From positions 58,782 through 122,781 of the IMG/VR virus record IMGVR_UViG_3300009320_000004: a DNA stretch of 64,000 bases. The stretch is one strand, 5' to 3'. The notes beneath the pieces were generated by a model. The model had not been told where the DNA came from. It ran no database searches and saw only the letters and a list, made by a program, of their open reading frames with translations. Positions within the stretch are counted from its first letter, which is position 1; the number at the start of each line of letters is the position of its first letter. Below, piece by piece: positions 1 to 64,000 of this stretch. Position numbers and translations under genes: made by a program. Source of the DNA: a virus.

Positions 1-761
1 TCAATGGGGAGACGAAGAAGGTGAAGGGCAAGGACACCGGGCTGCCGCTGGTGGACGTGGACCACCATCCCGACACGGGCGAGGACTTCATCGACCCCGA
101 GTCCAAGATGCCGTTCAAGGCCAGCCTTCAAGCATCCACAGGTAAGCCGTGGCCGTGGCCCTACGGCAAGATTCACATCGAGGTGGCCGACCCCGACAAG
201 TCCGACTTCACCTTGGCGGACCTGCGGCACCGGGCAGAGGTCATCTACACCCAGACTCCGTTCCGCACTATCTTCGTGGACCATGTGGGCCTTATGTCCC
301 CCCGGAAGTGGGTGTCCAGCACGACCGACCGGCTGAACGAAATCATCCGTGACCTCAAGCGGCTGGCCATGTCGTTCCACCGTGGGCAGGGCATCGCCAC
401 CGTGGCCCTGTTCCAAATTAACCGCGAGGGCTACAAGGCCGCGACGAAGCGGAAGGAGAAGGGCGGCAGGCCGTCCTACGACCTCACCCACCTGTCCTAC
501 GCGAACGAGGCGGAGCGGAGTGCCGACATCGTGACTACCTCGTGGATTGACAAGGACCTCATCAAGGCGAACCGGGTGCAGTACCAAAATCTCAAGAACC
601 GGGACGGAGCGCCGTTCGAGATGTTCGACGCACGGGTGGAGTGGCCCTGTCGCCGCATCCTGACATGCCACGAGGTGACGATGACGCCGCAAGAGAACGC
701 GGCGGTCGGGGACGCTATCGACGAGCAGGAGATGAAGAACTTGGACTTGGACGAGGTTTAG
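1..761 (+). CDS. dnaB: Replicative DnaB-type helicase, C-terminal part (5' end outside window)
   Basis: The frame is open from the first bases of the window, so this is the 3' part of a longer gene; the GTG at 21 is probably internal. RecA-fold hexameric helicase landmarks are visible: a Walker B strand ending IFVDHVGLM, an LFQINREG motif that fits the DnaB sensor region, an EAERSADIV helix, and a KNRDG loop near the C terminus where DnaB proteins have their conserved basic loop. The Walker A motif would lie upstream of the window. The role is unwinding at the phage fork, alongside the zinc-finger primase module and polymerase encoded just downstream. The C-terminal tail is acidic. Confidence 0.85.
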   Translation, partial: NGETKKVKGKDTGLPLVDVDHHPDTGEDFIDPESKMPFKASLQASTGKPWPWPYGKIHIEVADPDKSDFTLADLRHRAEVIYTQTPFRTIFVDHVGLMSPRKWVSSTTDRLNEIIRDLKRLAMSFHRGQGIATVALFQINREGYKAATKRKEKGGRPSYDLTHLSYANEAERSADIVTTSWIDKDLIKANRVQYQNLKNRDGAPFEMFDARVEWPCRRILTCHEVTMTPQENAAVGDAIDEQEMKNLDLDEV

Positions 762-770
762 GAGCCAGAG

Positions 771-1037
771 ATGAAATGGGCCATTCTGATACTCGTCCTC
801 GTGTGCTGGTCTGGCGAGCTGCACGCGAAGATTAACCCTCCCAAGCCCGGCGTCGTGGTGCGCTCCATCGAGTCCACCAAGTACAAGTGCGGCTCCCCGC
901 TGTGCGAGGAGTACGTGCTGGCGCAGGACCGGGCGGAGAGCCTCAAGAGGGCGCTGGCAGCCGCCAAGAGGGAAGCTGCGGCGCTGAAGAAGCGGTGCCG
1001 GAGGGAGTGCCGCACATGGGAGCCTCCGACCGACTAG
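771..1037 (+). CDS. Small exported or membrane-anchored protein with basic coiled coil
   Basis: Starts 9 bases after the helicase stop, with AGGAG just upstream. The 88-residue product opens with a hydrophobic segment of about 17 residues ending in HA, which fits a signal peptide or N-terminal anchor; there is no good lipobox. The C-terminal half is a lysine/arginine-rich helix, probably a coiled coil, preceded by a Cys pair (CGSPLCEE). Size and layout resemble spanin-like or periplasmic phage proteins, but nothing assigns a function. The 3' end overlaps the next gene by 22 bases. Confidence 0.6.
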   Translation: MKWAILILVLVCWSGELHAKINPPKPGVVVRSIESTKYKCGSPLCEEYVLAQDRAESLKRALAAAKREAAALKKRCRRECRTWEPPTD

Positions 1038-1453
1038 AGCGGCCAAGATTCTACCACCAGACCACCTCTGAGCGGTGGGCGGAGATACAGCGCGAGGGTG
1101 TCCTCTGGGGCAGCCCCCTGTTCTGGCGGACGGGAGAGAAAGGGGGATACCGCTACACCTACCTCTCCCCGACCCTGTTCTACGACGACCCCAAGTTCGA
1201 TGTCGTCCTTGAAGTCGAGTACACGCCGGTCGGTATTGATGGGCCGGATGGCGTTGGCATCGACAACTACGGGTTCGACCCGCCGGAGGGGATGCACTGC
1301 TTCCAGTTCAGCGTCTTCGTGCCAATCCCCCTTTCGCAGGTACGGGTCATCGACCCCGCTACGATGCCCCCACCGGACGAGCTGATAGCGGCGTCGCGGC
1401 TGCTGAAACCCCCGGCAAAGTCAGGGGGGCCGAGTCCTTCTGCCAAGGGGTAG
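1016..1453 (+). CDS. Putative ADP-ribosyltransferase-fold protein (KptA/DarT-like core)
   Basis: ATG 1016 is chosen because the frame upstream is a shadow of the preceding gene; the product is 145 residues. The start FYHQTTSERWAEIQREGVLW resembles the opening of small ADP-ribosyltransferase folds (H after an aromatic, then a helix ending in a Gly-containing turn). It is followed by TYLSPTLFYDD, like the YLSP/YLTP strand that carries the second catalytic-site residue in KptA- and DarT-type proteins, then several beta strands (DVVLEVEY, CFQFSVFVPI). That supports an NAD-binding ART-like fold only by motif resemblance. Substrate and activity are unknown; it could be a degenerate binding domain. 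Confidence 0.45.
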   Translation: MGASDRLERPRFYHQTTSERWAEIQREGVLWGSPLFWRTGEKGGYRYTYLSPTLFYDDPKFDVVLEVEYTPVGIDGPDGVGIDNYGFDPPEGMHCFQFSVFVPIPLSQVRVIDPATMPPPDELIAASRLLKPPAKSGGPSPSAKG

Positions 1454-1480
1454 AAGAGATGTCTCTTACCGGGCAAGACG

Positions 1481-2083
1481 ATGGCGACACGCAACGAACG
1501 ACGCAAGGATAGGGTCAAGAACGACATTCCCATCGCCCAACTTCTGTTGGACCTCGGATACCCCGTTCGAGGCGACAGCGGCGACCGGGAGGAGCAGTTC
1601 CCCTGCGACATGCACGGGGACGGGCTGGACAACAAGCCCTCCGCCCGTATCTACCCCGAAAGCAACTCGTGGTACTGCTTCGCCTGTGGTGTCGCCCGTG
1701 ACACCATCGACACCGTGCAGGCCAAGCACGACCTCACTTTCATGCAGGCCCTCGACTGGTTGGAGAAGAAGTACGGCCTCACCCCCATGTCCTTCGAGCC
1801 GGAGGACTACGAGCTGTCCCCGGTCCAGCAGGCCCAGAAAGACCTCGCTGCAAAATTGGACACGACCAAGAGCTTCGAGGATGACGCCAAGCAGTACCGG
1901 GCGTTCCTCAACAGCCTGACCATGGACCGTGACCTCCCGATGACGATGACTTTGAGGTTCTGGGAGGGACTTGACCAGCTTTGCTACTGGCTGACGAAGG
2001 AGCTGATACCCGAGACGAAGGCACGGCTGGCCCTCAAGGAACTTTACGGACGGTTGGAGCTGGCCGCCAAGGAAGCGATGTGA
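1481..2083 (+). CDS. CHC2 zinc-finger primase module without TOPRIM domain
   Basis: The N-terminal ~90 residues match the DnaG zinc-binding domain: DIPIAQLLLDLGY, then a Cys/His knuckle (FPCDMHGDG), a PSARIYPE strand and a second knuckle (WYCFACG). These define a CHC2-type finger that reads single-stranded template in DnaG and T7 gp4. The protein is only 200 residues and has no visible TOPRIM/RNA polymerase domain; the rest is helical. It therefore probably acts as a template-recognition subunit, with catalysis supplied elsewhere. It sits between the helicase and polymerase genes. Its stop overlaps the next start (ATGTGA). Confidence 0.8.
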   Translation: MATRNERRKDRVKNDIPIAQLLLDLGYPVRGDSGDREEQFPCDMHGDGLDNKPSARIYPESNSWYCFACGVARDTIDTVQAKHDLTFMQALDWLEKKYGLTPMSFEPEDYELSPVQQAQKDLAAKLDTTKSFEDDAKQYRAFLNSLTMDRDLPMTMTLRFWEGLDQLCYWLTKELIPETKARLALKELYGRLELAAKEAM

Positions 2084-2514
2084 GAATCGTCGAGTACACC
2101 CTCGACACCCCCGAGTTCGGCATCGTGCTGTTGGGTCGGCCCCTCCCTGTCGCGGGCGACTCGTGGGGATGCCTCGCGCCGCTTCGAGGGACCGCGTGGG
2201 AGAGCCTCTTCCCGACTGTGACCGGGGAGAACCTGTCCAACGCCATCCACGGCCACGCCAAGCCCCTGATGGAGTCCATCGGGCCGGACCCCCGCAGCCT
2301 GATGAGGCTCGTCCCAGAACCTCGACTGTGCGCGGACATCAAGACCTGCGTGATGCGGGCAGAGAAGAAATGCCACCCCTGCAAGAAAGTCCCGGACTGT
2401 TATCTGGCTCCGGGGCTGGATATGGACGCTCAGGCCGCCGCCAGCGTGGTTGTGCTGGCGTGGAGGGAAGGGCGGTATATTGTAATCGTAGAAGGGGATG
2501 AGTTCAGCCTCTAA
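2080..2514 (+). CDS. Cys-rich hypothetical protein of the replication operon
   Basis: The start is placed at GTG 2080, overlapping the primase stop by four bases, which points to translational coupling. The 144-residue product has a central cysteine cluster (CADIKTC, then CHPCKKVPDC) that could bind zinc or an iron-sulfur cluster, flanked by beta-rich stretches and a C-terminal strand pair (YIVIVEGDEF). No family was recognised. Coupling to the primase module and position just before the polymerase gene suggest a replication-associated role, by context only. Confidence 0.6.
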   Translation: MRIVEYTLDTPEFGIVLLGRPLPVAGDSWGCLAPLRGTAWESLFPTVTGENLSNAIHGHAKPLMESIGPDPRSLMRLVPEPRLCADIKTCVMRAEKKCHPCKKVPDCYLAPGLDMDAQAAASVVVLAWREGRYIVIVEGDEFSL

Positions 2515-2558
2515 TTCGGGTAGGAGGACTGTGAGACACCCCACACCACGGAGATGAG

Positions 2559-5447
2559 ATGGCAGGCGATGACTGGGATGCCCAGATTCCTGAAGCGTTC
2601 GAGGTGACAGACCACTACCAGAACCCCGGTGTCAAGCATCGGGACTGGATGGACGAAAAGGTGTTCACCCTTGCCACGGTGGACAATCTCACGGCCCTCA
2701 TCGACACCTGCATCGCGGCTGACCGATTCTCCCTCGACTTGGAAACGTCGGGCCTCGACAACCGGGTGCTGTGCTTCGACGATGGCACCCGGCGGACCGT
2801 GGACCAGATTGCGGGGGTCTGCCTGTCCCCGGACGGTGTGAACGGCTACTACGTTCCGCTCCGGCACGTCCGGGTGAGCGAGACTGGTGGTCGGACTCCC
2901 CTCGAATGCAATATCCCCATGGCCCTCTTCGACAAGGAGTTCCGACGGCTTATTGCTGCCGTCGATGCGGGCGAGACGGTCGCCATCTTCCACAACGGAA
3001 AGTTCGACCAAGAGTTCCTTCAGTTCCCCGGCGGAAAGCCCTACGGCGAGTGGGACAAGCCGAGCCACTGGGAGGACACCCTCATCCTCGCCTACCTCCG
3101 CAACTCCCGTGAACGGGACAAGAGGCTCAAGTCGCTGTCCAAGGTGGAGCTGGGAATCGACCAAGTGGAGCTGGTCGAGCTGTTCCCGGAGGACACGCCG
3201 AAGGATAAGCTCGACTTCTCGACCCTCGACCCGACCGACCAAGGCGTCCTCTGGTACGGCGGGGGCGACGGTATCTGTACGTGGCTGCTCTACGACGTGC
3301 TGGCCCCGCCGGTCCTCAACAACGACACCGACGGGCGCAACCAGAAAATCGTCTACCAGATTGAGAAGGGATGCGTTGCCGCGACCCGGTGGATGGAGCG
3401 AAACCAGATTCACGTTGACATCGGGAAGGTCCGTGAACTGGTCAATCTCGGCCAGCAGGAATGGTTCGACTCCATCGTGGAGGTCTACCGGGCGGCCAGC
3501 GAACTCCTTGGCCGGAACGTGATGCCCGGCAAGTACAAGGCACTCACCAAAAAGTTCGACGCCACCGACCCCCACAGTCTTCTGCCGGTGCAGCTCAAGC
3601 GGGCAGAGGCGAGAGGCAAGGCGGAGTACCCGGACCCGCCGGGAAAAATCAAGGACGACAACCGGAACAAGACCTTCCCGCTCATCTACGACGTGAACGC
3701 CCCGAAGCAACTGGGGCAGATGTTCGACGAGATGGGTGTGCCGGGTCTGCGCCTGACGGAGAAGAGTGGCCAAATCAAGACCTCGAAGGACGAAATCGAG
3801 CGCGTCATCGAGGAGGCGGGCAAGAAGTTCCCGTTCATGGGCCTCATCAAGCGGTTCAGGGAAGTCAGCAAGGCGTTGTCCGGCTACCTCAACCCGATGC
3901 TCCTCGCGTGCGACCCCGACAACCACACGATGCGAATCAACTTCAACGGCCACAAGGTCGATACGGGCCGGTTCTCCACCCCGGCCAAGGACAAGAACCG
4001 GGGCCACCTTCAGGGCTGGCCGCAGGTCAACCTGCAATCCATCCCGGCCACCTACGACCCGAACCGCCCGGAGTGTATGACCCGACTGCGGGAGTGCATC
4101 ACGGCCCGCAAGAAGGGTGCGTACATCGTGGCCATCGACTACGCGGGCGTCGAGCTTCGCCTCGTTACCAACCTGTCCTACGAGCCGCTGTGGCTGGCGG
4201 AATTCTTCCACTGCGCCGAATGCGACCGGACCTTCGAGAAGGGTGACGGTGAAGGGACGCCGATGCCCCCTCCGGCCCGCTGCCCCAACTGCGGCTCCGA
4301 CAAGATTGGCGACCTTCACACCCTGACCGCTCTGTCCCTGTTCGGGGATGACGCCATGTCCAAGGACAACTGGAAGGCGCTCCGGGGCGATGCCAAGGCC
4401 ACTAACTTCCTCCTGTGCTACGGCGGAGGTGGGGCCGCTGTATCCCGCAGGACCGGCGTGGACAAGAACGAGGGCTGGCGCATAAAAAACGCCTTCGACC
4501 GGACCTATCTGGGCCTCAAACGCTGGTGGCACACCCAGCACACCTTCGCCAAGCAGCACGGGTTCGTGCGGACGGCCATGGGCCGCAAGTATCCGGTGCC
4601 GGACATCAACAACCAAGATGGCGGCTTCCGGTCCAAGGCCGAGCGCAACTCCGTGAACGGCCCGATTCAAGGGACCAGCGCCGACATCACCAAGACCGCC
4701 ATGGTCCTCGTCTACAAGCTCTGCAAGAAGCGTGGCTGGCTCGACAAGGTGATGATGATTATCACCATGCACGATGAGCTGGTCTTCGAGATGGACGGCG
4801 ACGTGATGCAGGAAGCCATCAAGGCCATCATCCCGGTCATGACCCGCAACCCCTACGTCCTCAACCGCAAGTGGCCCATCCCGCTCACCTGTGACGTGGA
4901 AATCGGCCACGACTGGACGGTGCCGTGGGACTTGAACTCCATGCACTTCGGAGAGGTCAAGTTCATCGGGAACAAGAAAATCAAGGGCGCGAAGAAGACC
5001 CCCGACGGCCACCGCTGGGAAGACCTGCAATGCTACCCGGACGAGCTGGTGCCGTGGTTCGGGGAGGAGGAAGCCGCTTCAGCCGATGCCAGTCTTGCCT
5101 CGACCATGAACAGGGTGGGCGGGGAAGACGATGACCAGCCCCCGCCGAGCGCCCCTTCCGGTCCAGCCGAACCCGCACCGGAGACAGCCGCGACGGGCGC
5201 ACAAGTGGCAGAGGAAATCCCCGTCCCGGAGGGTGAAGCGTTCGAGTTCCGTCTCACCGTACCGCTCACCGTGGGTACAATGGAGAGACTGGCAGGGGTG
5301 CTTGCCCGGACCCGTGACCGAGGAACCCGCATCTTGAAGCTGTTGGCCAACGACGGCACCCCGCTGGACCTCTCCGCAGCCTTCGGGGAAGAGGTGCAGG
5401 TCCACTACAATCATTTCATGTCATTGGCGGAGCTGGATGGACTCTGA
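2559..5447 (+). CDS. polA: Family A DNA polymerase with 3'-5' exonuclease and zinc-ribbon insertion
   Basis: A 962-residue replicative polymerase of the Pol I type. The exonuclease domain shows LDLETSGLD (about residue 59), FHNGKFDQEFL (about 145) and YGGGDG (about 234). Polymerase motif A is DYAGVELRL (about 527), closer to the T7 form than to DYSQIELR. Motif B is RGDAKATNFLLCYGG (about 608) and motif C is TMHDELVFEM (about 738). Between motifs A and B lies an unusual four-cysteine insertion (CAEC...CPNC, about 552-577) that looks like a zinc ribbon. The last ~150 residues are a proline-rich linker plus a small extra domain. No 5'-3' exonuclease domain is present. ATG 2559 has GGAG upstream. 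Confidence 0.93.
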   Translation: MAGDDWDAQIPEAFEVTDHYQNPGVKHRDWMDEKVFTLATVDNLTALIDTCIAADRFSLDLETSGLDNRVLCFDDGTRRTVDQIAGVCLSPDGVNGYYVPLRHVRVSETGGRTPLECNIPMALFDKEFRRLIAAVDAGETVAIFHNGKFDQEFLQFPGGKPYGEWDKPSHWEDTLILAYLRNSRERDKRLKSLSKVELGIDQVELVELFPEDTPKDKLDFSTLDPTDQGVLWYGGGDGICTWLLYDVLAPPVLNNDTDGRNQKIVYQIEKGCVAATRWMERNQIHVDIGKVRELVNLGQQEWFDSIVEVYRAASELLGRNVMPGKYKALTKKFDATDPHSLLPVQLKRAEARGKAEYPDPPGKIKDDNRNKTFPLIYDVNAPKQLGQMFDEMGVPGLRLTEKSGQIKTSKDEIERVIEEAGKKFPFMGLIKRFREVSKALSGYLNPMLLACDPDNHTMRINFNGHKVDTGRFSTPAKDKNRGHLQGWPQVNLQSIPATYDPNRPECMTRLRECITARKKGAYIVAIDYAGVELRLVTNLSYEPLWLAEFFHCAECDRTFEKGDGEGTPMPPPARCPNCGSDKIGDLHTLTALSLFGDDAMSKDNWKALRGDAKATNFLLCYGGGGAAVSRRTGVDKNEGWRIKNAFDRTYLGLKRWWHTQHTFAKQHGFVRTAMGRKYPVPDINNQDGGFRSKAERNSVNGPIQGTSADITKTAMVLVYKLCKKRGWLDKVMMIITMHDELVFEMDGDVMQEAIKAIIPVMTRNPYVLNRKWPIPLTCDVEIGHDWTVPWDLNSMHFGEVKFIGNKKIKGAKKTPDGHRWEDLQCYPDELVPWFGEEEAASADASLASTMNRVGGEDDDQPPPSAPSGPAEPAPETAATGAQVAEEIPVPEGEAFEFRLTVPLTVGTMERLAGVLARTRDRGTRILKLLANDGTPLDLSAAFGEEVQVHYNHFMSLAELDGL

Positions 5448-5889
5448 GCCACTTGATGTAGCCGAGCTAACACGCCGGGTTCGGATTCTGGAAGGGGCGC
5501 TCGGAATCGACCTCGACAGTACGGACGCCTGTTCGGGCGACCCTGAGAATTGCGACGCCGACCCATGCAGCACGGACCGATGCCCGCTTTTCAACAACAC
5601 CCCGCAGCAAATGGCCCGCACTCTTGGTAAAGTATCCAAGGACTTGACCCTCCTTACACACCTCGTCGAGGTCTTGCAGGGCGCTGGGGTCATCAAGCCC
5701 GAGATGCTTCGTAAGGCGGCCCTGCTGGCTCGGTTGGCGGAAGTTCAGGAGGACCTCCGCCAGAGTGACGAGGCTCTCCTGACTGTGGCGTCTGGGGGGA
5801 TTGTGCAGCAGACTCTCGGAGCTGGGGCGGAGGCACTCAAACAGGAACAGGCTCGCCTGCGGCGGGAGCTTGAGGAGCTTTCCAAATGA
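5437..5889 (+). CDS. Hypothetical coiled-coil protein
   Basis: Overlaps the polymerase stop by 11 bases, so it is probably co-translated with it. The 150-residue product begins with a heptad-like helix, followed by a short Cys-rich stretch (CSGDPENCDADPCSTDRC) and a long C-terminal helix rich in Glu, Arg and Gln that should form a coiled coil. No known family was recognised. It is the first of several small, overlapping genes forming one operon downstream of the polymerase. Confidence 0.6.
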   Translation: MDSEPLDVAELTRRVRILEGALGIDLDSTDACSGDPENCDADPCSTDRCPLFNNTPQQMARTLGKVSKDLTLLTHLVEVLQGAGVIKPEMLRKAALLARLAEVQEDLRQSDEALLTVASGGIVQQTLGAGAEALKQEQARLRRELEELSK

Positions 5890-6299
5890 TGAGGACAGTG
5901 GGGGCGGCCATCGCCAAGTTCGGGAGTGTCCGGCTCGTCTGTGTCCATTGGCGAACCTTCCCCCCGAAGGCCGCCATCATGGAGCTGGAATTTCCCATCG
6001 AGGAACTCCGGGCCTCGAAGAAAATCGAGGAGGAAGACTACCAGCGGTATCTGGTCTGGAAACGCATCTGTGGCCTGCTGAAGATGAACAGGAGGAGATG
6101 CCGAAAATGCCCGCATGTCCGCTTTCTAGATGCCAACGGAAACCCGACACTGAGGAAGCTCGACGGGAGTGGTCCTGTCCCCATCGTGGACCTGCCGACC
6201 TTGGAGAATCGGAGTCGGAGAGCGCCCACCCACTTGACGGTGAAGAAGTCCAGAACGGCCCAGTTGCCGCTGAAGCCCGTAGGGGGTAAAGATGGCTGA
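5886..6299 (+). CDS. Hypothetical protein with Cys knuckle
   Basis: ATGATG at 5886 overlaps the upstream stop. The 137-residue product has an alpha/beta start (VRLVCVHWRTFPP), a helical middle and one knuckle-like segment (RRRCRKCPHVRF); the C-terminal ~50 residues are basic and low in predicted structure. Family unknown. Overlaps at both ends mark it as part of the polymerase operon. Confidence 0.55.
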   Translation: MMRTVGAAIAKFGSVRLVCVHWRTFPPKAAIMELEFPIEELRASKKIEEEDYQRYLVWKRICGLLKMNRRRCRKCPHVRFLDANGNPTLRKLDGSGPVPIVDLPTLENRSRRAPTHLTVKKSRTAQLPLKPVGGKDG

Positions 6300-7038
6300 C
6301 CTCCTCGACCAGTGCATCGACGACCTGTCCGCGCCCGGTTCGGAACGTGACTTCAATGCGTTTCAGGAGACATTCTGTAAGCGTTGCCGCAACCCGGATT
6401 GCATCCATGCCAAGTGGGCGGACGACAAGTTCAGCGCCCGTGTGGCGACACAGGTGGACCGTTTCTTCGGCTCGCCCCAGATTGCCGCAGGCGAGAATCC
6501 CAAGTACGCCAAGATTGTGGACTTTCAGGACTGCTTCCGCGAGGCCATCCGGCTCGAAGCCGCCGACCGGGCGGGCGACTGGGAAGTCCCCGAAGTGGAC
6601 ATCGACGACGGGGAGTCCGAGGTCGCCAAGGTGGGGGTCACGAACCACGTAGACGATGCCGTCCGGCAACTGGCCAAGGTGAAAGGGCAGGCAGAACCTA
6701 ATCTCCCGGACCCGGCAGAGGCCGCCACACAGGACTTCGTGGCGGAGACTGAGACTCTCATGGAGGAAGAAGCCGGGGCGGAACCATCCGAGGAGGAAGC
6801 CCCGGCGGAGCCGGAACCCGAACCGCAGGCACGCCCCGAAGCGGCTCCCCCTCCGGCCACCATGGGCCGTGGCAACACCCCCGTCCCGGACCGGGGTATC
6901 GTCATCGGGGACGGCCCGGCTCCGACGGCGAAGAAGAAGCCCGGAGCGGATGGGGATGCGTGGACGCCCAAGAAAGGAACCAAGAAGGTCGCCCCCGGAG
7001 CAACCGTTCGCATGGGAGATGGTGATGCTAAAGAATGA
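6292..7038 (+). CDS. Hypothetical protein with N-terminal Cys/His motif and long acidic linker
   Basis: Residues 1-110 appear folded and contain CKRCRNPDCIHAKW, a compact possible metal site, with the notable sequence DKFSARVATQVDRFF after it. Residues ~125-200 are Glu/Pro-rich and probably disordered; the C-terminal ~45 residues are Lys-rich. The start overlaps the previous gene by eight bases. No function could be assigned. Confidence 0.6.
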   Translation: MADLLDQCIDDLSAPGSERDFNAFQETFCKRCRNPDCIHAKWADDKFSARVATQVDRFFGSPQIAAGENPKYAKIVDFQDCFREAIRLEAADRAGDWEVPEVDIDDGESEVAKVGVTNHVDDAVRQLAKVKGQAEPNLPDPAEAATQDFVAETETLMEEEAGAEPSEEEAPAEPEPEPQARPEAAPPPATMGRGNTPVPDRGIVIGDGPAPTAKKKPGADGDAWTPKKGTKKVAPGATVRMGDGDAKE

Positions 7039-8113
7039 AGACCTCTACCGGACTATCTCGGCTTTGGCTGAGAAAATCATCGAGAATCACCCTGCCCTGA
7101 AAGACATCATGGACAGGGCAGCCGAAGGATTCATCACCGAAGAGGAGGCCATGGCGGCGATAGCCACCTTCACCATTGAGAACCCCGCTGTCGAGTCAGA
7201 GCTGCTCGCGCTGGCTCTGACCGAGCCGTACTCGACGATGACCCTTGACGAGCTTTCGGAAGTACCCAAGGGCCTGTTCCAGTCCCGCCCCGACGGCCTC
7301 TTGCGGATGAACCCACTCGTCGAGGCGGCACTCGCGGAACGCGCCCAGTTCGACGGCGACATGCCAGAACTGCGAACCGGACAGATGACAGAGGGTGTGC
7401 GCCCCTCTGTCTCCGTAGACACCGACGCACGGAACCCGGTCGCCGTGGGCCGGATGCTGGACAAGGCCGCCGACGAGATGGGGGAGAAGGTCGCGGCCCA
7501 CGAAGGCGGACGCCGCCAGCTCATCGAGCAAGTCGCCATGGGGGACAAGCAAGCTCTCGCCCTCGTTGAAAAACATGGCGAGCTGGTCCGCTCCGCCGAC
7601 GGGACACCCGACACAGCGGCCATGCTGAGGGGGTCTGCCGAAACGGACCTCCCCGAGTACCGGCGGGGTCAAGTCCCGGCCCCTGTCAAGACCGCCAAGC
7701 CCACGGGAGCAGAGCTGTTGCTCATGACCCCCAAGGAACGCCAGCAAGCCGCATGGGGGTTCCTGTCCACGACGCAAGGTCGTCGGTCCGGTGTCGCTAC
7801 TGTCCGGCATCTCGTGGCCGAGGGCCTGCGGAAGAAAGGACTGGCCATCACCGAGCGCGACTTCGACAAGGCCACCCCCGCAGAGGAGCCGGTTGCCCTG
7901 CACGAGTGGACAGTCTCACTGGGCGGAGCCGCTGCACATCAGGAATCTTTCTCCATCGTGGACACGGCTGCCTGCGTGCTGGTCGCGGCGCTTATCAAGC
8001 AAGTACCCGAAGGTACTAAGGATTTCATCCTCGAAGTCACCACCGCCGACCGCTTGGAGGACCGCGCCGTGGGCTGGCGGGGCCGTCTACTGGGTGCCGG
8101 GGCACCCCAATAG
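7025..8113 (+). CDS. Hypothetical operon protein (about 362 aa)
   Basis: The frame is open from 6869 but that part shadows the preceding gene. GGAG at 7015-7018 points to ATG 7025 (ATG 7019 would be too close). The N-terminal ~110 residues are helical and acidic; the middle has an LEKHGELVRS-type helix; the C-terminal ~110 residues look like a compact alpha/beta domain (GVATVRHLVAEGLRKKG, then a strand-rich LHEWTVSLGG). No recognised family. Confidence 0.6.
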   Translation: MLKNEDLYRTISALAEKIIENHPALKDIMDRAAEGFITEEEAMAAIATFTIENPAVESELLALALTEPYSTMTLDELSEVPKGLFQSRPDGLLRMNPLVEAALAERAQFDGDMPELRTGQMTEGVRPSVSVDTDARNPVAVGRMLDKAADEMGEKVAAHEGGRRQLIEQVAMGDKQALALVEKHGELVRSADGTPDTAAMLRGSAETDLPEYRRGQVPAPVKTAKPTGAELLLMTPKERQQAAWGFLSTTQGRRSGVATVRHLVAEGLRKKGLAITERDFDKATPAEEPVALHEWTVSLGGAAAHQESFSIVDTAACVLVAALIKQVPEGTKDFILEVTTADRLEDRAVGWRGRLLGAGAPQ

Positions 8114-8120
8114 GGTAGAC
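8113..8120 (+). promoter_or_regulatory. Short GGGTAGAC box, possible -10 element
   Basis: GGGTAGAC lies 17 bases upstream of ATG 8137, right after the stop of the preceding gene. Closely similar GGGTAGA/GGGTAAA boxes precede several other transcription units in the window, which suggests a weak phage promoter. No -35 partner is obvious here. Confidence 0.35.
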
Positions 8121-8136
8121 AGGGCAGGAGGTTGTC

Positions 8137-8484
8137 ATGGCCCAAGACACACAGAACATGAACCTGACCACCGACCTGAACCACATCCTCTCCCACGCCA
8201 AGCGTTATGGCGGCTGGGTTGTCGTCCTCTGTCCCTCTACAGATGTCGCTATGAGCGCAGCTAAGATTCTGTCGGCGCTCGTGGGGGAAGCCCCGTTCTC
8301 CGGGAGGACCGCCAAGCTGGCCACCGGCAAAGTTTCCGTGGCTGCCGCGACAGACAAGGTGTTCGTGCCGGACGACCAGCCCTTCTACATCGCCTATCTG
8401 GGTTGGGACGGGACCGTCACACCCAAAGAAGCTGCGATGTGGGAGAACAAGTCCACAGGCAGCATCCAGATAGGTGAGGCTTGA
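8137..8484 (+). CDS. Hypothetical protein (115 aa)
   Basis: ATG 8137 is preceded by GGCAGGAGG. The 115-residue product looks like a small alpha/beta domain (GGWVVVLCPSTDVAMSAAKI, then a surface-exposed middle and VFVPDDQPFYIAYLGW). No known family. Its stop overlaps the TTG start of the next gene. Confidence 0.55.
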   Translation: MAQDTQNMNLTTDLNHILSHAKRYGGWVVVLCPSTDVAMSAAKILSALVGEAPFSGRTAKLATGKVSVAAATDKVFVPDDQPFYIAYLGWDGTVTPKEAAMWENKSTGSIQIGEA

Positions 8485-8723
8485 GCGCGAAAGTCTGGAC
8501 TTTTCGCATCATCGGCGGTCAAGAGTTCCGAATCACCCTCCCCCAGAACCCGCCCCTCGTCCACGAAGGACGCACAACCGTCTGGAAGCTCTGCGGGGAC
8601 TCGAAGGTGGCAAATGCCGTCGCCAAGATGATGCGGACTCTGGGGGCCAAGGTCGAGGTGTTCACCGAGCAGGAAGACCCGACGCAAGCAGCGGAAAGAC
8701 GCAAGCTACTTGGGCTTGAATAG
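8481..8723 (+). CDS. Small hypothetical protein with TTG start
   Basis: The start is TTG 8481 (TTGA overlaps the upstream stop), with AGGTGAGG a few bases before it. The 80-residue product is a likely beta-beta-alpha-beta domain (VWTFRIIGGQEFRITLP, then a VANAVAKMMRTLGAKVEVF helix-strand). Its 3' end overlaps the convergent exonuclease gene by 18 bases. Confidence 0.5.
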   Translation: MSAKVWTFRIIGGQEFRITLPQNPPLVHEGRTTVWKLCGDSKVANAVAKMMRTLGAKVEVFTEQEDPTQAAERRKLLGLE

Positions 8724-9332
8724 CTCTCTCTGGGCCGTGATGACGTTGCGGACCTTGTTCCTGAACCACCACCAGCGCCGCCGGAGCCAGCCAGCACGCA
8801 CCAGCGCGTAGTAGACCTCCCGACAGGCTTTCGCATCGCTCATCGCCCTGTGGCCTCCCGGCTTGATGCCGAGGAAGATACAGATGTTGGTGAGAGACAG
8901 GCTCATGAGGCCCAGCGGGACGAGATGCTCGTAGGCCAGCGTCACGGTGTCCACGAGGTGGTAGTCGAAGCGGCCTTGGATGTTCTTCCGCTTGAAGGCG
9001 GCGTTGATGAAGCTCATGTCAAAGCGGACATTGTGACCGATGACGACCGCGATGGAGGCGAAGCAGGCGAGTTCCTTCAGCATCTCCCCGACAGGAGTGG
9101 CGTTCGCCCACTCCGCCTCGGTGTACCCATTCATTTCCAGTGCCTTCTGGTTGGCATCCTCGATGCGCTCCGGCTTGACCTTCTTCTCGAAGAACGCCAT
9201 CGGGAAGCTCGTGCGCGGGTTGTCGAGGACGCACGCGACTTCGAGGAGTTCATGGACTTCGGGGTCAAGGCCCGTCGTCTCCGTGTCCAAGAAGCACAGG
9301 GGGCGATGAGCGAGGTCCGGGTAACGAGGCAT
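8706..9332 (-). CDS. DnaQ-type DEDDh 3'-5' exonuclease
   Basis: A 208-residue single-domain exonuclease. The metal-binding motifs are all present: FLDTETTGLDPEVHELLEVA (ExoI), GHNVRFDMSFI (ExoII) and HRAMSDAKACREVY (ExoIII with the catalytic His of the DEDDh class). It resembles the proofreading subunit of DNA polymerase III and RNase T-like enzymes. The polymerase encoded upstream already has its own exonuclease, so this enzyme more likely trims ends in repair, recombination or RNA turnover. A tryptophan/arginine-rich C-terminal tail follows the domain. It is transcribed against its neighbours from the 9.35-9.47 kb divergent region. Confidence 0.9.
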   Translation of the reverse strand: MPRYPDLAHRPLCFLDTETTGLDPEVHELLEVACVLDNPRTSFPMAFFEKKVKPERIEDANQKALEMNGYTEAEWANATPVGEMLKELACFASIAVVIGHNVRFDMSFINAAFKRKNIQGRFDYHLVDTVTLAYEHLVPLGLMSLSLTNICIFLGIKPGGHRAMSDAKACREVYYALVRAGWLRRRWWWFRNKVRNVITAQRELFKPK

Positions 9333-9350
9333 CCTGTTTCCTCCAAAGTT

Positions 9351-9366
9351 TCATCTAATCTACCCC
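9351..9366 (-). promoter_or_regulatory. GGGGTAGATT box for the exonuclease gene
   Basis: On the minus strand GGGGTAGATTAGATGA ends 18 bases upstream of the exonuclease ATG and matches the recurrent GGGTAGA boxes. The 162-base gap 9333-9494 is a divergent promoter region and holds no gene that I can see. Confidence 0.35.
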
Positions 9367-9456
9367 AAAATCTGGCCGGTGATACCCCCTAGCAGAAACT
9401 TTTACAATAGAATCGTGCCTTCTCCGACTTTCTGGGGGGTCCATCCCTAACTCGAT

Positions 9457-9466
9457 GGGGTAAAAG
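9457..9466 (+). promoter_or_regulatory. GGGGTAAAAG box, divergent partner
   Basis: GGGGTAAAAGTTA lies 28 bases before ATG 9495 and faces away from the exonuclease box, making this gap a divergent promoter region. Confidence 0.3.
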
Positions 9467-9494
9467 TTACAGGCCGGGCAACCGGAGGAGATTC

Positions 9495-10304
9495 ATGGGA
9501 CACGCGAAACCACATCGAGAAACCCTGCGGAGCGATTGGGCTGAAAGTCTGCTTTCAGCCCCGGACCCCACCTACCCCGACGCCCGCAGCGTAGCCGAAC
9601 GGCTCGAAGCCGCCCGCGAGGAGTTACGGGGAGCGGTGGAGCTGGCACGGGACGTTATCGAGAAGAACCCATTGACCCCGACGGTTGCACAGGCCGCTGC
9701 ACGGGCCATCGGGCGCAGGGGCCAGCCCCACATTTTGGTTGATGACGGCGGGGTGGTCCTGCTCGAAATCACCTACGGCCAGAAGGCCGAGGCGGAGGAC
9801 TCCGACAAGCGCGGGTGGACCTCTGTCCTGCCCTCCCTCAAGGAACTGCGGGAACGGGCGGAGAAGGTGGGCCTCGACCCCAAGCCTTTCGGGCGCAGAC
9901 GCCGGGAGCTGTTGCAGACCATCGAGGCGGAGGAAGGGAAGCACAAGAACCCACAGCGCAAGATGCGGAAGACCGCCCCGGCCATCGGCCCGGTCACAAT
10001 CATCAAGCCCACCCCCGAGGCCGATGCGGCCCCCAAACCGAACACGGACCTCCCCTTCGACGACCCGGTGCTGCCGGACGACCTCACGGAACCCGCCCCG
10101 ACCCCCGAGCCGGAGGCGGAGGCTCCCGCAGAGGAACCGACCAACGGCAAGCCCACCCCCGAGCCGAGCGAGGACGAGAAGGAGGGCGACGACAAGCCGG
10201 ACCTCCGCCAGATTGTGGACGACGCCGACGAACTGAACATCGACGAAATCCTCGACTTCGGGAACGAAGACGATGGCGACGAGGACGACGGAAGCGACGG
10301 TTAG
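9495..10304 (+). CDS. Hypothetical protein with acidic C-terminal tail
   Basis: The 269-residue product has a helical first ~150 residues with a conserved-looking core (SVAERLEAAREELRGAVELA; then ILVDDGGVVLLEITYG). It continues as a Pro/Glu-rich linker and ends in an acidic tail (about residues 230-269, mostly Asp/Glu). Such tails are typical of DNA-mimicking or single-strand-binding partners, but no OB fold is evident. GGAGGA precedes the ATG by 5-6 bases. Confidence 0.6.
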   Translation: MGHAKPHRETLRSDWAESLLSAPDPTYPDARSVAERLEAAREELRGAVELARDVIEKNPLTPTVAQAAARAIGRRGQPHILVDDGGVVLLEITYGQKAEAEDSDKRGWTSVLPSLKELRERAEKVGLDPKPFGRRRRELLQTIEAEEGKHKNPQRKMRKTAPAIGPVTIIKPTPEADAAPKPNTDLPFDDPVLPDDLTEPAPTPEPEAEAPAEEPTNGKPTPEPSEDEKEGDDKPDLRQIVDDADELNIDEILDFGNEDDGDEDDGSDG

Positions 10305-10364
10305 GCTCCCCCACCACTTTTTCTTCTATAGCTCCCCCAAGTAGGACTGGCCGGATGGACTGGT

Positions 10365-10706
10365 ATGGCTGCCGAGTGGTGGTACTACGAGAACGGGGAG
10401 AACGCACTCGCTGGGGTCGAAGGCGACCCTGATAACCCTCCTGTTCTGGGAGATTGGCTCATCATCAACCTGCTGACCACCGTCCCGGAATCACGGGCCT
10501 CCTTCGACCGTATCGTCCCCAACATGCTCCCCGACGAACAGACCCGCCTCTACGGCCTGCGCGACCAAGGAATCGCCGTAGACGTGGCCATCGACTACAA
10601 GAAGGCCAGCGACGACTTTCAGAAGGTCCAGAACACCGCCGGAGTGAGAACCTGCGGGCCACGGGGCGGAGGGAGTTGGTTCCCGCCGCCCATGGTGGAC
10701 CCCTGA
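10365..10706 (+). CDS. Hypothetical protein (113 aa)
   Basis: ATG 10365 begins a 113-residue protein starting MAAEWWYYENGE; the middle is helical and the C terminus is Gly/Pro-rich. No family recognised and the ribosome-binding site is weak. The 60 bases upstream contain a C-rich and T-rich stretch but no clear promoter. Confidence 0.45.
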   Translation: MAAEWWYYENGENALAGVEGDPDNPPVLGDWLIINLLTTVPESRASFDRIVPNMLPDEQTRLYGLRDQGIAVDVAIDYKKASDDFQKVQNTAGVRTCGPRGGGSWFPPPMVDP

Positions 10707-10717
10707 GAGGTGACATT

Positions 10718-10727
10718 GGGTAGAGTG
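10718..10727 (+). promoter_or_regulatory. GGGTAGAGTG box, possible promoter
   Basis: GGGTAGAGTG, identical to the boxes before the thymidylate kinase and PRPP synthetase genes, starts 37 bases before the lipoprotein ATG. The exact repetition of the ten bases at three independent gene starts supports a promoter role. Confidence 0.45.
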
Positions 10728-10754
10728 ACACGACAGCTCTCAAAGGAGAAGGAC

Positions 10755-11117
10755 ATGAAACGCGGACTCTTGCTCATGTTGGCCCTGCCTGTCCTGATGG
10801 CCATGGCGTGCGGCGGCTCGGTGGTACGGGACGAAATGGTCTACAAGACCGAGTTGAACTTCTGGGAGCAGGCGTCTGTCCAGACCGCCGATGCTCTGGT
10901 GGGGTTCATCGGGAAATTCTGCACCTGTGACGCCGACAAGAACTTCGTCACGGACGCCTGCGAGGAGGCCGCCAAGAAGGCGCTGGTCGTCAAGGCACGG
11001 GTGCCTTACCACAAGGCCATGGCGCTCTACAACGCCGGTCTGCTGAAGGTGAGGCCCCCGAAGACGCCACCCGTGGTGCCGGAGACTTCGACCCTTTGCC
11101 CCCCACACGACCAGTAA
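10755..11117 (+). CDS. Phage lipoprotein (120 aa)
   Basis: ATG 10755, with AAAGGAG upstream, is preferred over the upstream in-frame ATG because it gives a clean signal peptide: basic MKR, a Leu-rich core and a lipobox LMAMAC, predicting lipid attachment at Cys and export. The mature part is helical and contains a Cys cluster (CTCDADKNFVTDAC). It could be an inner- or outer-membrane lipoprotein changing the infected cell surface, for example superinfection exclusion; that role is only a possibility. Confidence 0.65.
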   Translation: MKRGLLLMLALPVLMAMACGGSVVRDEMVYKTELNFWEQASVQTADALVGFIGKFCTCDADKNFVTDACEEAAKKALVVKARVPYHKAMALYNAGLLKVRPPKTPPVVPETSTLCPPHDQ

Positions 11118-11129
11118 GGAGGAAGACCG

Positions 11130-11516
11130 ATGGCTGGATTCGACCTGAAGAAACTGCTGGATGATTTCCTGCCCGTTCTCGGACAGGCAGGAGTGGACGC
11201 CCTCGCCGGGGAACTGAACGATGTCGCCGGGGGTCAGGAGGGCTGGAAGAAGTCCGTGCTGGCACTCATCGCCAACGCTGTCGAGGTCCACGGTGCCAAG
11301 GGCATCGACATCGGCATGGACTACATCAACAAGGTACTCGCGGGGGAGACGCCCCCGGAGATTGACTGGGCGGACCTCGAAGTGGCCAGCGACATTCTGG
11401 CGCATCTTCAGAACGTGGAGGCGGACGAGAAGACCAAGTGGGGGGACTTCCTTGCGAAGCTCTCCCATACGCTGGGGAGCGTCCTTTCCGCGCTCATCAA
11501 GGGTCTTATCGCCTGA
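11130..11516 (+). CDS. Hypothetical all-helical protein (128 aa)
   Basis: Follows the lipoprotein by 12 bases with AAGGAGG upstream of ATG 11130. The product is acidic, helical and moderately hydrophobic at its C terminus (TLGSVLSALIKGLIA), possibly an amphipathic membrane-binding helix. Adjacent to a lipoprotein it may act at the envelope. No family recognised. Confidence 0.55.
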   Translation: MAGFDLKKLLDDFLPVLGQAGVDALAGELNDVAGGQEGWKKSVLALIANAVEVHGAKGIDIGMDYINKVLAGETPPEIDWADLEVASDILAHLQNVEADEKTKWGDFLAKLSHTLGSVLSALIKGLIA

Positions 11517-11528
11517 GAGGAGGACACC

Positions 11529-11888
11529 ATGCCGAGAAAGAAACCTGCGAACTGGACCGCCGAACAGTGGTCCGCCTATCTGGGCCGCCGCAAGCGGCGG
11601 CAATTGAGGGCCGCCGCTCGGGCGGAAGCTGCCCGTCCGTGGCCCAAGAAGATGCAGGTCGATGTCGGGGCCATGACCGCAACGGTCAAGGCCGGTCCCG
11701 ACGAGATTCTGGGGACCGCCGACGACAAGACCACCATCAAGCCCAAGGCCGCTCGGAAGGTCGCAGCCTTCAACCAGAAGATGACCAAGGCCGAGCTGCT
11801 GGGCGTCGCCCAGAAGATGAAGCTGAAGGTGTCGAAGGACGACACCAAGGCTGTCATCCTCGCCGCACTCAGGGCAGCGTCCAAGTAG
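11529..11888 (+). CDS. Basic protein with C-terminal SAP/HeH-like helical motif
   Basis: The 119-residue product is strongly basic at the N terminus (RRKRRQLRAAARAEAA). It ends with MTKAELLGVAQKMKLKV followed by a short loop and a second helix, the helix-extended-loop-helix pattern of SAP or Rho-N-like DNA-binding motifs. DNA binding is therefore likely. AGAGGAGG precedes ATG 11529; it is the third gene of the lipoprotein operon. Confidence 0.6.
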   Translation: MPRKKPANWTAEQWSAYLGRRKRRQLRAAARAEAARPWPKKMQVDVGAMTATVKAGPDEILGTADDKTTIKPKAARKVAAFNQKMTKAELLGVAQKMKLKVSKDDTKAVILAALRAASK

Positions 11889-11907
11889 GACGGGCCGGGG
11901 AGAGGCC

Positions 11908-12411
11908 ATGCCGGGTTCCGTGCCGCCACGGCGGATGCGGGTGTATAAGTACATCCCGGACAAGCTCTATGGCTTCGCCAGAGATGAAGAGGGCGAGGTC
12001 TTCTTCCATCTCGGGGGCTTTCAGCCCGGCGGCCCATGGATGATGCACCTACGGTGCAAGTCCTGTCCGAAGGAAGGATGTACGTGGGCCACCACCGCCC
12101 CGGCCCCCATACTCGGGGAGGCCGTGGAAGTGGTCGTGGAGGAGGGTGCCCCGAGCAGGGGACCATCGCCCAGAGCCATCTCTGTCAAGCGTCTCATCGC
12201 CCCTATCCCGTTGCAGGGGACCGTCGAGGCGCTCGACACCCAGCGCGGCTTCGGTTTTATCAAGGTGGACGACGGCACCTCCTATCACCTTCACAGGTGC
12301 GAATTGCTCGACGGTAGAATCCCTCGGGTCGGTCAGCGGGTAATGTTCTATGCGGGGGTCCGTAAGAAGCGCCCCCGTGCTTGTCATGTGAAGGTGTGTC
12401 CAAATGAGTAA
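11908..12411 (+). CDS. Tandem cold-shock-domain protein
   Basis: Two cold-shock-like OB folds can be read. The first (residues ~10-75) has LYGFARDEEGEVFFHLGGF, matching RNP1/RNP2 spacing. The second (~100-165) has GTVEALDTQRGFGFIKVDDG and a downstream HLHRCELL. They are separated by a Cys-containing insert (CKSCPKEGC) and a linker. Cold-shock domains bind single-stranded RNA and DNA, so this could act as RNA chaperone or anti-terminator during infection. Host CspA proteins have a single domain; the tandem form is unusual. The stop overlaps the next start. Confidence 0.75.
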   Translation: MPGSVPPRRMRVYKYIPDKLYGFARDEEGEVFFHLGGFQPGGPWMMHLRCKSCPKEGCTWATTAPAPILGEAVEVVVEEGAPSRGPSPRAISVKRLIAPIPLQGTVEALDTQRGFGFIKVDDGTSYHLHRCELLDGRIPRVGQRVMFYAGVRKKRPRACHVKVCPNE

Positions 12412-13021
12412 GCCGAAGAAAGGGATACTGGAACCCAAAGGGGACGGGACCAACATCCTCGGGGGCAAGAACCCGCAGGGCCTCTACGTCCCCATGTCCG
12501 ATGACGAACAGGAGGTCATCGCCCGTCTCGTTGAAGCAGACGACCTCATTCTCGTCATCCACAACTGGGCAGTCCTTCGGAAGCCCCACCTCATCGTGGG
12601 CGACCTCCGCGTGGGCATCCAGTTCCGGCTCGCCTTCGCGGACGGCCTGCTCCCGACACCCCTCCACTTCCTCGACCTCGAACTGCAACGGGAGAGTGGG
12701 CAGACCATCTTCCGCCAGAAGAAGGCCATCACGGTCGGCGGGAAGCCCCTCATGGCCCAAGGCGGGGCATTCTTCGACTTTCAGTGGGACATCGCCATCG
12801 ACCACATGGACCCCCAGTTCGTCAAGTCCGTCAAACCCGGAGCCTTCGGCCTCACCTCCCGGCGCATCGACAAGGATACCGGCCACCGTTCCGAGCGCGG
12901 CAACATGCAGCTCGACTCGACCCAACAGGGCGCTCTGGCCGCTGTGGACAAAGGGGCCGCCGAAGTCCGGGCGGGGGACGATGCCGCTGTGAAGAAAGCC
13001 GAGAAGGAAGCCCCCAAGTGA
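12404..13021 (+). CDS. Hypothetical protein (205 aa)
   Basis: ATG 12404 overlaps the cold-shock gene by eight bases. The core (residues ~30-150) looks alpha/beta with strands LILVIHNWAVL and LRVGIQFRLAFADG; the C terminus is a charged Ala/Lys/Glu tail. Unknown family; coupling suggests co-expression with the cold-shock protein. Confidence 0.55.
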   Translation: MSKPKKGILEPKGDGTNILGGKNPQGLYVPMSDDEQEVIARLVEADDLILVIHNWAVLRKPHLIVGDLRVGIQFRLAFADGLLPTPLHFLDLELQRESGQTIFRQKKAITVGGKPLMAQGGAFFDFQWDIAIDHMDPQFVKSVKPGAFGLTSRRIDKDTGHRSERGNMQLDSTQQGALAAVDKGAAEVRAGDDAAVKKAEKEAPK

Positions 13022-13067
13022 TGCGTTAGTTGGCCTATCCCGTCCATCTGTAGGGATTGGAGGTCCA

Positions 13068-13526
13068 ATGGAACGCCACGTCACCCGCAGAAGGCTGGCT
13101 GCCTCAGCGACTCGGGTCGCACGACGTTTCATGACCGCCGAGGAGCGCCCGGCTCTGACGGACCCCGAGTTCAACCTCCGTGAAATCGTCAAGCAGTTCA
13201 TCCTGCTCGAAGACCACCTCGTCCACCCCTACAAGTTCTGCCTCGACTGCATCCGTAAACACCTGATGACCGTCGAGGCACTGGCGGAGGAGATACCGGC
13301 GCTCGAACCCGGAACCGTGGTGGCCAAGACCGGGGAGATGCTCGGAGAGCTTGCCCGAGCATGGATGGTCAACATCGTGGACGAGGACCGGCCCGTCCCG
13401 GACATCGCCAAGGACGTGCGGACCATCCGCAAGCAAATGGCCGAGGATTTCCACGACCCACGCCCCTCGAACGAGCGGGTTGCCTCCCGCTTCATCATCC
13501 GAAATTTTCCCTGTCCTCATCAGTAG
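13068..13526 (+). CDS. Helical protein with C-x2-C-x3-H motif
   Basis: Preceded by TTGGAGG. The 152-residue product has the motif stretch NLREIVKQFILLEDHLVHP, then CLDCIRKHLMTVEALAEE, giving a Cys-x2-Cys...His site inside a helical bundle. I recall similar helical Cys/His proteins from large phages but cannot name the family. The C-terminal part is basic. Confidence 0.55.
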   Translation: MERHVTRRRLAASATRVARRFMTAEERPALTDPEFNLREIVKQFILLEDHLVHPYKFCLDCIRKHLMTVEALAEEIPALEPGTVVAKTGEMLGELARAWMVNIVDEDRPVPDIAKDVRTIRKQMAEDFHDPRPSNERVASRFIIRNFPCPHQ

Positions 13527-13542
13527 ACTCCGGCCCTTCGCC

Positions 13543-13552
13543 GGGTAGGATA
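13543..13552 (+). promoter_or_regulatory. GGGTAGGATA box before thymidine kinase
   Basis: GGGTAGGATA lies 26 bases before the thymidine kinase ATG, directly after the previous gene, and matches the short recurrent box class. Confidence 0.35.
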
Positions 13553-13577
13553 AGAGCGACCTTTCCTCGGAGGCACA

Positions 13578-14141
13578 ATGGCGACAGGCATCCTCGAAGT
13601 CATCAGCGGTTGCATGTTCTCTGGCAAGTCCGAGGAGCTGTTGCGACGCGCCCGCCGCGTCCTCATCGCCAAGCAGGAATTGGTGGTGTTCAAGCCCACG
13701 CTCGACACCCGGTATCACGAGGGCAAGGTCAAGGCCCACTCCGGGGAGGAGCTGGACGCCATCCGCGTCCCGGAGACGACACCTTTCAGCATCTTGGACC
13801 ACCTCGAAAAGGATGCTCAGGTCGTGGTCATCGACGAGGCCCAATTCTTCGGGGCCGGGTTGCCCGCCGTCTGCGAGAAGCTCGTCAACGACCATGGCCT
13901 CCGGGTCATCGTGGCGGGGCTGGACCTCGACTATCGGGGTGAACCCTTCGGCCCGATGCCCCAACTACTGGCCCTCGCGGATAAGGTCAAGAAGCTCTCC
14001 GCCATCTGTACCATCTGTGGTGACGACGCCACCCGGTCCCAGCGGCTCGTGCCGTCAACGGAACTCGTCGAGGTGGGGGCCGGGGACAAGTACGCCGCCC
14101 GCTGCCGGGCGCACCACTCCATCGACCCCGAGACTACATGA
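13578..14141 (+). CDS. tdk: Thymidine kinase
   Basis: A 187-residue type II thymidine kinase, which phosphorylates deoxythymidine to dTMP with ATP. The P-loop is GCMFSGKSEEL (about residues 11-21), the Walker B-like strand VVVIDEAQFF (about 85-95), the lasso-region sequence IVAGLDLDYRGEPFG follows, and a zinc site (CTICG with a later Cys/His pair) is near the C terminus. With the deoxynucleoside kinase and thymidylate kinase it provides a full dTTP salvage route. The stop overlaps the methyltransferase start by four bases. Confidence 0.95.
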   Translation: MATGILEVISGCMFSGKSEELLRRARRVLIAKQELVVFKPTLDTRYHEGKVKAHSGEELDAIRVPETTPFSILDHLEKDAQVVVIDEAQFFGAGLPAVCEKLVNDHGLRVIVAGLDLDYRGEPFGPMPQLLALADKVKKLSAICTICGDDATRSQRLVPSTELVEVGAGDKYAARCRAHHSIDPETT

Positions 14142-15202
14142 AGCCGGTCATCATTCACCGGGACATCGGGAACAGCTCCCCGAAGGCCGCCCTTTGGCAC
14201 GGGGTGGACGCGGAGTCCGCCTTGCGAACCTTCCCGCCTGCCTCGGTCCACATGGTCGCCACGTCGCCTCCATACTGGGGCCACCGCGACTACGACGCGG
14301 AGGGGCAGCTCGGCCTCGAACCAACACCTCGGGCCTACGTGAACCGGCTCGTCAGAATCATGCGCGAGGTGAAGCGGGTCCTCCGCCCGGACGGCAGCCT
14401 GTGGCTCAACCTCGGGGACTCCTTCTGGACGACACCGAAGCAGGGCCACTTCAAGCCCAAGGATATTACCGGCATCCCGTGGCTCGCGGCTTTCGCGCTC
14501 CGGGCCGACGGCTGGTGGCTGCGCCGCGACATCGTGTGGGAGAAGACCAACCCCATCCCGGAATCGGTAGGGGACCGCCCGGCGACATCCCACGAGTACC
14601 TGTTCCTGCTGACCCCGACGGATAACTATTACTACGACGGCTTCGCCATCAGGGAGACAGCCGCGCCGCCGGACAAGGCCCAGAAGGGGGACGCCCCCAC
14701 GACTCGCGCCCGCCGGTCGGTTTGGACGATGGCCACAGAATCGTACACGGGCGCTCATTGCGCCGTGTGGCCGTCTGAGCTGGTCCGGTTGATGGTCCGG
14801 GCAGGCACGAGTGAGAAAGGCTGCTGTGCGACTTGTGGGACGCCTCTACGGCGGGTCACGGAGGTCATCGGGAAGGCCGAGTACCAGTGGGCCGACCGGA
14901 CCACCAAGCCTTGGCACAAGGACGGGCGTGAGATACCCCAGAAGAACATCACCCAGCAGCTCCACCAGACGGTCGGCTGGGAACCAGCCTGCCAGTGCGG
15001 CGCGGGCATTGCCCGCAGCACCATCCTCGACCCTTTCTCCGGGACGGCCACGACCGGGGATGTCACTCTGGCAGAGGGCCGGGATTACATTGGCCTCGAC
15101 TTGGACCCCGACCTGAGTCTGGCCCGCGCCCGGCTCGAAGGCCGCGCACCACCTCGGGCGGCGGACCCGGAACCCGACCCAATCACGGACCTCTTCGGCT
15201 GA
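14138..15202 (+). CDS. Beta-class DNA methyltransferase (N4-cytosine or N6-adenine)
   Basis: A 354-residue methyltransferase in which the catalytic motif precedes the SAM motif, the beta-class order: TSPPYWGHRDYD (motif IV, about residue 43) and DPFSGTATTGDVTLAEGRDY (motif I region, about 298). The SPPYW form is common in N4-cytosine enzymes but also occurs in adenine enzymes. A Cys-rich insertion (CCATCG, later CQCG) between them may bind zinc. No restriction partner gene is next to it, so it is likely an orphan enzyme protecting phage DNA. Confidence 0.9.
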   Translation: MKPVIIHRDIGNSSPKAALWHGVDAESALRTFPPASVHMVATSPPYWGHRDYDAEGQLGLEPTPRAYVNRLVRIMREVKRVLRPDGSLWLNLGDSFWTTPKQGHFKPKDITGIPWLAAFALRADGWWLRRDIVWEKTNPIPESVGDRPATSHEYLFLLTPTDNYYYDGFAIRETAAPPDKAQKGDAPTTRARRSVWTMATESYTGAHCAVWPSELVRLMVRAGTSEKGCCATCGTPLRRVTEVIGKAEYQWADRTTKPWHKDGREIPQKNITQQLHQTVGWEPACQCGAGIARSTILDPFSGTATTGDVTLAEGRDYIGLDLDPDLSLARARLEGRAPPRAADPEPDPITDLFG

Positions 15203-15259
15203 CGTGGGTCTGCTGCCGTCACAAATGGCGTAGATACAGTGGTATCTGTCGGAGGAACC

Positions 15260-16000
15260 GTGACGCCCAAGAAACGAATCCTCGTGGTCGGTGGCACCAA
15301 GTCGTTCGTGTTCGGGAACCTCGCCCGCAACATGGCCCTGTGCCATCTCACCGTCGAGTGGCACGTAGCGGACACGGACGGGGAGAGCGTTCCGTTCACG
15401 AGCCTCCCCGACGGGTGCGCGGGTGCCGTCTGCCTCCGGGACATGACGAGCCGCTCGACATTCTGGGCCGTGGCCCAAGCCTGCAAAGACGGGAACGTCC
15501 CATTCGCCGCAGTCCCCCGCGTGTGGAAGGTGGCCGAGGGAATCATGCGGGTGGAGGGGATTCTCGGACCTGCCGAGGGTGGTGGCAAGGCCGCTCCACC
15601 TGAAGATGTACGCGAGGTGGCCTTGGCCTATCTGGTCACGGAACGTCACAAGGGCCGGATGCCCAAGCGTGACGAGGTGAACGGGGCGGCCCAGCGAGCT
15701 TTCGGGACCAAGGTCAGCCTCCCGGCCAAGACGTTCAGAGAGCTGCACACGGTAGCAGCTCTGGCGGTGCCGGACCTTGAGACGATGGGCCTCGACATCC
15801 CGGCGCTGGTCAGGAAGGAACTCACCGGATTATTGGCCCCTCTCGTGGAACGGATGGCCGCCATAGAGGAGCGTCTTGACGGGGGTTCTCTGACCAAAGG
15901 GGTGCCGGATTTGAGGACTCTCGAAGCCCTGCTGGCAAGGGCCAATGGAGCGGAACTCCGCCTGACTTTCGGGGAAGTTTCTCCCCCAACTGACCCATAA
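15260..16000 (+). CDS. Hypothetical protein with Rossmann-like N-terminal domain
   Basis: GTG 15260 has GGAGG five bases upstream and is preferred over the in-frame GTG at 15239. Residues 1-95 read as an alternating strand/helix domain beginning KRILVVGGTKSFV and ending FAAVPRVW, similar to small Rossmann-like DUF2325 domains. A central region (about 110-170) is helical and basic, and the end is a coiled coil (LVERMAAIEERLDG). It could be a nucleic-acid-associated regulatory protein; that is a guess from layout. Confidence 0.55.
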   Translation: MTPKKRILVVGGTKSFVFGNLARNMALCHLTVEWHVADTDGESVPFTSLPDGCAGAVCLRDMTSRSTFWAVAQACKDGNVPFAAVPRVWKVAEGIMRVEGILGPAEGGGKAAPPEDVREVALAYLVTERHKGRMPKRDEVNGAAQRAFGTKVSLPAKTFRELHTVAALAVPDLETMGLDIPALVRKELTGLLAPLVERMAAIEERLDGGSLTKGVPDLRTLEALLARANGAELRLTFGEVSPPTDP

Positions 16001-16313
16001 GGGGTGGATAACCCCCCCGTTGCTCGAAGGACGATTTGGCCTGATTTCCGCATTTCGACGAAAAACCAGAGGAGTTGGAGAGGACCCCCCTGCGGTCAGA
16101 TTTCCTGAAACCTATCAGCCAATGAAATCTCAATACGGTCAATAGCTTAGGGCGGGCGAAAGAATCACCTGAAAGTTTTGTCTAAGGGCTGGCAAACTTT
16201 CCAGAGGACAACTTTGCAGCCAGACTCGGCCCAGAAAGCGCCGAATCGGTTTTCTAGTACCATTCTTGTCAAGTTCCCGAGAAAATTCTCTACAATCGGG
16301 AGGTTGAAAACCC
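16001..16313 (+). other. 313-base noncoding gap between convergent genes
   Basis: No gene seen. The stretch is clearly more AT-rich than its surroundings. It opens with a G4/C4 hairpin (GGGG at 16001, CCCC from 16012) directly after the upstream stop. It contains TTGTCA at 16266-16271 and TACAAT at 16291-16296, 19 bases apart, and a nested inverted repeat (TCCCGA...TCGGGA with GAGAA...TTCTC inside). It may hold terminators for both converging genes, a small RNA or an origin-like site; none is proven. Confidence 0.5.
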
Positions 16314-16332
16314 CTATGGTTCAGAGGGGGTT
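16309..16332. terminator. Possible hairpin at the end of the deoxynucleoside kinase gene
   Basis: AACCCC (16309-16314) pairs with GGGGTT (16327-16332) across a 12-base loop, overlapping the 3' end of the minus-strand kinase gene. There is no run of T, so intrinsic termination is uncertain. Confidence 0.3.
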
Positions 16333-17030
16333 GTGACGGCCCGTCGGTGCATGTCGAGGAACAGGTCCGTCGGCTCCAATCCCTTGATGCGGGAGGCCAG
16401 TCCTTCAACGGCTGACTGGCGCGTTTCAGGGGAGTCCCGGTCCTCGTCCCAAGGCACGTCCAGCACGGTGACGCCTTGCTGGCGCAGGACGTTGACCATG
16501 TGGTCTATCTCGCGGTCGAGGCCGCGCAGGTAGTCGAGGTCGATGGCGCTCTCGCACTTGCGGCCTGTCTGCTTCTCCTGCCGCTTGACGATGCGCTGGG
16601 CTGCCACCTCCGGCGACACCAGAACCCGCAGGCACACCGTAGGCAGCAGGACCGTAGCCGTCATGGCGTGGTAGAGCCGGGCGTAAGTGTCGAATTCTCG
16701 TGGAGGCATCAACCCGAGGGCGAGCTGAAGGCGGGCAAAGGCTGTGTCCCCGAAGTAGGAGCGGTCCAGAACCGAGTGACCCCGGCCTTCCATGGCGTGC
16801 CATTGGGCGTGGAGGTGCATCCGGTAACGGACGGCCAGCAGGTGACACTGCATCGTGAAGGACCACCGTTCCGGGGAGCCATAGTAGTCGGAAAGGTAGG
16901 GGTTGGCATCCTCCTTCTCGTCCGGCTCGATGAGGATGAGGGTCGTGTCCCCCAGCGCCGCTCCCAGCTCTTTTGTCAGCGTGGTCTTGCCCCCGCTGAT
17001 GAGTCCCTCGACGATGATGACTTTCTTCAC
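16314..17030 (-). CDS. Deoxynucleoside kinase
   Basis: The P-loop IIVEGLISGGKTTLTKEL at the N terminus and the DRSYFGDTAFA motif (about residues 90-100) place it in the deoxynucleoside kinase family, related to deoxyguanosine/deoxyadenosine kinases and phage dNMP salvage enzymes. A C-terminal lid-like Arg-rich segment (RIVKRQEKQTGRKCE) follows. AGGAGG lies five bases before GTG 17030, so that start is preferred to the ATG at 17048; the protein is 238 residues. It works next to thymidine kinase in deoxynucleoside salvage. Confidence 0.85.
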   Translation of the reverse strand: MKKVIIVEGLISGGKTTLTKELGAALGDTTLILIEPDEKEDANPYLSDYYGSPERWSFTMQCHLLAVRYRMHLHAQWHAMEGRGHSVLDRSYFGDTAFARLQLALGLMPPREFDTYARLYHAMTATVLLPTVCLRVLVSPEVAAQRIVKRQEKQTGRKCESAIDLDYLRGLDREIDHMVNVLRQQGVTVLDVPWDEDRDSPETRQSAVEGLASRIKGLEPTDLFLDMHRRAVTTPSEP

Positions 17031-17044
17031 AGGCACCTCCTGTC

Positions 17045-17059
17045 CCATCTACCCTACCC
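17045..17059 (-). promoter_or_regulatory. GGGTAGGGTAGATGG box for the kinase
   Basis: On the minus strand GGGTAGGGTAGATGG ends 15 bases before GTG 17030 and carries two overlapping copies of the recurrent GGGTAG box. It faces away from the adjacent bipartite plus-strand element. Confidence 0.35.
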
Positions 17060-17067
17060 GCCGGAGA

Positions 17068-17096
17068 GGGGGCTTAGACCCCCTCTGAAAGAGTAG
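17068..17096 (+). promoter_or_regulatory. Bipartite promoter-like element 1
   Basis: GGGGGCTTAG, 13 bases, then GAGTAG; 16 bases later comes the ATG of the AcrVA2-like gene with AGGAGG between. It is one of 14 copies in the window with the same two blocks. Confidence 0.7.
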
Positions 17097-17112
17097 AGAG
17101 GCAGGAGGTCCG

Positions 17113-18210
17113 ATGAAACGACCCGTCCTACATTACGACCACATGATGGGGGTCAACCCCCGGTGGAGGACCACGCTCTCCACTGCCCTTGCCGGGGATG
17201 CCCGGCTGTTCAACCAAGAGGTCAAGACCTCGCGGCTGCTGGCTCCTTCGGATGGCGTCTTCCTGCAATGTTCCCTGACCTACGCGGAGTGCGGCCAGCA
17301 GGTCTACTGCATCGGTCCCCGGCTCCAACAGATGTTCGCGGACACCGACTGCTCGAAGGTTCCCCTCGACTTCCTGAAGTCCCCGCACACCTGCATCTAC
17401 GTAGCCCTCCCCGAGTGCAAGTGGGAAATTTTCGGCGGCAGCGTGACCGGGATGCACAAGGTCACGGGCTTCTACCTCTACGAACGGGGCGACGAGTTCA
17501 TGGTCGCCGCGTGGGGGATGCCCAACGAGAAGGCCCGGTTCCCGGAGGATGACGCCTCCCTCTGGATGTCTATCCCCTTCGACATGGTGCCACAGACGAA
17601 AGCGCCGGATGGAACGGCCCTGTTGGACTTCGAGACGTTCAGCGAGAACCAGTTTGCAAACCCGGAGAGGGACAACTCGGACCCTTTGTTGGAATTGGCC
17701 GGGGACGACCACCGGCAGGCGGAGCAGGATGCCCGGTCCATCGTCCGAACGGCCATCAATCTCATCCTGTACCTCAGCAGCCTCAAGGCCGAACAGGCGA
17801 AGTACGACCCGGACGAGCAAGCTCGTCAGGCCGCCCTCAAGAAGCACCGGGCCGCGATGGAGAAGCACAAGCAGGGCAAGAAGCGGGAACGGGCCAAGGC
17901 GCAGCTCAAGAAGACTCTCGCTGCGTTCACCGAAGCGACCATCGTCTGGATTGGCAAGGCCATCGAGACGAAGCCACTCCCCAAGGGCAGCGGCGCGAAG
18001 ACATCCAAGAGGGGCAACTGGCGGTTCCGCAAGGGACACTGGCACAACTACTGGACCGGCCCGCGCACCGATGCAGACGGCAACCGGGTGAAGGGCGACA
18101 AGCAAGTGCTGAAGTGGACCGCTCCTGTCTACCGGGACATGGGGGCCATCGTAAACGCACGGGGTCGTGAACACCGCTTCGAGGAAGAAAAAGATGATTG
18201 GGGCGGGTAA
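17113..18210 (+). CDS. AcrVA2-like protein (anti-CRISPR family homologue)
   Basis: The 365-residue product ends with a C-terminal block (about residues 300-355) closely resembling AcrVA2 of Moraxella mobile elements: a basic stretch, then RKGHWHNYWTGP, a charged loop, LKWTAPVY and a final INSGR-like VNARG turn. AcrVA2 has RRGHWHGYWQG and RWQPAVFVN at the same spacing. The N-terminal region (HTCIYVALPECKWEIF) also fits the AcrVA2 strand pattern. AcrVA2 blocks Cas12a production by acting on its nascent chain and mRNA. Homologues are widespread in phages, so anti-Cas12a activity here is not certain. The middle (about 235-285) is a Lys-rich coiled coil. Confidence 0.65.
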   Translation: MKRPVLHYDHMMGVNPRWRTTLSTALAGDARLFNQEVKTSRLLAPSDGVFLQCSLTYAECGQQVYCIGPRLQQMFADTDCSKVPLDFLKSPHTCIYVALPECKWEIFGGSVTGMHKVTGFYLYERGDEFMVAAWGMPNEKARFPEDDASLWMSIPFDMVPQTKAPDGTALLDFETFSENQFANPERDNSDPLLELAGDDHRQAEQDARSIVRTAINLILYLSSLKAEQAKYDPDEQARQAALKKHRAAMEKHKQGKKRERAKAQLKKTLAAFTEATIVWIGKAIETKPLPKGSGAKTSKRGNWRFRKGHWHNYWTGPRTDADGNRVKGDKQVLKWTAPVYRDMGAIVNARGREHRFEEEKDDWGG

Positions 18211-18214
18211 AGTG
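18205..18214 (+). promoter_or_regulatory. GGGTAAAGTG box
   Basis: GGGTAAAGTG overlaps the stop codon of the AcrVA2-like gene and precedes ATG 18232 by 17 bases; GGAGG lies between. It matches the short recurrent box class. Confidence 0.35.
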
Positions 18215-18231
18215 ACGCATGGAGGTATGCC

Positions 18232-19422
18232 ATGCACGTCATTTACTCGCAAGAGAACGCCCCCGAATTCATGACCAAGAGCCTCTTTCTCGCAGGGCCG
18301 TCGCCGCGAGACAAGGACCATCCCAACTGGCGGCCAGAAGCCCTCAAGATTCTGGAAGAACTGGGCTACGACGGCGTGGTCTTCGTCCCCATCCCGCGTG
18401 ACGGGAAATGGCCCAAGACGTACTCCGACCAAGTGGATTGGGAAGCCAAGCACCTGAACATGGCGGACCTCATCGTGTTCTGGGTTCCGCGTGACAAGGA
18501 GAAGCTCCCGGCCCTGTCCACCAACACCGAGTTCGGGATGTGGAACGGGACCGGCAAGTGCGTCCTCGGCTACCCGGAAGATGCTCCCTCCATGCGTTAC
18601 CTTCAGCACCTCGCGGACATGGAGAAAGTCCCGAGCTTCCACTCGCTGCCCTCGATGCTGGGCTGGGTGGTCAACTCCCTCGGGGCCGGGTCGCTCCGGG
18701 CCGGAGGCCAGCGCGAAGTCCCCCTCTACATCTGGAACACGCCGAGCTTTCAGGCGTGGCTGAAGGCGCAGGAAGGGGCCGGGAACAGGCTCGAAGGGGC
18801 CAAGGTGGTCTGGACCTTCCGGGTCGGGCCGGAAAAGACCTTCGTATTCTTCTGGGCGCTGCACGTCGATGTCTACATCAAGGAGGAGGACCGTCACAAG
18901 ACCAACGAGGTCGTGCTGGGCCGCCCGGACATCTCGACCATCGTGGCCTATCAGCCCATCCGTGCCGAAGACGACGACGCATGTGCGCCGCACAACGCCT
19001 TCATGGACACCCCCATCGTCCTCGTCCGCGAGTTCCGGTCGCCCGCAGTGACCCCCGACGGGTTCATCCGGGAGCTGCCCGGCGGCTCCTCGTGGAAGCC
19101 CGGAGAAAACGCGCTGGTGGTCGCCTCCGAGGAGCTGCACGAAGAGACGGGCCTCAAGGTCGATGCCAACCGCTTCAAGTTCGTGGACGCCCGTCAAGTG
19201 ACCGGCACCCTGTCCTCCCACTTCGGCCACGTCTTCACGGTCGAGCTGACCGCCGAGGAGATGAAGACCATCCGGGACGAGGTTGGCTCCGGCAAGACCC
19301 ACGGGGTCACGGAAGACACCGAAAAGACCTACGTCGAGATGACCACGGTGCGGGAACTCATCGGCCCGGACAACGTGGACTGGGCCAACACCGGCATGAT
19401 TCTCACTGCGCTGCTCCGGTAG
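18232..19422 (+). CDS. Nucleoside 2-deoxyribosyltransferase-like domain fused to Nudix hydrolase
   Basis: Residues ~1-130 match the deoxyribosyltransferase-like fold (PF15891 type): SLFLAGPSPRDKDHPNWRPE, MADLIVFWVPRDK and NTEFGMWNGTGKCVLGYPED. Residues ~255-396 form a Nudix domain: IVLVREFRSP, then the Nudix box GGSSWKPGENAL...EELHEETGL. The box keeps the EExxEE-type metal site but has one extra residue between the Gly pair and the first Glu and carries Glu instead of the usual Arg before it. The strand order fits ADP-ribose or sugar-nucleotide pyrophosphatases. The pairing suggests cleavage of N-glycosidic bonds plus hydrolysis of a nucleoside diphosphate derivative. It belongs with the ADP-ribose theme by inference. 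Confidence 0.75.
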   Translation: MHVIYSQENAPEFMTKSLFLAGPSPRDKDHPNWRPEALKILEELGYDGVVFVPIPRDGKWPKTYSDQVDWEAKHLNMADLIVFWVPRDKEKLPALSTNTEFGMWNGTGKCVLGYPEDAPSMRYLQHLADMEKVPSFHSLPSMLGWVVNSLGAGSLRAGGQREVPLYIWNTPSFQAWLKAQEGAGNRLEGAKVVWTFRVGPEKTFVFFWALHVDVYIKEEDRHKTNEVVLGRPDISTIVAYQPIRAEDDDACAPHNAFMDTPIVLVREFRSPAVTPDGFIRELPGGSSWKPGENALVVASEELHEETGLKVDANRFKFVDARQVTGTLSSHFGHVFTVELTAEEMKTIRDEVGSGKTHGVTEDTEKTYVEMTTVRELIGPDNVDWANTGMILTALLR

Positions 19423-19450
19423 GGGGCTTAGAGCCGCCTCCACCGAGTAG
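19422..19450 (+). promoter_or_regulatory. Bipartite promoter-like element 2
   Basis: GGGGGCTTAG, 13 bases, GAGTAG followed by TATAAG. It starts at the stop codon of the Nudix gene and lies 21 bases before ATG 19472. Confidence 0.7.
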
Positions 19451-19471
19451 TATAAGAGGTGGAGATTCGGT

Positions 19472-20137
19472 ATGGAGAGCGTGCTGGACAACATGGAGCG
19501 ACATCATGCGAAGCAGCTCACGTACATGCGTGGGATGCTTGACGGGATGAAATACTACTGCGCCCTTGAGGCGTTGGAGTTCGCCTGCCGCCTCGAAGTC
19601 GGCAAGGTCCGCAAGGACGGCGAAACGCCCCGCTTCCATCATCAGCTCCAAGTGGCGCGTCTGGCAGCGACACTGCTGCCGCATCTGCAATTCCCCGAGG
19701 AGTGCATCACGGTGTCCTTCCTCCACGACGTGCTGGAAGACCACGCGGAGGCCGTCACCAGAGCGATGCTCGAAGACCAGTTCGGCCACGAAGTGGCCAG
19801 CGCCGTCTGGAAGATGTCCAAGAAGCACGGCGGCACCTCCAAGTCCACCGAATCCTACTTCGCGGAACTGGCTCGTTGTCCCATCGCTTCCATCACCAAG
19901 CTCTGCGACCGGGCGCACAACCTCCACACCATGCAAGGCGTGTTCACCCCGGAGAAGCAGGAAGCCTACGCCACTGAGCTGAAAAAGTGGTTCATGCCCA
20001 TGATTAAGGAAGCCAGACACCGCTTCCCCCGGCAGTATGCAGCCTACGAGAACCTGAAAATCCTGCTGCTCTGCCAGTACGAATTGCTCTACCACCTTTC
20101 GGAAGCTCGGAAGGGAGGAGGCCCGGATGCTGGTTGA
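19472..20137 (+). CDS. SpoT/MESH1-like HD phosphohydrolase
   Basis: A 221-residue HD-domain protein with the RelA/SpoT hydrolase signature: RFHHQLQVARL (metal His at 56/57), FLHDVLED (HD at 85-86) and KLCDRAHNL (Asp 146, Asn 150). The length and absence of a synthetase domain match small alarmone hydrolases such as MESH1. The expected reaction is removal of the 3'-pyrophosphate from (p)ppGpp, or of a related nucleotide. In an infection this could suppress stringent response or neutralise alarmone-producing defence toxins; that purpose is inferred. Confidence 0.75.
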   Translation: MESVLDNMERHHAKQLTYMRGMLDGMKYYCALEALEFACRLEVGKVRKDGETPRFHHQLQVARLAATLLPHLQFPEECITVSFLHDVLEDHAEAVTRAMLEDQFGHEVASAVWKMSKKHGGTSKSTESYFAELARCPIASITKLCDRAHNLHTMQGVFTPEKQEAYATELKKWFMPMIKEARHRFPRQYAAYENLKILLLCQYELLYHLSEARKGGGPDAG

Positions 20138-20210
20138 AATGGGAGCTTGCGGGATGCTCCTGCCTGTGATACTCTGTGGGGGACTGCAACCCCCTACGGA
20201 GGAGTATCGC

Positions 20211-20786
20211 GTGGCAAGACGCCCGTTCCATGGTCCGACAGACATCGTAGGAGAGCGGTTCGGTCAGCTCGTGGTTGAAGGGTACGACGGACGTGAGCCG
20301 TACAAGCGGCGGTACACCTACTTCTACTCCTGCCGTTGCGACTGCGGCCAGCTCGTTCGAGTTGTCCGGTCCAATCTCATCACCGGCCATACAAGTTCGT
20401 GCGGATGTTTGAAAAGCAGGAAGGGGTCGGAACACCCGAGCTGGACCGGCCACGGCGGCATCAGCGGGAGGTTGTGGAGCCACATCAAAGCCCATGCCCG
20501 AAACCGGGAACTGCCCTTCCGGCTCACGAAGGCTCAAGTATGGGAGTTGTTCGAGGGCCAGTTGGGGAAGTGCGCCCTCACCGGGCTGCCTCTCTCCTTG
20601 ACGACCCCCAAGGAGAGAGGCCCCAACGCGGAGTCCGCATCCTTGGATCGTATCGACAACGACAAGGGGTATGTCTTAGGGAACGTCCAGTGGGTCCACA
20701 AAGACATCAACTGGATGAAAGGCCGATTCTCCATGGCCCGATTCCTCGAACTCTGCGAGGCCGTCACGGCCCATAGGAGGGCATGA
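20211..20786 (+). CDS. HNH homing endonuclease with N-terminal zinc module
   Basis: GTG 20211 follows GGAGGAG and gives 191 residues. The N-terminal part carries GERFGQLVV and a Cys cluster (CRCDCG, then CGC), the small zinc/AP2-like module common in phage HNH proteins. The C-terminal part has GKCALTGLPL, SLDRIDNDKGYVLGNVQWVH and INWMKG, the usual homing HNH core. It sits between the HD hydrolase and ADP-ribosylglycohydrolase genes and its stop overlaps the latter's start, so it looks like a free-standing homing gene that invaded a shared transcription unit. Confidence 0.88.
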   Translation: MARRPFHGPTDIVGERFGQLVVEGYDGREPYKRRYTYFYSCRCDCGQLVRVVRSNLITGHTSSCGCLKSRKGSEHPSWTGHGGISGRLWSHIKAHARNRELPFRLTKAQVWELFEGQLGKCALTGLPLSLTTPKERGPNAESASLDRIDNDKGYVLGNVQWVHKDINWMKGRFSMARFLELCEAVTAHRRA

Positions 20787-21781
20787 TGGGGATGCTGGTT
20801 TCCATGGCCCTCGGGGACAGCTACGGGGCGTGCTTCGAGTACGTCGCTCCGGGTGTCGTGAAGTTGAACAACGACCTGAAGTACCGGCAGCACCCGTCCC
20901 ATACCGAGCTGCTGCCGGGCCAGTACACCGACGGCGTGCAGATGGCGGTTGCACTGGCTCATTTGCTTCTGTCCGACGCAGCCCGGACGCCTCTGGCGTG
21001 GGCTGACTGCCTCGTGGACACATTCAAGGCCAACCCTCGCGTGGGCTACGCCAAGGGCTTTCATGAGTTCCTGACCATGATTGACCCTGACAGAGGCGGC
21101 GAGGAGTTCCTGAAGCTCATCGAACCACACAGCGACAAGTCCGGGGCAGCGGAAAGGGCCGTGGTCTGCGGCTTCTTGGGGAGGGAGCAGGAAGTCATCG
21201 ACACGGCCATGTGGCAAGCCAGCCTGACCCACGCGACCAAGGACGGCATGGCCTCTGCTGCGGCCAGCGCCCTCATGGTCTGGGCGTGCCGCCACGGCTT
21301 CGACCTCGACTGCATCGCCCCGCTCCTGACCGAGCAACTGCCCGGATACCCGTGGGAGACTCCGTGGCAGGGTCATGTCAACGGCAAGGGCGTAAGTGCC
21401 GTCAGGGCGGCCCTCACAGCCATCCAGAGCGGTTTCAAGCTCTCCACCATCCTCAAGGCGGCGGTCGCCTTCTCGGGCGACGTAGACGGCGTTGCAGGCA
21501 TCGCAATGGCCGCTGCCTCCCTGCACCCTGACATCGAGAACAATCTCCCCAAGTCGCTCACCAACTCGTTGGAGAACGGTCCTTGGGGCCACGACTTCCT
21601 GCGAGAGCTGGACGGGCAACTGGAAGATGCGTTCCCCGTTTCCTACGACACCCCCGAACCCGAGGCCGTCTCCGACGCACAGGCCGATGTCCTCAACGAG
21701 TTCTTCGACTTCGACGGTGGCGACGCCCGCGCCGAGGACACCGGCTGGTTCATCGACAAACCCAAGAATGGCGACGGATAA
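20783..21781 (+). CDS. ADP-ribosylglycohydrolase (DraG/ARH) family homologue with altered metal motifs
   Basis: Family landmarks are in order: ALGDSYGACFEY (about 9-20), YTDGVQMAVALA (48-59, family YTDDTQM), a GAAERAVVCGF helix (121-131), SLTHAT (147-152) and FSGDVDGVAGIAMA (230-243, family GGDTDT). The fold and length (332 residues) fit enzymes that remove ADP-ribose from proteins or hydrolyse ADP-ribosylated small molecules. Two metal-ligand positions differ: the second Asp and the Thr of TDDT are Gly51 and Val52, and the final D-T of GDTDT is D235-G236. Activity may be changed or lost. ATGATG at 20783 overlaps the HNH stop. Confidence 0.75.
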   Translation: MMGMLVSMALGDSYGACFEYVAPGVVKLNNDLKYRQHPSHTELLPGQYTDGVQMAVALAHLLLSDAARTPLAWADCLVDTFKANPRVGYAKGFHEFLTMIDPDRGGEEFLKLIEPHSDKSGAAERAVVCGFLGREQEVIDTAMWQASLTHATKDGMASAAASALMVWACRHGFDLDCIAPLLTEQLPGYPWETPWQGHVNGKGVSAVRAALTAIQSGFKLSTILKAAVAFSGDVDGVAGIAMAAASLHPDIENNLPKSLTNSLENGPWGHDFLRELDGQLEDAFPVSYDTPEPEAVSDAQADVLNEFFDFDGGDARAEDTGWFIDKPKNGDG

Positions 21782-21783
21782 AT

Positions 21784-21812
21784 GGGGGCTTAGAGCCGTC
21801 TTCTCCGAGTAG
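21784..21812 (+). promoter_or_regulatory. Bipartite promoter-like element 3
   Basis: GGGGGCTTAG, 13 bases, GAGTAGTGTA, then GGAGGAG and ATG 21828. It begins two bases after the stop of the ADP-ribosylglycohydrolase gene. Confidence 0.7.
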
Positions 21813-21827
21813 TGTACGTAGGAGGAG

Positions 21828-22151
21828 ATGACGATGTTGAATCCCCTGCACCTGCAACAACTGGCTGTCCGAATCGAGACGCTACAGTGCGCCCGACGGC
21901 ACGGCTGGTCCCCCGCAGACGACTTGGAGCTGACCCAACTGCTCCCCGGTGGCCGCGACCGCCGAACTGTCCCGGACCCCGCCGAACTGCGCCGGATAGC
22001 GCAGGAAGGTGGCTCCGTGGACATGGGGGATTACCAGCTCTGGCTTCGCATGGTGAGCCACATGGAGATGCTGGCCCACCGCAACAAACCCCACCACCCG
22101 CGTCGAATCATGCGTGACATGGCCCGAGGCCGACACCCCTTCCGACGGTAG
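21828..22151 (+). CDS. Small hypothetical helical protein
   Basis: A 107-residue basic, mostly helical protein with a His/Arg-rich C terminus. AGGAGGAG is directly upstream; ATG 21834 is a possible alternative start. Family unknown. It is the first gene after bipartite element 3. Confidence 0.5.
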   Translation: MTMLNPLHLQQLAVRIETLQCARRHGWSPADDLELTQLLPGGRDRRTVPDPAELRRIAQEGGSVDMGDYQLWLRMVSHMEMLAHRNKPHHPRRIMRDMARGRHPFRR

Positions 22152-22217
22152 CCCTTCTATACCCTCCGATAAGCAAGAATGGTGGGCAGGCGTGTCTGCC
22201 CATGTCGGAAGGGGCAC

Positions 22218-22892
22218 ATGGCAGCCCTCACTTTACGACTGACTCACACCGGCTTAGTGGCAACCGCCCTGTTTCTGGCGGACCTTCAGAACGCCAACGC
22301 TGGCCCGGTTTACGTGGCTGTCAACGGCACCATCGACCTCAACTACACGACTCAGGTCGCCAAGTCCTATGTGGACGGAACCATCAGGGGCTTCATCGCC
22401 CAAGGGTTCCTGACTGATGAGCTACTTGGAGGTCCGGTGCTGGAAAACGCCTCCCGGTCGTTCAGTGGAGTCTTGGCCCTCCCGGATGCCACCCCGACCG
22501 ATGTGCCTCTGCCGACATCGGATGTTGACGGCGGCATCCCATATTCTGTCCCGCATCTTGTCGTGCCGACAACAGGTCAGTACGTTGTGTCGGTGGCCCT
22601 CACTTTCGCCCCCAGCGCCGCTGGCACATATCGAGCGTTCCTGTTCGGCCCGGACTGGCCCGTTGGGGCGGACTGGCGATTCTTCGTCGAGCAGATAGGC
22701 ACCTTCAAGTCGTACTCGGATGACTGGGCGGGCTGGTATGTACCAGCCTTCGACCCGGTGAACCCCGCCTTGGTCCTTCAGAGCGGAGTCCGGCACTACG
22801 CTTCCGGGGCGCGGTTGAAGGTAGTGGCCTTGCAAGATACCGGGGGCGTTTTGAACCTCACCGATGCGTCGGTGGTCCTCAAGAGACTGTAG
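22218..22892 (+). CDS. Beta-rich protein, possible virion decoration or fibre-tip domain
   Basis: ATG 22218 follows GAAGGGG and avoids a Cys-rich upstream extension; the product is 224 residues. Residues 25-70 are a helical/strand stem (GPVYVAVNGTIDLN). The rest alternates strands (YVVSVALTFAPS, GTYRAFLFG, LVLQSG, RLKVVALQDTGG) in the style of C1q/TNF-like or jelly-roll domains on phage capsids and fibres. The final VVLKRL is typical of such trimers. This is a structural guess from composition; it would be the only virion protein visible here. Confidence 0.45.
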   Translation: MAALTLRLTHTGLVATALFLADLQNANAGPVYVAVNGTIDLNYTTQVAKSYVDGTIRGFIAQGFLTDELLGGPVLENASRSFSGVLALPDATPTDVPLPTSDVDGGIPYSVPHLVVPTTGQYVVSVALTFAPSAAGTYRAFLFGPDWPVGADWRFFVEQIGTFKSYSDDWAGWYVPAFDPVNPALVLQSGVRHYASGARLKVVALQDTGGVLNLTDASVVLKRL

Positions 22893-22900
22893 GGGTTGCA

Positions 22901-24451
22901 ATGCCAGTCAAGACTAAGCGTGACGAAGAGAAGTGGGAGAAGGCCAAGGAAATCGCCAAGGAGAAGGGCGAAGCCGAGAATTACGCCTACATCATGGGCA
23001 TCTACAAGAAGATGAACCCCGATTACGAGTTCAAGAGTGGCCCGGATGCGAAGAAGGCCGCCCTCACGGTGCCGGACAACTTCACCTCCGAGCTGCGGAA
23101 GGCCGTTGACGAGATTGAAAAAGCGTTTCAGAAGCAGGGGATAAAGCTGAACGGCAAGGCAGTCTTCTCCTTTGACAGCGGCCAGAAAAGATGGCGGTTC
23201 CGGCTCACCCCCGCCAGAGGGTCTGGAAACGACTTCAAGTGGGGTGTCTTCCCTCAGATGTCCGGGTGGCGGAGAGCGGGCTTCAACAACGGCACCGCGA
23301 CCTATCGAAAAGGCGAGGTTCTGGCCGTCCACAGGGCGAGGGCGGTGGGAAGAAAAAGGGATGAGTGGCTCTACCAGTCAGTCGATGTGTACGACTTGGC
23401 GGATGCCCCGAAGGCCGCCTCCCGTGTCGCTGCCCGCTGGCTCGCCCGGCAGGCCGCCTCGCTGACATCCGAGGAACGCAAGACCCTTCAGCTCGTGAAG
23501 AAAGCATTGCCGGTCTGCAAAGGTAGCTGCTGGATTTCCGCCGAGGTCCTCTATCACCTGCTGGGCGGGGAGAAGGCTGGCTACAAGGCGTTGGAGGTTC
23601 TGCACGAGGGCATCCTCCACTGGTTCCTCCGCAGCCCCAGAGGAGCTGTCCTCGACGCCACCCCCGAGCAGTTCAAGACGGACATCCCGTACCATGAAGG
23701 AAATCCTCGACCGGGCAGCTCGCCCGCAACGGGGACGCCTTCCAACCATGCGGAAAGACTGCTGAACAGCAACCCTGTCCTCAAGCGCCTCTGGCAGGAC
23801 AAGCAGATGGCCGATTGGCGTTCCCGTCATCCCGAGGCCAAGCAGGCCAAGGCCATCAGCCCCTACGTGGATTCTGTCATCGACGGCTTGAAGGTCACGC
23901 AGGTCGATTCCGACAAGATGCGGTCCTCAGCCTCCATCCGGGGCAACAAGCTCCTCATCAAGTGGGGGCAGGACGCTCCCGAGGGTGGCTTCGTCCGCAA
24001 GAAGTACCTGCCCAAGTGGGTCAACTGGGCCAAGAAGAAGCTCGGCCAGAAGTCCGAGCGGGTCCAGCAGAAGAAGGAGTGGGCGCGGACGGTCGTGGGT
24101 GGCTTCTCCGTGTACGACCTCGAAGGCAAGGAGGAGGTGGCCGCCATCCTCGCCAAGGTGAAGCGGGAGGTGCAGCCGCTCCTTCGAGAGTTCGGCTTGA
24201 AGTTCAAGACGCTCAAGGAGTCCGTGGCCGAGGGGTCGCTGGGGTTCAACCGGGGAGGGGGCGGCATCATCGCCCTGAACGTCCGGCAGAAGCGTTTTCC
24301 GATGAAGCTCCGCAAGTACAGCGCCGTCATGGCGACGATGCTGCACGAGCTGGCCCATATCCGGCACATGAACCACGGCCCGCAGTTCAAGATGTTCGAG
24401 ATTGAACTGCGGGAGTGGGCGCGAAAGAAAGGCATCTACAAGCCCAACTAG
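22901..24451 (+). CDS. Three-part protein ending in a WLM/Wss1-like metalloprotease domain
   Basis: Residues 1-40 form a charged helical module (ENYAYIMGIYKKM) often seen at the start of phage structural and auxiliary proteins. Residues ~205-290 have a Cys, His and Asp in order (GSCWISAEVLYHLLGG, HWFLRSPRG, LDATPEQF), which resembles a papain or transglutaminase-like triad. Residues ~385-516 end in ATMLHELAHIRHMNHGPQF, an HExxH...H zinc site with the spacing of WLM/SprT proteases such as Wss1, which removes proteins crosslinked to DNA. Bacterial homologues include metal-dependent DUF45-like enzymes, so substrate is open. Confidence 0.65.
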   Translation: MPVKTKRDEEKWEKAKEIAKEKGEAENYAYIMGIYKKMNPDYEFKSGPDAKKAALTVPDNFTSELRKAVDEIEKAFQKQGIKLNGKAVFSFDSGQKRWRFRLTPARGSGNDFKWGVFPQMSGWRRAGFNNGTATYRKGEVLAVHRARAVGRKRDEWLYQSVDVYDLADAPKAASRVAARWLARQAASLTSEERKTLQLVKKALPVCKGSCWISAEVLYHLLGGEKAGYKALEVLHEGILHWFLRSPRGAVLDATPEQFKTDIPYHEGNPRPGSSPATGTPSNHAERLLNSNPVLKRLWQDKQMADWRSRHPEAKQAKAISPYVDSVIDGLKVTQVDSDKMRSSASIRGNKLLIKWGQDAPEGGFVRKKYLPKWVNWAKKKLGQKSERVQQKKEWARTVVGGFSVYDLEGKEEVAAILAKVKREVQPLLREFGLKFKTLKESVAEGSLGFNRGGGGIIALNVRQKRFPMKLRKYSAVMATMLHELAHIRHMNHGPQFKMFEIELREWARKKGIYKPN

Positions 24452-24460
24452 GAGTAGACG

Positions 24461-24994
24461 ATGGACATCGCCCAGTCAGCACGAAGAGTGGCCCTCCGGT
24501 ACACTGCCCGCCGCGTCGCGGCACAGAAGCTCGCGCTGTGGAGTGGCGAGGATGTCCCGACCGAGGAGATGCTACAGAATCTCCTCGCCTACCTGCGGGC
24601 GCTCCATTTCTGCCACTGGACGGCGCACTGGCAGGCCAAGGGCGACCCCCAGTACGGCGACCACCTGCTGTTCGAGCGCCTCTACAGTGGAGTCACCGAC
24701 GAAATCGACGCTCTGGCAGAGAAGCTCGTGTCCGGGTACGGTGCCAGTGCCGTCAACGCTGCCGTGCAGTCGCACCTCATGGACCGGCTCGTAGCGATGG
24801 CGACAGACGCAGTGCCGGACGACCTTTTCAGGCGGGCGCTGTTCATGGAGGACGCCCTTCAAGACGCCCTGAAGGCGATATTCGAGGAGATTGAATCGCG
24901 GAGCGAGCTGTCCTTGGGGATGAACGACTTTCTCGCCGCGATGGCGAACACCCACGAGACGCACCAGTACCTCCTCCGGCAGAGGACGCGCTGA
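24461..24994 (+). CDS. Ferritin-like/Dps-like protein
   Basis: A 177-residue helical protein with a Dps-type first helix: LRALHFCHWTAHWQAKGD, then DHLLFERLYSGVTDEIDALA. The His-Trp pair and the D..ID..AE spacing match the ferroxidase-site helices of Dps. Dps proteins bind iron and coat DNA. The N-terminal ~25 residues are a basic extension that could bind DNA. The third helix region is shorter than in Dps, so it might be a Dps-derived structural protein. The stop overlaps the next start by one base. Confidence 0.6.
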   Translation: MDIAQSARRVALRYTARRVAAQKLALWSGEDVPTEEMLQNLLAYLRALHFCHWTAHWQAKGDPQYGDHLLFERLYSGVTDEIDALAEKLVSGYGASAVNAAVQSHLMDRLVAMATDAVPDDLFRRALFMEDALQDALKAIFEEIESRSELSLGMNDFLAAMANTHETHQYLLRQRTR

Positions 24995-25221
24995 TGCCCA
25001 AGGACATCACCGACGACAACCTGCGAATCGACGGGGGCTTCCGACAGGAGCGTTTGGAGTCTCTCGCTGAGTGGCAGCGTGACGAAACTGCGGACACCAC
25101 CACGAAGGAGGCCCACAAGCTCCTGTCTGCCCGTCTCAAATCCTTCATGTCCGCCATCAAGGACATCGACATCGGCTACGGCGAGAAGGGCTGGTACGGG
25201 GTGTCCGTCTACCTCAAGTAG
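24994..25221 (+). CDS. Small hypothetical protein (75 aa)
   Basis: ATG 24994 overlaps the Dps-like stop (TGATG). The product is helical and acidic with a YGEKGWYGVSVYLK strand end. Unknown family; probably co-translated with the Dps-like gene. Confidence 0.5.
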   Translation: MPKDITDDNLRIDGGFRQERLESLAEWQRDETADTTTKEAHKLLSARLKSFMSAIKDIDIGYGEKGWYGVSVYLK

Positions 25222-25557
25222 CTACTCGATTTCGACCCGTGGCTCCGTCACCAGCGCCACTTCATCAGAATCCCAGTCGGAGCGACCGTCCCGGACCAAC
25301 TGCCGGAGCGTCCGGCGAGCCTGCCGCCAGTGAACGACCCGGATGCGGTCGTAGGCGTTGTTGCAGAGTCCCTTGCCGACCTTGGGATTCCCCCTCCGGC
25401 TCCGGCGGCAGTCGCAGTCCAGCGGCTTTGCCTTGGTGAAGTAGAAAGGTTCGAGAGTAGCCGGGCGGATGTGATTACCGCCCGTTGACCAGAGCCAGAG
25501 CTTACGACGACGGGCGCAGATACGCAGTGTGCGTGCGCGACGTTCTCCTCGGTCCAT
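25222..25557 (-). CDS. Small basic Cys-containing hypothetical protein
   Basis: Convergent with and adjacent to the previous gene. ATG 25557 has GGAGG six bases upstream, giving 111 residues. The central PFYFTKAKPLDCDCRRSR followed by GNPKVGKGLC makes a compact Cys-rich basic core, probably metal- or nucleic-acid-binding. No family name. Confidence 0.5.
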   Translation of the reverse strand: MDRGERRARTLRICARRRKLWLWSTGGNHIRPATLEPFYFTKAKPLDCDCRRSRRGNPKVGKGLCNNAYDRIRVVHWRQARRTLRQLVRDGRSDWDSDEVALVTEPRVEIE

Positions 25558-25675
25558 GCCGACCTCCAAGCTGACGAGATGCGGGCGTCACCCGCACGAT
25601 TGGCTTGAAGGCTCGAAGTATGTCCAAGGAGTAATTCACGCGGACAATGGTAGCAGACCAAATCCACTAGGTCGA

Positions 25676-25695
25676 TACCCGGTCGAGTTCGGGTA
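25676..25695 (+). promoter_or_regulatory. Stem-loop with GGGTAGTAGA box upstream of 25725 gene
   Basis: TACCCG (25676-25681) and CGGGTA (25690-25695) can pair around an eight-base loop; the right arm runs into GGGTAGTAGA (25691-25700), a member of the short recurrent box class. It could be an operator over the promoter of the gene at 25725. The remainder of the 167-base gap 25558-25724 holds nothing else that I recognise. Confidence 0.4.
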
Positions 25696-25724
25696 GTAGA
25701 AATAGAGATTGAAAGGAGAAGCCC

Positions 25725-26540
25725 ATGGGAGCCTCAGCACCGACTGTAAACGCAACCGACAAGCACCTCGCAGCCGCCATCATGGACGGCATGGGGGATG
25801 ACATCGGTGAAGGAACCGTCGCCTCCATCGTCGTCCGCAAGAAGGGGGTCGCCCGTGGCCCGGCGGACAACAAGACCATCTACGGTGACGACTTCGTTCA
25901 CGTCCTCCTCTGGACGGGGTTCTACTATCAGGCACTCGTCGAGCGGAGCTTCAAGAAGCTCCACCAGATGTGGGGCAAGGGCGACCTGTTCAAGAGGCTC
26001 CACGACGCCTGTGTGGCTGCCGGTCATACCGGGGTCAGCATGACGGACATCGCCGTGGCCGTGCAGGAACTCGACGACAACTTCATGAAGGTCATCCGGG
26101 CCGACCAGCTCGTCGATGACGGCGACCCCTCTGCCGACCGGGACCAGACCGAGGCGGACCGGGAGAAGGCCCCCGTATGGGAGCCTCTCGTGGTGGACGG
26201 GACCACGGTCAACGGGGCCAAGGTCTACGTGGGCGCAGGGAACCTGATGGACCCCCGCGCACCTCTCACCGGGACCATCTACATCGACGGCGTGAAGCTG
26301 GGCGAGAAGGTTCTGCAACCCGCGCCGAACGGTGACTGGAAGGCCAAGCACAAGCCCAAGACGGTCGTCAAGAACATCCTGCGGTCGTGGCTGCCTGTCG
26401 GCCTCTACGCCCGGTACTCGTTGGAGAAGGAGGGACTCCTGTCCATCAAGGTCGGGTCCGACGCCAGCGACCATGCCAAGGCAGAGGGTGTCCCCGTGGA
26501 CCCCGAGGCCATCCGGTCCCTGTTCAAGATTGCGCCGTGA
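25725..26540 (+). CDS. Unknown phage protein, paralogue of the 29312 gene
   Basis: A 271-residue protein sharing a full-length pattern with the product at 29312-30070: KGVARGPADNKTIYG near residue 40, a TGFYYQALVERSF helix, EPLVVDGTTVNGAKVY in the middle, and TGTIYIDGVKL plus LQPAPNG and a KPKT helix near the end. The fold is unknown; the two strand-rich segments flank a helical region. Abundant SD (AAAGGAG) and its own stem-loop promoter suggest strong expression. Confidence 0.65.
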   Translation: MGASAPTVNATDKHLAAAIMDGMGDDIGEGTVASIVVRKKGVARGPADNKTIYGDDFVHVLLWTGFYYQALVERSFKKLHQMWGKGDLFKRLHDACVAAGHTGVSMTDIAVAVQELDDNFMKVIRADQLVDDGDPSADRDQTEADREKAPVWEPLVVDGTTVNGAKVYVGAGNLMDPRAPLTGTIYIDGVKLGEKVLQPAPNGDWKAKHKPKTVVKNILRSWLPVGLYARYSLEKEGLLSIKVGSDASDHAKAEGVPVDPEAIRSLFKIAP

Positions 26541-26725
26541 GCGGCCATCCCCAAGACGTTCTGGACCTCATGGAGTCCCACGGCGTCCTGAAACGGGTGT
26601 ACCCCGGTCGCCACACCTGCACCGCTGACGACCCTTGGACCCCGAGAAGGGTGGGCGGGCTTGCCACCCGGATGCAAAGGAAGTCGGGGAGCAGGAACCC
26701 GGCTATCCCGGCGGTGACATCGTGA
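26537..26725 (+). CDS. Small hypothetical protein, possibly frame-disrupted with the next
   Basis: GTG 26537 overlaps the upstream stop (GTGA). The 62-residue reading begins SGHPQDVLDLMESHGVLKRV and has coding-type third positions for about 35 codons; the later part looks less like protein than the +1 frame does. It may be one zinc-ribbon gene with a frameshift near 26637, joined to the next entry. Confidence 0.4.
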   Translation: MSGHPQDVLDLMESHGVLKRVYPGRHTCTADDPWTPRRVGGLATRMQRKSGSRNPAIPAVTS

Positions 26726-26777
26726 CCTACGAATGCCCTCACTGTGGGCATCGCTGGAAAGAGGAGCTGCCCCAATG
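26637..26777 (+). CDS. Tiny zinc-ribbon protein or frameshifted tail
   Basis: From TTG 26637 this frame encodes about 46 residues ending TYECPHCGHRWKEELPQ, with RACHPDAKE earlier. The C-x2-C ribbon half and the tail are convincing protein sequence, yet there is no ribosome-binding site at 26637 and GTG 26721 would give only 18 residues. It is either a separate tiny gene or the tail of the 26537 gene after a +1 shift. Confidence 0.4.
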
Positions 26778-26797
26778 ACAGGTGGGCAGCCCGGAGG

Positions 26798-27037
26798 ATG
26801 ATGGAAGTCACTGACCCCAAGATTCGCAAGAAGGTACTCGCCGCCCTGAAGAGGCGGGACCGCAGTTACGAAGACCGGCGCAAGAAGGGGCTGCCCTGTT
26901 TGGTAGACTTCCCCATGTATAACAACAAGACCGGGAAGATGGTTTCATTGACCAAGATTGTCCACGTCGGGGCTACAGAATACCATGTCGAGGTTTTTGT
27001 AGATGACCGACCACCCTACATTCGCATAGGGGATTGA
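26798..27037 (+). CDS. Small basic hypothetical protein (79 aa)
   Basis: ATGATG at 26798 follows GGAGG directly; the second ATG (26801) has the better spacing. The product has a basic helical start (RKKVLAALKRRDRSYEDRRKK) and a strand-rich end (TKIVHVGATEYHVEVFVDD). Unknown family; possibly nucleic-acid-binding. Confidence 0.5.
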   Translation: MMEVTDPKIRKKVLAALKRRDRSYEDRRKKGLPCLVDFPMYNNKTGKMVSLTKIVHVGATEYHVEVFVDDRPPYIRIGD

Positions 27038-27040
27038 AAG

Positions 27041-27382
27041 ATGGGAACAGAATCCGAGATGGACACCCTCCGGCGTGAACTCAAGGAGGCCCGCGAGGAC
27101 GCCATCAAGGCATCCCGAGAAGCCCGTCAGTTGAAGAAAGACCTGCACGGCCTCACGAAGAACGTGCTGGGATTCCTGAACACCTTGGACATGCTGATGA
27201 AGGAGCCGGAAGGCGAACAGCGCGGTCGCAGGATAGCATTGATTTCCAACGCCCTCGACTTTCGGAACGACAGCGTTCGGCACTTCACCCTCGGCCTGCG
27301 CCTGAAGCCCAAGCCTACCGGCGTGTGGGACTTGGAGCGGGTAAAGCGGGAGAGGGATGCCATGATGTCGGAGATACGTTGA
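27041..27382 (+). CDS. Coiled-coil hypothetical protein
   Basis: A 113-residue protein whose first ~50 residues are a charged helix (MDTLRRELKEAREDAIKASR) typical of a coiled coil; the second half is helical with basic patches. No family. The stop overlaps the TTG start of the next gene. Confidence 0.5.
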   Translation: MGTESEMDTLRRELKEAREDAIKASREARQLKKDLHGLTKNVLGFLNTLDMLMKEPEGEQRGRRIALISNALDFRNDSVRHFTLGLRLKPKPTGVWDLERVKRERDAMMSEIR

Positions 27383-27690
27383 ATATCACAGCCTGCATCT
27401 TCGCCGCCAACTGGTGGATGGACCGGCTGCCGGAGGACACCCCGCTCTCCGCCGCCATCAAGTTCAGGAACGCCGTCTACGCCCGGATGCTGGACTGGAC
27501 GAAACCCGAGGTCATCATCCAGATGGACTACGACCCCGGCCCTCCCCTCGACACGGCTTTGATGATTGCCCAGCTCCCCCCGGATTCCTTGCCGAGGAAG
27601 TCCGTCATGCGGGTCACAGAATCTCTGGTCGAGGCGGCGTGCGGGTACGGCGCTCCGTTCGAGTGCGTCTGGCGACGCGACGAAGTTTAG
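27379..27690 (+). CDS. Hypothetical protein with TTG start (103 aa)
   Basis: The TTG at 27379 overlaps the upstream TGA; upstream in-frame codons shadow the previous gene. The product begins LNITACIFAANWWMDRL and has an alpha/beta look with a VIIQMDYDPGPP strand/loop. Unknown. It converges with the membrane protein gene, overlapping by four bases. Confidence 0.45.
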   Translation: MNITACIFAANWWMDRLPEDTPLSAAIKFRNAVYARMLDWTKPEVIIQMDYDPGPPLDTALMIAQLPPDSLPRKSVMRVTESLVEAACGYGAPFECVWRRDEV

Positions 27691-28328
27691 TCACCCTCGT
27701 CGAGCTTGGCCTGTTGGGCCTTGAAGAAGGCGTCCTGCTGACCCTCACGTCCGGGGTCACATAGTGGGAGCCACTGCTCGTCCCCTTCACATGCCGTCTT
27801 CGCGTCTCCAAGGGAATCCACCGCCGACAGCGGGATGGACCTCTCGTCGGACCCGATATAGCGCCAGCACATGAACATCCCGCCCGGAGGCCGGGTGATG
27901 GTGTGGGTCACACGAATCGGGTCCTCTCCGTTGCGGTAATAGGCCACGTACAGGTAAATCTGACCGTCCTCCGAGGGGATGTCCCGCCACTCTCGTTTGT
28001 ACGGGAGCCTCCCTTGAGCGATGTCCCCGAGACGCCGGAGGCCGTCCTGCCGCGCCGGGTCTTTGTGTGCCATCCTCTCGAATAGGGTCTGCCTGTGAAA
28101 GGCTGCGAAGACGGCCATGCCGAGGAACAGAGGCCAGAAGGCTGCGACAGCGAGGTAGTCCTTGACGGTGGCGAACTGGCCGTCCACCGCGTCCTCATGC
28201 AGCCACGTCACCCACTCCGGGCCGCGAATCCGGGCCACGACCTGTTCGATGATGGTGAGCGAGAGGCCCACCCCGCAACCGATGGTCATCCAGAGAGCGC
28301 CGCTTGCGATGGTCGAGTTGCCCACCAC
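27687..28328 (-). CDS. Two-pass membrane protein with soluble C-terminal domain
   Basis: The start is placed at GTG 28328, which overlaps the upstream stop (TAGTG); it could be the next GTG. Two hydrophobic segments (about residues 10-30 and 60-80, the latter YLAVAAFWPLFLGMAVFAAF) flank an acidic loop. The C-terminal ~120 residues are soluble with strands (QIYLYVAYYRNGEDP, MFMCWRYIGSDE). Function unknown. It is the second gene of the minus-strand operon starting at 29122. Confidence 0.55.
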   Translation of the reverse strand: MVGNSTIASGALWMTIGCGVGLSLTIIEQVVARIRGPEWVTWLHEDAVDGQFATVKDYLAVAAFWPLFLGMAVFAAFHRQTLFERMAHKDPARQDGLRRLGDIAQGRLPYKREWRDIPSEDGQIYLYVAYYRNGEDPIRVTHTITRPPGGMFMCWRYIGSDERSIPLSAVDSLGDAKTACEGDEQWLPLCDPGREGQQDAFFKAQQAKLDEGD

Positions 28329-29122
28329 TAGCTGGCCTTGGCCTTGCGCTGCTTGTCCCACCAGTCGAAGGACTCTTCCTCGCTCACGGAGCGGCCCAAC
28401 TCCCTTTGCAGTTCGTTGAGCCAGCGGTTCAGGCGGCTGGCCTTGGCGCGGACCCGCGACCGGGGCAGTTCGCCATCGCAGGTGAGGTTCTCGGGGGACA
28501 GGCCGCCGTAGGCGCAGCAGATGTCCGCCATGATGTCGTCTTCGGTCCTCTTACCCTTGAAGAGGGTCAGCTCGTCCTGCTTGAGGGTCAGGACTTGGCC
28601 CCCGGTGAAGACCTCCACGCGCTGGTCCGTTCCGACCGGCAGTGCATTCTCGATGGTCCCGTGGGACTTCGCGCCGGTCTTGCCAGCGAACAAGTCCTTG
28701 AAGGTCACGCGGTCGCCCTTGGAGAACTTGGCCTTGCTGGTCTTGCCGAGGCCGGTCACGACCTGCTGTGCCGTGAACTTGTAGCTCTTGCCGTCCGGCA
28801 CCCTCTCCCCGCTGATGGGGTACTGCCGCCTCGTGGGCTTGATGCCCGTGATGCGGAACTGGCGACCGAGGCTGGTGAAGGTCTTGCCGAAGTCGCTCGG
28901 TTCCAGCCCGTACTTGGGGGCCAGCCTCTCGAAGTCCGCCGGGACGCCGGAGTCGGTCACGACCGCGAACTTCGGCTTGAAAGTGATGTCCGTGTCATAG
29001 TAGCTCCACCCGCCTTCCGACAAGGACATGCCGTACTTCTCGGCCACGGGCTTGAGGGCTGCCGCCACGTCCGCCGCGATGCGTTTGGCCACCGGGCGCG
29101 TCATCTTCGTTACCTTGGCCAT
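28328..29122 (-). CDS. Hypothetical phage protein (264 aa)
   Basis: AGGAGG lies upstream of ATG 29122, itself downstream of bipartite element 9. Residues 1-90 form a domain with GWSYYDTDITFKPKFAV and FERLAPKYGLEPSDFG; the middle (YKFTAQQVVTGLG, FSKGDRVTFKDL) resembles an SH3-like barrel; the C terminus is a charged helix. I associate this layout with conserved phage proteins of unknown function and can assign no activity. Confidence 0.55.
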   Translation of the reverse strand: MAKVTKMTRPVAKRIAADVAAALKPVAEKYGMSLSEGGWSYYDTDITFKPKFAVVTDSGVPADFERLAPKYGLEPSDFGKTFTSLGRQFRITGIKPTRRQYPISGERVPDGKSYKFTAQQVVTGLGKTSKAKFSKGDRVTFKDLFAGKTGAKSHGTIENALPVGTDQRVEVFTGGQVLTLKQDELTLFKGKRTEDDIMADICCAYGGLSPENLTCDGELPRSRVRAKASRLNRWLNELQRELGRSVSEEESFDWWDKQRKAKAS

Positions 29123-29170
29123 CGTCTCATCCTCCTGTCAATGGGGCCGTCTGCCCCGTCCACACATTGA

Positions 29171-29199
29171 CTACTCGCTCGTCGCGGTCCTAAGCCCCC
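29171..29199 (-). promoter_or_regulatory. Bipartite promoter-like element 9 (minus)
   Basis: Reading leftward: GGGGGCTTAG, 13 bases, GAGTAG; 48 bases upstream of ATG 29122. With element 4 it forms a divergent pair; an AT-rich 39-base stretch separates the two GGGGGCTTAG blocks. Confidence 0.75.
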
Positions 29200-29238
29200 T
29201 TTACCTTAATAAAAGGGCGGAAAATATTTTCGCACGGA

Positions 29239-29267
29239 GGGGGCTTAGAACCGAAAGATGCGAGTTG
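29239..29267 (+). promoter_or_regulatory. Bipartite promoter-like element 4
   Basis: GGGGGCTTAG, 13 bases, GAGTTG followed by GGTACA. Drives the gene at 29312; the other half of the divergent pair with element 9. Confidence 0.75.
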
Positions 29268-29276
29268 GGTACATGA

Positions 29277-29291
29277 GCGGGACAGACCCGC
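29277..29291 (+). promoter_or_regulatory. Leader stem-loop
   Basis: GCGGG and CCCGC pair around ACAGA just downstream of element 4, within the leader of the 29312 gene; may stabilise the message or tune translation. Confidence 0.3.
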
Positions 29292-29311
29292 ATTTGAAAA
29301 GGAGAACGAAG

Positions 29312-30070
29312 ATGGGAAACGTCAAGACCAATGCCAGCTCGGACATGCTGGCCATGCTCCTGAAGGATGCCCGCGTGGGAACCTTCACCGGACTCATCAC
29401 CACGAAGCGCGGTGTGGAGCGCGGCCCCAAGGGCAACAAGGTCGTTTACGGCAACGACCGGATTCACACCGTCATCTTCACCGGCTTCCGCTACGAGAAG
29501 CTGGTCGAGCGTTCGCTGGCAGCCCTCAAGGCGCTGACGGATGCGGACGTGGCGAAGCTGGTCGCGGACGGCAACGGCGAGTTCACCGAAGCGGACGTGC
29601 GGACCGCACTGGCCGAGCAGGTCGCCAGCTTCGAGGACACCTTGAACCCGGACACCGAGTCCAAGTCCACCACGGCGGGTGTGTTCGAGCCGCTGGTCGT
29701 GAACGGTGAGACGGTCCGAGGCGGTCGCGTGTACCGCTGCTCCGGCAAGGCCAACTGCCGCTGCCGGGATTGCAGCGACGAAGCCCGCGCCCCCAAGCCC
29801 GGCACCATCTACGTGCAGGGACTCCGCATCTTCTCGAAGGTGCTGGAACCCGCGCCGAACGGCCCGGCTCCCAAGGCCAACAGCAAGCCCAAGACGCTGG
29901 CCAAGAAGGCGCTGACCCGCAACCTGCCCACGAGCCGCTACGTCAGCTACCGGCTGGAACCCGGCACCGACTTCATCCTCCGTGCCGGTGGAACCGCCGC
30001 CGTCGAAGCCTGCCAGCAGGGCTTCATCGTGAACGACAGCATCATCGGCGTACTGGACGCCGCCTCGTAG
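29312..30070 (+). CDS. Unknown phage protein, paralogue of the 25725 gene
   Basis: ATG 29312 with AAGGAG upstream gives 252 residues. It matches the 25725 product along its length: RGVERGPKGNKVVYG, TGFRYEKLVERSL, EPLVVNGETVRGGRVY, PGTIYVQGLRIFSKVLEP and a KPKT helix. It differs by a Cys insertion in the middle (CSGKANCRCRDC) that could bind metal. Gene duplication inside the genome is the simplest explanation; each copy has its own promoter type. Confidence 0.65.
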   Translation: MGNVKTNASSDMLAMLLKDARVGTFTGLITTKRGVERGPKGNKVVYGNDRIHTVIFTGFRYEKLVERSLAALKALTDADVAKLVADGNGEFTEADVRTALAEQVASFEDTLNPDTESKSTTAGVFEPLVVNGETVRGGRVYRCSGKANCRCRDCSDEARAPKPGTIYVQGLRIFSKVLEPAPNGPAPKANSKPKTLAKKALTRNLPTSRYVSYRLEPGTDFILRAGGTAAVEACQQGFIVNDSIIGVLDAAS

Positions 30071-30109
30071 CCCCCGCCCCACCTTCGCCCGAAATAGAGT
30101 AGTAGGAGC

Positions 30110-30664
30110 GTGGACACCCCGACACCAGCAGAGTTTGATGCCCTCCTCACCGAGATTCTGCCGGGGACAACCTCCCACCGGAAGCATTGGGACACGGGCT
30201 ACGTGGACCACATCGACATCGGACTCATCCAGTTGGAAATCGAGGTCTACACGAAGCTGCATCGCAGGAAAGCCGGGATTGGCTCCCAACGCAAGAACGC
30301 CGGGGACATCAACGTGGAGATTCGCGGGGTACGGGAGGTCGTCGATGGCTCTACAACGGTTCTGTGGCAGCACAAGGGGAAGGGCCTCGATGGCCTGAGA
30401 GAAGCCCTCGTCGAGGCCAAGGCACAGCTCCTCGGACTGGCAGCCGGGTTCCTCCAAGTCTGCGGCGAACCCGAGCTTCCGGGCGTTACCCCCACGCTTG
30501 GGGCACCCCCCGCGAAGGACAAGACGGGTGCCGACGACGACCTCGACGACCTCACCGACATGACCCCTGCCGAAATGACCACTGCGGACAACCCCGAAGC
30601 CCCCGACGCCATCGACGACCTTCTCGATGGGTTGCTCTCCGACGAGGAGTTTCTCGGTAGCTAG
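30110..30664 (+). CDS. Hypothetical protein with acidic tail (184 aa)
   Basis: GTG 30110 has AGGAG upstream. The first ~125 residues look like an alpha/beta domain (IDIGLIQLEIEVYTKL, GDINVEIRGVREVVDG); the last ~50 are Asp/Glu-rich and disordered-looking. Unknown. Confidence 0.5.
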   Translation: MDTPTPAEFDALLTEILPGTTSHRKHWDTGYVDHIDIGLIQLEIEVYTKLHRRKAGIGSQRKNAGDINVEIRGVREVVDGSTTVLWQHKGKGLDGLREALVEAKAQLLGLAAGFLQVCGEPELPGVTPTLGAPPAKDKTGADDDLDDLTDMTPAEMTTADNPEAPDAIDDLLDGLLSDEEFLGS

Positions 30665-30727
30665 TAAATACTCCCTATAGATGAGAGCGTGGCTTCATGC
30701 CTTTTGGCCTTGCAGGGAGTAGACATC

Positions 30728-31774
30728 ATGGACCCGACGTGCGACCTCGGAGAACGCAAGCCCCCGGAAGTTCTCTTGGAAACAGACGAACTCGGAGAAC
30801 ACTTCGACCAACGGCAGTTCGACGAGATGTCGGACATGCGCGACGAGGGGCTTCTCGCGGAGATGGAGAAGTGCGCGGCCCAGCATCCTGAGACGCGGAA
30901 GCACCTCGTCCCCCTCATGCGGCAGGCTGCCGAGATGAGGCGGGAAGCCGCCGAGGCGGTCCGTGTCGCGTGCCACTTCTACGGGGACAAGATGTCGAGG
31001 CATCGGTGGGCTTCCCTCACCTGCTTCGAGAAGCAGGCCCTCCTTCAGAAGATGGCCCACAAGCCCATCATGGAGAAGGACGGCCTGAACAAGAGCCGTG
31101 TCCGGGCGGGCGAAGGCTTCATGGTCTACAACGTGGACCCGGACGCCAAGCACTCCAAGTTCTACGAAGGCGTCATCAAGGACGACGATGGCGGCCACCG
31201 GGTCGTCCGGCGCTGGGGCGCTCTGACCGATTCGGGCAAGACCGGGCGCATCGACGGGGCCAAGTTCGACTCGGACCCGAGGTTCTGGTTCCCGACCCTG
31301 AACGGGGCCAAGAGGGAGCTGGCCCAGCACTACGCCAAGCGCATCTCCCGTGGCTACGTGGACGCCTTCGGGCCGAACCACAAGACTCCCGACGGCAAGA
31401 AGCTCAAGATGGGCGAGTACCCGGTGGGCCTCGCCCGGCAGGTGGGCTTCGGCTGGGGAAGTCAGTCCACGGCCTACTGCTCCCCGAGCCTGCGCCAACT
31501 CCAAGAAGAAGTCGCCAAGGCCCGCATGGAAATCACCCGTGAGGGCAAGTCCGATACCATCGAGGCCGCCCTCGACCGTGGCGTCCGGCTCATCCGCGCC
31601 TTGACCAGCGAGGACAGCACCATGGGTCAGAAGCTCATGAAGCTCATGAGCAGGCCGCTCCGCCGGGTGCAGGGGAAGCCCCGCTTCCTGCCGGACCCCG
31701 AGGGCAAGGCGCTCCTGAAGGAACTCAACACCCTGTTCACGTACATCGAGAAGCAGCTCTCGCTCTGCCACTAA
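30728..31774 (+). CDS. WGR-domain protein without catalytic PARP domain
   Basis: The start is ATG 30728 (AGGGAG upstream); 348 residues. Residues ~131-215 fit a WGR domain: KFYEGVIKDDDGGH, then VVRRWGALTDSGKTGRI, and a helix pair (GAKRELAQHYAKRISRGYVD). The signature reads WGA rather than WGR. In PARP1-3 the WGR domain binds the 5'-phosphate of broken DNA; bacterial stand-alone WGR proteins also occur. The N-terminal ~125 residues are helical and acidic; the last ~120 are helical. No ART domain is present. It could be a DNA-end sensor partnering the WGR-PARP at 59-61 kb. Confidence 0.65.
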   Translation: MDPTCDLGERKPPEVLLETDELGEHFDQRQFDEMSDMRDEGLLAEMEKCAAQHPETRKHLVPLMRQAAEMRREAAEAVRVACHFYGDKMSRHRWASLTCFEKQALLQKMAHKPIMEKDGLNKSRVRAGEGFMVYNVDPDAKHSKFYEGVIKDDDGGHRVVRRWGALTDSGKTGRIDGAKFDSDPRFWFPTLNGAKRELAQHYAKRISRGYVDAFGPNHKTPDGKKLKMGEYPVGLARQVGFGWGSQSTAYCSPSLRQLQEEVAKARMEITREGKSDTIEAALDRGVRLIRALTSEDSTMGQKLMKLMSRPLRRVQGKPRFLPDPEGKALLKELNTLFTYIEKQLSLCH

Positions 31775-31783
31775 GGAGGTCCA

Positions 31784-32581
31784 ATGCCTCCTGCAACCAG
31801 CGTCCGTGTCCTCATCATCGACGATGACCGGGAGGATGCCAAGCTCGTCTCCGACCTGCTCGGGGAAGGCAAACGGGCGAAGTTCGCGGTCGAGAAGGCG
31901 GAGACAGCGGACGCCGGTCTGACGAAGCTGGAAGAGTCCAAGTTCGATGTAGTCCTGCTGGACTACAAGCTCCCTGACCTCGACGGCCTGTCCTTCCTGA
32001 AACGCATCTACGAGGAGCTGTATTTCAAGATTCCAGTGGTCATCATCACGAGCCACGGGGACCGTAGCCTGCAAGCCCGCGCCATCGAAGCTGGGGCTGC
32101 CGAGTACCTCGAAAAAGGCACCTTCAACACCGAGATTCTGGAACGCACCTGCATCTACGCCATCGGGCTGTACGAGAAGCAGACCCGTAACGGCAGCGGG
32201 CCGGGCGTCGGCGTGAACATCGAGACTCTGGTGAGCCTCACGAGAGAGTCGGTCATCGCCCAGACACACGCGACCGAGGAGCTGAAGGCATCGCGGGCGG
32301 CCAGCACCGAGCAGAGCGCGGCGATACGGGCAGACATCAGGTCGATGCGGGATGCCGTCCTCTCCGAAGTCCGTGACATTTCTCGATTCAGGTGGTTGCT
32401 CGACTGGATAAAATCGAATCCGATTGTGGCCATTGTCATCTTCCTCTGTCTGGTAACGATTGCGGTCCTTGCGGTCATCCTCATCAACTCCCTCGACCCG
32501 GCAACGGTTGAAGCCCTGAAGGCCACGACCCTGCTGAGGCTGGGGGGTGGGGGAATAGAACCGTCATGCTCCACAGGCTAG
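31784..32581 (+). CDS. Response-regulator receiver protein with C-terminal membrane anchor
   Basis: Residues 1-125 form a receiver domain: VLIIDDDRED (acidic pocket), VVLLDYKLPDLDG with phospho-acceptor Asp60, VVIITSHGD and YLEKGTF with the conserved Lys. There is no DNA-binding output. A helical linker, likely coiled coil (about 145-200), leads to one strongly hydrophobic segment (about residues 214-236), so the receiver is membrane-tethered. It overlaps the kinase gene by 16 bases. AAGGAGG precedes the start. Confidence 0.85.
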   Translation: MPPATSVRVLIIDDDREDAKLVSDLLGEGKRAKFAVEKAETADAGLTKLEESKFDVVLLDYKLPDLDGLSFLKRIYEELYFKIPVVIITSHGDRSLQARAIEAGAAEYLEKGTFNTEILERTCIYAIGLYEKQTRNGSGPGVGVNIETLVSLTRESVIAQTHATEELKASRAASTEQSAAIRADIRSMRDAVLSEVRDISRFRWLLDWIKSNPIVAIVIFLCLVTIAVLAVILINSLDPATVEALKATTLLRLGGGGIEPSCSTG

Positions 32582-34221
32582 ACAACCCGGTCGAGGTCCT
32601 CTCTGCCGTCGCAGAGGTGGCCAAGGAACTCATCAAGAACAACGTCTCCCTCGAATCCCTGTCGAGGACTGCCACCGACTGCGCCCGGCAGTTGACCGGG
32701 AGCCTCCATGCCTTCGCTGGTGCCGTGGACCCCGTGACGAAGGAACTCGTCTGCTACTCCTTGACGGACATGATGGGAAAGGAGTGCCAACTTCAGCCCG
32801 AGGAGGAGCGCATCGTGTTCCCGCCTCTTCCCGACGGCACCTACCCGAAGTTGTGGGGCCATGCCATGACAACCAAGCTGGCCTTCTTCACGAATGACCC
32901 GGCTTCCCACCCGGCCTCGAAGGGTGCCCCAGAGGGCCACATCCAACTCACCAACTTCCTTGGCGCACCTGCACTCATCGGGGACGAGCTGGTGGGCCAA
33001 CTCGCAGTGGCTAACAAGCCGAAAGATTACTCCGATGCGGACCTGTGGATTGTCCACCTCCTGAGCGGACTCTTTGGGGCCTCCATCCAGCGACACCGTA
33101 TGGAGGACTTTCTCCACGACACGCACGAGAAACAGACCCAGACCCTTGAAGGTCGCTACCGAGCCTTCTTGGAGGCGACCCCGGACATGCTGCATCTCAT
33201 CTGCCGCGAGGGGGTGTTCATCGACAGTCACCCCGGCGCTGTGCCGGTGGCCATGCGGCCATCCCAGTACCTCGGGAAGAACGTCCAAGAGGTCTTCCCG
33301 CCGGAGTTCGCAGCCAACGCGATGAAGTGCATCGGGAAGGCTCTGGACACGGGGATCATCCAAGAATGGGAGTACCGTCTCCCGAAGGTGCCGGGGTACA
33401 CCTTCGAGGCCCGGTTCAGCCCGTCCGGCCCGGATGAGGTTCTGGTGGTCATCCGGGACATCACGCGGGCCAAGGAAGTCATGTCCCGTCTCGAAGGCAT
33501 GGTCCTGAATCGAACCCACCAGCTCGAAGTATCGAACGAGGCACTTCAGTCCTTTGCCTACGCGGCCTCCCATGATTTGCGGGAGCCTCTGAACAAAATC
33601 ACCAATTTCGGCAACAGACTAGCAGGACTGCTGCGCGAGGAGGCCGAACCCAAAGTGCAAGAGTGCCTCGAAGTTATGCAGAGCGCGTCCACGCGGATGA
33701 CCAAGCTCATCGACGACCTCCTGAGCTACTCCAAGGCGGGCGGCGGGGAACAGGTCCCCTTCATGGACGTGGACCTCAACGTCGTCGTGGCCGAAGTGCT
33801 GACCGACTTGGAGCTGGTCCTCGACGAGGCCAAGGCCGAGGTCATCGTTGGGGACCTCCCAACGGTCCGGGGTCATTCGGCGCAGTTCCGCATCCTGTTC
33901 CAGAATCTTCTCTCGAACGCCATCAAATTCAGGAAACCCGATGTCCTTCCCGTCGTCCGCATCGACGGCACTGTCGAGGAGGACCTTGCATTCGTGACCG
34001 TGGCAGACAACGGCATCGGGTTCGACCAGAAGTTCGCGGACAAAATATTCAGTGTTTTCACGAGGTTGCATACTCGGTTTGCCTATCCGGGGACCGGAAT
34101 CGGGCTGGCGCTGTGCCGCAGGATTATTTCCCACTACGGAGGTTATATTTCTGCTAAGGGGGAACCCGGAAAAGGGGCGACCTTCACTGTGACAATCCCA
34201 TTGCGACCTGCGGAGAACTAG
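32566..34221 (+). CDS. GAF-PAS histidine kinase
   Basis: A 551-residue soluble kinase. Domains: GAF-like (about 25-175, ending GQLAVANKPKDYSDADLWIV), PAS (about 190-305, YRAFLEATPDMLHLI, VVIRDITRAKE), DHp with ASHDLREPLNK (phospho-His336), and an ATPase domain with N box FQNLLSNAIKF, G1 VADNGIGFD, G2 GTGIGLALCRRI and a closing GATFTVTIPL. All key residues are present. No transmembrane segment is seen; membrane proximity would come from the overlapping receiver gene. The architecture resembles light- or redox-sensing kinases, but no chromophore-binding Cys is obvious. Confidence 0.92.
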   Translation: MLHRLDNPVEVLSAVAEVAKELIKNNVSLESLSRTATDCARQLTGSLHAFAGAVDPVTKELVCYSLTDMMGKECQLQPEEERIVFPPLPDGTYPKLWGHAMTTKLAFFTNDPASHPASKGAPEGHIQLTNFLGAPALIGDELVGQLAVANKPKDYSDADLWIVHLLSGLFGASIQRHRMEDFLHDTHEKQTQTLEGRYRAFLEATPDMLHLICREGVFIDSHPGAVPVAMRPSQYLGKNVQEVFPPEFAANAMKCIGKALDTGIIQEWEYRLPKVPGYTFEARFSPSGPDEVLVVIRDITRAKEVMSRLEGMVLNRTHQLEVSNEALQSFAYAASHDLREPLNKITNFGNRLAGLLREEAEPKVQECLEVMQSASTRMTKLIDDLLSYSKAGGGEQVPFMDVDLNVVVAEVLTDLELVLDEAKAEVIVGDLPTVRGHSAQFRILFQNLLSNAIKFRKPDVLPVVRIDGTVEEDLAFVTVADNGIGFDQKFADKIFSVFTRLHTRFAYPGTGIGLALCRRIISHYGGYISAKGEPGKGATFTVTIPLRPAEN

Positions 34222-34653
34222 ATGGCCGTACCCCTGTTGATTTTTGCAGAAGACGACAACGAGGACTGGATTCTAGTCGAAGACACCCTCAAGGAGTGTG
34301 AAGACCAGTGTTCCGTGGAACGGGTCGAGGACGGGGAGGAGCTACTGGCGCGTCTCGAAGACGACACGAAACCCACGCCCTCCCTTGTCATGTTGGACCT
34401 CAAGATGCCCCGGATGGATGGGAGCGAAGCCCTGCAAGCCATCCGCGCCTCGAAGCGGCTCCGCCACATCCCCGTGGTGATAATGACGACCTCCCGGACC
34501 GAGGCCGACATATTCTCGGCCTACTCGAAGGGGGCCAACTCGTATGTCCTCAAGCCCGTCACCTTCGAGGCCATGAAGGAAGTGCTGAAGGAACTGCACC
34601 ACTACTGGCTTTCTGTAGTGGCCCTCCCGAACCCACTTGAAGGAACGCCGTGA
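34222..34653 (+). CDS. Single-domain response regulator (Rcp1/CheY-like)
   Basis: Begins on the base after the kinase stop. A 143-residue receiver: LLIFAEDDNEDWILVEDTL, VMLDLKMPRMDG with phospho-acceptor Asp59, VVIMTTSRTEADI and SYVLKPVTF. The insertion-rich alpha1 region and the ending match Rcp1-type partners of phytochrome-like kinases. It has no output domain and would act by protein contact. Confidence 0.9.
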   Translation: MAVPLLIFAEDDNEDWILVEDTLKECEDQCSVERVEDGEELLARLEDDTKPTPSLVMLDLKMPRMDGSEALQAIRASKRLRHIPVVIMTTSRTEADIFSAYSKGANSYVLKPVTFEAMKEVLKELHHYWLSVVALPNPLEGTP

Positions 34654-34671
34654 AGGCTGCTGTTCAGCGTG

Positions 34672-35298
34672 TCAGCCGGTCGGCTGCTCTGCCTTGGTGA
34701 GTGTCTCCCAGAGCGCCGTGACCTGTTCGTCGAAGGTCCGTTGGGCGGCGTCCGTGAGCTTGTGGCTGCCGGACCCGTCCATGGACAGCGTGAGCAGGTG
34801 GTCTTCGACCTCCACATGGACGGCCTCCTGCACCGCGTTGGCAATCCGCCACACGCTGTAGGGGGTCACGGTGTCGAGCCACTTCTTGCACGCGGCCACG
34901 TTCTCGTCGCCCCACGGGTGCTTGCCGTCGAAGTCCCGGTGGAAGTTGATACGATAGTCGTCCGGGTCTTGCTCCCACCAATCCTGATGTTCTCCGAGCG
35001 CGTCGTCCGCGTCCCTCAAGAACTTGTCCTTGAGTCCCTCGAAAGTCAGGGGCTTGAGGGGCCGCGTGACACGGGGGAGGGTGAAGCAGTCGTCGGACAG
35101 CCTCTCCAAGATGGTCCCCACCCACAAGGGCAGACCACCGAGCCACGAGGTATTGGCGAAGTCCCATGTCTTGTCGGCGGCGCTCAGGATACGCCCGACG
35201 AGAGGGCCACCGGCTGCGTCGGGAGTCGTGGCGATGGTCAGCCTGTCCGCTTCGGTCAGGATGGCCGTCAGTTCTTCTTCCTTCCAAGGTTTACTCAT
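34672..35298 (-). CDS. Hypothetical protein (208 aa)
   Basis: ATG 35298 has AAGGAGC upstream and overlaps the preceding stop by four bases. The N terminus (KEEELTAILTEADRLTIATT) is helical; the middle is Trp/Asp-rich (DWWEQDPDDYRINFHRDFDG), and the C-terminal ~60 residues are an amphipathic helix-strand region. Unknown function. It converges with the response-regulator gene. Confidence 0.5.
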   Translation of the reverse strand: MSKPWKEEELTAILTEADRLTIATTPDAAGGPLVGRILSAADKTWDFANTSWLGGLPLWVGTILERLSDDCFTLPRVTRPLKPLTFEGLKDKFLRDADDALGEHQDWWEQDPDDYRINFHRDFDGKHPWGDENVAACKKWLDTVTPYSVWRIANAVQEAVHVEVEDHLLTLSMDGSGSHKLTDAAQRTFDEQVTALWETLTKAEQPTG

Positions 35299-35612
35299 GA
35301 TTTCAGCTCCTTCCAGCCTGTGTTGGCGCACATCAGGACACGCCCGTCCGGCATGGCCACAGCGTCTCCGACGCTGGTCGAGCGATGCGTCGGCTCACCT
35401 ACGAGCGTGACGGACTCGTTGTCCCACCAGTGGCCGTCGATATGATTCGTCGCTTGGAACGCGAAGTCCGGGTCCGGCTCCGTCCCCGGCGGCACCTCTA
35501 CGATGGCCACCATGATGAAGTCATCAGGGTACTTCGGGGCGGGCCTGTCCGGCAGGTCCATGAACCCGAAGGTCGGGTTCTTCGCGTGCGCGACTTGGAT
35601 ACCGAGTGCCAT
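35295..35612 (-). CDS. Hypothetical protein (105 aa)
   Basis: AAGGAGGCAATC precedes ATG 35612. A small strand-rich protein (FIMVAIVEVPPGTEPD, ESVTLVGEPTHRS, GRVLMCANTGW). First gene downstream of bipartite element 10. Family unknown. Confidence 0.5.
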   Translation of the reverse strand: MALGIQVAHAKNPTFGFMDLPDRPAPKYPDDFIMVAIVEVPPGTEPDPDFAFQATNHIDGHWWDNESVTLVGEPTHRSTSVGDAVAMPDGRVLMCANTGWKELKS

Positions 35613-35634
35613 GATTGCCTCCTTCCTATGTTCT

Positions 35635-35662
35635 CTACTCGGAAGGAGGTGTTCTAAGCCCC
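35635..35662 (-). promoter_or_regulatory. Bipartite promoter-like element 10 (minus)
   Basis: Reading leftward: GGGGCTTAG, 13 bases, GAGTAG. The GAGTAG block is also the last Glu codon and TAG stop of the upstream gene, so the promoter is embedded in a coding 3' end. Confidence 0.7.
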
Positions 35663-36183
35663 TCCACGTCTTTTATCAATGGGCAGAGAAGCCATGCGGC
35701 CAGATAGGGTCCAAGAATCCACAACTGTACGACCAACAGGAATATGATGGTCACGGTGTCCATCAGGGTGCCTTGACTTCGAGGAAGGTGGAAGCAGGGC
35801 GTCCCGTCCCCGGCCCAGCACCCGATGGAGTTGAACTCGAAGAATTCCTCAGCTTCGCCGTGGTTCATCTCGGACTGCTCCCGCAGAATCTCGATGCAGC
35901 GGGCGCGGTTGTAGAGGATGAGTGGACCAGAGCTGAACCGCTCGACGACGCCGACCACAGCGTCCTCGAAGCCGTCGAAGTTGATGGCCTCGTTGGCTGC
36001 CAGCGCCTCGTCCATCTCGTCCTGCGTGATGCCTTTCCCGTACCTCGCCCGGTACTCCTTCAGCTCTTTGAGCCTCGCGGCGAGCTGGCGATACCCCACG
36101 GTGTCGTCGTCGGACGGCCCGTTGTCCGCCTCGCTCCGTGCAGCGGCTTCTTCCGCTTGGGTGATGGCTTCGTCAAGGTTCAT
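35635..36183 (-). CDS. Conserved-type phage protein with C-terminal membrane segment
   Basis: The in-frame upstream extension is noncoding-like; ATG 36183 with GAGGAG upstream gives 182 residues. The central part (FDGFEDAVVGVVERFSSGPL, then YNRARCIEILREQSEMNHGE and AEEFFEFNSIGCWAGDGTP) resembles a small conserved phage domain. The last ~45 residues are a hydrophobic segment (VTIIFLLVVQLWILG) absent from the usual form, suggesting fusion to a membrane anchor. The stop lies inside bipartite element 10. Confidence 0.55.
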   Translation of the reverse strand: MNLDEAITQAEEAAARSEADNGPSDDDTVGYRQLAARLKELKEYRARYGKGITQDEMDEALAANEAINFDGFEDAVVGVVERFSSGPLILYNRARCIEILREQSEMNHGEAEEFFEFNSIGCWAGDGTPCFHLPRSQGTLMDTVTIIFLLVVQLWILGPYLAAWLLCPLIKDVEGLRTPPSE

Positions 36184-36191
36184 GGCTCCTC

Positions 36192-36459
36192 CTAGTCGCA
36201 GCCGGGGTCGTCGTTCTCGGACTCGGTGCCTTCCACGGGCATCCGATTGACCCGTCCGCCCCGTGCCGTGCCAACGGAGTGTTCCGGGACCGGGGGTTTT
36301 GGCTTCTTGCCGTCGAGGATTTCGGCAATCTCGTCGAGAACTCTCTCGGGACTCGGAGACTCGGCTCTCAGCCGTCCGGCGTATCTTCTTCACCAAGTCT
36401 TCGAGTTCCTTGAAGTCGTCCAGCAGAGCAACGACATCCGCGTTGGGCCTGTAGTGGGC
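36192..36459 (-). pseudogene. Frame-disrupted small gene
   Basis: Coding-type third positions continue from the end of the 37078 gene but change frame twice. From 36459 one frame reads HYRPNADVVALLDDFKEL and lacks any start codon after an in-frame TAA at 36460-36462. Around 36340-36370 it must shift again to a frame reading PERVLDEIAEILDGKKPK and ending at TAG 36192. This fits a gene with one or two indels, near a repetitive CCGAGTC region. Sequencing error or a true pseudogene are both possible. Confidence 0.5.
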
Positions 36460-37078
36460 TTATGTCCTCCCAGAAGGCAATCTCGCTTGCCGCATTGGCG
36501 AGGTGCCAGCGGCGCTTCGTGACCGTGAGGTCGGTGTCCCGTGCTTGCTTCAGGGCGAATCGCACGACATCCACGGTGCCTACCGGGATGTCCCGGCCTG
36601 CCGAACCTTCCAGCAGCCTGTCAACGAGCGCCGACGCCCGGTCTACCGTGTCGGTGGTCAGGGCCACGTTGCCCGTCACCGGGGTCGCGGCCCTCTCGAT
36701 GGTCTTGGCTGCCTCACGCATGGCCCGAAGGGTTGTCGCTGCTTCGTTCATGGGTCTTCCCACCAAATCGAGGAACCTCTGGTACAGCTCCGTCGAGTTA
36801 CGACCCCCGAAGAAGCAGACCTTCTCAAGCTCTCGTCCCTGCCCTTCTCCCACGAGGTCCGGGGGCGGCTTCGGAGGCAGGTAACGGTCGATGCCGAACG
36901 GCGTGATAACCGCATCCACTTCGTATCCGCACTTCGCACAGTGATACGGGGCTGTCCCACAGCTTTTCCCGAAAGATTCCGTCGGCCTCTTGCCGGGGTC
37001 CGGCACGAACTTGTGGCCACCGCAATGCCGGTTCCACCACCGGCTGAACGGGTTGGAGTTCTTCGGGCATCGGTCCAC
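36368..37078 (-). CDS. Hypothetical protein with Cys-rich N terminus, C-terminal end uncertain
   Basis: GTG 37078 follows the upstream stop directly; GAGGAGCG is 8 bases upstream. The N-terminal ~65 residues contain a zinc-ribbon-like pair (CGTAPYHCAKCGYEVD). Residues ~80-200 are helical (MREAAKTIERAATPV; RWHLANAASEIAF). After about residue 205 codon third positions cease to look coding, while the neighbouring frame does look coding, so the real end is probably near 36460, just before the frame-disrupted gene. Confidence 0.5.
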   Translation of the reverse strand: MDRCPKNSNPFSRWWNRHCGGHKFVPDPGKRPTESFGKSCGTAPYHCAKCGYEVDAVITPFGIDRYLPPKPPPDLVGEGQGRELEKVCFFGGRNSTELYQRFLDLVGRPMNEAATTLRAMREAAKTIERAATPVTGNVALTTDTVDRASALVDRLLEGSAGRDIPVGTVDVVRFALKQARDTDLTVTKRRWHLANAASEIAFWEDISPLQAQRGCRCSAGRLQGTRRLGEEDTPDG

Positions 37079-37582
37079 TCATGCGCTCCTCGCGGCGAGT
37101 TGCTGCTTGAGGAAGTCGAACGCCTCCCACACCGGGCTGTAGTGGGGCTGACGCACGAGGGCTTCGATGTCGCCCTCGGGGTCGTGACCTTCGGCCCGCC
37201 TCTTGGAGTCCTGATAGAAGGTGTAGACCGCCTGAACGGTCTGGACGGTCCACGCGAGGACGGCCCTGCCTTCTGGGGGCCAGTCACCGTTGTCCGGCCC
37301 GAACTTGGCCATGATGGCGGACTGCATCTTGTTCAGCGAAGGGGGTGCCCCGCCCTCGTAGATGTTCTCGAATAGCGGTTGCCATGTCCCGTTGGCGTAG
37401 TCGCTCAGGATGTAGTTGGCCCCGTGCGCGACCCAGAACAGAAACTCGTCGGCGGGCCAGTTGACGGTCGGTGCCTTCCGGGACACCGGGGCCTTCGGGG
37501 TACGGGCTTTGGTGCGGCGTGTCCGTTTGAGGGCTTTCTTCTGTTTCCGCTTCATGCGCTTCGGGTCGTTCTTCTTGCTCAC
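37079..37582 (-). CDS. Hypothetical protein with basic N-terminal tail
   Basis: GTG 37582 overlaps the thymidylate kinase stop and has GGAG upstream. The first ~35 residues are Lys/Arg-rich; residues ~40-165 are a helical domain (DEFLFWVAHGANYILSDYA, LAWTVQTVQAVYTFY). Family unknown; probably nucleic-acid-binding through the tail. Confidence 0.5.
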   Translation of the reverse strand: MSKKNDPKRMKRKQKKALKRTRRTKARTPKAPVSRKAPTVNWPADEFLFWVAHGANYILSDYANGTWQPLFENIYEGGAPPSLNKMQSAIMAKFGPDNGDWPPEGRAVLAWTVQTVQAVYTFYQDSKRRAEGHDPEGDIEALVRQPHYSPVWEAFDFLKQQLAARSA

Positions 37583-38202
37583 AGTGAACTCCACATCATG
37601 CGAATGTCCCTCTGCACGTCCGCGATGGGCCGACTACCGTCGAGGGTCGCAATGACGTGGCGTGGCTCCATCATGTCTTCGAGTCGTGGGTCCTTGCTGG
37701 CCAGCTCTCGGTAACGCTCCCGGACACGCTTCTGGACTCCCACCTTCTCGTAATACTCGGTGTGGCCCACGCGCTTTCCGACTCGGGCCATCCCGACCTC
37801 GGGCGGCACGTCGAGAATGACGAGGTGGGTCGGCTTCTCGGGGAGCTGCTTGTGGATGGCGAACAGCCAGTCGAGGGGCCAGTTCTCCTGCTGGTACACC
37901 AGCGTTGAGAGGAATGACCGACAGCACACGACAGGTCTTCCAGAATCTCGGGCCGGGGTGACGCGCTCGGGGAGCATGGCCATCCGGTCCGCGAGGAACA
38001 TCACGGCATGGGCCTTGACGTAGCTGCCGTCCTTGAGCATCTGCCGCATGAGTTTCCCGGTGGGGAGCGTGTCGTCGGGTTCGTTCAAGCGGAGAGGGTC
38101 AAGCCCCTTCGACCGGAACCAGCCACAGAGGAGGTCCGCTTGGGTGTCCTTGCCCGACCCATCTCCTCCCTCTACCACAACGTATGAACCTCTCGATTTC
38201 AT
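37579..38202 (-). CDS. tmk: Thymidylate kinase
   Basis: A 207-residue dTMP kinase. The P-loop is VVVEGGDGSGKDTQADLL (about 8-25). The segment normally reading DRY...STLAYQ is CCRSFLSTLVYQ here, so the DR of the family's DRY motif has become CR. The region LVILDVPPEVGMARVGKR is the lid-preceding strand and helix. It completes dT to dTDP salvage with the thymidine kinase. ATG 38202 has GGAG 9 bases upstream; the gene is directly preceded by an HNH remnant. Confidence 0.88.
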   Translation of the reverse strand: MKSRGSYVVVEGGDGSGKDTQADLLCGWFRSKGLDPLRLNEPDDTLPTGKLMRQMLKDGSYVKAHAVMFLADRMAMLPERVTPARDSGRPVVCCRSFLSTLVYQQENWPLDWLFAIHKQLPEKPTHLVILDVPPEVGMARVGKRVGHTEYYEKVGVQKRVRERYRELASKDPRLEDMMEPRHVIATLDGSRPIADVQRDIRMMWSSL

Positions 38203-38435
38203 TGTAGTTTTTTCTCCATATACAGCAGGAGGGCCTCCATTTCTAAAAGTGAAGCATCCCTTTTGAGGCCGTTTGCTCGATGGCTGACCACTGCAACATT
38301 TCCCACAATGTACCCCTTTGAAAGGTCAAAACGGTCTAGTGAAGGACTGTAAGGACTCGCTGTGTTTCCCCCTGCGTTTGGCACAAGAGGCACCTCAAGA
38401 ACAGGACACTTCCCACTCTACCCTAATGCTGTGTG
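38199..38435 (-). pseudogene. 5'-truncated HNH endonuclease remnant
   Basis: The open frame after TAG begins GKCPVLEVPL, then SLDRFDLSKGYIVGNVAVVS and HRANGLKRDAS: the HNH core seen in the intact gene at 20211, without N-terminal zinc module or start codon. A GTG at 38393 could yield only a 64-residue fragment. The remnant lies between a GGGTAGAGTG box and the thymidylate kinase gene. Confidence 0.6.
38414..38423 (-). promoter_or_regulatory. GGGTAGAGTG box (minus)
   Basis: Minus-strand GGGTAGAGTG, identical to the boxes before the 10755 lipoprotein and PRPP synthetase genes, stands upstream of the HNH remnant and thymidylate kinase and probably drives the latter's operon. Confidence 0.45.
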
Positions 38436-38443
38436 GTGTGGGC

Positions 38444-39037
38444 CTACCCGATGAATGTCTTGTCCTTCCAAAAGAAGTAGGCGTCGCGGAGAGCCTCCAC
38501 GAACTCGTCGTTGGTCATGCCCGTCTGTGTCCCACCGGAGTCGTGGAAGTGGTTGGACATCAGGGTGAAAGGCTCGATGGGCATCTTGCCCTCGACCGGG
38601 TTGGCGTTCACGCTGATGATGTTCCAGTCGAACTCGGCAGTCTCGCCGTCCTCGGCCAGTGCCTCCCGCGAGTACAGCACGATTTCCACGCTCACGGCGG
38701 GAGCCTTGCGGTGCCGGGGGCTGCCCGCTTTGCCGTCACGGTCCCTCGTGTCGAGGCAGAAGGTCTTGCGCGGGGCCTCACCCTTCTGACGCGGCATGAA
38801 GGAGCCACGCAGGTTGTCCCCCTCGTTCAGGACCACGACGCCCGTGAAGAACCCGGTCGGGTCCACCGGCACCAACACCACGTCGGGCCTGTAACCCGGC
38901 GTCCGCTGGACCCATGCGTCGTGGATGCGCTTCAGCATCTCTTCGTCGCTGAACGTCCAGTGGGAGAACTTCGAGTCGGGCGTCTGACGCCTCACGAACT
39001 TGTTGAACCCCACGTCGAGCTTGGTGTTTTCGGTCAT
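38444..39037 (-). CDS. DUF3228-like protein
   Basis: A 197-residue soluble protein. The start LDVGFNKFVRRQTPDSKF, the strand VVLVPVDPTGFFTGVVVL and MPRQKGEAPRK match DUF3228, found in bacteria and some phages with no known function. The strand EIVLYSREALAEDGE and the ending (LMSNHFHDSGGTQTGMT) complete the pattern. AGGAGAG precedes ATG 39037, which overlaps the preceding gene stop by four bases. Confidence 0.65.
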   Translation of the reverse strand: MTENTKLDVGFNKFVRRQTPDSKFSHWTFSDEEMLKRIHDAWVQRTPGYRPDVVLVPVDPTGFFTGVVVLNEGDNLRGSFMPRQKGEAPRKTFCLDTRDRDGKAGSPRHRKAPAVSVEIVLYSREALAEDGETAEFDWNIISVNANPVEGKMPIEPFTLMSNHFHDSGGTQTGMTNDEFVEALRDAYFFWKDKTFIG

Positions 39038-39378
39038 GTGTCTCTCCTGTGGTGGCGGTCGAGGACGGCCCCGACCACTCCGAGCGACTCCATGCGCCCG
39101 CTCGGGAGAATCATCGCGTTCAAGTCGTCCAGCAGACGACTAAGCCGGGGGCATTCGCGGCCCAACAGTCCCTTCGGCTCGACCCGCAGGTCGAAGGCGT
39201 GGAACACGGCCTTCGCACAGATGTCCCGGTGCCGTCGCAGGTTGCCCGCGCCCGGACGCTTGAGCATCAGCAGCCCCGCGTAGGTGGCCAGCTCGCACTC
39301 GACGAGCCATGCCAGCACGACGGACAGTTGACGGGCGGCTGCCTCCGGCTTGCGGTCCTCGAACATGCGCTCACCCAT
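39034..39378 (-). CDS. Helical hypothetical protein (114 aa)
   Basis: ATG 39378 has GAGGAGG upstream; the upstream extension shadows its neighbour. The product is a helical bundle (AAARQLSVVLAWLVECELA, LRRHRDICAKAVFHAFD) with a Cys in each helix. Unknown function; co-directional with the DUF3228 gene. Confidence 0.5.
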   Translation of the reverse strand: MGERMFEDRKPEAAARQLSVVLAWLVECELATYAGLLMLKRPGAGNLRRHRDICAKAVFHAFDLRVEPKGLLGRECPRLSRLLDDLNAMILPSGRMESLGVVGAVLDRHHRRDT

Positions 39379-39607
39379 ATTGCCTCCTCGACTCCTTGGC
39401 CCCAACCGGGTCACAGTCTCTATCGAAGACCGCCCGGCCTCCCTGCGCCTTCGCATCGTCACGGCACTCGGCCACGGTCATCCACGGGTAGTAAGGTCTT
39501 CCCTCCGGGGAATCCTCCGAGTAGCCAACGCGCCAGCGGAAGACACCGCCACGCGCTCTCTCAATCATCCCCCGGTAGCGGTACGTGATGGCCTTCAGTT
39601 TTGGCAT
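39371..39607 (-). CDS. Small basic protein (78 aa)
   Basis: ATG 39607 overlaps the stop of the 39777 gene. The product is rich in Tyr, Arg and Gly (ITYRYRGMIERARGGVFRWR, PYYPWMTVAECRDDAKAQGG) and resembles small strand-helix proteins that adapt phage growth, family unknown. Confidence 0.5.
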   Translation of the reverse strand: MPKLKAITYRYRGMIERARGGVFRWRVGYSEDSPEGRPYYPWMTVAECRDDAKAQGGRAVFDRDCDPVGAKESRRQYG

Positions 39608-39777
39608 CGTTCCCCCACGGCCCGGAATTCCCGACGGGTGGCGGCCCGGAGTCTGTTCCGGGCGCGGCGACGGATGCGGTCGCTGTTTTTGCGGCTCCGT
39701 AGAGCCGGTCCGCCCAGCCACCGTTGGCCGAAGTGGCCAATGTCCCGGCGAGTCCTGCTTTTGAATTCGTCCCGCAT
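39595..39777 (-). CDS. Very basic 60-residue protein, paralogue of the 39901 gene
   Basis: MRDEFKSRTRRDIGHFG opens a 60-residue Arg-rich protein. Its divergently transcribed neighbour opens MRDAFKTKTRKDVGHGG and continues with the same RRARxRLRxxTRR helix. This copy lacks the Cys pair of the other. The two probably arose by inverted duplication. Likely nucleic-acid-binding. Confidence 0.55.
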   Translation of the reverse strand: MRDEFKSRTRRDIGHFGQRWLGGPALRSRKNSDRIRRRARNRLRAATRREFRAVGERCQN

Positions 39778-39795
39778 CTGTCACCTCCACCACCT

Positions 39796-39824
39796 CTACT
39801 CCGGGGGCGTGACTCTAAGCCCCC
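39796..39824 (-). promoter_or_regulatory. Bipartite promoter-like element 11 (minus)
   Basis: Reading leftward: GGGGGCTTAG, 13 bases, GAGTAG, 19 bases upstream of ATG 39777. Divergent pair with element 5, separated by a T-rich 20-base stretch. Confidence 0.75.
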
Positions 39825-39844
39825 TTTCTTTTTATTTCTATAGA

Positions 39845-39872
39845 GGGGCTTAGAAGCGACTCCCACGAGTTG
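39845..39872 (+). promoter_or_regulatory. Bipartite promoter-like element 5
   Basis: GGGGCTTAG, 13 bases, GAGTTG, 29 bases before ATG 39901. Confidence 0.75.
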
Positions 39873-39900
39873 AGACTTCAGGAGGCATGAGGAGAAGAAG

Positions 39901-40083
39901 ATGCGCGACGCTTTCAAGACCAAGACCCGCAAGGATGTCGGCCACGGTGGCATGAGCTGTCACTGCTGCGGACCGGCTCCCGGCAAGGACCGCAAGGCTC
40001 TCCGCCGCCGCGCCCGCGCTCGTCTCCGCGAGGAGACTCGTCGCGCCGCCCTCCGCGCATTCCTCGCTCCGAGGGGGGCTTAG
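39901..40083 (+). CDS. Very basic 60-residue protein with Cys-x-x... motif, paralogue of the 39777 gene
   Basis: MRDAFKTKTRKDVGHGG, then CHCCG, then a continuous Arg helix. Same layout as the minus-strand neighbour. The Cys residues could bind zinc. Its TAG stop is the TAG of GGCTTAG in element 6, so coding and promoter sequence overlap. Confidence 0.55.
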   Translation: MRDAFKTKTRKDVGHGGMSCHCCGPAPGKDRKALRRRARARLREETRRAALRAFLAPRGA

Positions 40084-40103
40084 GGAGGCCGCCTGACGAG
40101 TAG
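40073..40103 (+). promoter_or_regulatory. Bipartite promoter-like element 6 (14-base spacer)
   Basis: GGGGGGCTTAG, 14 bases, GAGTAGGGTA; the only copy with a 14-base spacer. Upstream of ATG 40131 and overlapping the preceding stop codon. Confidence 0.6.
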
Positions 40104-40130
40104 GGTAAACTGGAAGACGGAGGAAACGCG

Positions 40131-40535
40131 ATGAGTCTGAAAGACACACTTCCCGGACCCGGCAAGCGACTCCATACCCGGATGCGGACCGTGACCCGTT
40201 GGGTGGTCGGCATCTTCGGGGTGGCTCTGGCCGTCTTTGTGATTGCGGGGCTGATGACCTTGCACGCGGACATGCCCAACGTCATGTACGACTCCGGCAC
40301 CGAGGAAGTGGTCGGCTGCTCGACCGCCGAGACGAGCTGGATTGAAGTCCCTGCCTTGGACCCCCGCTGCGAGGAGGCCATCGCCGGGAATCACAACGCC
40401 GTGTGGGTGGCCCCTGCCTACATTCGGGACAACCCCGACTGGCACCCCACCCTCTCCAATGCGTACCCGGAGGACAACCCGGCGCTGGCTCCGTGGCTCG
40501 ACTCGAAGACCGCAAGGGGCTACCACTTCCGCTAG
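40131..40535 (+). CDS. Single-pass membrane protein with periplasmic-type domain
   Basis: A basic N terminus is followed by a hydrophobic segment (WVVGIFGVALAVFVIAGLM, about 24-42) and a ~90-residue soluble domain with two Cys (VVGCSTAE, DPRCEEA) and many Asn/Trp/Pro, suiting export. Unknown family; first gene after element 6. Confidence 0.6.
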   Translation: MSLKDTLPGPGKRLHTRMRTVTRWVVGIFGVALAVFVIAGLMTLHADMPNVMYDSGTEEVVGCSTAETSWIEVPALDPRCEEAIAGNHNAVWVAPAYIRDNPDWHPTLSNAYPEDNPALAPWLDSKTARGYHFR

Positions 40536-40543
40536 GGAGCGAC

Positions 40544-40777
40544 ATGCTGACCAACCTCAAACTGCGGCTCTACCTGAGCCTGACCCCTGACGAGTTCGAT
40601 TGCACCCTCGGGCGTTGGGCGCTCCTGATTGGCGGGCTGCTTTGGCTCACCCTCGGGAGCTACTGGCTCGGACGAGACGGATGGGGACCGCCTTTCGTTC
40701 TCGTCGTCGGTGGCCTGATTGCTGCTCCCACAGGCGTCTACGCCAGCCGGTCGGCATGGAGAAAGGGGCTGCTTTGA
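40544..40777 (+). CDS. Small two-pass membrane protein
   Basis: ATG 40544 follows a weak GGGAGCG. The product of 77 residues has two hydrophobic stretches (LLIGGLLWLTLGSYWLG and PFVLVVGGLIAAPTGVY). No recognised family; holin-like size, but nothing more links it to lysis. Its stop overlaps the TTG start of the next gene. Confidence 0.5.
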   Translation: MLTNLKLRLYLSLTPDEFDCTLGRWALLIGGLLWLTLGSYWLGRDGWGPPFVLVVGGLIAAPTGVYASRSAWRKGLL

Positions 40778-40992
40778 ACATCACCGAGATTATGCCGGGG
40801 CTGCGGGTGCAGACCCGTGACCTGCGGCAGAGGCACAGAATTCTCGCCCGGCCCGACCTGTTGCACAACCGCCGGGAGGCTCTCGGTACGGTCGAGAAGG
40901 AGATGCAGATGCGGGGGCAGTGGTGGATTCGTCACGACGACGACACCTTGGCCCCCTACTGGTACAGCGAGTTCGACGAGGTTCCCGAGTAG
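40774..40992 (+). CDS. Small hypothetical protein with TTG start (72 aa)
   Basis: TTG 40774 overlaps the upstream TGA, with GAAAGGGG just ahead; ATG 40756 is an alternative. The product (RVQTRDLRQRHRILARPD, then MQMRGQWWIRHDDDTLAPYW) resembles small SH3-like phage proteins. Unknown. Confidence 0.45.
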   Translation: MNITEIMPGLRVQTRDLRQRHRILARPDLLHNRREALGTVEKEMQMRGQWWIRHDDDTLAPYWYSEFDEVPE

Positions 40993-41010
40993 CCTCGTCA
41001 GCCCCTCATT

Positions 41011-41020
41011 GGGGTAGACA
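41011..41020 (+). promoter_or_regulatory. GGGGTAGACA box
   Basis: Ends only four bases before ATG 41025 and follows an imperfect CCCCTCATTGGGG hairpin. If this is a -10 box, the message would be nearly leaderless. Confidence 0.3.
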
Positions 41021-41024
41021 AGGC

Positions 41025-41690
41025 ATGACGCTGGACGAAGCCTATCAGAACCTCGGTCTGACCCCGCTCGACGAGTACATCGCGCAGCGGGTGAAAGAAA
41101 ACCTGATGGCGCACGCTGGCCCCGACCTGCTTGCTTCTTCCATCCGTCAAATCGGGGCCTCGACGTGGATGTGCGTCCGGGCGGCCATGACTCTCGCTAC
41201 CGGCACGGAAGTTTTACTGTCGGCTTCCGTCCGTAACGAGACGGAACGGCTGGCCAGACTCATCATGAAATACACCGCCGACCTTTTCCAAATCCCTTGG
41301 ACTGAGCAGAACGGGGAGTTCGTGCAATTCGACCGGGCGAAGATGTATCTGGCTCACGGCACCGGGGTCGTAGGCCGGGTGGGTTTCAGGGGTGTGTGCT
41401 ATCGGGACGACGAGTGGAAGGGACGGACTGTTCGACGCGCCAAAGGCCCCTTCGCCATGATACGTACCATCCGGCGCACCCACGACAACCACTTTCTCGG
41501 GTACGCCGAGGAGGACGAGTTCATCATGGAGCTGTCCGAAGAAGGAGCGCGGGACATGCTCAACGAGAATTCCGAGGTGCAGCTCGTGGGTGTCGATGGG
41601 ACCGTCTCGCCACGGAAGCCTGAGACGGCTCGTGTCGGCCCCTCGCTCATTGGCCTCGACGGGAATATCAGGCAGAAGGTGTACGAGTGA
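41025..41690 (+). CDS. Hypothetical protein upstream of uracil-DNA glycosylase
   Basis: ATG 41025 gives 221 residues. The first ~120 are helical (LDEYIAQRVKENLMAHAGPD, ASVRNETERLARLIMKYTAD), the second half strand-rich (MYLAHGTGVVGRVGFRG, HFLGYAEEDEFIMEL). The helix start resembles small structural domains such as terminase-fragment folds, but no ATPase motif exists. Its stop overlaps the glycosylase start. Confidence 0.5.
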   Translation: MTLDEAYQNLGLTPLDEYIAQRVKENLMAHAGPDLLASSIRQIGASTWMCVRAAMTLATGTEVLLSASVRNETERLARLIMKYTADLFQIPWTEQNGEFVQFDRAKMYLAHGTGVVGRVGFRGVCYRDDEWKGRTVRRAKGPFAMIRTIRRTHDNHFLGYAEEDEFIMELSEEGARDMLNENSEVQLVGVDGTVSPRKPETARVGPSLIGLDGNIRQKVYE

Positions 41691-42262
41691 CGCTGGCCGA
41701 AGTCAGGGCGGAGCTGGGGGACTGCGCCCGGTGTCCCCTCCACCAGACCCGACAGAATCTCGTGTTCGGGGTCGGCCCCCACGACGCCCGCATCATGGTC
41801 GTGGGCGAAGCGCCCGGAGCGGATGAGGACGCAGCAGGTGAGCCTTTCGTCGGTCAGGCGGGCAAGATTTTCAACCGCTTACTGCACCATGCCGGGCTGT
41901 CCAGAGAGGACCTCTACATCACGAACATCCTCAAGTGCAGGCCACCGGGTAACGCGGACCCCGAACCCATCCAGATGACGGCCTGCGTCCCGTTCCTCCA
42001 CAAGCAGGTGGCAGCCCTCGCCCCGAAGGTCATCGTGACCCTCGGCAAGTTCGCAGGCTGTCGAATGTCCTTGGTCTTCACGACCATGGGCGAGCTGGTG
42101 AAGCTCGAAGACCCACGCTACCAGCACGGCGACCTCGACATCCCGGTCATCCCCCTCTACCACCCCTCGTACCTGCAACGACAGGGCAGGTCCTCCCACG
42201 GCAAGGAAATCGCCAAGGATTCCGTCGAGCGCCTTCGGCGGGCGGCGGCACTTGCCGCCTGA
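41687..42262 (+). CDS. Family 4-type uracil-DNA glycosylase (4Fe-4S)
   Basis: A 191-residue uracil-DNA glycosylase. It has four cysteines in iron-sulfur positions (CARC near residue 13, then KCRPP and TACVPF), the motif GEAPGADEDAAGEPFVGQAG and the HPSYL motif near the C terminus. The long KRRIH loop that marks UdgX is absent. It would excise uracil from phage DNA in base-excision repair. A GTG start overlaps the previous stop. Confidence 0.9.
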   Translation: MTLAEVRAELGDCARCPLHQTRQNLVFGVGPHDARIMVVGEAPGADEDAAGEPFVGQAGKIFNRLLHHAGLSREDLYITNILKCRPPGNADPEPIQMTACVPFLHKQVAALAPKVIVTLGKFAGCRMSLVFTTMGELVKLEDPRYQHGDLDIPVIPLYHPSYLQRQGRSSHGKEIAKDSVERLRRAAALAA

Positions 42263-42279
42263 AAAACGGCATTCGCCGT
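42244..42279 (+). terminator. Tandem hairpins after the glycosylase gene
   Basis: GGCGGC-ACTT-GCCGCC (42244-42259) overlaps the end of the glycosylase gene, and ACGGC-ATTC-GCCGT (42266-42279) follows. Neither has a T tract, so a transcription-terminator or mRNA-stabilising role is uncertain. The rest of the gap to 42462 includes a TGTGTAC repeat (42300 and 42334) and no gene. Confidence 0.45.
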
Positions 42280-42462
42280 CCTGAAAACCGGCCAGACCCC
42301 TGTGTACTTTCGTGTGACGGAAGGAATAATAGGTGTGTACGAAAACGATTGCAACGGCCCGCGTCTACTTATCGGATGTCACTGATTCCGACTACTTATA
42401 GAAGGGGGTGAGCTTGGCACGGAGCTTGCTGTCCCATATAGGTCGAGACGAGAGGAGGACAC

Positions 42463-42726
42463 ATGAACGAAAGCAAGTACCTTGGATTTCTCCTGCGGAT
42501 GCGGAAGGTCGCCCGAGAGAGTCGCAGCCGTCGTCGGCGCTGCCACTACCCCGCCGAGTCACTCCGATTGGAGGCCGTCGAGTTTCTGTCGGATGTGTGG
42601 GCCGCAGGCGGGACTCTCGAAGACGCTGCCGAGATGATGTCGGTCTACAAAGGGACACTCGAAAACTGGCTCGACAAGGCCACCCAGCCCAGTGATGTGC
42701 AGGTCAACGTGATAGTCAATTTCTAG
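42463..42726 (+). CDS. Small helix-turn-helix protein
   Basis: An 87-residue basic protein. YPAESLRLEAVEFLSDVWAA, then TLEDAAEMMSVYKGTLENWL read as helix-turn-helix, similar in type to the IS3 OrfA HTH; it is too short for a transposase subunit and no IS end is present. Likely transcription regulator. GAGGAGG precedes ATG 42463. Confidence 0.55.
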   Translation: MNESKYLGFLLRMRKVARESRSRRRRCHYPAESLRLEAVEFLSDVWAAGGTLEDAAEMMSVYKGTLENWLDKATQPSDVQVNVIVNF

Positions 42727-42749
42727 TAGCCTCAGTTGCCCTCCTATGC

Positions 42750-42759
42750 GGGTACTATA
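42750..42759 (+). promoter_or_regulatory. GGGTACTATA box before the endolysin
   Basis: GGGTACTATATTAGG starts 32 bases before the endolysin ATG; it resembles both the short box class and a sigma70 -10. Confidence 0.35.
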
Positions 42760-42781
42760 TTAGGAACGCAGGAGGGGAGCC

Positions 42782-43780
42782 ATGAAGACCATGCGACAGG
42801 GCGACCGGGGCGGGCTGGTCAAGAAACTCCAAGAAGCCCTCGTCAAGCTCGGCTACAAGCCGGGGACACCGGACGGTGTTTACGGCCAGAACACCGAGGA
42901 TGCCGTCGAGGCATTTCAGGACGGGGCCAAGCTCTACACCGACGGGAAGGCAGGCCGTGACACTTGCATGGCCATCAATGCCGCCCTCACCAACGCCGGG
43001 GGTTACTACGAGCAGCTCCCGGAGTTCGAGGCGTTCCACATCCCCATGGAGGTGGACACCTCGGAGCCGATGGGCGAGCCGGAGGACAAGCTCCCGTGGA
43101 AGAAGTGTCCTGCCGACAAGTTCGAGGGTCGGGGAGGCTACGAAAGGACCACCCTGCGAGGAGATACCGCCGTCGTCTACACGGCCATGTACCATGTGTG
43201 CCACAGCCTCGGGGGCATCATCACGAGCGCCGGGGGCAAGCGTCCGTTGGCCTCGTCGGCGGGCAAGAACCGCTCGAAGAAGTCCTTGCACTACGTGGGC
43301 CGGGCGTTCGACATGGCGCTTCCCACCGCGATGCGCGACCCGGACAAAGACCCCTATATCATCGTCCGGGACGGCGATTCCCGCTACTGGAATGTCTGGT
43401 GTGTCTCCGCCCTCAGTGAGGAGTCCCTGTCCGCCAAGTGCCAAGCTCTCGGCATCGAGGGCGGCCTCGTCACGCTGACAGGCACCTACCTGTCCGGCAA
43501 GAAAATCAAGACCAAGACGGTAGAGGTCGTTGCCTTCAACTTCACCCAGCTCGCAAAGCTCAACGGCTTCGACCGCATCCCGGCACGTTCCAGCTTCTTC
43601 TCCAAGGGGACTTACGGGGCCGCCGAATGGTGGCACTTTAGTTGGCGGGATGAATTGATTAAAGGGCAGACCACATTCGGTGAAGAACTTTTGAAGGTCT
43701 ACTCTCTTACCCAGTGCAAAAAATTTGTTTACTGGGATGATGTCAAGAATGCAGTCTACGGGGAAGATTTCTTTGGCTAA
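42782..43780 (+). CDS. Endolysin: peptidoglycan-binding domain plus M15-type peptidase, 3' end recoded
   Basis: Residues ~1-70 form a PG-binding domain (QGDRGGLVKKLQEALVKLGY; GVYGQNTEDAVEAFQ). Residues ~120-300 form an M15/VanY-like zinc peptidase: KSLHYVGRAFDMAL (SxHxxGxAxD motif) and AEWWHF with the third zinc ligand. The substrate is the peptide stem of murein. The last ~45 codons switch to AT-rich usage, unlike the rest, and their GC-rich original, TFGEELLKVYTLAQAKKFVY, is stranded at 44461-44590 beyond an inserted GIY-YIG element. So the element provided a new 3' end and the protein stays intact. Confidence 0.9.
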   Translation: MKTMRQGDRGGLVKKLQEALVKLGYKPGTPDGVYGQNTEDAVEAFQDGAKLYTDGKAGRDTCMAINAALTNAGGYYEQLPEFEAFHIPMEVDTSEPMGEPEDKLPWKKCPADKFEGRGGYERTTLRGDTAVVYTAMYHVCHSLGGIITSAGGKRPLASSAGKNRSKKSLHYVGRAFDMALPTAMRDPDKDPYIIVRDGDSRYWNVWCVSALSEESLSAKCQALGIEGGLVTLTGTYLSGKKIKTKTVEVVAFNFTQLAKLNGFDRIPARSSFFSKGTYGAAEWWHFSWRDELIKGQTTFGEELLKVYSLTQCKKFVYWDDVKNAVYGEDFFG

Positions 43781-44298
43781 GGAATAATGTAGGAGACACG
43801 TTGCAGATTCAGACACGCAGGCTCGGAGAAATGAATATCAATAGTCTGACCCTCGACACGCCGAGCCTCATCTTTAGTGGTTACTCTTGCCAAGACTTTC
43901 GCCGTGAAGCTCTCGGGCCTGTATCCATGACGGCGGATACGACTGTTACGATGAATACCCTGTCGCATCTCCCACCGATGCAACGAGAGCCGGTTATAGA
44001 GGTCGTTGGTCGAACCAATATAAAAGCAACCATCATCAAAGTCCAGCCGATAAACAAGCCATTGAATCCGGGCAGCCCGTGTTTTCGATTTTCGGTCACG
44101 AATGCGGGGCTTGTTACTGTCTCGCCATTTTTGATTCCGGGCAAGTTCCTTGTCCCGGTTGCCGTGAAACGCCCGCCGATTTACCTCTTTCCCACACGTT
44201 CTACAGACATTAAAAAACCCGTCACGACTTGCCCGGTCTTTCCAAAATTCCGTGGTCGGAAGGGTGCGGTTGCATTTGTGACATATCTTGGTTGTCAT
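43777..44298 (-). CDS. GIY-YIG homing endonuclease with N-terminal zinc finger
   Basis: The N-terminal ~45 residues have ICHKCNRTLP...FNVCRTCG, a four-Cys finger seen in phage homing nucleases. The nuclease part reads LVYRLDFDDGCFYIGSTNDLYNRL (GIY-YIG form V-Y...F-Y-I-G-S with Arg on the next helix), then a Lys/Glu-containing end (TTKDEARRVEGQ). It is tail-to-tail with the endolysin, overlapping it by four bases. The start is inside the upstream RHH gene. The base composition is AT-richer than the phage, as expected for a mobile element. Confidence 0.9.
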   Translation of the reverse strand: MTTKICHKCNRTLPTTEFWKDRASRDGFFNVCRTCGKEVNRRAFHGNRDKELARNQKWRDSNKPRIRDRKSKTRAARIQWLVYRLDFDDGCFYIGSTNDLYNRLSLHRWEMRQGIHRNSRIRRHGYRPESFTAKVLARVTTKDEARRVEGQTIDIHFSEPACLNLQRVSYIIP

Positions 44299-44425
44299 CG
44301 GTTACTCCTCGATAGGCGTCTACAGCACGCCTCACCAGTTCGGACACGGGTACACCGAGACGTAGGGCTTCAGCAGAGAGCCAATCGAACTGTGGGCCAG
44401 AAAACGAGATGAGGCGTTTCTTCAT
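44222..44425 (-). CDS. Ribbon-helix-helix regulator of the mobile element
   Basis: A 67-residue protein: KKRLISFSGPQFDWLSAEAL then GVPVSELVRRAVDAYRG, a beta strand and two helices as in CopG/Arc-type repressors. It overlaps the GIY-YIG gene by 77 bases and is preceded by a sigma70-like promoter, so it probably autoregulates the endonuclease. Confidence 0.65.
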   Translation of the reverse strand: MKKRLISFSGPQFDWLSAEALRLGVPVSELVRRAVDAYRGVTDDNQDMSQMQPHPSDHGILERPGKS

Positions 44426-44431
44426 GTAGGA

Positions 44432-44460
44432 AGTATATCCGATGGATGCACTGATGCCAA
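44432..44460 (-). promoter_or_regulatory. Sigma70-type promoter of the RHH/GIY-YIG element
   Basis: On the minus strand TTGGCA (44455-44460), a 17-base spacer and TATACT (44432-44437) match the sigma70 consensus well. It differs from the phage's own bipartite promoters. The -10 end is only 6 bases from the RHH start codon, so the transcript may be leaderless or very short-leadered. Confidence 0.6.
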
Positions 44461-44590
44461 GTCAAAGGGCCTCGTCGATGGCGGGTCCACCTTCGGGGAG
44501 GAGCTGCTCAAGGTCTACACTCTGGCGCAAGCCAAGAAGTTCGTCTATTGGGACGACGCAAACTGCCGTTGGGGCGTGGACTGGGGCTGA
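44461..44590 (+). pseudogene. Orphaned original 3' end of the endolysin gene
   Basis: The frame SKGLVDGGS, TFGEELLKVYTLAQAKKFVY, WDDANCRWGVDWG and stop TGA matches the last ~40 codons of the endolysin (TFGEELLKVYSLTQCKKFVY) but in the phage's GC-rich codon style. There is no start codon or ribosome-binding site. It marks the right border of the inserted element. The next gene starts 4 bases later. Confidence 0.8.
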
Positions 44591-44593
44591 TGA

Positions 44594-47500
44594 ATGAAAG
44601 GCTCGCGCCTGCAATCTTCCATTTGTGTCTGTGTCATGGCCAAGGGGAAACCGGGTCGTCTGGCCCCGCTCCTCCGGTCCATCGCTGATTCACGGGGCCA
44701 CAAACTCACCGTGTTGGTGTTCGACAACGCCAACACGGTGGATTACTCCGAGAGTCTCAAGCTCATCCGCAAGAAGGGCTGGACCCATTATCGGTCGCCA
44801 CAGCAGCTCTCGGAGGATGCGTTCAGCAAGTGGGTCTACTCCCACCTGCACGCCCACCGCGCCCTGCACTACATCTTCCTGCCCGAAACGGCCCAGATTC
44901 ACGAGCATTTCTTCCCCTGTGCCTTGGCGTCATGGGAAGAAATCCCGGACCCGAAGAAGGGGGCGCTCTCCGTCGTGGGTGTGAGGAGCCGTCCGGCCTC
45001 TGCCCCCGTGCAGACCGGAGCAGAGTTGTCTCAGCGCACCGAAACCCTCGGTGCCTTCTTCCTGACCGATGCTGCCGGAGTGGAAATACTCAGAGGGTGG
45101 TCCCCCGAGCGGGGGCTGCCCTGCAAGGACTTCAACGCACGAGGGCTGAATGTCTACCGGGTGCAGCGGAGCCTCGTGAACACGGTGGTCCGTGACACAC
45201 TGCCTGCTTCCGACGCGCAGCCCCCGATGCTCCCGCCTTCCCGGACGGGGAAGCGTGTGGCTCCCGACCACCCCTCTGCGGCTCGAAGTTGGCCCCTGAA
45301 GGCCCCAGAACAGCCCCAGAAGTCCTCCGGGAAGGCGGCCTTCCTCGTGGCCACCAACCACCGCCCGGAGCTTCTCAAGGCGTGTCTGAGGGCATTAAGC
45401 GTCCAATTTGTCCCCGAAGGTTGGGACTACGAGATTCTGGTCATCGGGACGGAGGGCGACGAAGGCCGGTCCATGGCTGTTCGCTTCCCCCGCACCCGGT
45501 ACGTCGTGGCCAAGGGAGAGACGGTCACGACGAAGCTCAACACCTCCCTCAACGAAACAGACGCCGACCTGCTCCTGCTTGCCGACGACGATGACCTGCA
45601 ACCCCCGGACCGCCTGAAGGCCGCCATCGAAGCCTACGACCGAGGTGCCGGATGGTCCGGGGTCGGGACCATCATCTTTTACGACCCGGAGAAGGACCGG
45701 GCGATGGAGTGGTCCGGCAAATCTTCACTGGGGCTGGTCGGCACGAGCCTCTCCTTCAAGGCCAGCATCCTGCGCCAGACAGGGGGGTGGCCAGAACGCA
45801 AGTCCGGCAAGGACAGCCCCCTCGCCCGGCGCATCGAGCAACTCCCCGGCGTAACCTACATGGACCTCACCGACAAGATAGGCCGTATCATCTGCCTTCA
45901 GCACAGCTCGAATATCTGGAAGCGGCCCATCATCGAGCTGGGCGGCCAGTCCTCGAAGGGGAAGTTCCGCATCAAGGGCATGGGGACCGCAAAGCAGGCC
46001 GGTATCCTGCACACGACCCGGCTCCTCTCGGCCAAGCCACGAATTTACGTCGCCATCACGACCTGCGAACGCCCGGAAGATGTGATGCTGCTCCTCCAAG
46101 ACATCAAGCAATCCCTCGGGGAGTTCGAGGTCCGTGTCATCGTCTACGATGATGCGAGCGCCGCCGATTACACGCTGGCCAAGACGTTCATCAGGGACAA
46201 CGGTTGGCAGTTCATCAACATGAAGCACAGGCACGGAAAGCACGGCTACATCAAACTGATGTCCCGTGTCTTCAACGATGCCCTTCGCGCCGCTGCCGAC
46301 TACTATTACTTCATCCAAGACGACATCCGGCTCTGCTCGGAGTTCTTCGGGCGCACCACAACGCTCTGGGACGACATCGACGACCCCAAGAAAGCCACCC
46401 TGTTCCTTCTGAAGGACGACAGCCGAGGTGCCACAGGTGTCGCCCCATGGACAGGGGTGAAGGCAACCCCCGCTGGGCGGGTTGACCGGACTCAATGGGT
46501 AGACGGCAACGCCTTCATGTTCGGCCCCAACATCCGCTTCGCAATGCCCCACGGGCACATCCCGAGGCCACCGTCTTCGTGGTTCTTCAACCCGACTCAC
46601 GGTTCGGGCTTCGGACGACAGGTGAGCCGTGGCCTCAACGACAAGGGTTTCAACTTATACCAATCCCGGCAGTCTTACGTGGCCCACGTCCACCGCTCCT
46701 CCATCATGAATCCCTTGACACGGGCGGCCAATCCACTATCTGCCATCTCCTTTGTGGACGGCACGGAGAACCCCAAAACTACGATAAAAGAGGAGGACCC
46801 TATCATTGCCTCACTCGCATCCATACCGGGTCGGGTCAACCAACTTCAAGAGGTTGTCCGACGCCTGCTCCCGCAGGTAGACCGGCTGAACGTCTATCTC
46901 AACAATTACGGAGGGAAGCCGGACTTCCTCAACCACCCGAGTATCGTGGTGGAGATGAGCGAGACATGCCCCTTCGGGGACCAAGGGGATGCAGGCAAGT
47001 TCTATTGGGCCGACGACATCGAAGGCTACCACATCGTCCTCGACGACGACGTAGCCTACCCCCCGGATTTGGTTGCTACTCTCATCAGGTGGGTAGACCA
47101 GTACCAGCGCAAGGCCGTCGTGGGCTGTCACGGGGTCGTTCTCACGGAGCCGTTCACCTCCTACTACAACAACCGGGTGGTCAACCACTTCAAGTCTGAG
47201 GTGGCGCACCCAATCCCGGTCCAGTGCATTGCCACAAACTCCTGCTGTTACCACACCAGCACCATCAAGGTGTCCAGAGACGACTTCAAGCATCCCAACA
47301 TGGCCGACATCTGGCTTGCCCTTCTGGGCCAGCACCAGAAAGTGCCGTTCGTTTGTATTCCGCACAAGGCCGGGTGGCTCTCAGACCTTCAAGGGTACAA
47401 CATGGGCGACTCCATCTATGCCCACTCAAAGAGGAAGGTGGCCTCTGTAAAGAACACTGCTGACATTCAGACCCAAACTGTGAAGGAGAGTCTCCCGTGG

Positions 47501-48271
47501 GTCATCCATCGCGCCCAGACGGGGCCGGTGAAGAAAGCTGCTTTCTTGGTACCCACCACCAACCGCCCTGAACTTCTGCGGCTCGTGCTTGCCTCCCTGA
47601 AAGCACAACGAGTCCCGGACGGGTGGGCCTGTGAAATTCTGGTCGGGGGAAATCCGAAAGACCCCGGCAAGGCAATCGCCCTCTCCATGGGAGCGCGGTA
47701 CGTGGACGTGATGGCACCCTACCCCGGAGCCAAGCTCAATGCCTGCGCGGCCCAGACCGACGCGGAATTGTACCTTGCCGCCGATGATGACGACATCCAG
47801 AGTCCTCGTCGATTGGAGGCGACGGTTGCCGCCTGCCGAGGAGGCCAACATTGGGTAAGCTGCTCCTGTGTGTGGTTCCACGACCGAGAGAGCCAGAAAA
47901 CGGCGTGGTGGACCGGACCGGCTCACCTCGTCGGGACCACCACGGCCATGACCGCCGAAGTGTTCAAAACCGTTGGGGGTTGGCCCGGTGTTTCCAAGGG
48001 CAAGGAAGACCTGCTCGCCAAGCGGATGAAACAGAAGGGAGTCTCCTGTCACGATATGGGCGATACGGTCGGGGTAGAGACAGTGTGTCTTCAGCACCCC
48101 ACCAATATCTGGAAGCACCCCTTCCCAGAACCGGGGGCCTCAACGAGTCGCGGGTCTTTTCGTATCAGGGGGATGTCCCCGTCGGACCTGCCTGACGGAG
48201 TGGTCCAGCTCTTGGAAGGGGTAGTTCTCCCCATGAACCTTGCCGGGATTGCGAGGAAAGGCGATGGATAG
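44594..48271 (+). CDS. Giant glycosyltransferase with five GT-A-like modules
   Basis: A 1225-residue soluble polypeptide. By internal similarity I see five modules. Module 1 (about 1-230) and module 3 (481-690) are alike (VLVFDNANTVDYSE versus VIVYDDASAADYTL). Module 2 (246-470) and module 5 (979-1190) are alike, each with a KAAFLVxTxxRPELL start and an ADDDDxQxPxRL Asp motif. Module 4 (735-950) is distinct (ASLASIPGRV, IVLDDDVAYPPDL). GT-A enzymes use Asp motifs with a metal to transfer nucleotide sugars. All five need not be active: module 1 has FLPETAQI where Asp is expected. Likely virion or host glycan decoration. Confidence 0.75.
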   Translation: MKGSRLQSSICVCVMAKGKPGRLAPLLRSIADSRGHKLTVLVFDNANTVDYSESLKLIRKKGWTHYRSPQQLSEDAFSKWVYSHLHAHRALHYIFLPETAQIHEHFFPCALASWEEIPDPKKGALSVVGVRSRPASAPVQTGAELSQRTETLGAFFLTDAAGVEILRGWSPERGLPCKDFNARGLNVYRVQRSLVNTVVRDTLPASDAQPPMLPPSRTGKRVAPDHPSAARSWPLKAPEQPQKSSGKAAFLVATNHRPELLKACLRALSVQFVPEGWDYEILVIGTEGDEGRSMAVRFPRTRYVVAKGETVTTKLNTSLNETDADLLLLADDDDLQPPDRLKAAIEAYDRGAGWSGVGTIIFYDPEKDRAMEWSGKSSLGLVGTSLSFKASILRQTGGWPERKSGKDSPLARRIEQLPGVTYMDLTDKIGRIICLQHSSNIWKRPIIELGGQSSKGKFRIKGMGTAKQAGILHTTRLLSAKPRIYVAITTCERPEDVMLLLQDIKQSLGEFEVRVIVYDDASAADYTLAKTFIRDNGWQFINMKHRHGKHGYIKLMSRVFNDALRAAADYYYFIQDDIRLCSEFFGRTTTLWDDIDDPKKATLFLLKDDSRGATGVAPWTGVKATPAGRVDRTQWVDGNAFMFGPNIRFAMPHGHIPRPPSSWFFNPTHGSGFGRQVSRGLNDKGFNLYQSRQSYVAHVHRSSIMNPLTRAANPLSAISFVDGTENPKTTIKEEDPIIASLASIPGRVNQLQEVVRRLLPQVDRLNVYLNNYGGKPDFLNHPSIVVEMSETCPFGDQGDAGKFYWADDIEGYHIVLDDDVAYPPDLVATLIRWVDQYQRKAVVGCHGVVLTEPFTSYYNNRVVNHFKSEVAHPIPVQCIATNSCCYHTSTIKVSRDDFKHPNMADIWLALLGQHQKVPFVCIPHKAGWLSDLQGYNMGDSIYAHSKRKVASVKNTADIQTQTVKESLPWVIHRAQTGPVKKAAFLVPTTNRPELLRLVLASLKAQRVPDGWACEILVGGNPKDPGKAIALSMGARYVDVMAPYPGAKLNACAAQTDAELYLAADDDDIQSPRRLEATVAACRGGQHWVSCSCVWFHDRESQKTAWWTGPAHLVGTTTAMTAEVFKTVGGWPGVSKGKEDLLAKRMKQKGVSCHDMGDTVGVETVCLQHPTNIWKHPFPEPGASTSRGSFRIRGMSPSDLPDGVVQLLEGVVLPMNLAGIARKGDG

Positions 48272-49268
48272 TTGTGCAGCGGCACTCCCCGCGATGAGAA
48301 TTCTTCTAATCCGGGAGATGGGAGTAGCAGTCAGCAAACGTGGAGGAGGAATTTTCAGGTCCGGTGTGATAATTCAAAGGTGCTTGGAAGACCGAGGATG
48401 GGAAGTACACCCCCATCGAATCTTGAATCCTTTGGAACAGATACCCGAAGTAGACATCGTATGGTTCTACGGGACAAGCCCCCACTTGGATGAAATGGTC
48501 GGACAGTGCATCGCCCGAAGCATCCCGATTGTGGTCGTCGCAAGTTTCACCCCCACGGACAAAAGAAGACAGCACCTTATAAGGTGGTGGAAAAAATGGG
48601 GTTGTAGCCCCTTCGTATTCTTCGGGGTGTGGACATACTCAGCTACCTATGATGCCGGACTGAGGCTTTTTTCCGACCAAATGGTCATGCTGCCCAAGAC
48701 TTTCCGCGCCCCCGCAGCAAAGATGCCTTTTGCCGACCGGGAAGGCATCACATTTGGGGACTTCAAGAAAGCAGTCAGGGCCGACCTTTTTACGGGGATT
48801 GACCCGGAACTGGTTATTGCAAAAGTTCATGAGCGATTCCCGGATGAGCCATTGTTGTTCTTCAAGCAACATTACACACCGAAATCAATCTTTCCGGGGA
48901 CACAGGTGGTGCCATATCAGGAGAACCTCCCAGCTTGGTTGTCCCGGCGCAAACTGTTCATCTCCTTGGTGGTCGGGGAGACTTATGCAATGGTGCCTAT
49001 TGAGGCACAATCGGTAGGGACTCCGGTCCTGTACCGGCACATGCCCCAGTCACTCACGGAAACCATAGGCCAGTCTGGAATCATGTTCCGGGATGAAAAA
49101 GACCTCATTGACATTATGGAGTTCCTTCTGTCCGATGAGGAAGCATGGACAGCATATTCGGAAGCCGGTCGGCATAATTTCCATTCCCTTCAGCACTTTA
49201 AGGTTGGTATGGACCTCGCTTTGCGACGAGTCGTCCACAAGACCCGCAGGAGAACCAATGAAACGTAA
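48264..49268 (+). CDS. GT-B fold (GT4-like) glycosyltransferase
   Basis: ATG 48264 overlaps the previous stop and follows GAGGAAAGG; ATG 48294 is an alternative. The 334-residue product has an N-terminal Rossmann half (MRILLIREMGVAVSKRGGGIF, VDIVWFYGTSPHLDEM) and a C-terminal half with the GT4 ExxxxxE-type helix GETYAMVPIEAQSVGTPVLY and a DEKDLIDIMEFLL end. It transfers a sugar, type unknown, and works with the adjacent modules. The local sequence is AT-richer than the genome average, suggesting acquired DNA. Confidence 0.75.
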   Translation: MDSCAAALPAMRILLIREMGVAVSKRGGGIFRSGVIIQRCLEDRGWEVHPHRILNPLEQIPEVDIVWFYGTSPHLDEMVGQCIARSIPIVVVASFTPTDKRRQHLIRWWKKWGCSPFVFFGVWTYSATYDAGLRLFSDQMVMLPKTFRAPAAKMPFADREGITFGDFKKAVRADLFTGIDPELVIAKVHERFPDEPLLFFKQHYTPKSIFPGTQVVPYQENLPAWLSRRKLFISLVVGETYAMVPIEAQSVGTPVLYRHMPQSLTETIGQSGIMFRDEKDLIDIMEFLLSDEEAWTAYSEAGRHNFHSLQHFKVGMDLALRRVVHKTRRRTNET

Positions 49269-50175
49269 ACGACCCTACCAAGATGTGTGGCGGAACGGGC
49301 AGCTACAAAGAAAGGGTCGTCGCCCGTGCGCCACGAGATACGACATCATCCAACCGTCATTGCAAAAATCTCTGGGGGAGGGGCCGTGGTCCGTGGCTGA
49401 CATCGGAGGGTGGGATGGCTACTTCGTTCGGCGGCTGACCGAGGATTTCAAGGGATACGGGACTCTCGTGGAAAAGAGAACGGCAGACCTCTCGGGAACA
49501 TCCATCACGCACTTACGGGTGACGGTGGACGCCGACACCGTAAGTAAGATTGGGTATCATGACGCCATTCTCATCTTGTCGGTGTTTCACCACATGGATG
49601 ACTGGCAGGCCGTCTATGAGGGACTGAAAGCCCAATGTCGGGAGTTGGTCGTTGAATTAGCTGTCCCGGAGGAAACGGAAGTAGTCGGTAAGGTCATCAG
49701 GAATGCAGCCCTTAACACGGCACCTTCCTGTCGTCACATCCTTGTTGACCCCGATGCTGTGGTCATTGGTGAAACCCAAGGTCCAAACGGACCTCCGCGT
49801 CCGTTGGTACAGGTGAAGTGCGCGGTACAAGGGATAGTGAAGAACGGCACCGGACGGGCAGCCCCCCTTGTAGCCAAGGGGGATTTCAGTGCGTTTGGTT
49901 ACACGCCGTTTCCGGGTACTCTAAACGTGATGGTAGGCGCAGAGAATCGGGGTTGGTTCCGACAGCATTCAGGCGTGACCGTTGAGTCCGAGCGGTCTGA
50001 TGATTACTATGTCCCGGCGATTCTCGATGGAATCAGCACACCCATCCATATAGGCTTCTCACGGAACAAGGCGGTGCTTGAGGTGTTCGCACCTATCCGC
50101 CTACGGGACCGACTTGCCAACGAAGATACCCTCATCATTCGACCTGCGCCCATCGAAGTGATTGATAGGAAGTGA
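49258..50175 (+). CDS. SAM methyltransferase fused to a RibK-like (CTP-dependent riboflavin kinase) domain
   Basis: ATG 49258 lies inside the previous gene's end; 305 residues. Residues ~25-160 are a class I methyltransferase: WSVADIGGWDGYFVRRL (SAM loop) and AILILSVFHHMDDW. Residues ~185-305 resemble archaeal CTP-dependent riboflavin kinase: VQGIVKNGTGRAAP, FGYTPFPGTLNVMVG, VPAILDGISTPIHI and LEVFAPIRLRDRLANEDTLI in the order and spacing of RibK. The fold is a cradle-loop barrel that binds a nucleotide. In a sugar-modification cluster it may bind or phosphorylate a nucleotide-linked substrate; the pairing is unusual. Confidence 0.65.
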   Translation: MKRKRPYQDVWRNGQLQRKGRRPCATRYDIIQPSLQKSLGEGPWSVADIGGWDGYFVRRLTEDFKGYGTLVEKRTADLSGTSITHLRVTVDADTVSKIGYHDAILILSVFHHMDDWQAVYEGLKAQCRELVVELAVPEETEVVGKVIRNAALNTAPSCRHILVDPDAVVIGETQGPNGPPRPLVQVKCAVQGIVKNGTGRAAPLVAKGDFSAFGYTPFPGTLNVMVGAENRGWFRQHSGVTVESERSDDYYVPAILDGISTPIHIGFSRNKAVLEVFAPIRLRDRLANEDTLIIRPAPIEVIDRK

Positions 50176-50176
50176 G

Positions 50177-51625
50177 ATGCCCAAGATTGATGTTCTAATT
50201 CCCACCTACAACCGACGAAAACTCCTCGGGGCCGCTATTCAGAGCGTTCTTGAACAGACGGAGCAGGACTTTCACATCATCGTCTACGACGACGGCTCGG
50301 CTGACGGGACGGAGGGCAGCCTTCCGGGTGATGCCCGCATCACCTACATCAAAGGAAAGGAGAATCGGGGTATAGGACATGCCCGCAGAAAACTCGTCGA
50401 GGCTGCCGGTTCGGAATACGCTTGCTGGTTGGACTCCGATGACCTATGCGCTGGGAATCGTCTGGAACGTCTGCTCCAACACATGGCAGAGACGGGCGCT
50501 GATATAGTCACAACCCATGCCAGAGCCTTCCGAAAGGGGATTAACATCATCTGTGAAGTAGACCTCTCCATCCTTGGCGGAGAGGGGTACAAAGGCAACG
50601 TGAACATGGCAAGCATCTGCTTCCGCACGGCGCTGGGTAAGCGTTTCAAACACCATGATGGTCTACGTATTAGAGGGGAAGACTCTCATTGGCTGCGGAT
50701 GCTTCTCCGTGCCGGAGCCAAAGTCTCTGTGCTTCCCGAGGTCCTGTATCTCATTCGCCGTGGGCCGGGCCGCACACTTCACCTCAGAAAACAGATGGAA
50801 ATGGGCCATGAACTGTACCCGAAAGCCTACTGGTTTGGGATTCCGGGAACACGAGACGGCACCAATTTCGGGGACCTCTTGACCGCGCCTATCGTCCGGG
50901 CCTTGTCCGGTGTCTGGCCCATTTGGACCAAGCAGGCCACAAACTTTGTGGTCGGGAGTGTCCTTCAGCGTGTCACCCGTAATTCCGTGGTTTGGGGGAC
51001 CGGACTTATCAGTCACACCCCTCCGAAAATCCCCGGAGGGGTGAAGTTCGCAGCAGTTCGAGGTCCCTTGACTCGACAGAGCCTTCTGGACGCCGGGGTG
51101 CCACCCTCCGAGGTGCCAGAGGTGTACGGCGACCCCGGCCTGCTTGTCCCCCAAATCACCGGCATCACATCCCCGGAGGAAAAAACTCACCGACTGGGTA
51201 TCCTTCCCCATTACACGGATTACGCCGCAGTAAAACATCTGGAAGCCGACCCGGCCATCAAGGTCATTAACATCGACTCAGGTGTCCTCGAAGTCACACG
51301 CGAGGCCGTGGCTTGTGAGTCAATCCTGTCTTCCAGCCTCCACGGATTGGTGTTGGCGGATTCCTACGGGATTCCCACGGCGTGGCTCCGGGTGGACTCA
51401 GGTAAACGGGTCAAGGGTGCCGGGTTCAAATTCAGGGACTACCTCGCTTCGACAGGCCGCCCCTTGGATTCGGGCGTGGACATGCAGGGGACCGATACTC
51501 GCCTGCCTGAAATCCCATACCTGTCGCCCCCTGTCATCGACTTGGATGCGCTGGTCCAAGCCTGCCCCTTCAACCGCCTCGGTATCCAGAAGGCAGAGGA
51601 GATTCAACCAGTGGATATTGATTGA
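50177..51625 (+). CDS. GT2 glycosyltransferase fused to polysaccharide pyruvyltransferase
   Basis: ATG 50177 has GGAAGTGAG upstream. Residues ~1-215: GT2 with IDVLIPTYNRRKLL, IIVYDDGSADGT and CWLDSDDLCAGN. Residues ~225-450: pyruvyltransferase pattern with GTNFGDLLTAPIVRAL, NSVVWGTGLI, AAVRGPLTRQSLL, VYGDPGLLVP and SSSLHGLVLADSYG. It would add a sugar and then a ketal pyruvate (from PEP). The C-terminal half is paralogous with the stand-alone enzyme at 51696. Confidence 0.82.
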   Translation: MPKIDVLIPTYNRRKLLGAAIQSVLEQTEQDFHIIVYDDGSADGTEGSLPGDARITYIKGKENRGIGHARRKLVEAAGSEYACWLDSDDLCAGNRLERLLQHMAETGADIVTTHARAFRKGINIICEVDLSILGGEGYKGNVNMASICFRTALGKRFKHHDGLRIRGEDSHWLRMLLRAGAKVSVLPEVLYLIRRGPGRTLHLRKQMEMGHELYPKAYWFGIPGTRDGTNFGDLLTAPIVRALSGVWPIWTKQATNFVVGSVLQRVTRNSVVWGTGLISHTPPKIPGGVKFAAVRGPLTRQSLLDAGVPPSEVPEVYGDPGLLVPQITGITSPEEKTHRLGILPHYTDYAAVKHLEADPAIKVINIDSGVLEVTREAVACESILSSSLHGLVLADSYGIPTAWLRVDSGKRVKGAGFKFRDYLASTGRPLDSGVDMQGTDTRLPEIPYLSPPVIDLDALVQACPFNRLGIQKAEEIQPVDID

Positions 51626-51695
51626 TGTATTGCGCCCATCTCAGGGAATATACCTCCCGAAACGAATACAGAATCTTTAGCCAAAGCCTTGGTTA

Positions 51696-52472
51696 CTATT
51701 GGGGATTGCCTGCCCACCCCTGTAATGCCCGGATGAGGGGGAGCGGATTGAACTCGATAGGGGGCGCTACGGCCTTTAGTGCCGGGCCGGGCCTCCCATT
51801 CCAGATAACAGGCTCTCTCGTGTCCCTCCCTGTGGACAGATAATAGTCGTTGTACTTAAAGCTCCCTGCCCGGATGCGGTCCGACATGCGGACCCACGCC
51901 GCCGGGATGCCATAAGCCTCGGCGGCCACAATGCCGTGGAGGCAAGAGGCGATGATGGTCCTGCACTGGGTGATTTGCTCCACTACCCGTCTGACGCCGC
52001 TCTGGATGTCTATCCAGAGGACCGCTGGGTCGTTGATGGGGGACACATCCTTCTTCTCGACCATGTGTGGGATGACCCCCACGTCATACTTTTTCTCCGA
52101 GGCCGGGGGAATGAACTGAGGCAGCAACAGACCGGGGTCGCCATAGATTTCCGGCACGTCTCCGTCGATGATGCTGCGAGTTAATGGTCCTCGGACGGCC
52201 AAATAGGTCACGCCCGGTTGATGGATGCACCGGACACCCGGACGCAGGTAGCCCCCGGTCCCCCACACCACGTCCCCCGGCTGAAGCAGGGGAAGGAGCG
52301 TTCCCACCGCCATGAGTTTTCCGGGAGTTTTCCAAGGGACATAGGAGGCCGTGTATCCAAGATGGCGCAGGACGAGTGGGGTTAAGAGGTCCCCGAAGTT
52401 CCCGTCCCGCTTCATCCAGTAAGTTCGGACTTGCCCGCCCGGACTGATGGGTGTTCGGACAATTTCCTCCAT
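51696..52472 (-). CDS. Polysaccharide pyruvyltransferase
   Basis: A 258-residue single-domain enzyme with GNFGDLLTPLVLRHLG, GDVVWGTGGYLRPG, LAVRGPLTRSII, IYGDPGLLLPQ and IIASCLHGIVAAEAYG, the same series as in the 50177 fusion. Likely pyruvylates a sugar on phage or host glycan. ATG 52472 has AAGGAAATGAG upstream and overlaps the end of the next minus-strand gene upstream by 61 bases. Last gene of the minus-strand block. Confidence 0.82.
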   Translation of the reverse strand: MEEIVRTPISPGGQVRTYWMKRDGNFGDLLTPLVLRHLGYTASYVPWKTPGKLMAVGTLLPLLQPGDVVWGTGGYLRPGVRCIHQPGVTYLAVRGPLTRSIIDGDVPEIYGDPGLLLPQFIPPASEKKYDVGVIPHMVEKKDVSPINDPAVLWIDIQSGVRRVVEQITQCRTIIASCLHGIVAAEAYGIPAAWVRMSDRIRAGSFKYNDYYLSTGRDTREPVIWNGRPGPALKAVAPPIEFNPLPLIRALQGWAGNPQ

Positions 52473-53032
52473 GACTCATTTCCTTCGTGCATACGATACA
52501 AGTACAGTGTTTGACGGACGACAGTTCTCCTGATTCCGGCCCGGTCCAGTTGCCGAAACCACAACCGAGCCTCACCTAGAGTCTTCGGGTGTTGCACGAA
52601 TCTGAACCGCGTGATGTCTTTTACAAAAAATGAGGACGCAAATGCTGGGTGCTTCCGTTCCGCTGGGAGACGCTCCCCGTTGGCCGAGATTAGGGCATAG
52701 AAGCATCTTGTCATGTCTACTTGGGCCAAGGAAGCGAGCTGGACTTCCAACCGTGTGGGAAGGGAAATATCGTCTGCATCCTGAAAACAGGCGTAAGGGG
52801 ATTTTACGAGGTCAAAAAGCCGGTTGCGTGCATACGCCACACCATTGTTTGTGGCGTTCCGTACAAGAACAATGCGGGGGTCGTCAGGCACCTTGGCTGG
52901 AATGTCGGACCCATCGTCATAAATGACGATACGGAAATCTTGGAGTGTCTGGACGAGGATGCTCTGAATGCACTCATCGAAATACTGGGGAGGCGTATTG
53001 TAGACTGGTATCAGGACATCGACTGTCGCCAT
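52412..53032 (-). CDS. GT2 glycosyltransferase
   Basis: ATG 53032 (the upstream extension shadows its neighbour) gives 206 residues. DVLIPVYNTPPQYFDEC, FRIVIYDDGSD and ACFQDADDISLPTRLEVQ are GT2 donor- and metal-site motifs. It is shorter than usual GT2 enzymes; the acceptor half is reduced. It lies between the pyruvyltransferase and the radical-SAM fusion. Confidence 0.8.
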   Translation of the reverse strand: MATVDVLIPVYNTPPQYFDECIQSILVQTLQDFRIVIYDDGSDIPAKVPDDPRIVLVRNATNNGVAYARNRLFDLVKSPYACFQDADDISLPTRLEVQLASLAQVDMTRCFYALISANGERLPAERKHPAFASSFFVKDITRFRFVQHPKTLGEARLWFRQLDRAGIRRTVVRQTLYLYRMHEGNESWRKLSEHPSVRAGKSELTG

Positions 53033-53033
53033 C

Positions 53034-54584
53034 TCACTCCCTTTCCCAGAGATATTGAAAGACGGTCTTTCCGATGGGCAAATCGAAGCGAGCGGTGTCC
53101 TTGCACACCCAACCTTTGGGAACGAAACCCCGCAGATGGGCATCCGGGTAGGCCCAGCTCAGGAACGAGTGCCGATGGGCTGCGACAGGCTCGCCTTCAT
53201 CGGTCCCGTAGCAGGAGAGGATGAGAAACTTCCCAGCCACTCTGGCGGCCTCATGCACTGCCCTCTGAGGGTCATCGAGGTGCATGATGACGTTGAGCAG
53301 CAGGACCGTCTGGAACTCCCCGTCCTCGAAGGGCAACTCCCGTGCATCCGCGACATAGGCTTCCAAGCCTTTGCTACAGGTGTCTTCGACGAAGGTCGGA
53401 GTGATGTCCACGCCCGCCACGCGCCCGGTGAACCTTTCTTTGATGGCCTGCCCGAAGGCTCCTCGACAGCAACCGATGTCGAGGATGGAGTCTTGTGCCT
53501 TCCCAACAGCCCAGTCAAGGGCATTCTGCCGATGGGGCAGCCACCCGTATTGGGCGAAACCATTGTCGAACGAGGATGCAATTCGCTCCCAAGCGTCGGG
53601 GTCGTATTCCATGTCCTGCTTCCCTCTATCTTCTTGGTTGGTTGTTTCTTGTTCTTCGAGTTCCGACCATCTGTCCCATATCCGGCTAACGTAGTGCAGG
53701 CGCGGATTGGCCGACACATTGACCCCTAGCTCCTTCAGAAAACTGTAACGGTAGATGGTGCCGCATGTGGCGTGCGAACAAGGGGTGTAGCCCTCGAAGC
53801 GCGTAGGCAGTTCTTCGTCGAAAAAGTCACCCGAAAGCTGCTTGAAAGAGGCGCAGCTAACGTACAGTTTCCCAGTGGCCAACATCACATAGGCCACGGC
53901 GGGGGACAGGCACAGCTTCCCCTTGGGGGAGGTGGTACTCATCTTGTAGGGGAAATCAACAGCGTTCAGGTGCCTCTTTATCAACGTCTGGTGCCGTGGG
54001 TTCGGTTTGCGAGGGGCCGGGAAGAAGGGATTGGGGTGCAGGATGACCCCCAGTTCCTTGAGCTGGTCCCTTCGGTCCTCGTAGGCGTCGATGGAAGCGT
54101 CTGTGATGACGTAATTGATGTAGAAAAATCGGTGGCCCGCTTCCTGAACTTGGACAAGGCGGCCAATGAAGTCTTCAAAGGTGGTGGTGTCCGGGTGGAA
54201 ACCTGCCGAGAGCCAGAAGCGGCCCAAGTTGATACGGCGGGGGGTGGTGAGGCTTCTGCAAGCCATCGGAGACAGGTTGGTGTCCAGTGAGATGTTTACG
54301 GCGTAGTCCTCTACGGAGAGGGCCTCAAGGAATTCCCATATTTCAGGGTGGACCAGCGCCTCGCCTCCGGTGATGGCGAGGGATAAATTGCGCCCCTTCT
54401 CTTTGAAGTGGCGGTCGAACTCCTGTTTCCAGACGGCAGCAGGATGGTATTGGAAAGCCCCTTTGGCCCTATGGTCCTGTTCGCAGTAACGACAACGGTA
54501 GTTGTATCTCTCGGTCAGCACCCACTCCAAGAAGACGGTTTCGGGGCCATCTTTTGGTTTCCAGAACTCTTGAACGGCGTCCAT
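53034..54584 (-). CDS. Radical-SAM-like domain fused to class I methyltransferase, first cluster Cys missing
   Basis: ATG 54584 has AAAGGGG upstream (GTG 54590 is the longer option). The N-terminal ~300 residues follow a radical SAM fold: an ERYNYRCRYC motif, SLAITGGEALVHPEIWEFL (GGE for SAM) and a C-terminal Cys set (CLSPA, VSCASF, CSHATCG) like an auxiliary cluster. The canonical CxxxCxxC reads YxxxCxxC, a TAC for TGC difference. The C-terminal ~200 residues are a methyltransferase (ILDIGCCRGAFGQAI, LLLNVIMHLDD). Whether the first domain still binds its cluster is open. Context: sugar modification. Confidence 0.75.
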   Translation of the reverse strand: MDAVQEFWKPKDGPETVFLEWVLTERYNYRCRYCEQDHRAKGAFQYHPAAVWKQEFDRHFKEKGRNLSLAITGGEALVHPEIWEFLEALSVEDYAVNISLDTNLSPMACRSLTTPRRINLGRFWLSAGFHPDTTTFEDFIGRLVQVQEAGHRFFYINYVITDASIDAYEDRRDQLKELGVILHPNPFFPAPRKPNPRHQTLIKRHLNAVDFPYKMSTTSPKGKLCLSPAVAYVMLATGKLYVSCASFKQLSGDFFDEELPTRFEGYTPCSHATCGTIYRYSFLKELGVNVSANPRLHYVSRIWDRWSELEEQETTNQEDRGKQDMEYDPDAWERIASSFDNGFAQYGWLPHRQNALDWAVGKAQDSILDIGCCRGAFGQAIKERFTGRVAGVDITPTFVEDTCSKGLEAYVADARELPFEDGEFQTVLLLNVIMHLDDPQRAVHEAARVAGKFLILSCYGTDEGEPVAAHRHSFLSWAYPDAHLRGFVPKGWVCKDTARFDLPIGKTVFQYLWERE

Positions 54585-54629
54585 GTCCACCCCTTTGCAG
54601 GCACCAAATCTCGTCCCAACTATACCCCA

Positions 54630-54845
54630 TCAAATGAGATTCGACTCGTAGGCTTCCCACTCCGGGATGATGAGTACCCCGTCGTCCCCGACATCCGAAG
54701 TCCTGTCTATCTCCGAGTCTTCGAGGATGAGGCTGAACGGAATCCACACCTCGACGTTTCCGTCGTTCACCAGCAGAGCTGCGTCGCTGCGGCGGATGAC
54801 TTCGACATCGACTTCAACCGGCTCTCTGCTCTTATTGCTTGGCAT
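54630..54845 (-). CDS. Small conserved-type phage protein (71 aa)
   Basis: ATG 54845, 14 bases inside the previous gene end. Strand-rich: VEVDVEVIRRSDAALLV, VWIPFSLI, DGVLIIPEWEAYESNLI. This matches a small barrel-like protein type common in phages. Function unknown. Confidence 0.55.
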   Translation of the reverse strand: MPSNKSREPVEVDVEVIRRSDAALLVNDGNVEVWIPFSLILEDSEIDRTSDVGDDGVLIIPEWEAYESNLI

Positions 54846-55221
54846 CGGTTCCTCCTGTAGCGGCCCAGACGGCCCGGATAAGCCGGGCGCAGGTCGGGCC
54901 GTCGAACTTGCCGATATGGGCTTCGTCCGGGGTCATCTTCAAAACCCTCTGCATCCATGCGTAGGCTTGGCTCCGGGTCATTGGGGCACCCTCCCCCTTC
55001 CAGAGCTGGTCGAAGATGGAGTGCGCCGTGATTCGCAGAACCTTGGTCGGTCTGGATGCAGGGACGCCAAGAGGCGAACCGTCAAGATTGGCCCCGTGCG
55101 CCCCTTTGCACTCGGGCCAGTGGGAGCAGCGGTAGTAGGGCCGGTTCTTCGCGCCGAAGCGACTGGGGGCCAGCTCCATGGGTGCGCCGCAGTCCGGGCA
55201 GGTGAGATGATGCTCCCTCAT
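54832..55221 (-). CDS. DUF3268-like zinc-ribbon protein
   Basis: A 129-residue protein: CPDCGAPMELAPSRFG, then YYRCSHWPECKGAHGAN and GSPLGVPA, a topoisomerase-type zinc ribbon and the DUF3268 pattern; the C-terminal helices (AHSIFDQLW, SQAYAWMQRVLKM) complete it. Probably binds DNA or RNA. I recall this domain as frequent in phages. Confidence 0.7.
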   Translation of the reverse strand: MREHHLTCPDCGAPMELAPSRFGAKNRPYYRCSHWPECKGAHGANLDGSPLGVPASRPTKVLRITAHSIFDQLWKGEGAPMTRSQAYAWMQRVLKMTPDEAHIGKFDGPTCARLIRAVWAATGGTDAKQ

Positions 55222-55267
55222 GCCCCCATTACTCGAATCACGGAGAGGACGGGGCTAGGTAGAAGCT

Positions 55268-55663
55268 CTATTGTTCCGGGGGGTCGTCGAAGATGCTGAC
55301 CGGCGGCAGGACCACGGGCGGGGAGCAGGCCATCTCGATAGCCGCGACGACACCCATCAGTTCCTCATGCTGGCCCTTGATGAGGGCAGCCAGCTCCTCC
55401 ACAGAATCCGCCGTGGCCTGCGCGAGGGAGAGGACCTTGTTGTTGGGTCCGAGATAGCCCGCCGAGAAGGTGGCCACTCCGGGCTTGTCTGTCGCAGCGA
55501 TTTTCTCAGTAGTTAGGGACACTTGGAAGCGGAAGCGCCAGACCTCGGCCTTGACCACCCAGCCCCCGATTCTGCCCCCGGTTGTGACTTCAATGCCGGG
55601 GAAGAAGCGTAACAGGGTGTTCCTGATGTTCAGTGTGGTGAGGCGTTCGGGCGGCGCGGCCAC
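55268..55663 (-). CDS. Hypothetical protein (131 aa)
   Basis: GTG 55663 follows the lipoprotein stop closely with GGGGGC upstream. A strand-rich domain (FPGIEVTTGGRIGGWVV, VWRFRFQVSL) then helices (SVEELAALIKGQHEELM). Unknown. The upstream in-frame part shadows the lipoprotein gene. Confidence 0.5.
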   Translation of the reverse strand: MAAPPERLTTLNIRNTLLRFFPGIEVTTGGRIGGWVVKAEVWRFRFQVSLTTEKIAATDKPGVATFSAGYLGPNNKVLSLAQATADSVEELAALIKGQHEELMGVVAAIEMACSPPVVLPPVSIFDDPPEQ

Positions 55664-55667
55664 AAGG

Positions 55668-56036
55668 TCAGCCCCCGTGAATCTTGGGCGTCCTGCATCC
55701 GGTCTGGAACCAGCGCCAGACTTGCCACGGCCACGATGCCGCACATTCGACCCCGACGACTTTGGCGTCGCCATACACGACGGCACGCCGTTTCGTTACG
55801 ACCTCCCCGTGGGCAGGCTCGGGCTGCGGGTCCAAAGGCTCCTTGAGCCGGACGGTGCAGGAGACGTAGCCATCACCGTCGGAGTCCTTGTTCTGGCACT
55901 CCGACGCGATGACCTCGGCACCGGGGTAGAATTTCTGGATGTAATCCCCGAGGTAGCTGCTGGCTTCACTATCGTCAGCACAGGCAGTCCCGAGGATGGC
56001 CGCAAGGGCCAGCAGGGGCAGGATTCTCGGGCGCAT
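55668..56036 (-). CDS. Lipoprotein (122 aa)
   Basis: A signal peptide with LALAAILGTAC lipobox; Cys19 would be lipidated. The mature part (IQKFYPGAEVIASECQ, DGYVSCTVRLKE) has several Cys that could be disulfides and a Trp-rich end. AGGAGG precedes ATG 56036. Second predicted lipoprotein of the window; function unknown, envelope-located. Confidence 0.65.
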   Translation of the reverse strand: MRPRILPLLALAAILGTACADDSEASSYLGDYIQKFYPGAEVIASECQNKDSDGDGYVSCTVRLKEPLDPQPEPAHGEVVTKRRAVVYGDAKVVGVECAASWPWQVWRWFQTGCRTPKIHGG

Positions 56037-56047
56037 GGGGTTCCTCC

Positions 56048-56857
56048 TCAGACGGGTTGCGAGATGTCCACCCGCAGCTCACCCGGCTTCACGGACACGC
56101 TGTAGGCGTCTCCGGCGGCGAAGGGGGCGGTGGCATCGGGGGACGGGAAGATGACCCGGCCACGACTCGACACGAGGCTGTAGCTCTCGTAGGACGGGTC
56201 GTTGGGGTCCGTGGTCACGATGACCATGTTGTCGCCGTCCTGCTTGACCCACACGGGGTCGCCGCCGCTCATCGGCGTGCCGCCAAGGTGGACGGCCAGC
56301 TCGAAGGCGGAGCGCGGGACGCACAGGCGCAGGTCCGTGTGGACCTTGGCCCGGATGTCGAGGCTGGCGACCTTCGCGCCGAGGATGGCCACGGCGGTCA
56401 AGGTCTGGCCGGTCTTGTCGGCGTTGGCCATGGCGGTCTGGCCCTGCGACACGGGCGGGGCGTCCGTCTGGGACTCGCCGGGGTGCGGGATGAAGACCTC
56501 GAAGTCGTGGTCGAGGCATTCCTGCTGCTCCGGCCCGTACACGAAGACCTCGATGCCCGCCGGGGTCCGGTTCGGGAACAGGCCCTCGGTCACGCGAGGC
56601 ACCATCACGGCGTCCACGGGGCCGGGGTACTGCGGGAGGGTCTGCGCGTAGAACAGGTCGCGGATGTGTTCCCCGACCGACAGGACGGAAAAGCGCAGGT
56701 CCGGGCGATGCTCCCTCAGCGTCGCGGCGACCTCGCCGGACGAGAAGCAGCGCAGGTTGGCCGTCCAGTAGTCGAGCAGCGCGTTGACTGCCGTCCGCCA
56801 GTCGGCGTGTCCCGTGAGCTTGGCACCATTGGAAGGGTCGTTGATTGGGATGGTCAT
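56048..56857 (-). CDS. Hypothetical protein (269 aa)
   Basis: GAGGAG lies upstream of ATG 56857. Residues ~35-75 look like a winged-helix segment (FSSGEVAATLREHRPDLRF; SVGEHIRDLFYAQ). The C-terminal ~110 residues form a strand-rich domain (LRLCVPRSAFELAVHLGG, VIFPSPDATAPFA). It may bind DNA; no known family. First gene leftward after the membrane gene's downstream element 12. Confidence 0.5.
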   Translation of the reverse strand: MTIPINDPSNGAKLTGHADWRTAVNALLDYWTANLRCFSSGEVAATLREHRPDLRFSVLSVGEHIRDLFYAQTLPQYPGPVDAVMVPRVTEGLFPNRTPAGIEVFVYGPEQQECLDHDFEVFIPHPGESQTDAPPVSQGQTAMANADKTGQTLTAVAILGAKVASLDIRAKVHTDLRLCVPRSAFELAVHLGGTPMSGGDPVWVKQDGDNMVIVTTDPNDPSYESYSLVSSRGRVIFPSPDATAPFAAGDAYSVSVKPGELRVDISQPV

Positions 56858-56920
56858 GGGTTTCTCCTCACCCTATATGGGTTGACCAGAGGCCCCGTCA
56901 ATCGGAGCCTTACATACTCT

Positions 56921-56950
56921 CTACTCTATTGGGCCAGACCTAAGCCCCCC
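56921..56950 (-). promoter_or_regulatory. Bipartite promoter-like element 12 (minus)
   Basis: Reading leftward: GGGGGGCTTAG, 13 bases, GAGTAG. It begins inside the 3' end of the membrane protein gene, encoding its final Gly-Leu-Gly-Leu-Ala-Gln and stop, and drives the 56857 gene. Confidence 0.7.
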
Positions 56951-57363
56951 ACGATTCCATTGACGCAGGACACGACGCCCATGGCCAGAAGCACGAGGGT
57001 CCAGAAGCCCACGGGGCGGCGGATGGCCGGAGTGCCTAACGTCAAGCCTATCAAGTACGTCTCGAACCGGGCGTTGTAGGCCACTGCGAAGGCAATCGTC
57101 AGGCTGCCCCACAGGGCCAGAAAGATGCTGGCCTCTGTCACCCCTTTGCCGTCGATGATGTGGGCTTGGGCGAACAGGGCGGCGGCACCGAAAATCAGAA
57201 CAGCTCCGCCCCCGGTGATGTGGGTGAGTCCCACTCCCGCGTCCTCCCCACCCGGCTGGTAGCCCTTGTCCATAGCCGAAAGGACAGTCGCCACGACCAT
57301 CGCAAACGCCCCGAAGAAGGCGACCACCTGAGCTGCCAGAAGAAGACCTTGAAAGATGTTCAT
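56926..57363 (-). CDS. Four-pass membrane protein (145 aa)
   Basis: ATG 57363 gives four hydrophobic segments (LLLAAQVVAFFGAFAMVVATV; VLIFGAAALFAQAHI; FLALWGSLTIAFAVAY; FWTLVLLAMGVVSCVNGI). No pore, transporter or holin signature identifies it. It overlaps the next upstream gene by four bases, one of three consecutive membrane genes. Confidence 0.6.
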   Translation of the reverse strand: MNIFQGLLLAAQVVAFFGAFAMVVATVLSAMDKGYQPGGEDAGVGLTHITGGGAVLIFGAAALFAQAHIIDGKGVTEASIFLALWGSLTIAFAVAYNARFETYLIGLTLGTPAIRRPVGFWTLVLLAMGVVSCVNGIVGGLGLAQ

Positions 57364-57854
57364 GAGTGCAACCCCGCGTCGCAAGAGTCCCCCGGCCCGG
57401 CTCCGCAGATGTGGCAGTAGGCGACCTCGGTGGTGCCGTGTGAGACATCCCGAGCGCAGGGCGTCGCATTGTCCTTGTCCACGCCGCACCACGGGCAGAA
57501 CCGTCCCGAAGCAGGGTGTCCGCCCGTCGCCCTCGCCGCCCGGAGCGTGTTCAGGCAGGGCGCTCCTTCGTAGGCGTACTGGATTTGTATCTGGTTGGGG
57601 GTCGCGGGGAACGCGAACTTCGCCCGGTCGAACACTACCTCGCCGGTTTCCGGGTCGAAGTCGAAGGCGTCATCGGGGACGGGCTGCCCGTTGACCTGAA
57701 TGGTCGGTCGGCCACAAAGCCCCCGTGTCCGGTGGTCCTTACGCCGCAGCCCCGGTATCCGGGGCACCACGAAGAAAGCCCCCACCACGAGGCCCACCAG
57801 CACTCCTGCGAGAAGACCCCAGTCCGAGGCGGTCATGGCCAAGATTGCCAGCAT
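57360..57854 (-). CDS. Membrane-anchored protein with Cys-rich ends
   Basis: ATG 57854 overlaps the upstream stop (TGATG). One N-terminal hydrophobic segment (WGLLAGVLVGLVVGAFFVV) then a strand-rich domain (PTIQVNGQPVPDDAFDFD, YAYEGAPC) resembling a phage tail or repeat-like motif. It ends with a zinc knuckle CHICGAGPGDSCDAGLH. The same ending occurs in the neighbouring gene's product (CASCGAGPDEECDPKKH). Confidence 0.55.
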   Translation of the reverse strand: MLAILAMTASDWGLLAGVLVGLVVGAFFVVPRIPGLRRKDHRTRGLCGRPTIQVNGQPVPDDAFDFDPETGEVVFDRAKFAFPATPNQIQIQYAYEGAPCLNTLRAARATGGHPASGRFCPWCGVDKDNATPCARDVSHGTTEVAYCHICGAGPGDSCDAGLHS

Positions 57855-58396
57855 CACTTCCGCCTCCGCTTCGCACCCTTGTTGCGCGTCCGGGCGGGCC
57901 TGTCATCCCCGGATTTCTCGCGCCGCAGGTGCTTCTTGGGGTCACACTCCTCGTCGGGTCCGGCTCCGCACGACGCGCACCAGCCTCCGAGCTTCCGACT
58001 GGTGTTTATCCGCTGACCACAGGCCGTGCAGTACATATTGGCCGTCGCGGTCACGATGAGCGGAACCCACCCGGCGTCGTGCCTGTTCCACAGGTAGTTG
58101 AGAGCGATGGAGCCAAGCGTCCCTACAGCAATCATGCTCAGGACGCAGATGTAGGCCGCAATGGGCATCGGACCCCCATGCACGAACGCAGCGACCGCCC
58201 CCAGAATCCCGGTCATGAACTGAGCAGTCAGGAGGCCCCCGGTGATGATGTGCCGGACGGACGCCCACTTGTAGACCGGGACGAGGTATGTCCCGGTAAC
58301 GGCGGTGTCCTTGCGGACCGACCAGCCCACCGTGGTCAGGCCCACCAGACCGCCCAGAATCGTCAACGCACATGCAACAAGAAAAATGGTGTCCAT
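57854..58396 (-). CDS. Membrane protein with zinc-knuckle tail
   Basis: Three to four hydrophobic segments (IFLVACALTILGGLVGL; IITGGLLTAQFMTGILGAV; YICVLSMIAVGTLGSIAL) and a cytoplasmic tail with two Cys pairs (YCTACG, CASCGAGPDEECD) and a basic end. First gene of the membrane operon downstream of the PRPP synthetase. Its tail shares a motif with the next gene's product, suggesting partners or a duplicated module. Confidence 0.6.
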   Translation of the reverse strand: MDTIFLVACALTILGGLVGLTTVGWSVRKDTAVTGTYLVPVYKWASVRHIITGGLLTAQFMTGILGAVAAFVHGGPMPIAAYICVLSMIAVGTLGSIALNYLWNRHDAGWVPLIVTATANMYCTACGQRINTSRKLGGWCASCGAGPDEECDPKKHLRREKSGDDRPARTRNKGAKRRRK

Positions 58397-58407
58397 GTCG
58401 GGACCTC

Positions 58408-59355
58408 CTAATCGAACAGCGGGCTGAGAGGGGCCTCGCTGTGAATGCGCTGGATGGCGTCCGCGAACACTTCGGTCACTGTGACCAGATGGAGCTTGCT
58501 GCCCCGGCTCTGCTTCTTCATGGTCGGGATTGTATCCGCGACCAAGACCCGGCGGATGGGGGACATTTCGAGCCGCTCCACGGCCTCCCCTTCCAAGACC
58601 GGGTGCGTAACGACTGCCTCGACCGATGCCGCCTCGTGTTCCATGAGGAAGTGGGCTGCATTGCAGAGCGTCTCGGCGGTGGCCGTCTCGTCGTCGATGA
58701 GGAGACAGTGCTTCCCCACGATGTCGCCCACCATGGAACTCACGTAAGACCTGTCGTCGTCTTCCCCCGTGCGCCGCTTGTCGATGACGGCGATGGGGAG
58801 GTCCAGCTTGTTGGCGAAGGGGGCCGCTTCCTTGGCCTCCCCGATGTCGCTGGCCACGACCACGTAGTCCGTCAGGTCCTCCACGGACAGGGCCGTGGTC
58901 AGGGCGTTGATGGCTCTCAGGTGGTCCACGGGGATGTGGAAGAACCCCTCGATTTGGGCCGAGTGCAGGTCCATGGTCAGCACCCGGTCCGCTCCTGCCG
59001 TCTGTAGCATGTCGGCAATGAGCCGGGCGGCGATGCTGATTCGGGGCTTGTCCTTCTTGTCCGACCGCACGTAGGGGAAGTAGGGGATGACCGCCGTGAT
59101 TCGCTCCGCCGAGGCGTAACGCAGCGCGTCAATGGTCAGCATCATTTCCATGATGTGGTCGTTCACGGGCGGACACGAGGTCTGGATGTAGAAGACATCC
59201 TTGCCCCGGACGTTGTTCTCGGCCTGAACCATCAGGTTGTCGTTGACGAACCTCTTGACGGTCATCATTTCGGCGGGGATTCCGAGGAGATGGCACACGG
59301 CTCGGGTGAACGCCGGGTACGAGGAACCTCCCATCACTACCAGTTCGCCGTGCAT
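58408..59355 (-). CDS. PRPP synthetase-family protein with altered ribose-phosphate loop
   Basis: A 315-residue ribose-phosphate pyrophosphokinase homologue: RGKDVFYIQTSCPPVNDHIM, ITAVIPYFPYVRSDKK, MDLHSAQIEGFFHIPVDHL with catalytic-site His131. The pyrophosphate region reads DDETATAET (221-229) where the family has DDxxDTxGT: the Asp and Gly at positions 225 and 228 are Ala and Glu. These residues form the ribose-5-phosphate loop, so a different or larger ribosyl substrate is plausible. It lies directly downstream of the PARP gene and probably supplies PRPP or an ADP-ribose derivative for NAD+ synthesis. No nicotinamide phosphoribosyltransferase gene is in the window. Confidence 0.78.
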   Translation of the reverse strand: MHGELVVMGGSSYPAFTRAVCHLLGIPAEMMTVKRFVNDNLMVQAENNVRGKDVFYIQTSCPPVNDHIMEMMLTIDALRYASAERITAVIPYFPYVRSDKKDKPRISIAARLIADMLQTAGADRVLTMDLHSAQIEGFFHIPVDHLRAINALTTALSVEDLTDYVVVASDIGEAKEAAPFANKLDLPIAVIDKRRTGEDDDRSYVSSMVGDIVGKHCLLIDDETATAETLCNAAHFLMEHEAASVEAVVTHPVLEGEAVERLEMSPIRRVLVADTIPTMKKQSRGSKLHLVTVTEVFADAIQRIHSEAPLSPLFD

Positions 59356-59359
59356 GGGT

Positions 59360-59369
59360 CACTCTACCC
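59360..59369 (-). promoter_or_regulatory. GGGTAGAGTG box at the PRPP synthetase start
   Basis: Minus-strand GGGTAGAGTG ends four bases before ATG 59355 in the 24-base PARP-PRPP synthetase gap. Either a promoter giving an almost leaderless transcript or a degenerate ribosome-binding region. Confidence 0.35.
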
Positions 59370-59379
59370 TCTGACCGAC

Positions 59380-61020
59380 CTAGTTCAGCCAGTCGAACTC
59401 GATGATGTAGCGGATGCGCTGGTAGTGGGGGTCGAAGATGACATGCTCGTCATTTTCGAGCCGGTGGCCTCTGTCGCCGCCCACGCCGAACACGCTGTCC
59501 GTGTCGCCCGGAGGGGAACCCCACGAGCCGGTCGAGGGAGCGCGGTAGGCATTGCCCATCACCATGTCGCAGAGGAACATGAAGCAGCCCCGGTTGGCCA
59601 CTCCGCCCCCGCCGCCGTAGTAGCCCCGGCCCGTGTAGCCGTAGGACTTGCGCCAGTCGGTTGCGAAGTAGACGCCGTGACCGAAGTTGGCTCCGGTGAT
59701 TTGCGCTCCGGGGAGGCTCCGGGGGAGCCGGAAGTTGTCACCCAAGATGGGGGCGATGTTGACCGGGCGCGTGCCGTGGATGGCCATGATGACGTTGGCC
59801 TGTGCGAACAGGTCGGCCTCTTGCGCGTTCAAGTCCTTGCGCCGGGGCTGAAGATTCGCCTTGAGGCCGAACCGGCCCTTGCGCTTGGAGCCGACCGCTG
59901 CGACCTTGGCCATGAACGGGGCGTCCCGGTCGGGCCGCTCCACCATGAAGATGTGCTTCACACGGGCGGACCCACGTCCGAGGTATCCGTGACGGTTGTT
60001 GGACATCTGTGTGAACGCCGACGCCAGCCACGCGGCATCGCCGCGAGGGTCGAGCCACGTCAGCTTCGCGTTGAGCAGGCTGTCCGGGTCCACGTCGGGA
60101 GCCTTCGTGGCGGTGGAGAAGTCCTCGTTGCCCAACGCGGCCTCAAAGGCATCCAAGTCCTGTTGAAGGACGAGGATGTTGTTGGCCGACAGGATAGCCT
60201 CCGTGGCGTCCTGACCACCGCGAGGGATGGGCCGAGGCACGAGGGCCGCGACCAGTTTGGACAGGGCGATGAGGTCGTTGTCCTCGACCTGACGGTGAAC
60301 GTCGTTGCCGACCTTCTTGATGCGGTCCAGAGCCGCCGGGATGAGGTCGTTGCGAACTTCGTTGATGGTGTCCATCGTCGGGGTGATGCCCGAAGCCGCC
60401 GAGAGCGACCGGGCGTAGGTCTTGGTCCCGCCCACGAGGGCTGCGGCCAGCGACGCGACCTCGGGCTGGAAGGTGCGCGAGGGCTTGGCCGCTTTCTTCG
60501 CCTTGGGGGCGGCCTTGGGAGCCGCCGTCTTGGTGACACCCGAGTCGTCCTTGATGGTATAGGCATCCGGCAGACCCTTCTCACGGGTGGCGAGGCGCTG
60601 GACGAGGTATCCGTCCTTGCCCTTCTTGGCCGTCCAGATGAGCTTCCCGGCGATGGTCTGCTGGATGAGCCGCTTGACGTTCTTGCTGCCGCACTGCTTG
60701 GCGAAGAAGTCACGGGCGTCGCCCTCTCCGGTGCATTCGACGAACTGGAAGTCACCGCCGCCGAACCCGCCGTTCCACGACTTCGCGGCCTTCATGCGGC
60801 CCCATTCGAGGTAGACGAACCAGCGACCGCTGCCCTGTACCACGCCAGCGTGGTAATACTTGGCGTTGTTCGCTTCACCGAACTGGTTGACGCAGCCCAT
60901 GTCCGCGATGCCCACGTCCGAGCCGAAGTCGCCTTGGTCGTTCGCGGGGCGTCCCATGTACTTGAAGTCATCCGCCGAGAGTCCGGCAGGCATCTCTTTT
61001 CGTCCGAGTTTCGTGGCCAT
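59380..61020 (-). CDS. WGR-domain poly(ADP-ribose) polymerase (PARP1-like)
   Basis: A 546-residue enzyme. Residues ~50-115 are a WGR domain (YYHAGVVQGSGRWFVYLEWG, a Gly-rich loop and a helix). Residues ~170-300 are helical and resemble the PARP regulatory domain (LSAASGITPTMDTINEV; LSKLVAALVPRPIPRG). Residues ~350-546 form the ART domain with H415 (AIHGTR), Y451 (GHGVYFATDW) and E525 (NDEHVIFDP), the H-Y-E triad needed for NAD+ binding and chain elongation. No zinc finger or BRCT is present, as in bacterial PARPs. It may sense DNA breaks and modify host proteins or DNA-bound factors. Downstream of element 13. Confidence 0.9.
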   Translation of the reverse strand: MATKLGRKEMPAGLSADDFKYMGRPANDQGDFGSDVGIADMGCVNQFGEANNAKYYHAGVVQGSGRWFVYLEWGRMKAAKSWNGGFGGGDFQFVECTGEGDARDFFAKQCGSKNVKRLIQQTIAGKLIWTAKKGKDGYLVQRLATREKGLPDAYTIKDDSGVTKTAAPKAAPKAKKAAKPSRTFQPEVASLAAALVGGTKTYARSLSAASGITPTMDTINEVRNDLIPAALDRIKKVGNDVHRQVEDNDLIALSKLVAALVPRPIPRGGQDATEAILSANNILVLQQDLDAFEAALGNEDFSTATKAPDVDPDSLLNAKLTWLDPRGDAAWLASAFTQMSNNRHGYLGRGSARVKHIFMVERPDRDAPFMAKVAAVGSKRKGRFGLKANLQPRRKDLNAQEADLFAQANVIMAIHGTRPVNIAPILGDNFRLPRSLPGAQITGANFGHGVYFATDWRKSYGYTGRGYYGGGGGVANRGCFMFLCDMVMGNAYRAPSTGSWGSPPGDTDSVFGVGGDRGHRLENDEHVIFDPHYQRIRYIIEFDWLN

Positions 61021-61048
61021 CGGGTGATTCCTCCTACGCCTGTATCCT

Positions 61049-61077
61049 CTACTCTATTGAGCCGCTCCTAAGCCCCC
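61049..61077 (-). promoter_or_regulatory. Bipartite promoter-like element 13 (minus)
   Basis: Reading leftward: GGGGGCTTAG, 13 bases, GAGTAG, 29 bases upstream of the PARP ATG. It starts immediately after the TGA stop of the upstream gene. Confidence 0.75.
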
Positions 61078-62475
61078 TCAAAGGCCCATGCGCTTGATGT
61101 GCTTCCTGATGCTCTCGGGCAGGAAGTCCAGCAGACCCTCGACGGAAGTCCCGCCGTTGCCTTCCTTGGGGGCCGGTCCCGGCCCTATCCCGTGGCTGAA
61201 GGCGCGGATGTAGGGGTCGTAGTACCCGTCGCATCCGAGGTCACGCATGATTTCACGCAGGTTGCGCTGGACAACCTGTTCGTGAGCTTCCCCGAAGATG
61301 GTGAATACGTCACCCCTCGGTCGTATCGTGTCGAGGTCATTGGCCTTGCGGACCGAGAAGATGTACGGGCCGACGATGACTTCGACGCCCTTCCGGGCGG
61401 CCTTGAGGGCTTGGAACAGCTTGTTCTTGGCTCCGGCTTCGGCCAGTTTCGGGGCCAGTTCCACGATGTGCGACCGGATGAAGTCCGGCACCTTGATGAT
61501 GCGGTCGTAGGGCAGCTTGTTGGCCTTGATGGCGATGTGCTGGATGTCGCCGTCGAGCTTCAGCACGCGGACGCCACCGCACCCCGGACCGACGATGATG
61601 CCGAGAAGCCCCTTGTCGAGCTTCCAGAGGTCGCCGGGACGGAGCGCGGCGATGAACTTCTCCACCGTCTCCCGGTCCCGTCTGGCCTCAGCCTCCCGTT
61701 GCTGGTACTGCGCCCGGTCCCTTTCGGCCCGTTGCGCTAGGACAGCACTGTCTTCCATGCTCCGCAGATGGTTACGGACGGCCTCTCCCAAGACCCGCCC
61801 CGCGTCCGGGTAGTGGTTCGTCATGGACATCCCGAATACTTGGACCCCGAAAGCCCTGTGAAGGTCCTCGGAGGTGATGCAGACGACCACCCGGTAGGCC
61901 GTGCCTTTGACAAGGGGCTGAATCGCCTCCACGAGTGCCTTGGTGTGTTCGGCCAGCTTCCCCCGGAGGAACGATACGGGGGACGGGGGCTTGTGCTTCC
62001 ACCTGCAACTCGGAAGCATGTCTTCGACGAGCTGCCACGCATGGGCGAGGCTGTCGCGGGTGGGCATTTCGTGGCCGAGGCCGTTCTCGAAGTAGCCGTG
62101 CTTCGACCATGTGTAGAAGCCGAAGCTGACCCCATCGGGATGCGTCTTGTGCTGGTCGCCGTTGACCCCGATGGACAACCGCACATGCCCCTCCTCCCAC
62201 AGCTTGGTGACGGCCTCTTGCAGCGCCGTCGCGTGAGCCTTGACTTCCGGCTTGTCGAAGGCGTCCGCCATCGCCGTGAGTACCTTCGTCTCCTTCACGG
62301 GGATGTGCGGGGTCGCGTCGGGGGCCGAAGTGCAGTGGGGGTGGTAGATGCCCGGCCTCTCGGTCGTCTTGGCCGACATACGAATCCAGACCGCATCCTC
62401 GTCCTTGTGAATGGTCTTGCCGCAAGCACCACAGGTGGCTGCCTGCTGGCAGATGATGTTCATACGCTCGTCCAT
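61078..62475 (-). CDS. Protein with PARP-type zinc-finger-like N terminus
   Basis: ATG 62475 has AAGGAGAC upstream; 465 residues. The N terminus has C-x2-C-x26-H-x2-C (CGACGKTIHKDEDAVW ... YHPHC), close to the CCHC pattern of PARP1 zinc fingers, which read broken DNA; other treble-clef fingers could give the same pattern. A central helical/strand domain (about 60-270) and a coiled coil (RAERDRAQYQQREAEARRDR) follow. The C-terminal ~160 residues begin LRPGDLWKLDKGLLGIIVG and are of unknown fold. It lies upstream of the PARP gene in the same direction, under element 14. Confidence 0.6.
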   Translation of the reverse strand: MDERMNIICQQAATCGACGKTIHKDEDAVWIRMSAKTTERPGIYHPHCTSAPDATPHIPVKETKVLTAMADAFDKPEVKAHATALQEAVTKLWEEGHVRLSIGVNGDQHKTHPDGVSFGFYTWSKHGYFENGLGHEMPTRDSLAHAWQLVEDMLPSCRWKHKPPSPVSFLRGKLAEHTKALVEAIQPLVKGTAYRVVVCITSEDLHRAFGVQVFGMSMTNHYPDAGRVLGEAVRNHLRSMEDSAVLAQRAERDRAQYQQREAEARRDRETVEKFIAALRPGDLWKLDKGLLGIIVGPGCGGVRVLKLDGDIQHIAIKANKLPYDRIIKVPDFIRSHIVELAPKLAEAGAKNKLFQALKAARKGVEVIVGPYIFSVRKANDLDTIRPRGDVFTIFGEAHEQVVQRNLREIMRDLGCDGYYDPYIRAFSHGIGPGPAPKEGNGGTSVEGLLDFLPESIRKHIKRMGL

Positions 62476-62503
62476 GTCACGTCTCCTTCGTGTCCTGCTG
62501 TCT

Positions 62504-62532
62504 CTACTCGCTCGGCGCGGTCCTAAGCCCCC
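62504..62532 (-). promoter_or_regulatory. Bipartite promoter-like element 14 (minus)
   Basis: Reading leftward: GGGGGCTTAG, 13 bases, GAGTAG, 28 bases upstream of ATG 62475. Divergent partner of element 7; the 41 bases between include a CCCA...TGGG hairpin. Confidence 0.75.
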
Positions 62533-62573
62533 TCCCAGAATCTTGGGATGCGCGGCCACTACTAAAGGAAAGA

Positions 62574-62601
62574 GGGGCTTAGGACTGAAATCCGCGAGTT
62601 G
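62574..62601 (+). promoter_or_regulatory. Bipartite promoter-like element 7
   Basis: GGGGCTTAG, 13 bases, GAGTTG, 29 bases before ATG 62630. Confidence 0.75.
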
Positions 62602-62629
62602 AGAGGGCAGGACATTGAGGAGAACGACG

Positions 62630-63121
62630 ATGGCTGACCCGAAATTGACAATCAAGAACTACCGGAGTGCCGGTCACGGCATGGAAGGCGAGATGTGGTC
62701 CTGCACCCTGTACGTGGACGGCAAGCGAGCCGCGCTCGTGAGCGACAGCGGCAACGGCGCTGAACTGAACATCGACTGGTCCCCAAGCGGTGGCTTCCGC
62801 TTCCGCCCCGGACCCGTGGGTGAGAAAGTGCTGGCCTATGTGAAGGGCCTCCCGCCCCTCCCGCCCACCCCGGACTACCCCCGCGAGCTTCCGATGGACC
62901 TCGACCTGCTCATTCAGCAGATGGTTGACGACATGCTGGAAGAGAAGAAGCTGAAGCAGTGGTGCAAGAAGTCGATGGTCCTGCGTGACCCCGACGCCCC
63001 GGAGGGGCAGTACCTCCGCTACAAGACGGCCTACAATCCGACGCTGGCCGAACACGCCCGGAGGCACTTCGCGGCCAAGGGCGTCAACATCGAAGTCATC
63101 AACGAGAGGTTCGCCACCTGA
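62630..63121 (+). CDS. Hypothetical protein (163 aa)
   Basis: ATG 62630 has GAGGAG upstream. Strand-rich N terminus (LTIKNYRSAGHGMEGEMWSC; LYVDGKRAALVSDSGNG), a helical middle with Asp/Glu/Lys (LLIQQMVDDMLEEKKLKQW) and a C-terminal helix. It matches a bacterial/phage family of unknown function in layout. Its stop is just before element 8. Confidence 0.55.
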   Translation: MADPKLTIKNYRSAGHGMEGEMWSCTLYVDGKRAALVSDSGNGAELNIDWSPSGGFRFRPGPVGEKVLAYVKGLPPLPPTPDYPRELPMDLDLLIQQMVDDMLEEKKLKQWCKKSMVLRDPDAPEGQYLRYKTAYNPTLAEHARRHFAAKGVNIEVINERFAT

Positions 63122-63125
63122 CCGA

Positions 63126-63154
63126 GGGGGCTTAGAACCGTCCCCATAGAGTAG
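63126..63154 (+). promoter_or_regulatory. Bipartite promoter-like element 8
   Basis: GGGGGCTTAG, 13 bases, GAGTAGTGTA, then AAGGGAGG and the ligase ATG at 63177. Confidence 0.75.
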
Positions 63155-63176
63155 TGTACGCAGAAGGGAGGCGAAG

Positions 63177-64000
63177 ATGAACAAGACCCAAGCAATCAAG
63201 AAACTGGCCGACAAAATTGAAGCGGCCAAGCGTACCTATTACAACCAGTCCGACGAATTGGTCATCACGGACGCCGAGTACGACGCGCTCGAAGACGAGC
63301 TTCGCAAGCTCGACCCGAACCACAAGGCTCTCGCGCATGTGGGCGCGGCTCCTTCGGGTGGCGCGTGGCCCAAGGTCAAGCACCAAATCCCCATGGGTTC
63401 CTTGAACAAGGCCCAACACGACGAGTCCGGCGTGGAAGACGAACTCGGTGACTGGTTCAAGTCCTGCGGCTTCAAGCCCGGCGACGACATCATGGTCACG
63501 GACAAGCTGGACGGTATCAGCCTGAGCCTTCAGTACAAGGGGCGCAAGCTGGTACAGGGACTCACCCGTGGGGACGGCACGGAAGGTGAGGACATCACCC
63601 GCAACGTCCTCCTGATGAAGGGCGCAGTCAAGATGCTCCCGCCGAAGATGCCGGACGGCACCTCCACCCCGGACCTCGTGTTCGTGCGTGGCGAGGTCGT
63701 CTGCCTCAAGTCGGACTTCGCGGCCCACTTCGTCGGAGAGTCCAACCCCCGCAACACCGCAGCCGGGACGAGCAAGAGGCAGTCCGGCGCGGACAAGTGC
63801 CGGTTCCTGACCATCAAGTCCTACCAGTTGCTCCCCGGCGGACGCGGCATGGCGTCCAAGAGTGCCGAAATGGAGGGACTGGAAGGGATGGGGTTCCAGA
63901 CCCCGCGCTGGCAAGTGCTGACCACCGAGAGCGGCGTGAAAGCCCTCTACAAGGACTACGTGGACACCATCCGCGATTCCCTCGACTACGCCATCGACGG
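63177..64000 (+). CDS. ligA: NAD-dependent DNA ligase, N-terminal part (3' end outside window)
   Basis: The frame is open to the window end (274 residues visible). It has the NAD-specific Ia-type start with the TYYNQSDELVITDAEYD motif (the NMN-contacting Tyr pair), then nucleotidyltransferase motif I VTDKLDGISLSLQYK (AMP-attached Lys of KLDG), GLTRGDGTEGEDITRN, motif IIIa-like FVRGEVVCLK and NPRNTAAGTSK. It seals nicks using NAD+, releasing NMN and AMP, which ties the phage to NAD+ supply. AAGGGAGG precedes the ATG. Confidence 0.95.
   Translation, partial: MNKTQAIKKLADKIEAAKRTYYNQSDELVITDAEYDALEDELRKLDPNHKALAHVGAAPSGGAWPKVKHQIPMGSLNKAQHDESGVEDELGDWFKSCGFKPGDDIMVTDKLDGISLSLQYKGRKLVQGLTRGDGTEGEDITRNVLLMKGAVKMLPPKMPDGTSTPDLVFVRGEVVCLKSDFAAHFVGESNPRNTAAGTSKRQSGADKCRFLTIKSYQLLPGGRGMASKSAEMEGLEGMGFQTPRWQVLTTESGVKALYKDYVDTIRDSLDYAID

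Follow-up and report, generated by a model that had tools for sequence, protein, structure and literature searches.

A nuclease element has inserted into the endolysin gene of a phage together with its own version of the gene's end, and the native end has been left behind as an orphan downstream. Most likely, this is a homing element of ~0.8 kb that entered the 3' part of the endolysin gene and replaced the native end by a foreign one. It comprises the foreign endolysin 3' end, an antisense GIY-YIG nuclease gene, an ORF with similarity to ribbon-helix-helix (RHH) proteins and a putative promoter. Homing elements are usually said either to persist in essential genes because they splice out, as introns or inteins do, or to lie in intergenic regions.

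The window, i.e., the whole stretch of 64,000 nt analysed here, covers positions 58,782 to 122,781 of a 122,781-bp IMG/VR virus record and has a GC content of 62%. Its DNA polymerase shares 50% identity with that of LR745208, the record of an uncultured 485-kb phage, and the record probably represents part of a giant phage genome. The phage collection searched holds no close relative of the window phage. Pattern searches with single proteins retrieved no close relatives either, so that an alignment of the DNA polymerases of the window and LR745208 was used instead. It led to 23 relatives in IMG/VR, several of them 265–619 kb in size. The LR745208 polymerase (L007, 2989–8265) carries two large intein-like insertions that are missing from the polymerase of the window. 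The genome studied here has intein-like insertions of its own, one inside the ORF of a UvrD-like helicase (L004 8020–12486, minus strand, corresponding to C1:48020–52486; CIEEATPINTPQGDRKASDLQIGDS ... NFFGGGILSHNS) and a second one in the ORF of a DEAD/SNF2-like helicase (L004 14028–16994, plus strand, C1:54028–56994), which is AT-richer than its surroundings. The phage also encodes a protein with a PARP catalytic domain (window 59380–61020, minus strand; Pfam E = 5e-13).

Layout of the endolysin locus

The endolysin gene occupies positions 42782–43780 on the plus strand and was assigned by its ORF, by Pfam and PHROG matches and by its relatives. Its product consists of a PG_binding_1 domain at the N-terminus and a peptidase-like C-terminal part with the EWWHF motif. 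The junction lies at the codons EWWHF-S (43625–43642, plus strand) and was located by comparison with 59 relatives. The supplied, AT-rich foreign 3' end extends over positions 43640–43780 (plus strand); it was delimited by its GC3 against that of the gene core, and its left edge is approximate.

The next gene runs on the minus strand (43777–44298) and codes for a protein of 173 aa. The first-pass annotation had placed a GIY-YIG nuclease between the two ends, and the ORF is borne out as such by Pfam (PF01541, E = 1.5e-7). The motifs YIG, NR and RRVEG are present, with LVY instead of GIY as the first motif. The N-terminus carries a Cys4 zinc-binding motif, and the PHROG matches are endonuclease VII and Lar-like. 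The endolysin ORF and the antisense nuclease ORF overlap by 4 nt, stop on stop, so that the supplied end is physically linked to the nuclease gene as a single unit. A small ORF of 67 aa (44222–44425, minus strand) extends into the start of the nuclease gene; the latter has a ribosome site of its own, GAGGAG. The small ORF had been described as an RHH gene; it is present, but the RHH match is weak and falls short of Pfam's cut-off (E = 0.014–0.019). The sigma70-type promoter proposed for the same interval reads TTGGCA-N17-TATACT (44460–44432, minus strand) and would drive both the RHH-like ORF and the GIY-YIG gene. It is a putative element, recognised by its consensus match (10 of 12 positions) in a region that has two such sites where 0.8 are expected by chance. 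Beyond it lies the orphaned native endolysin 3' end (44465–44590, plus strand), which has no start codon and was identified as a duplicate, by its composition and by means of the empty site described below. It directly precedes the glycosyltransferase gene of the right flank (44594–48271, plus strand; ORF, Pfam and synteny with the relative G001), which matches the order at the empty site.

Origin of the two 3' ends

The duplicated segments, 43671–43740 and 44487–44556, comprise 70 nt and are 71% identical. As proteins, LIKGQTTFGEELLKVYSLTQCKKFVYWDD and LVDGGSTFGEELLKVYTLAQAKKFVYWDD match with a score of 122, the runner-up in the same test reaching 58; as a baseline, the best scores of random segments have a median of 45, and paralogues reach up to 162. 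GC3 amounts to 0.45 in the supplied copy (31 codons) and 0.52 in the nuclease gene, against 0.87 in the orphan and 0.85 in the core of the gene. Under the codon use of the core, a GC3 as low as that of the supplied end has a probability of P = 3e-7. The duplicate match and the difference in GC3 thus agree with the initial description of an AT-rich end joined to the gene and a GC-rich, startless one downstream. The further claims that both ends encode the same sequence and that the supplied end is a synonymous version need correction. Both ends agree only up to YWDD, after which the supplied end continues with VKNAVYGEDFFG and a stop, and the orphan with ANCRWGVDWG and a stop, such that the last ~12 residues are of different sequence types. 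Across the 31 aligned codons, the two ends are identical at 5, differ synonymously at 17 and differ non-synonymously at 9; for the 23 codons from TTFGEE onward, the synonymous and non-synonymous exchanges number 15 and 3, respectively.

The supplied tail resembles VRNAVFGLDWF of G001, and the orphan tail resembles AK(S/N)CKWKVNWF of the loci L206 and L209–L211. As the latter is the regular end of these lysins, we rejected the idea that the garbled-looking orphan tail had decayed by frameshifts. By alignment score, the top relatives of the endolysin core are L209, L206, L207, L211 and L210. Those of the orphan are headed by L210, L209 and L211, also among the top five of the core, and the supplied end is nearest to L214, L216 and L221, all three AT-rich. 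The rankings of the relatives correlate between core and orphan (Spearman +0.50, p = 0.02), and the corresponding value for core and supplied end is -0.34 (p = 0.12). A tail tree of only 45 columns does not reject the two ends as sisters (AU p = 0.345), and in its alignment the orphan is the closest match of the supplied end (61%). Composition, synonymous divergence and tail type therefore argue for a foreign origin of the supplied end, while the short tail tree leaves room for sisterhood. From its sequence, the supplied end is most readily understood as a divergent homologous end or allele derived from an AT-richer source.

A search for relatives without the insertion, as suggested by the first-pass annotation, found the empty site in G001 (435,804 bp). 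This genome shows the order UDG, 87-aa HTH-like gene, endolysin and glycosyltransferase, i.e., the same genes as the window without the insert, and its lysin has a single uninterrupted 3' end, directly followed by the same glycosyltransferase gene. In total, we compared 59 viral and bacterial lysin loci including G001, some of which are nearly identical to each other and one of which is cut off at the gene end. At the 58 assessable loci, a second 3' end was searched for in 0.1–3 kb of downstream DNA and none was found (best score 39); accordingly, a duplication without a nuclease, named beforehand as the contrary outcome, occurs at none of them. Because of the empty site and the lack of a second copy at 58 loci, we regard the GC-rich orphan as native and the AT-rich end as the one that came with the nuclease. 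These two results, the composition and the cases at other genes uphold the central claim that the nuclease element inserted with its own 3' end. A donor phage combining this supplied end with this nuclease was searched for as well, and none was found.

The motif EWWHFQ is invariant in all 59 relatives, and in the window it reads EWWHFS at the junction. This exchange from Q to S would be expected if the cut site was altered, which is not to say that it proves it. The EWWHF-S junction is thus a candidate for both the nuclease target and the region of recombination.

Gene ends at other loci

A clear case of a replaced 5' end is the DUF6011 gene of the same genome (C1:42.3–44.5 kb, minus strand). 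Here, a GC-rich orphan start precedes an AT-rich stretch of ~1.9 kb that carries a C5 methylase gene and a LAGLIDADG_2 nuclease gene; next comes an AT-rich new start, joined to the GC-rich remainder of the gene. The duplicate scores 120, and GC3 is 0.46 in the supplied start vs. 0.87 in the gene. In G001, G003 and G005 the DUF6011 gene is uninterrupted, and against all three the orphan start outscores the supplied one. The C5 cytosine methyltransferase gene (L004 2435–3928, minus strand) adjoins the LAGLIDADG nuclease gene within one inserted element, and it is possible that its product protects sites by methylation.

At C1:1111–1902, again in the same genome, a GIY-YIG/NUMOD3 gene starts with MAKDFQLAWP. 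Its stop overlaps the start of a sheath-initiator-like gene (ATGA), which begins with MSRDFALAWP. The 5' leader and the first 10 codons ahead of the nuclease resemble the intact sheath-initiator start of G001. By score, ten codons alone are not significant (45, equal to the random median). Judged by this arrangement, it is likely that the nuclease took over the native sheath-initiator start and supplied a new one.

The relative G003 provides another clear case at locus L183, where the supplied 3' end of a HAD-like gene and an antisense GIY-YIG gene have 92 nt in common, compared with the 4 nt at the endolysin and the ATGA at the sheath initiator. The orphaned native 3' end is located beyond the GIY-YIG gene, with a duplicate score of 197. 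It was detected by a scan for duplicates straddling nuclease domains, which replaced a whole-genome repeat scan of the relatives that was swamped by paralogues. L183 is the only clear case among 44 GIY-YIG and LAGLIDADG loci across 22 relatives, so that most phage nucleases would not be expected to show this arrangement. L166 and L184 were considered as further cases and rejected as paralogous or shared-domain proteins. In L166 of G014, two otherwise different neighbours (301–878 and 2337–3002) share an N-terminal domain of ~50 aa, with a GIY-YIG gene in between.

In the clear cases, the insertions are located within highly conserved codons (EWWHFQ, HGIGP and VLVDDWP). The same RHH and GIY-YIG cassette, proposed as a thing to look for next to other gene ends, was not found elsewhere. 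Among the other nuclease genes of this genome, the HNH-like and the Ros/Vsr-like ones were checked and have no duplicated gene ends. The former is an AT-rich, HNH-looking ORF between two genes without a Pfam match (L003 12955–13695, plus strand). The latter combines a Ros/MucR-like zinc finger with a Vsr-like C-terminal part (L002 17226–18068, plus strand) and possibly represents another free-standing nuclease.

Alternative explanations, related systems and mechanism

Could the 3' end simply have been duplicated in tandem without a nuclease, with one copy drifting towards AT and the nuclease gene landing between both later? The tail tree is compatible with sister copies, and the highest identity of the supplied end is to the orphan. 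However, the copy in use is AT-rich in a genome of 62% GC, its composition is like that of the nuclease and unlike that of the phage, and the C-terminal types of the two ends differ. Moreover, none of the relatives carries the duplication alone (58 assessable loci), and the combination of a nuclease with a duplicated gene end recurs at other genes with unrelated nucleases, which makes this course of events very improbable. We give even less credence to a self-splicing intron, for which the orphan would be the true last exon and the AT-rich end a read-through or fallback product. Nuclease genes are commonly housed in group I introns, and the orphan frame is still open, but the intron RNA fold that surrounds a group I intron-encoded nuclease gene was not detected: Rfam reports no group I or II intron in the region even at a relaxed threshold, and the loci of the other cases, screened at the gathering threshold, gave none either. 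In addition, the nuclease runs antisense to the endolysin gene, and with the supplied end, which brings its own stop, the lysin is complete and of normal length.

An ordinary free-standing homing nuclease near its target is unlikely, too, though to a lesser degree. Chimeric end and orphan would then be by-products of illegitimate recombination and play no role in protection or homing. In the portion of the T4 homing endonuclease review considered here (PMC2988022), the seg and mob genes adjoin the genes they cut, and flanks are co-converted. Against this stand the clear cases at several genes, each insertion sitting in highly conserved codons, and the supplied ends being complete, in frame and overlapping or adjoining the nuclease gene. 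According to the same portion of the review, the T4 genes resemble the element described here as GIY-YIG nuclease genes without intron or intein that adjoin a conserved gene; unlike it, they are intergenic or split genes (mobE in nrdA, mobA in gene 60), and that portion describes no gene whose end was replaced and whose native end was left as an orphan. Our literature search found no phage example of gene-end replacement, subscription papers being mostly outside its reach.

In layout, the element comes closest to the WHO elements of the yeasts Torulaspora and Lachancea, which reside at the aldolase gene FBA1 (Coughlan et al. 2020, PMC7282813). There, a full-length chimeric FBA1 with a divergent supplied 3' end and an orphaned former FBA1 end flank the nuclease gene, and no splicing is involved; homing was proposed to swap in a resistant 3' end, and allele-specific cleavage was shown experimentally. 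The window agrees with this: its nuclease gene is flanked by a full-length host gene and the orphaned copy of its former end, and the host gene is, without splicing, a chimera whose 5' part is native and whose divergent 3' end was supplied, as judged by composition and tail types. The opposite orientation of the nuclease gene also occurs in WHO elements. In contrast to the intein-derived WHO nuclease with its LAGLIDADG and zinc-finger domains, the phage nuclease is an unrelated GIY-YIG protein (PF01541), and the element is therefore WHO-like in layout and not by descent. Further differences are the phage instead of yeast nuclear DNA, the inclusion of 5' ends, and the allele-specific cleavage, which is established for WHO and predicted for the phage element. 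The mobile ORFs (mORFs) of fungal mitochondria also replace C-termini, namely of atp6, atp9, cox2 and nad3 in Glomus and of atp6 in Allomyces (PMC3630166). They share the inserted foreign C-terminal coding end, the endonuclease ORF (GIY-YIG in atp9), the orphaned native end, and a DNA divergence of the two ends that far exceeds that of their proteins. Unlike the phage elements, they reside in organelle DNA, mostly encode LAGLIDADG nucleases and were described at 3' ends only.

For the preferred reading, an end-replacing homing element, we infer cutting, resistance of the supplied end and mobility from the sequence. The nuclease would cut native alleles within or close to the conserved EWWHFQ codons, and a genome carrying the element would serve as template for repair of the break. 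A crossover within the conserved codons would join the 5' part of the recipient to the divergent 3' end of the donor, and the downstream orphan could serve as right-hand homology arm in later rounds. The lysin gene would stay intact and its cut site would no longer match; thus, the element would depend neither on splicing nor on intergenic insertion. The same course of events has been proposed for the WHO elements of yeast. At gene starts, as in DUF6011 and probably the sheath initiator, the mirror arrangement would supply a new 5' end. With two natural alleles in one genome, a simple cut/no-cut comparison is possible.

By analogy, these elements look like a phage version of the gene-end-replacing homing elements described in yeast and in the mitochondria of fungi. 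What is new is the occurrence in phages, the unrelated nucleases, and the gene starts besides gene ends. We consider it reasonably probable that this phage group hosts a general class of splicing-free homing elements which swap the 3' or 5' ends of conserved genes and draw on at least two nuclease families. If this is true, end-swapping elements with GIY-YIG and LAGLIDADG nucleases turn phage genes into chimeras that the nucleases cannot cut. It would mean that end swapping arose independently with unrelated nucleases, at gene starts too, and it would account for chimeras among phage genes and for orphaned pieces of genes that annotators overlook.
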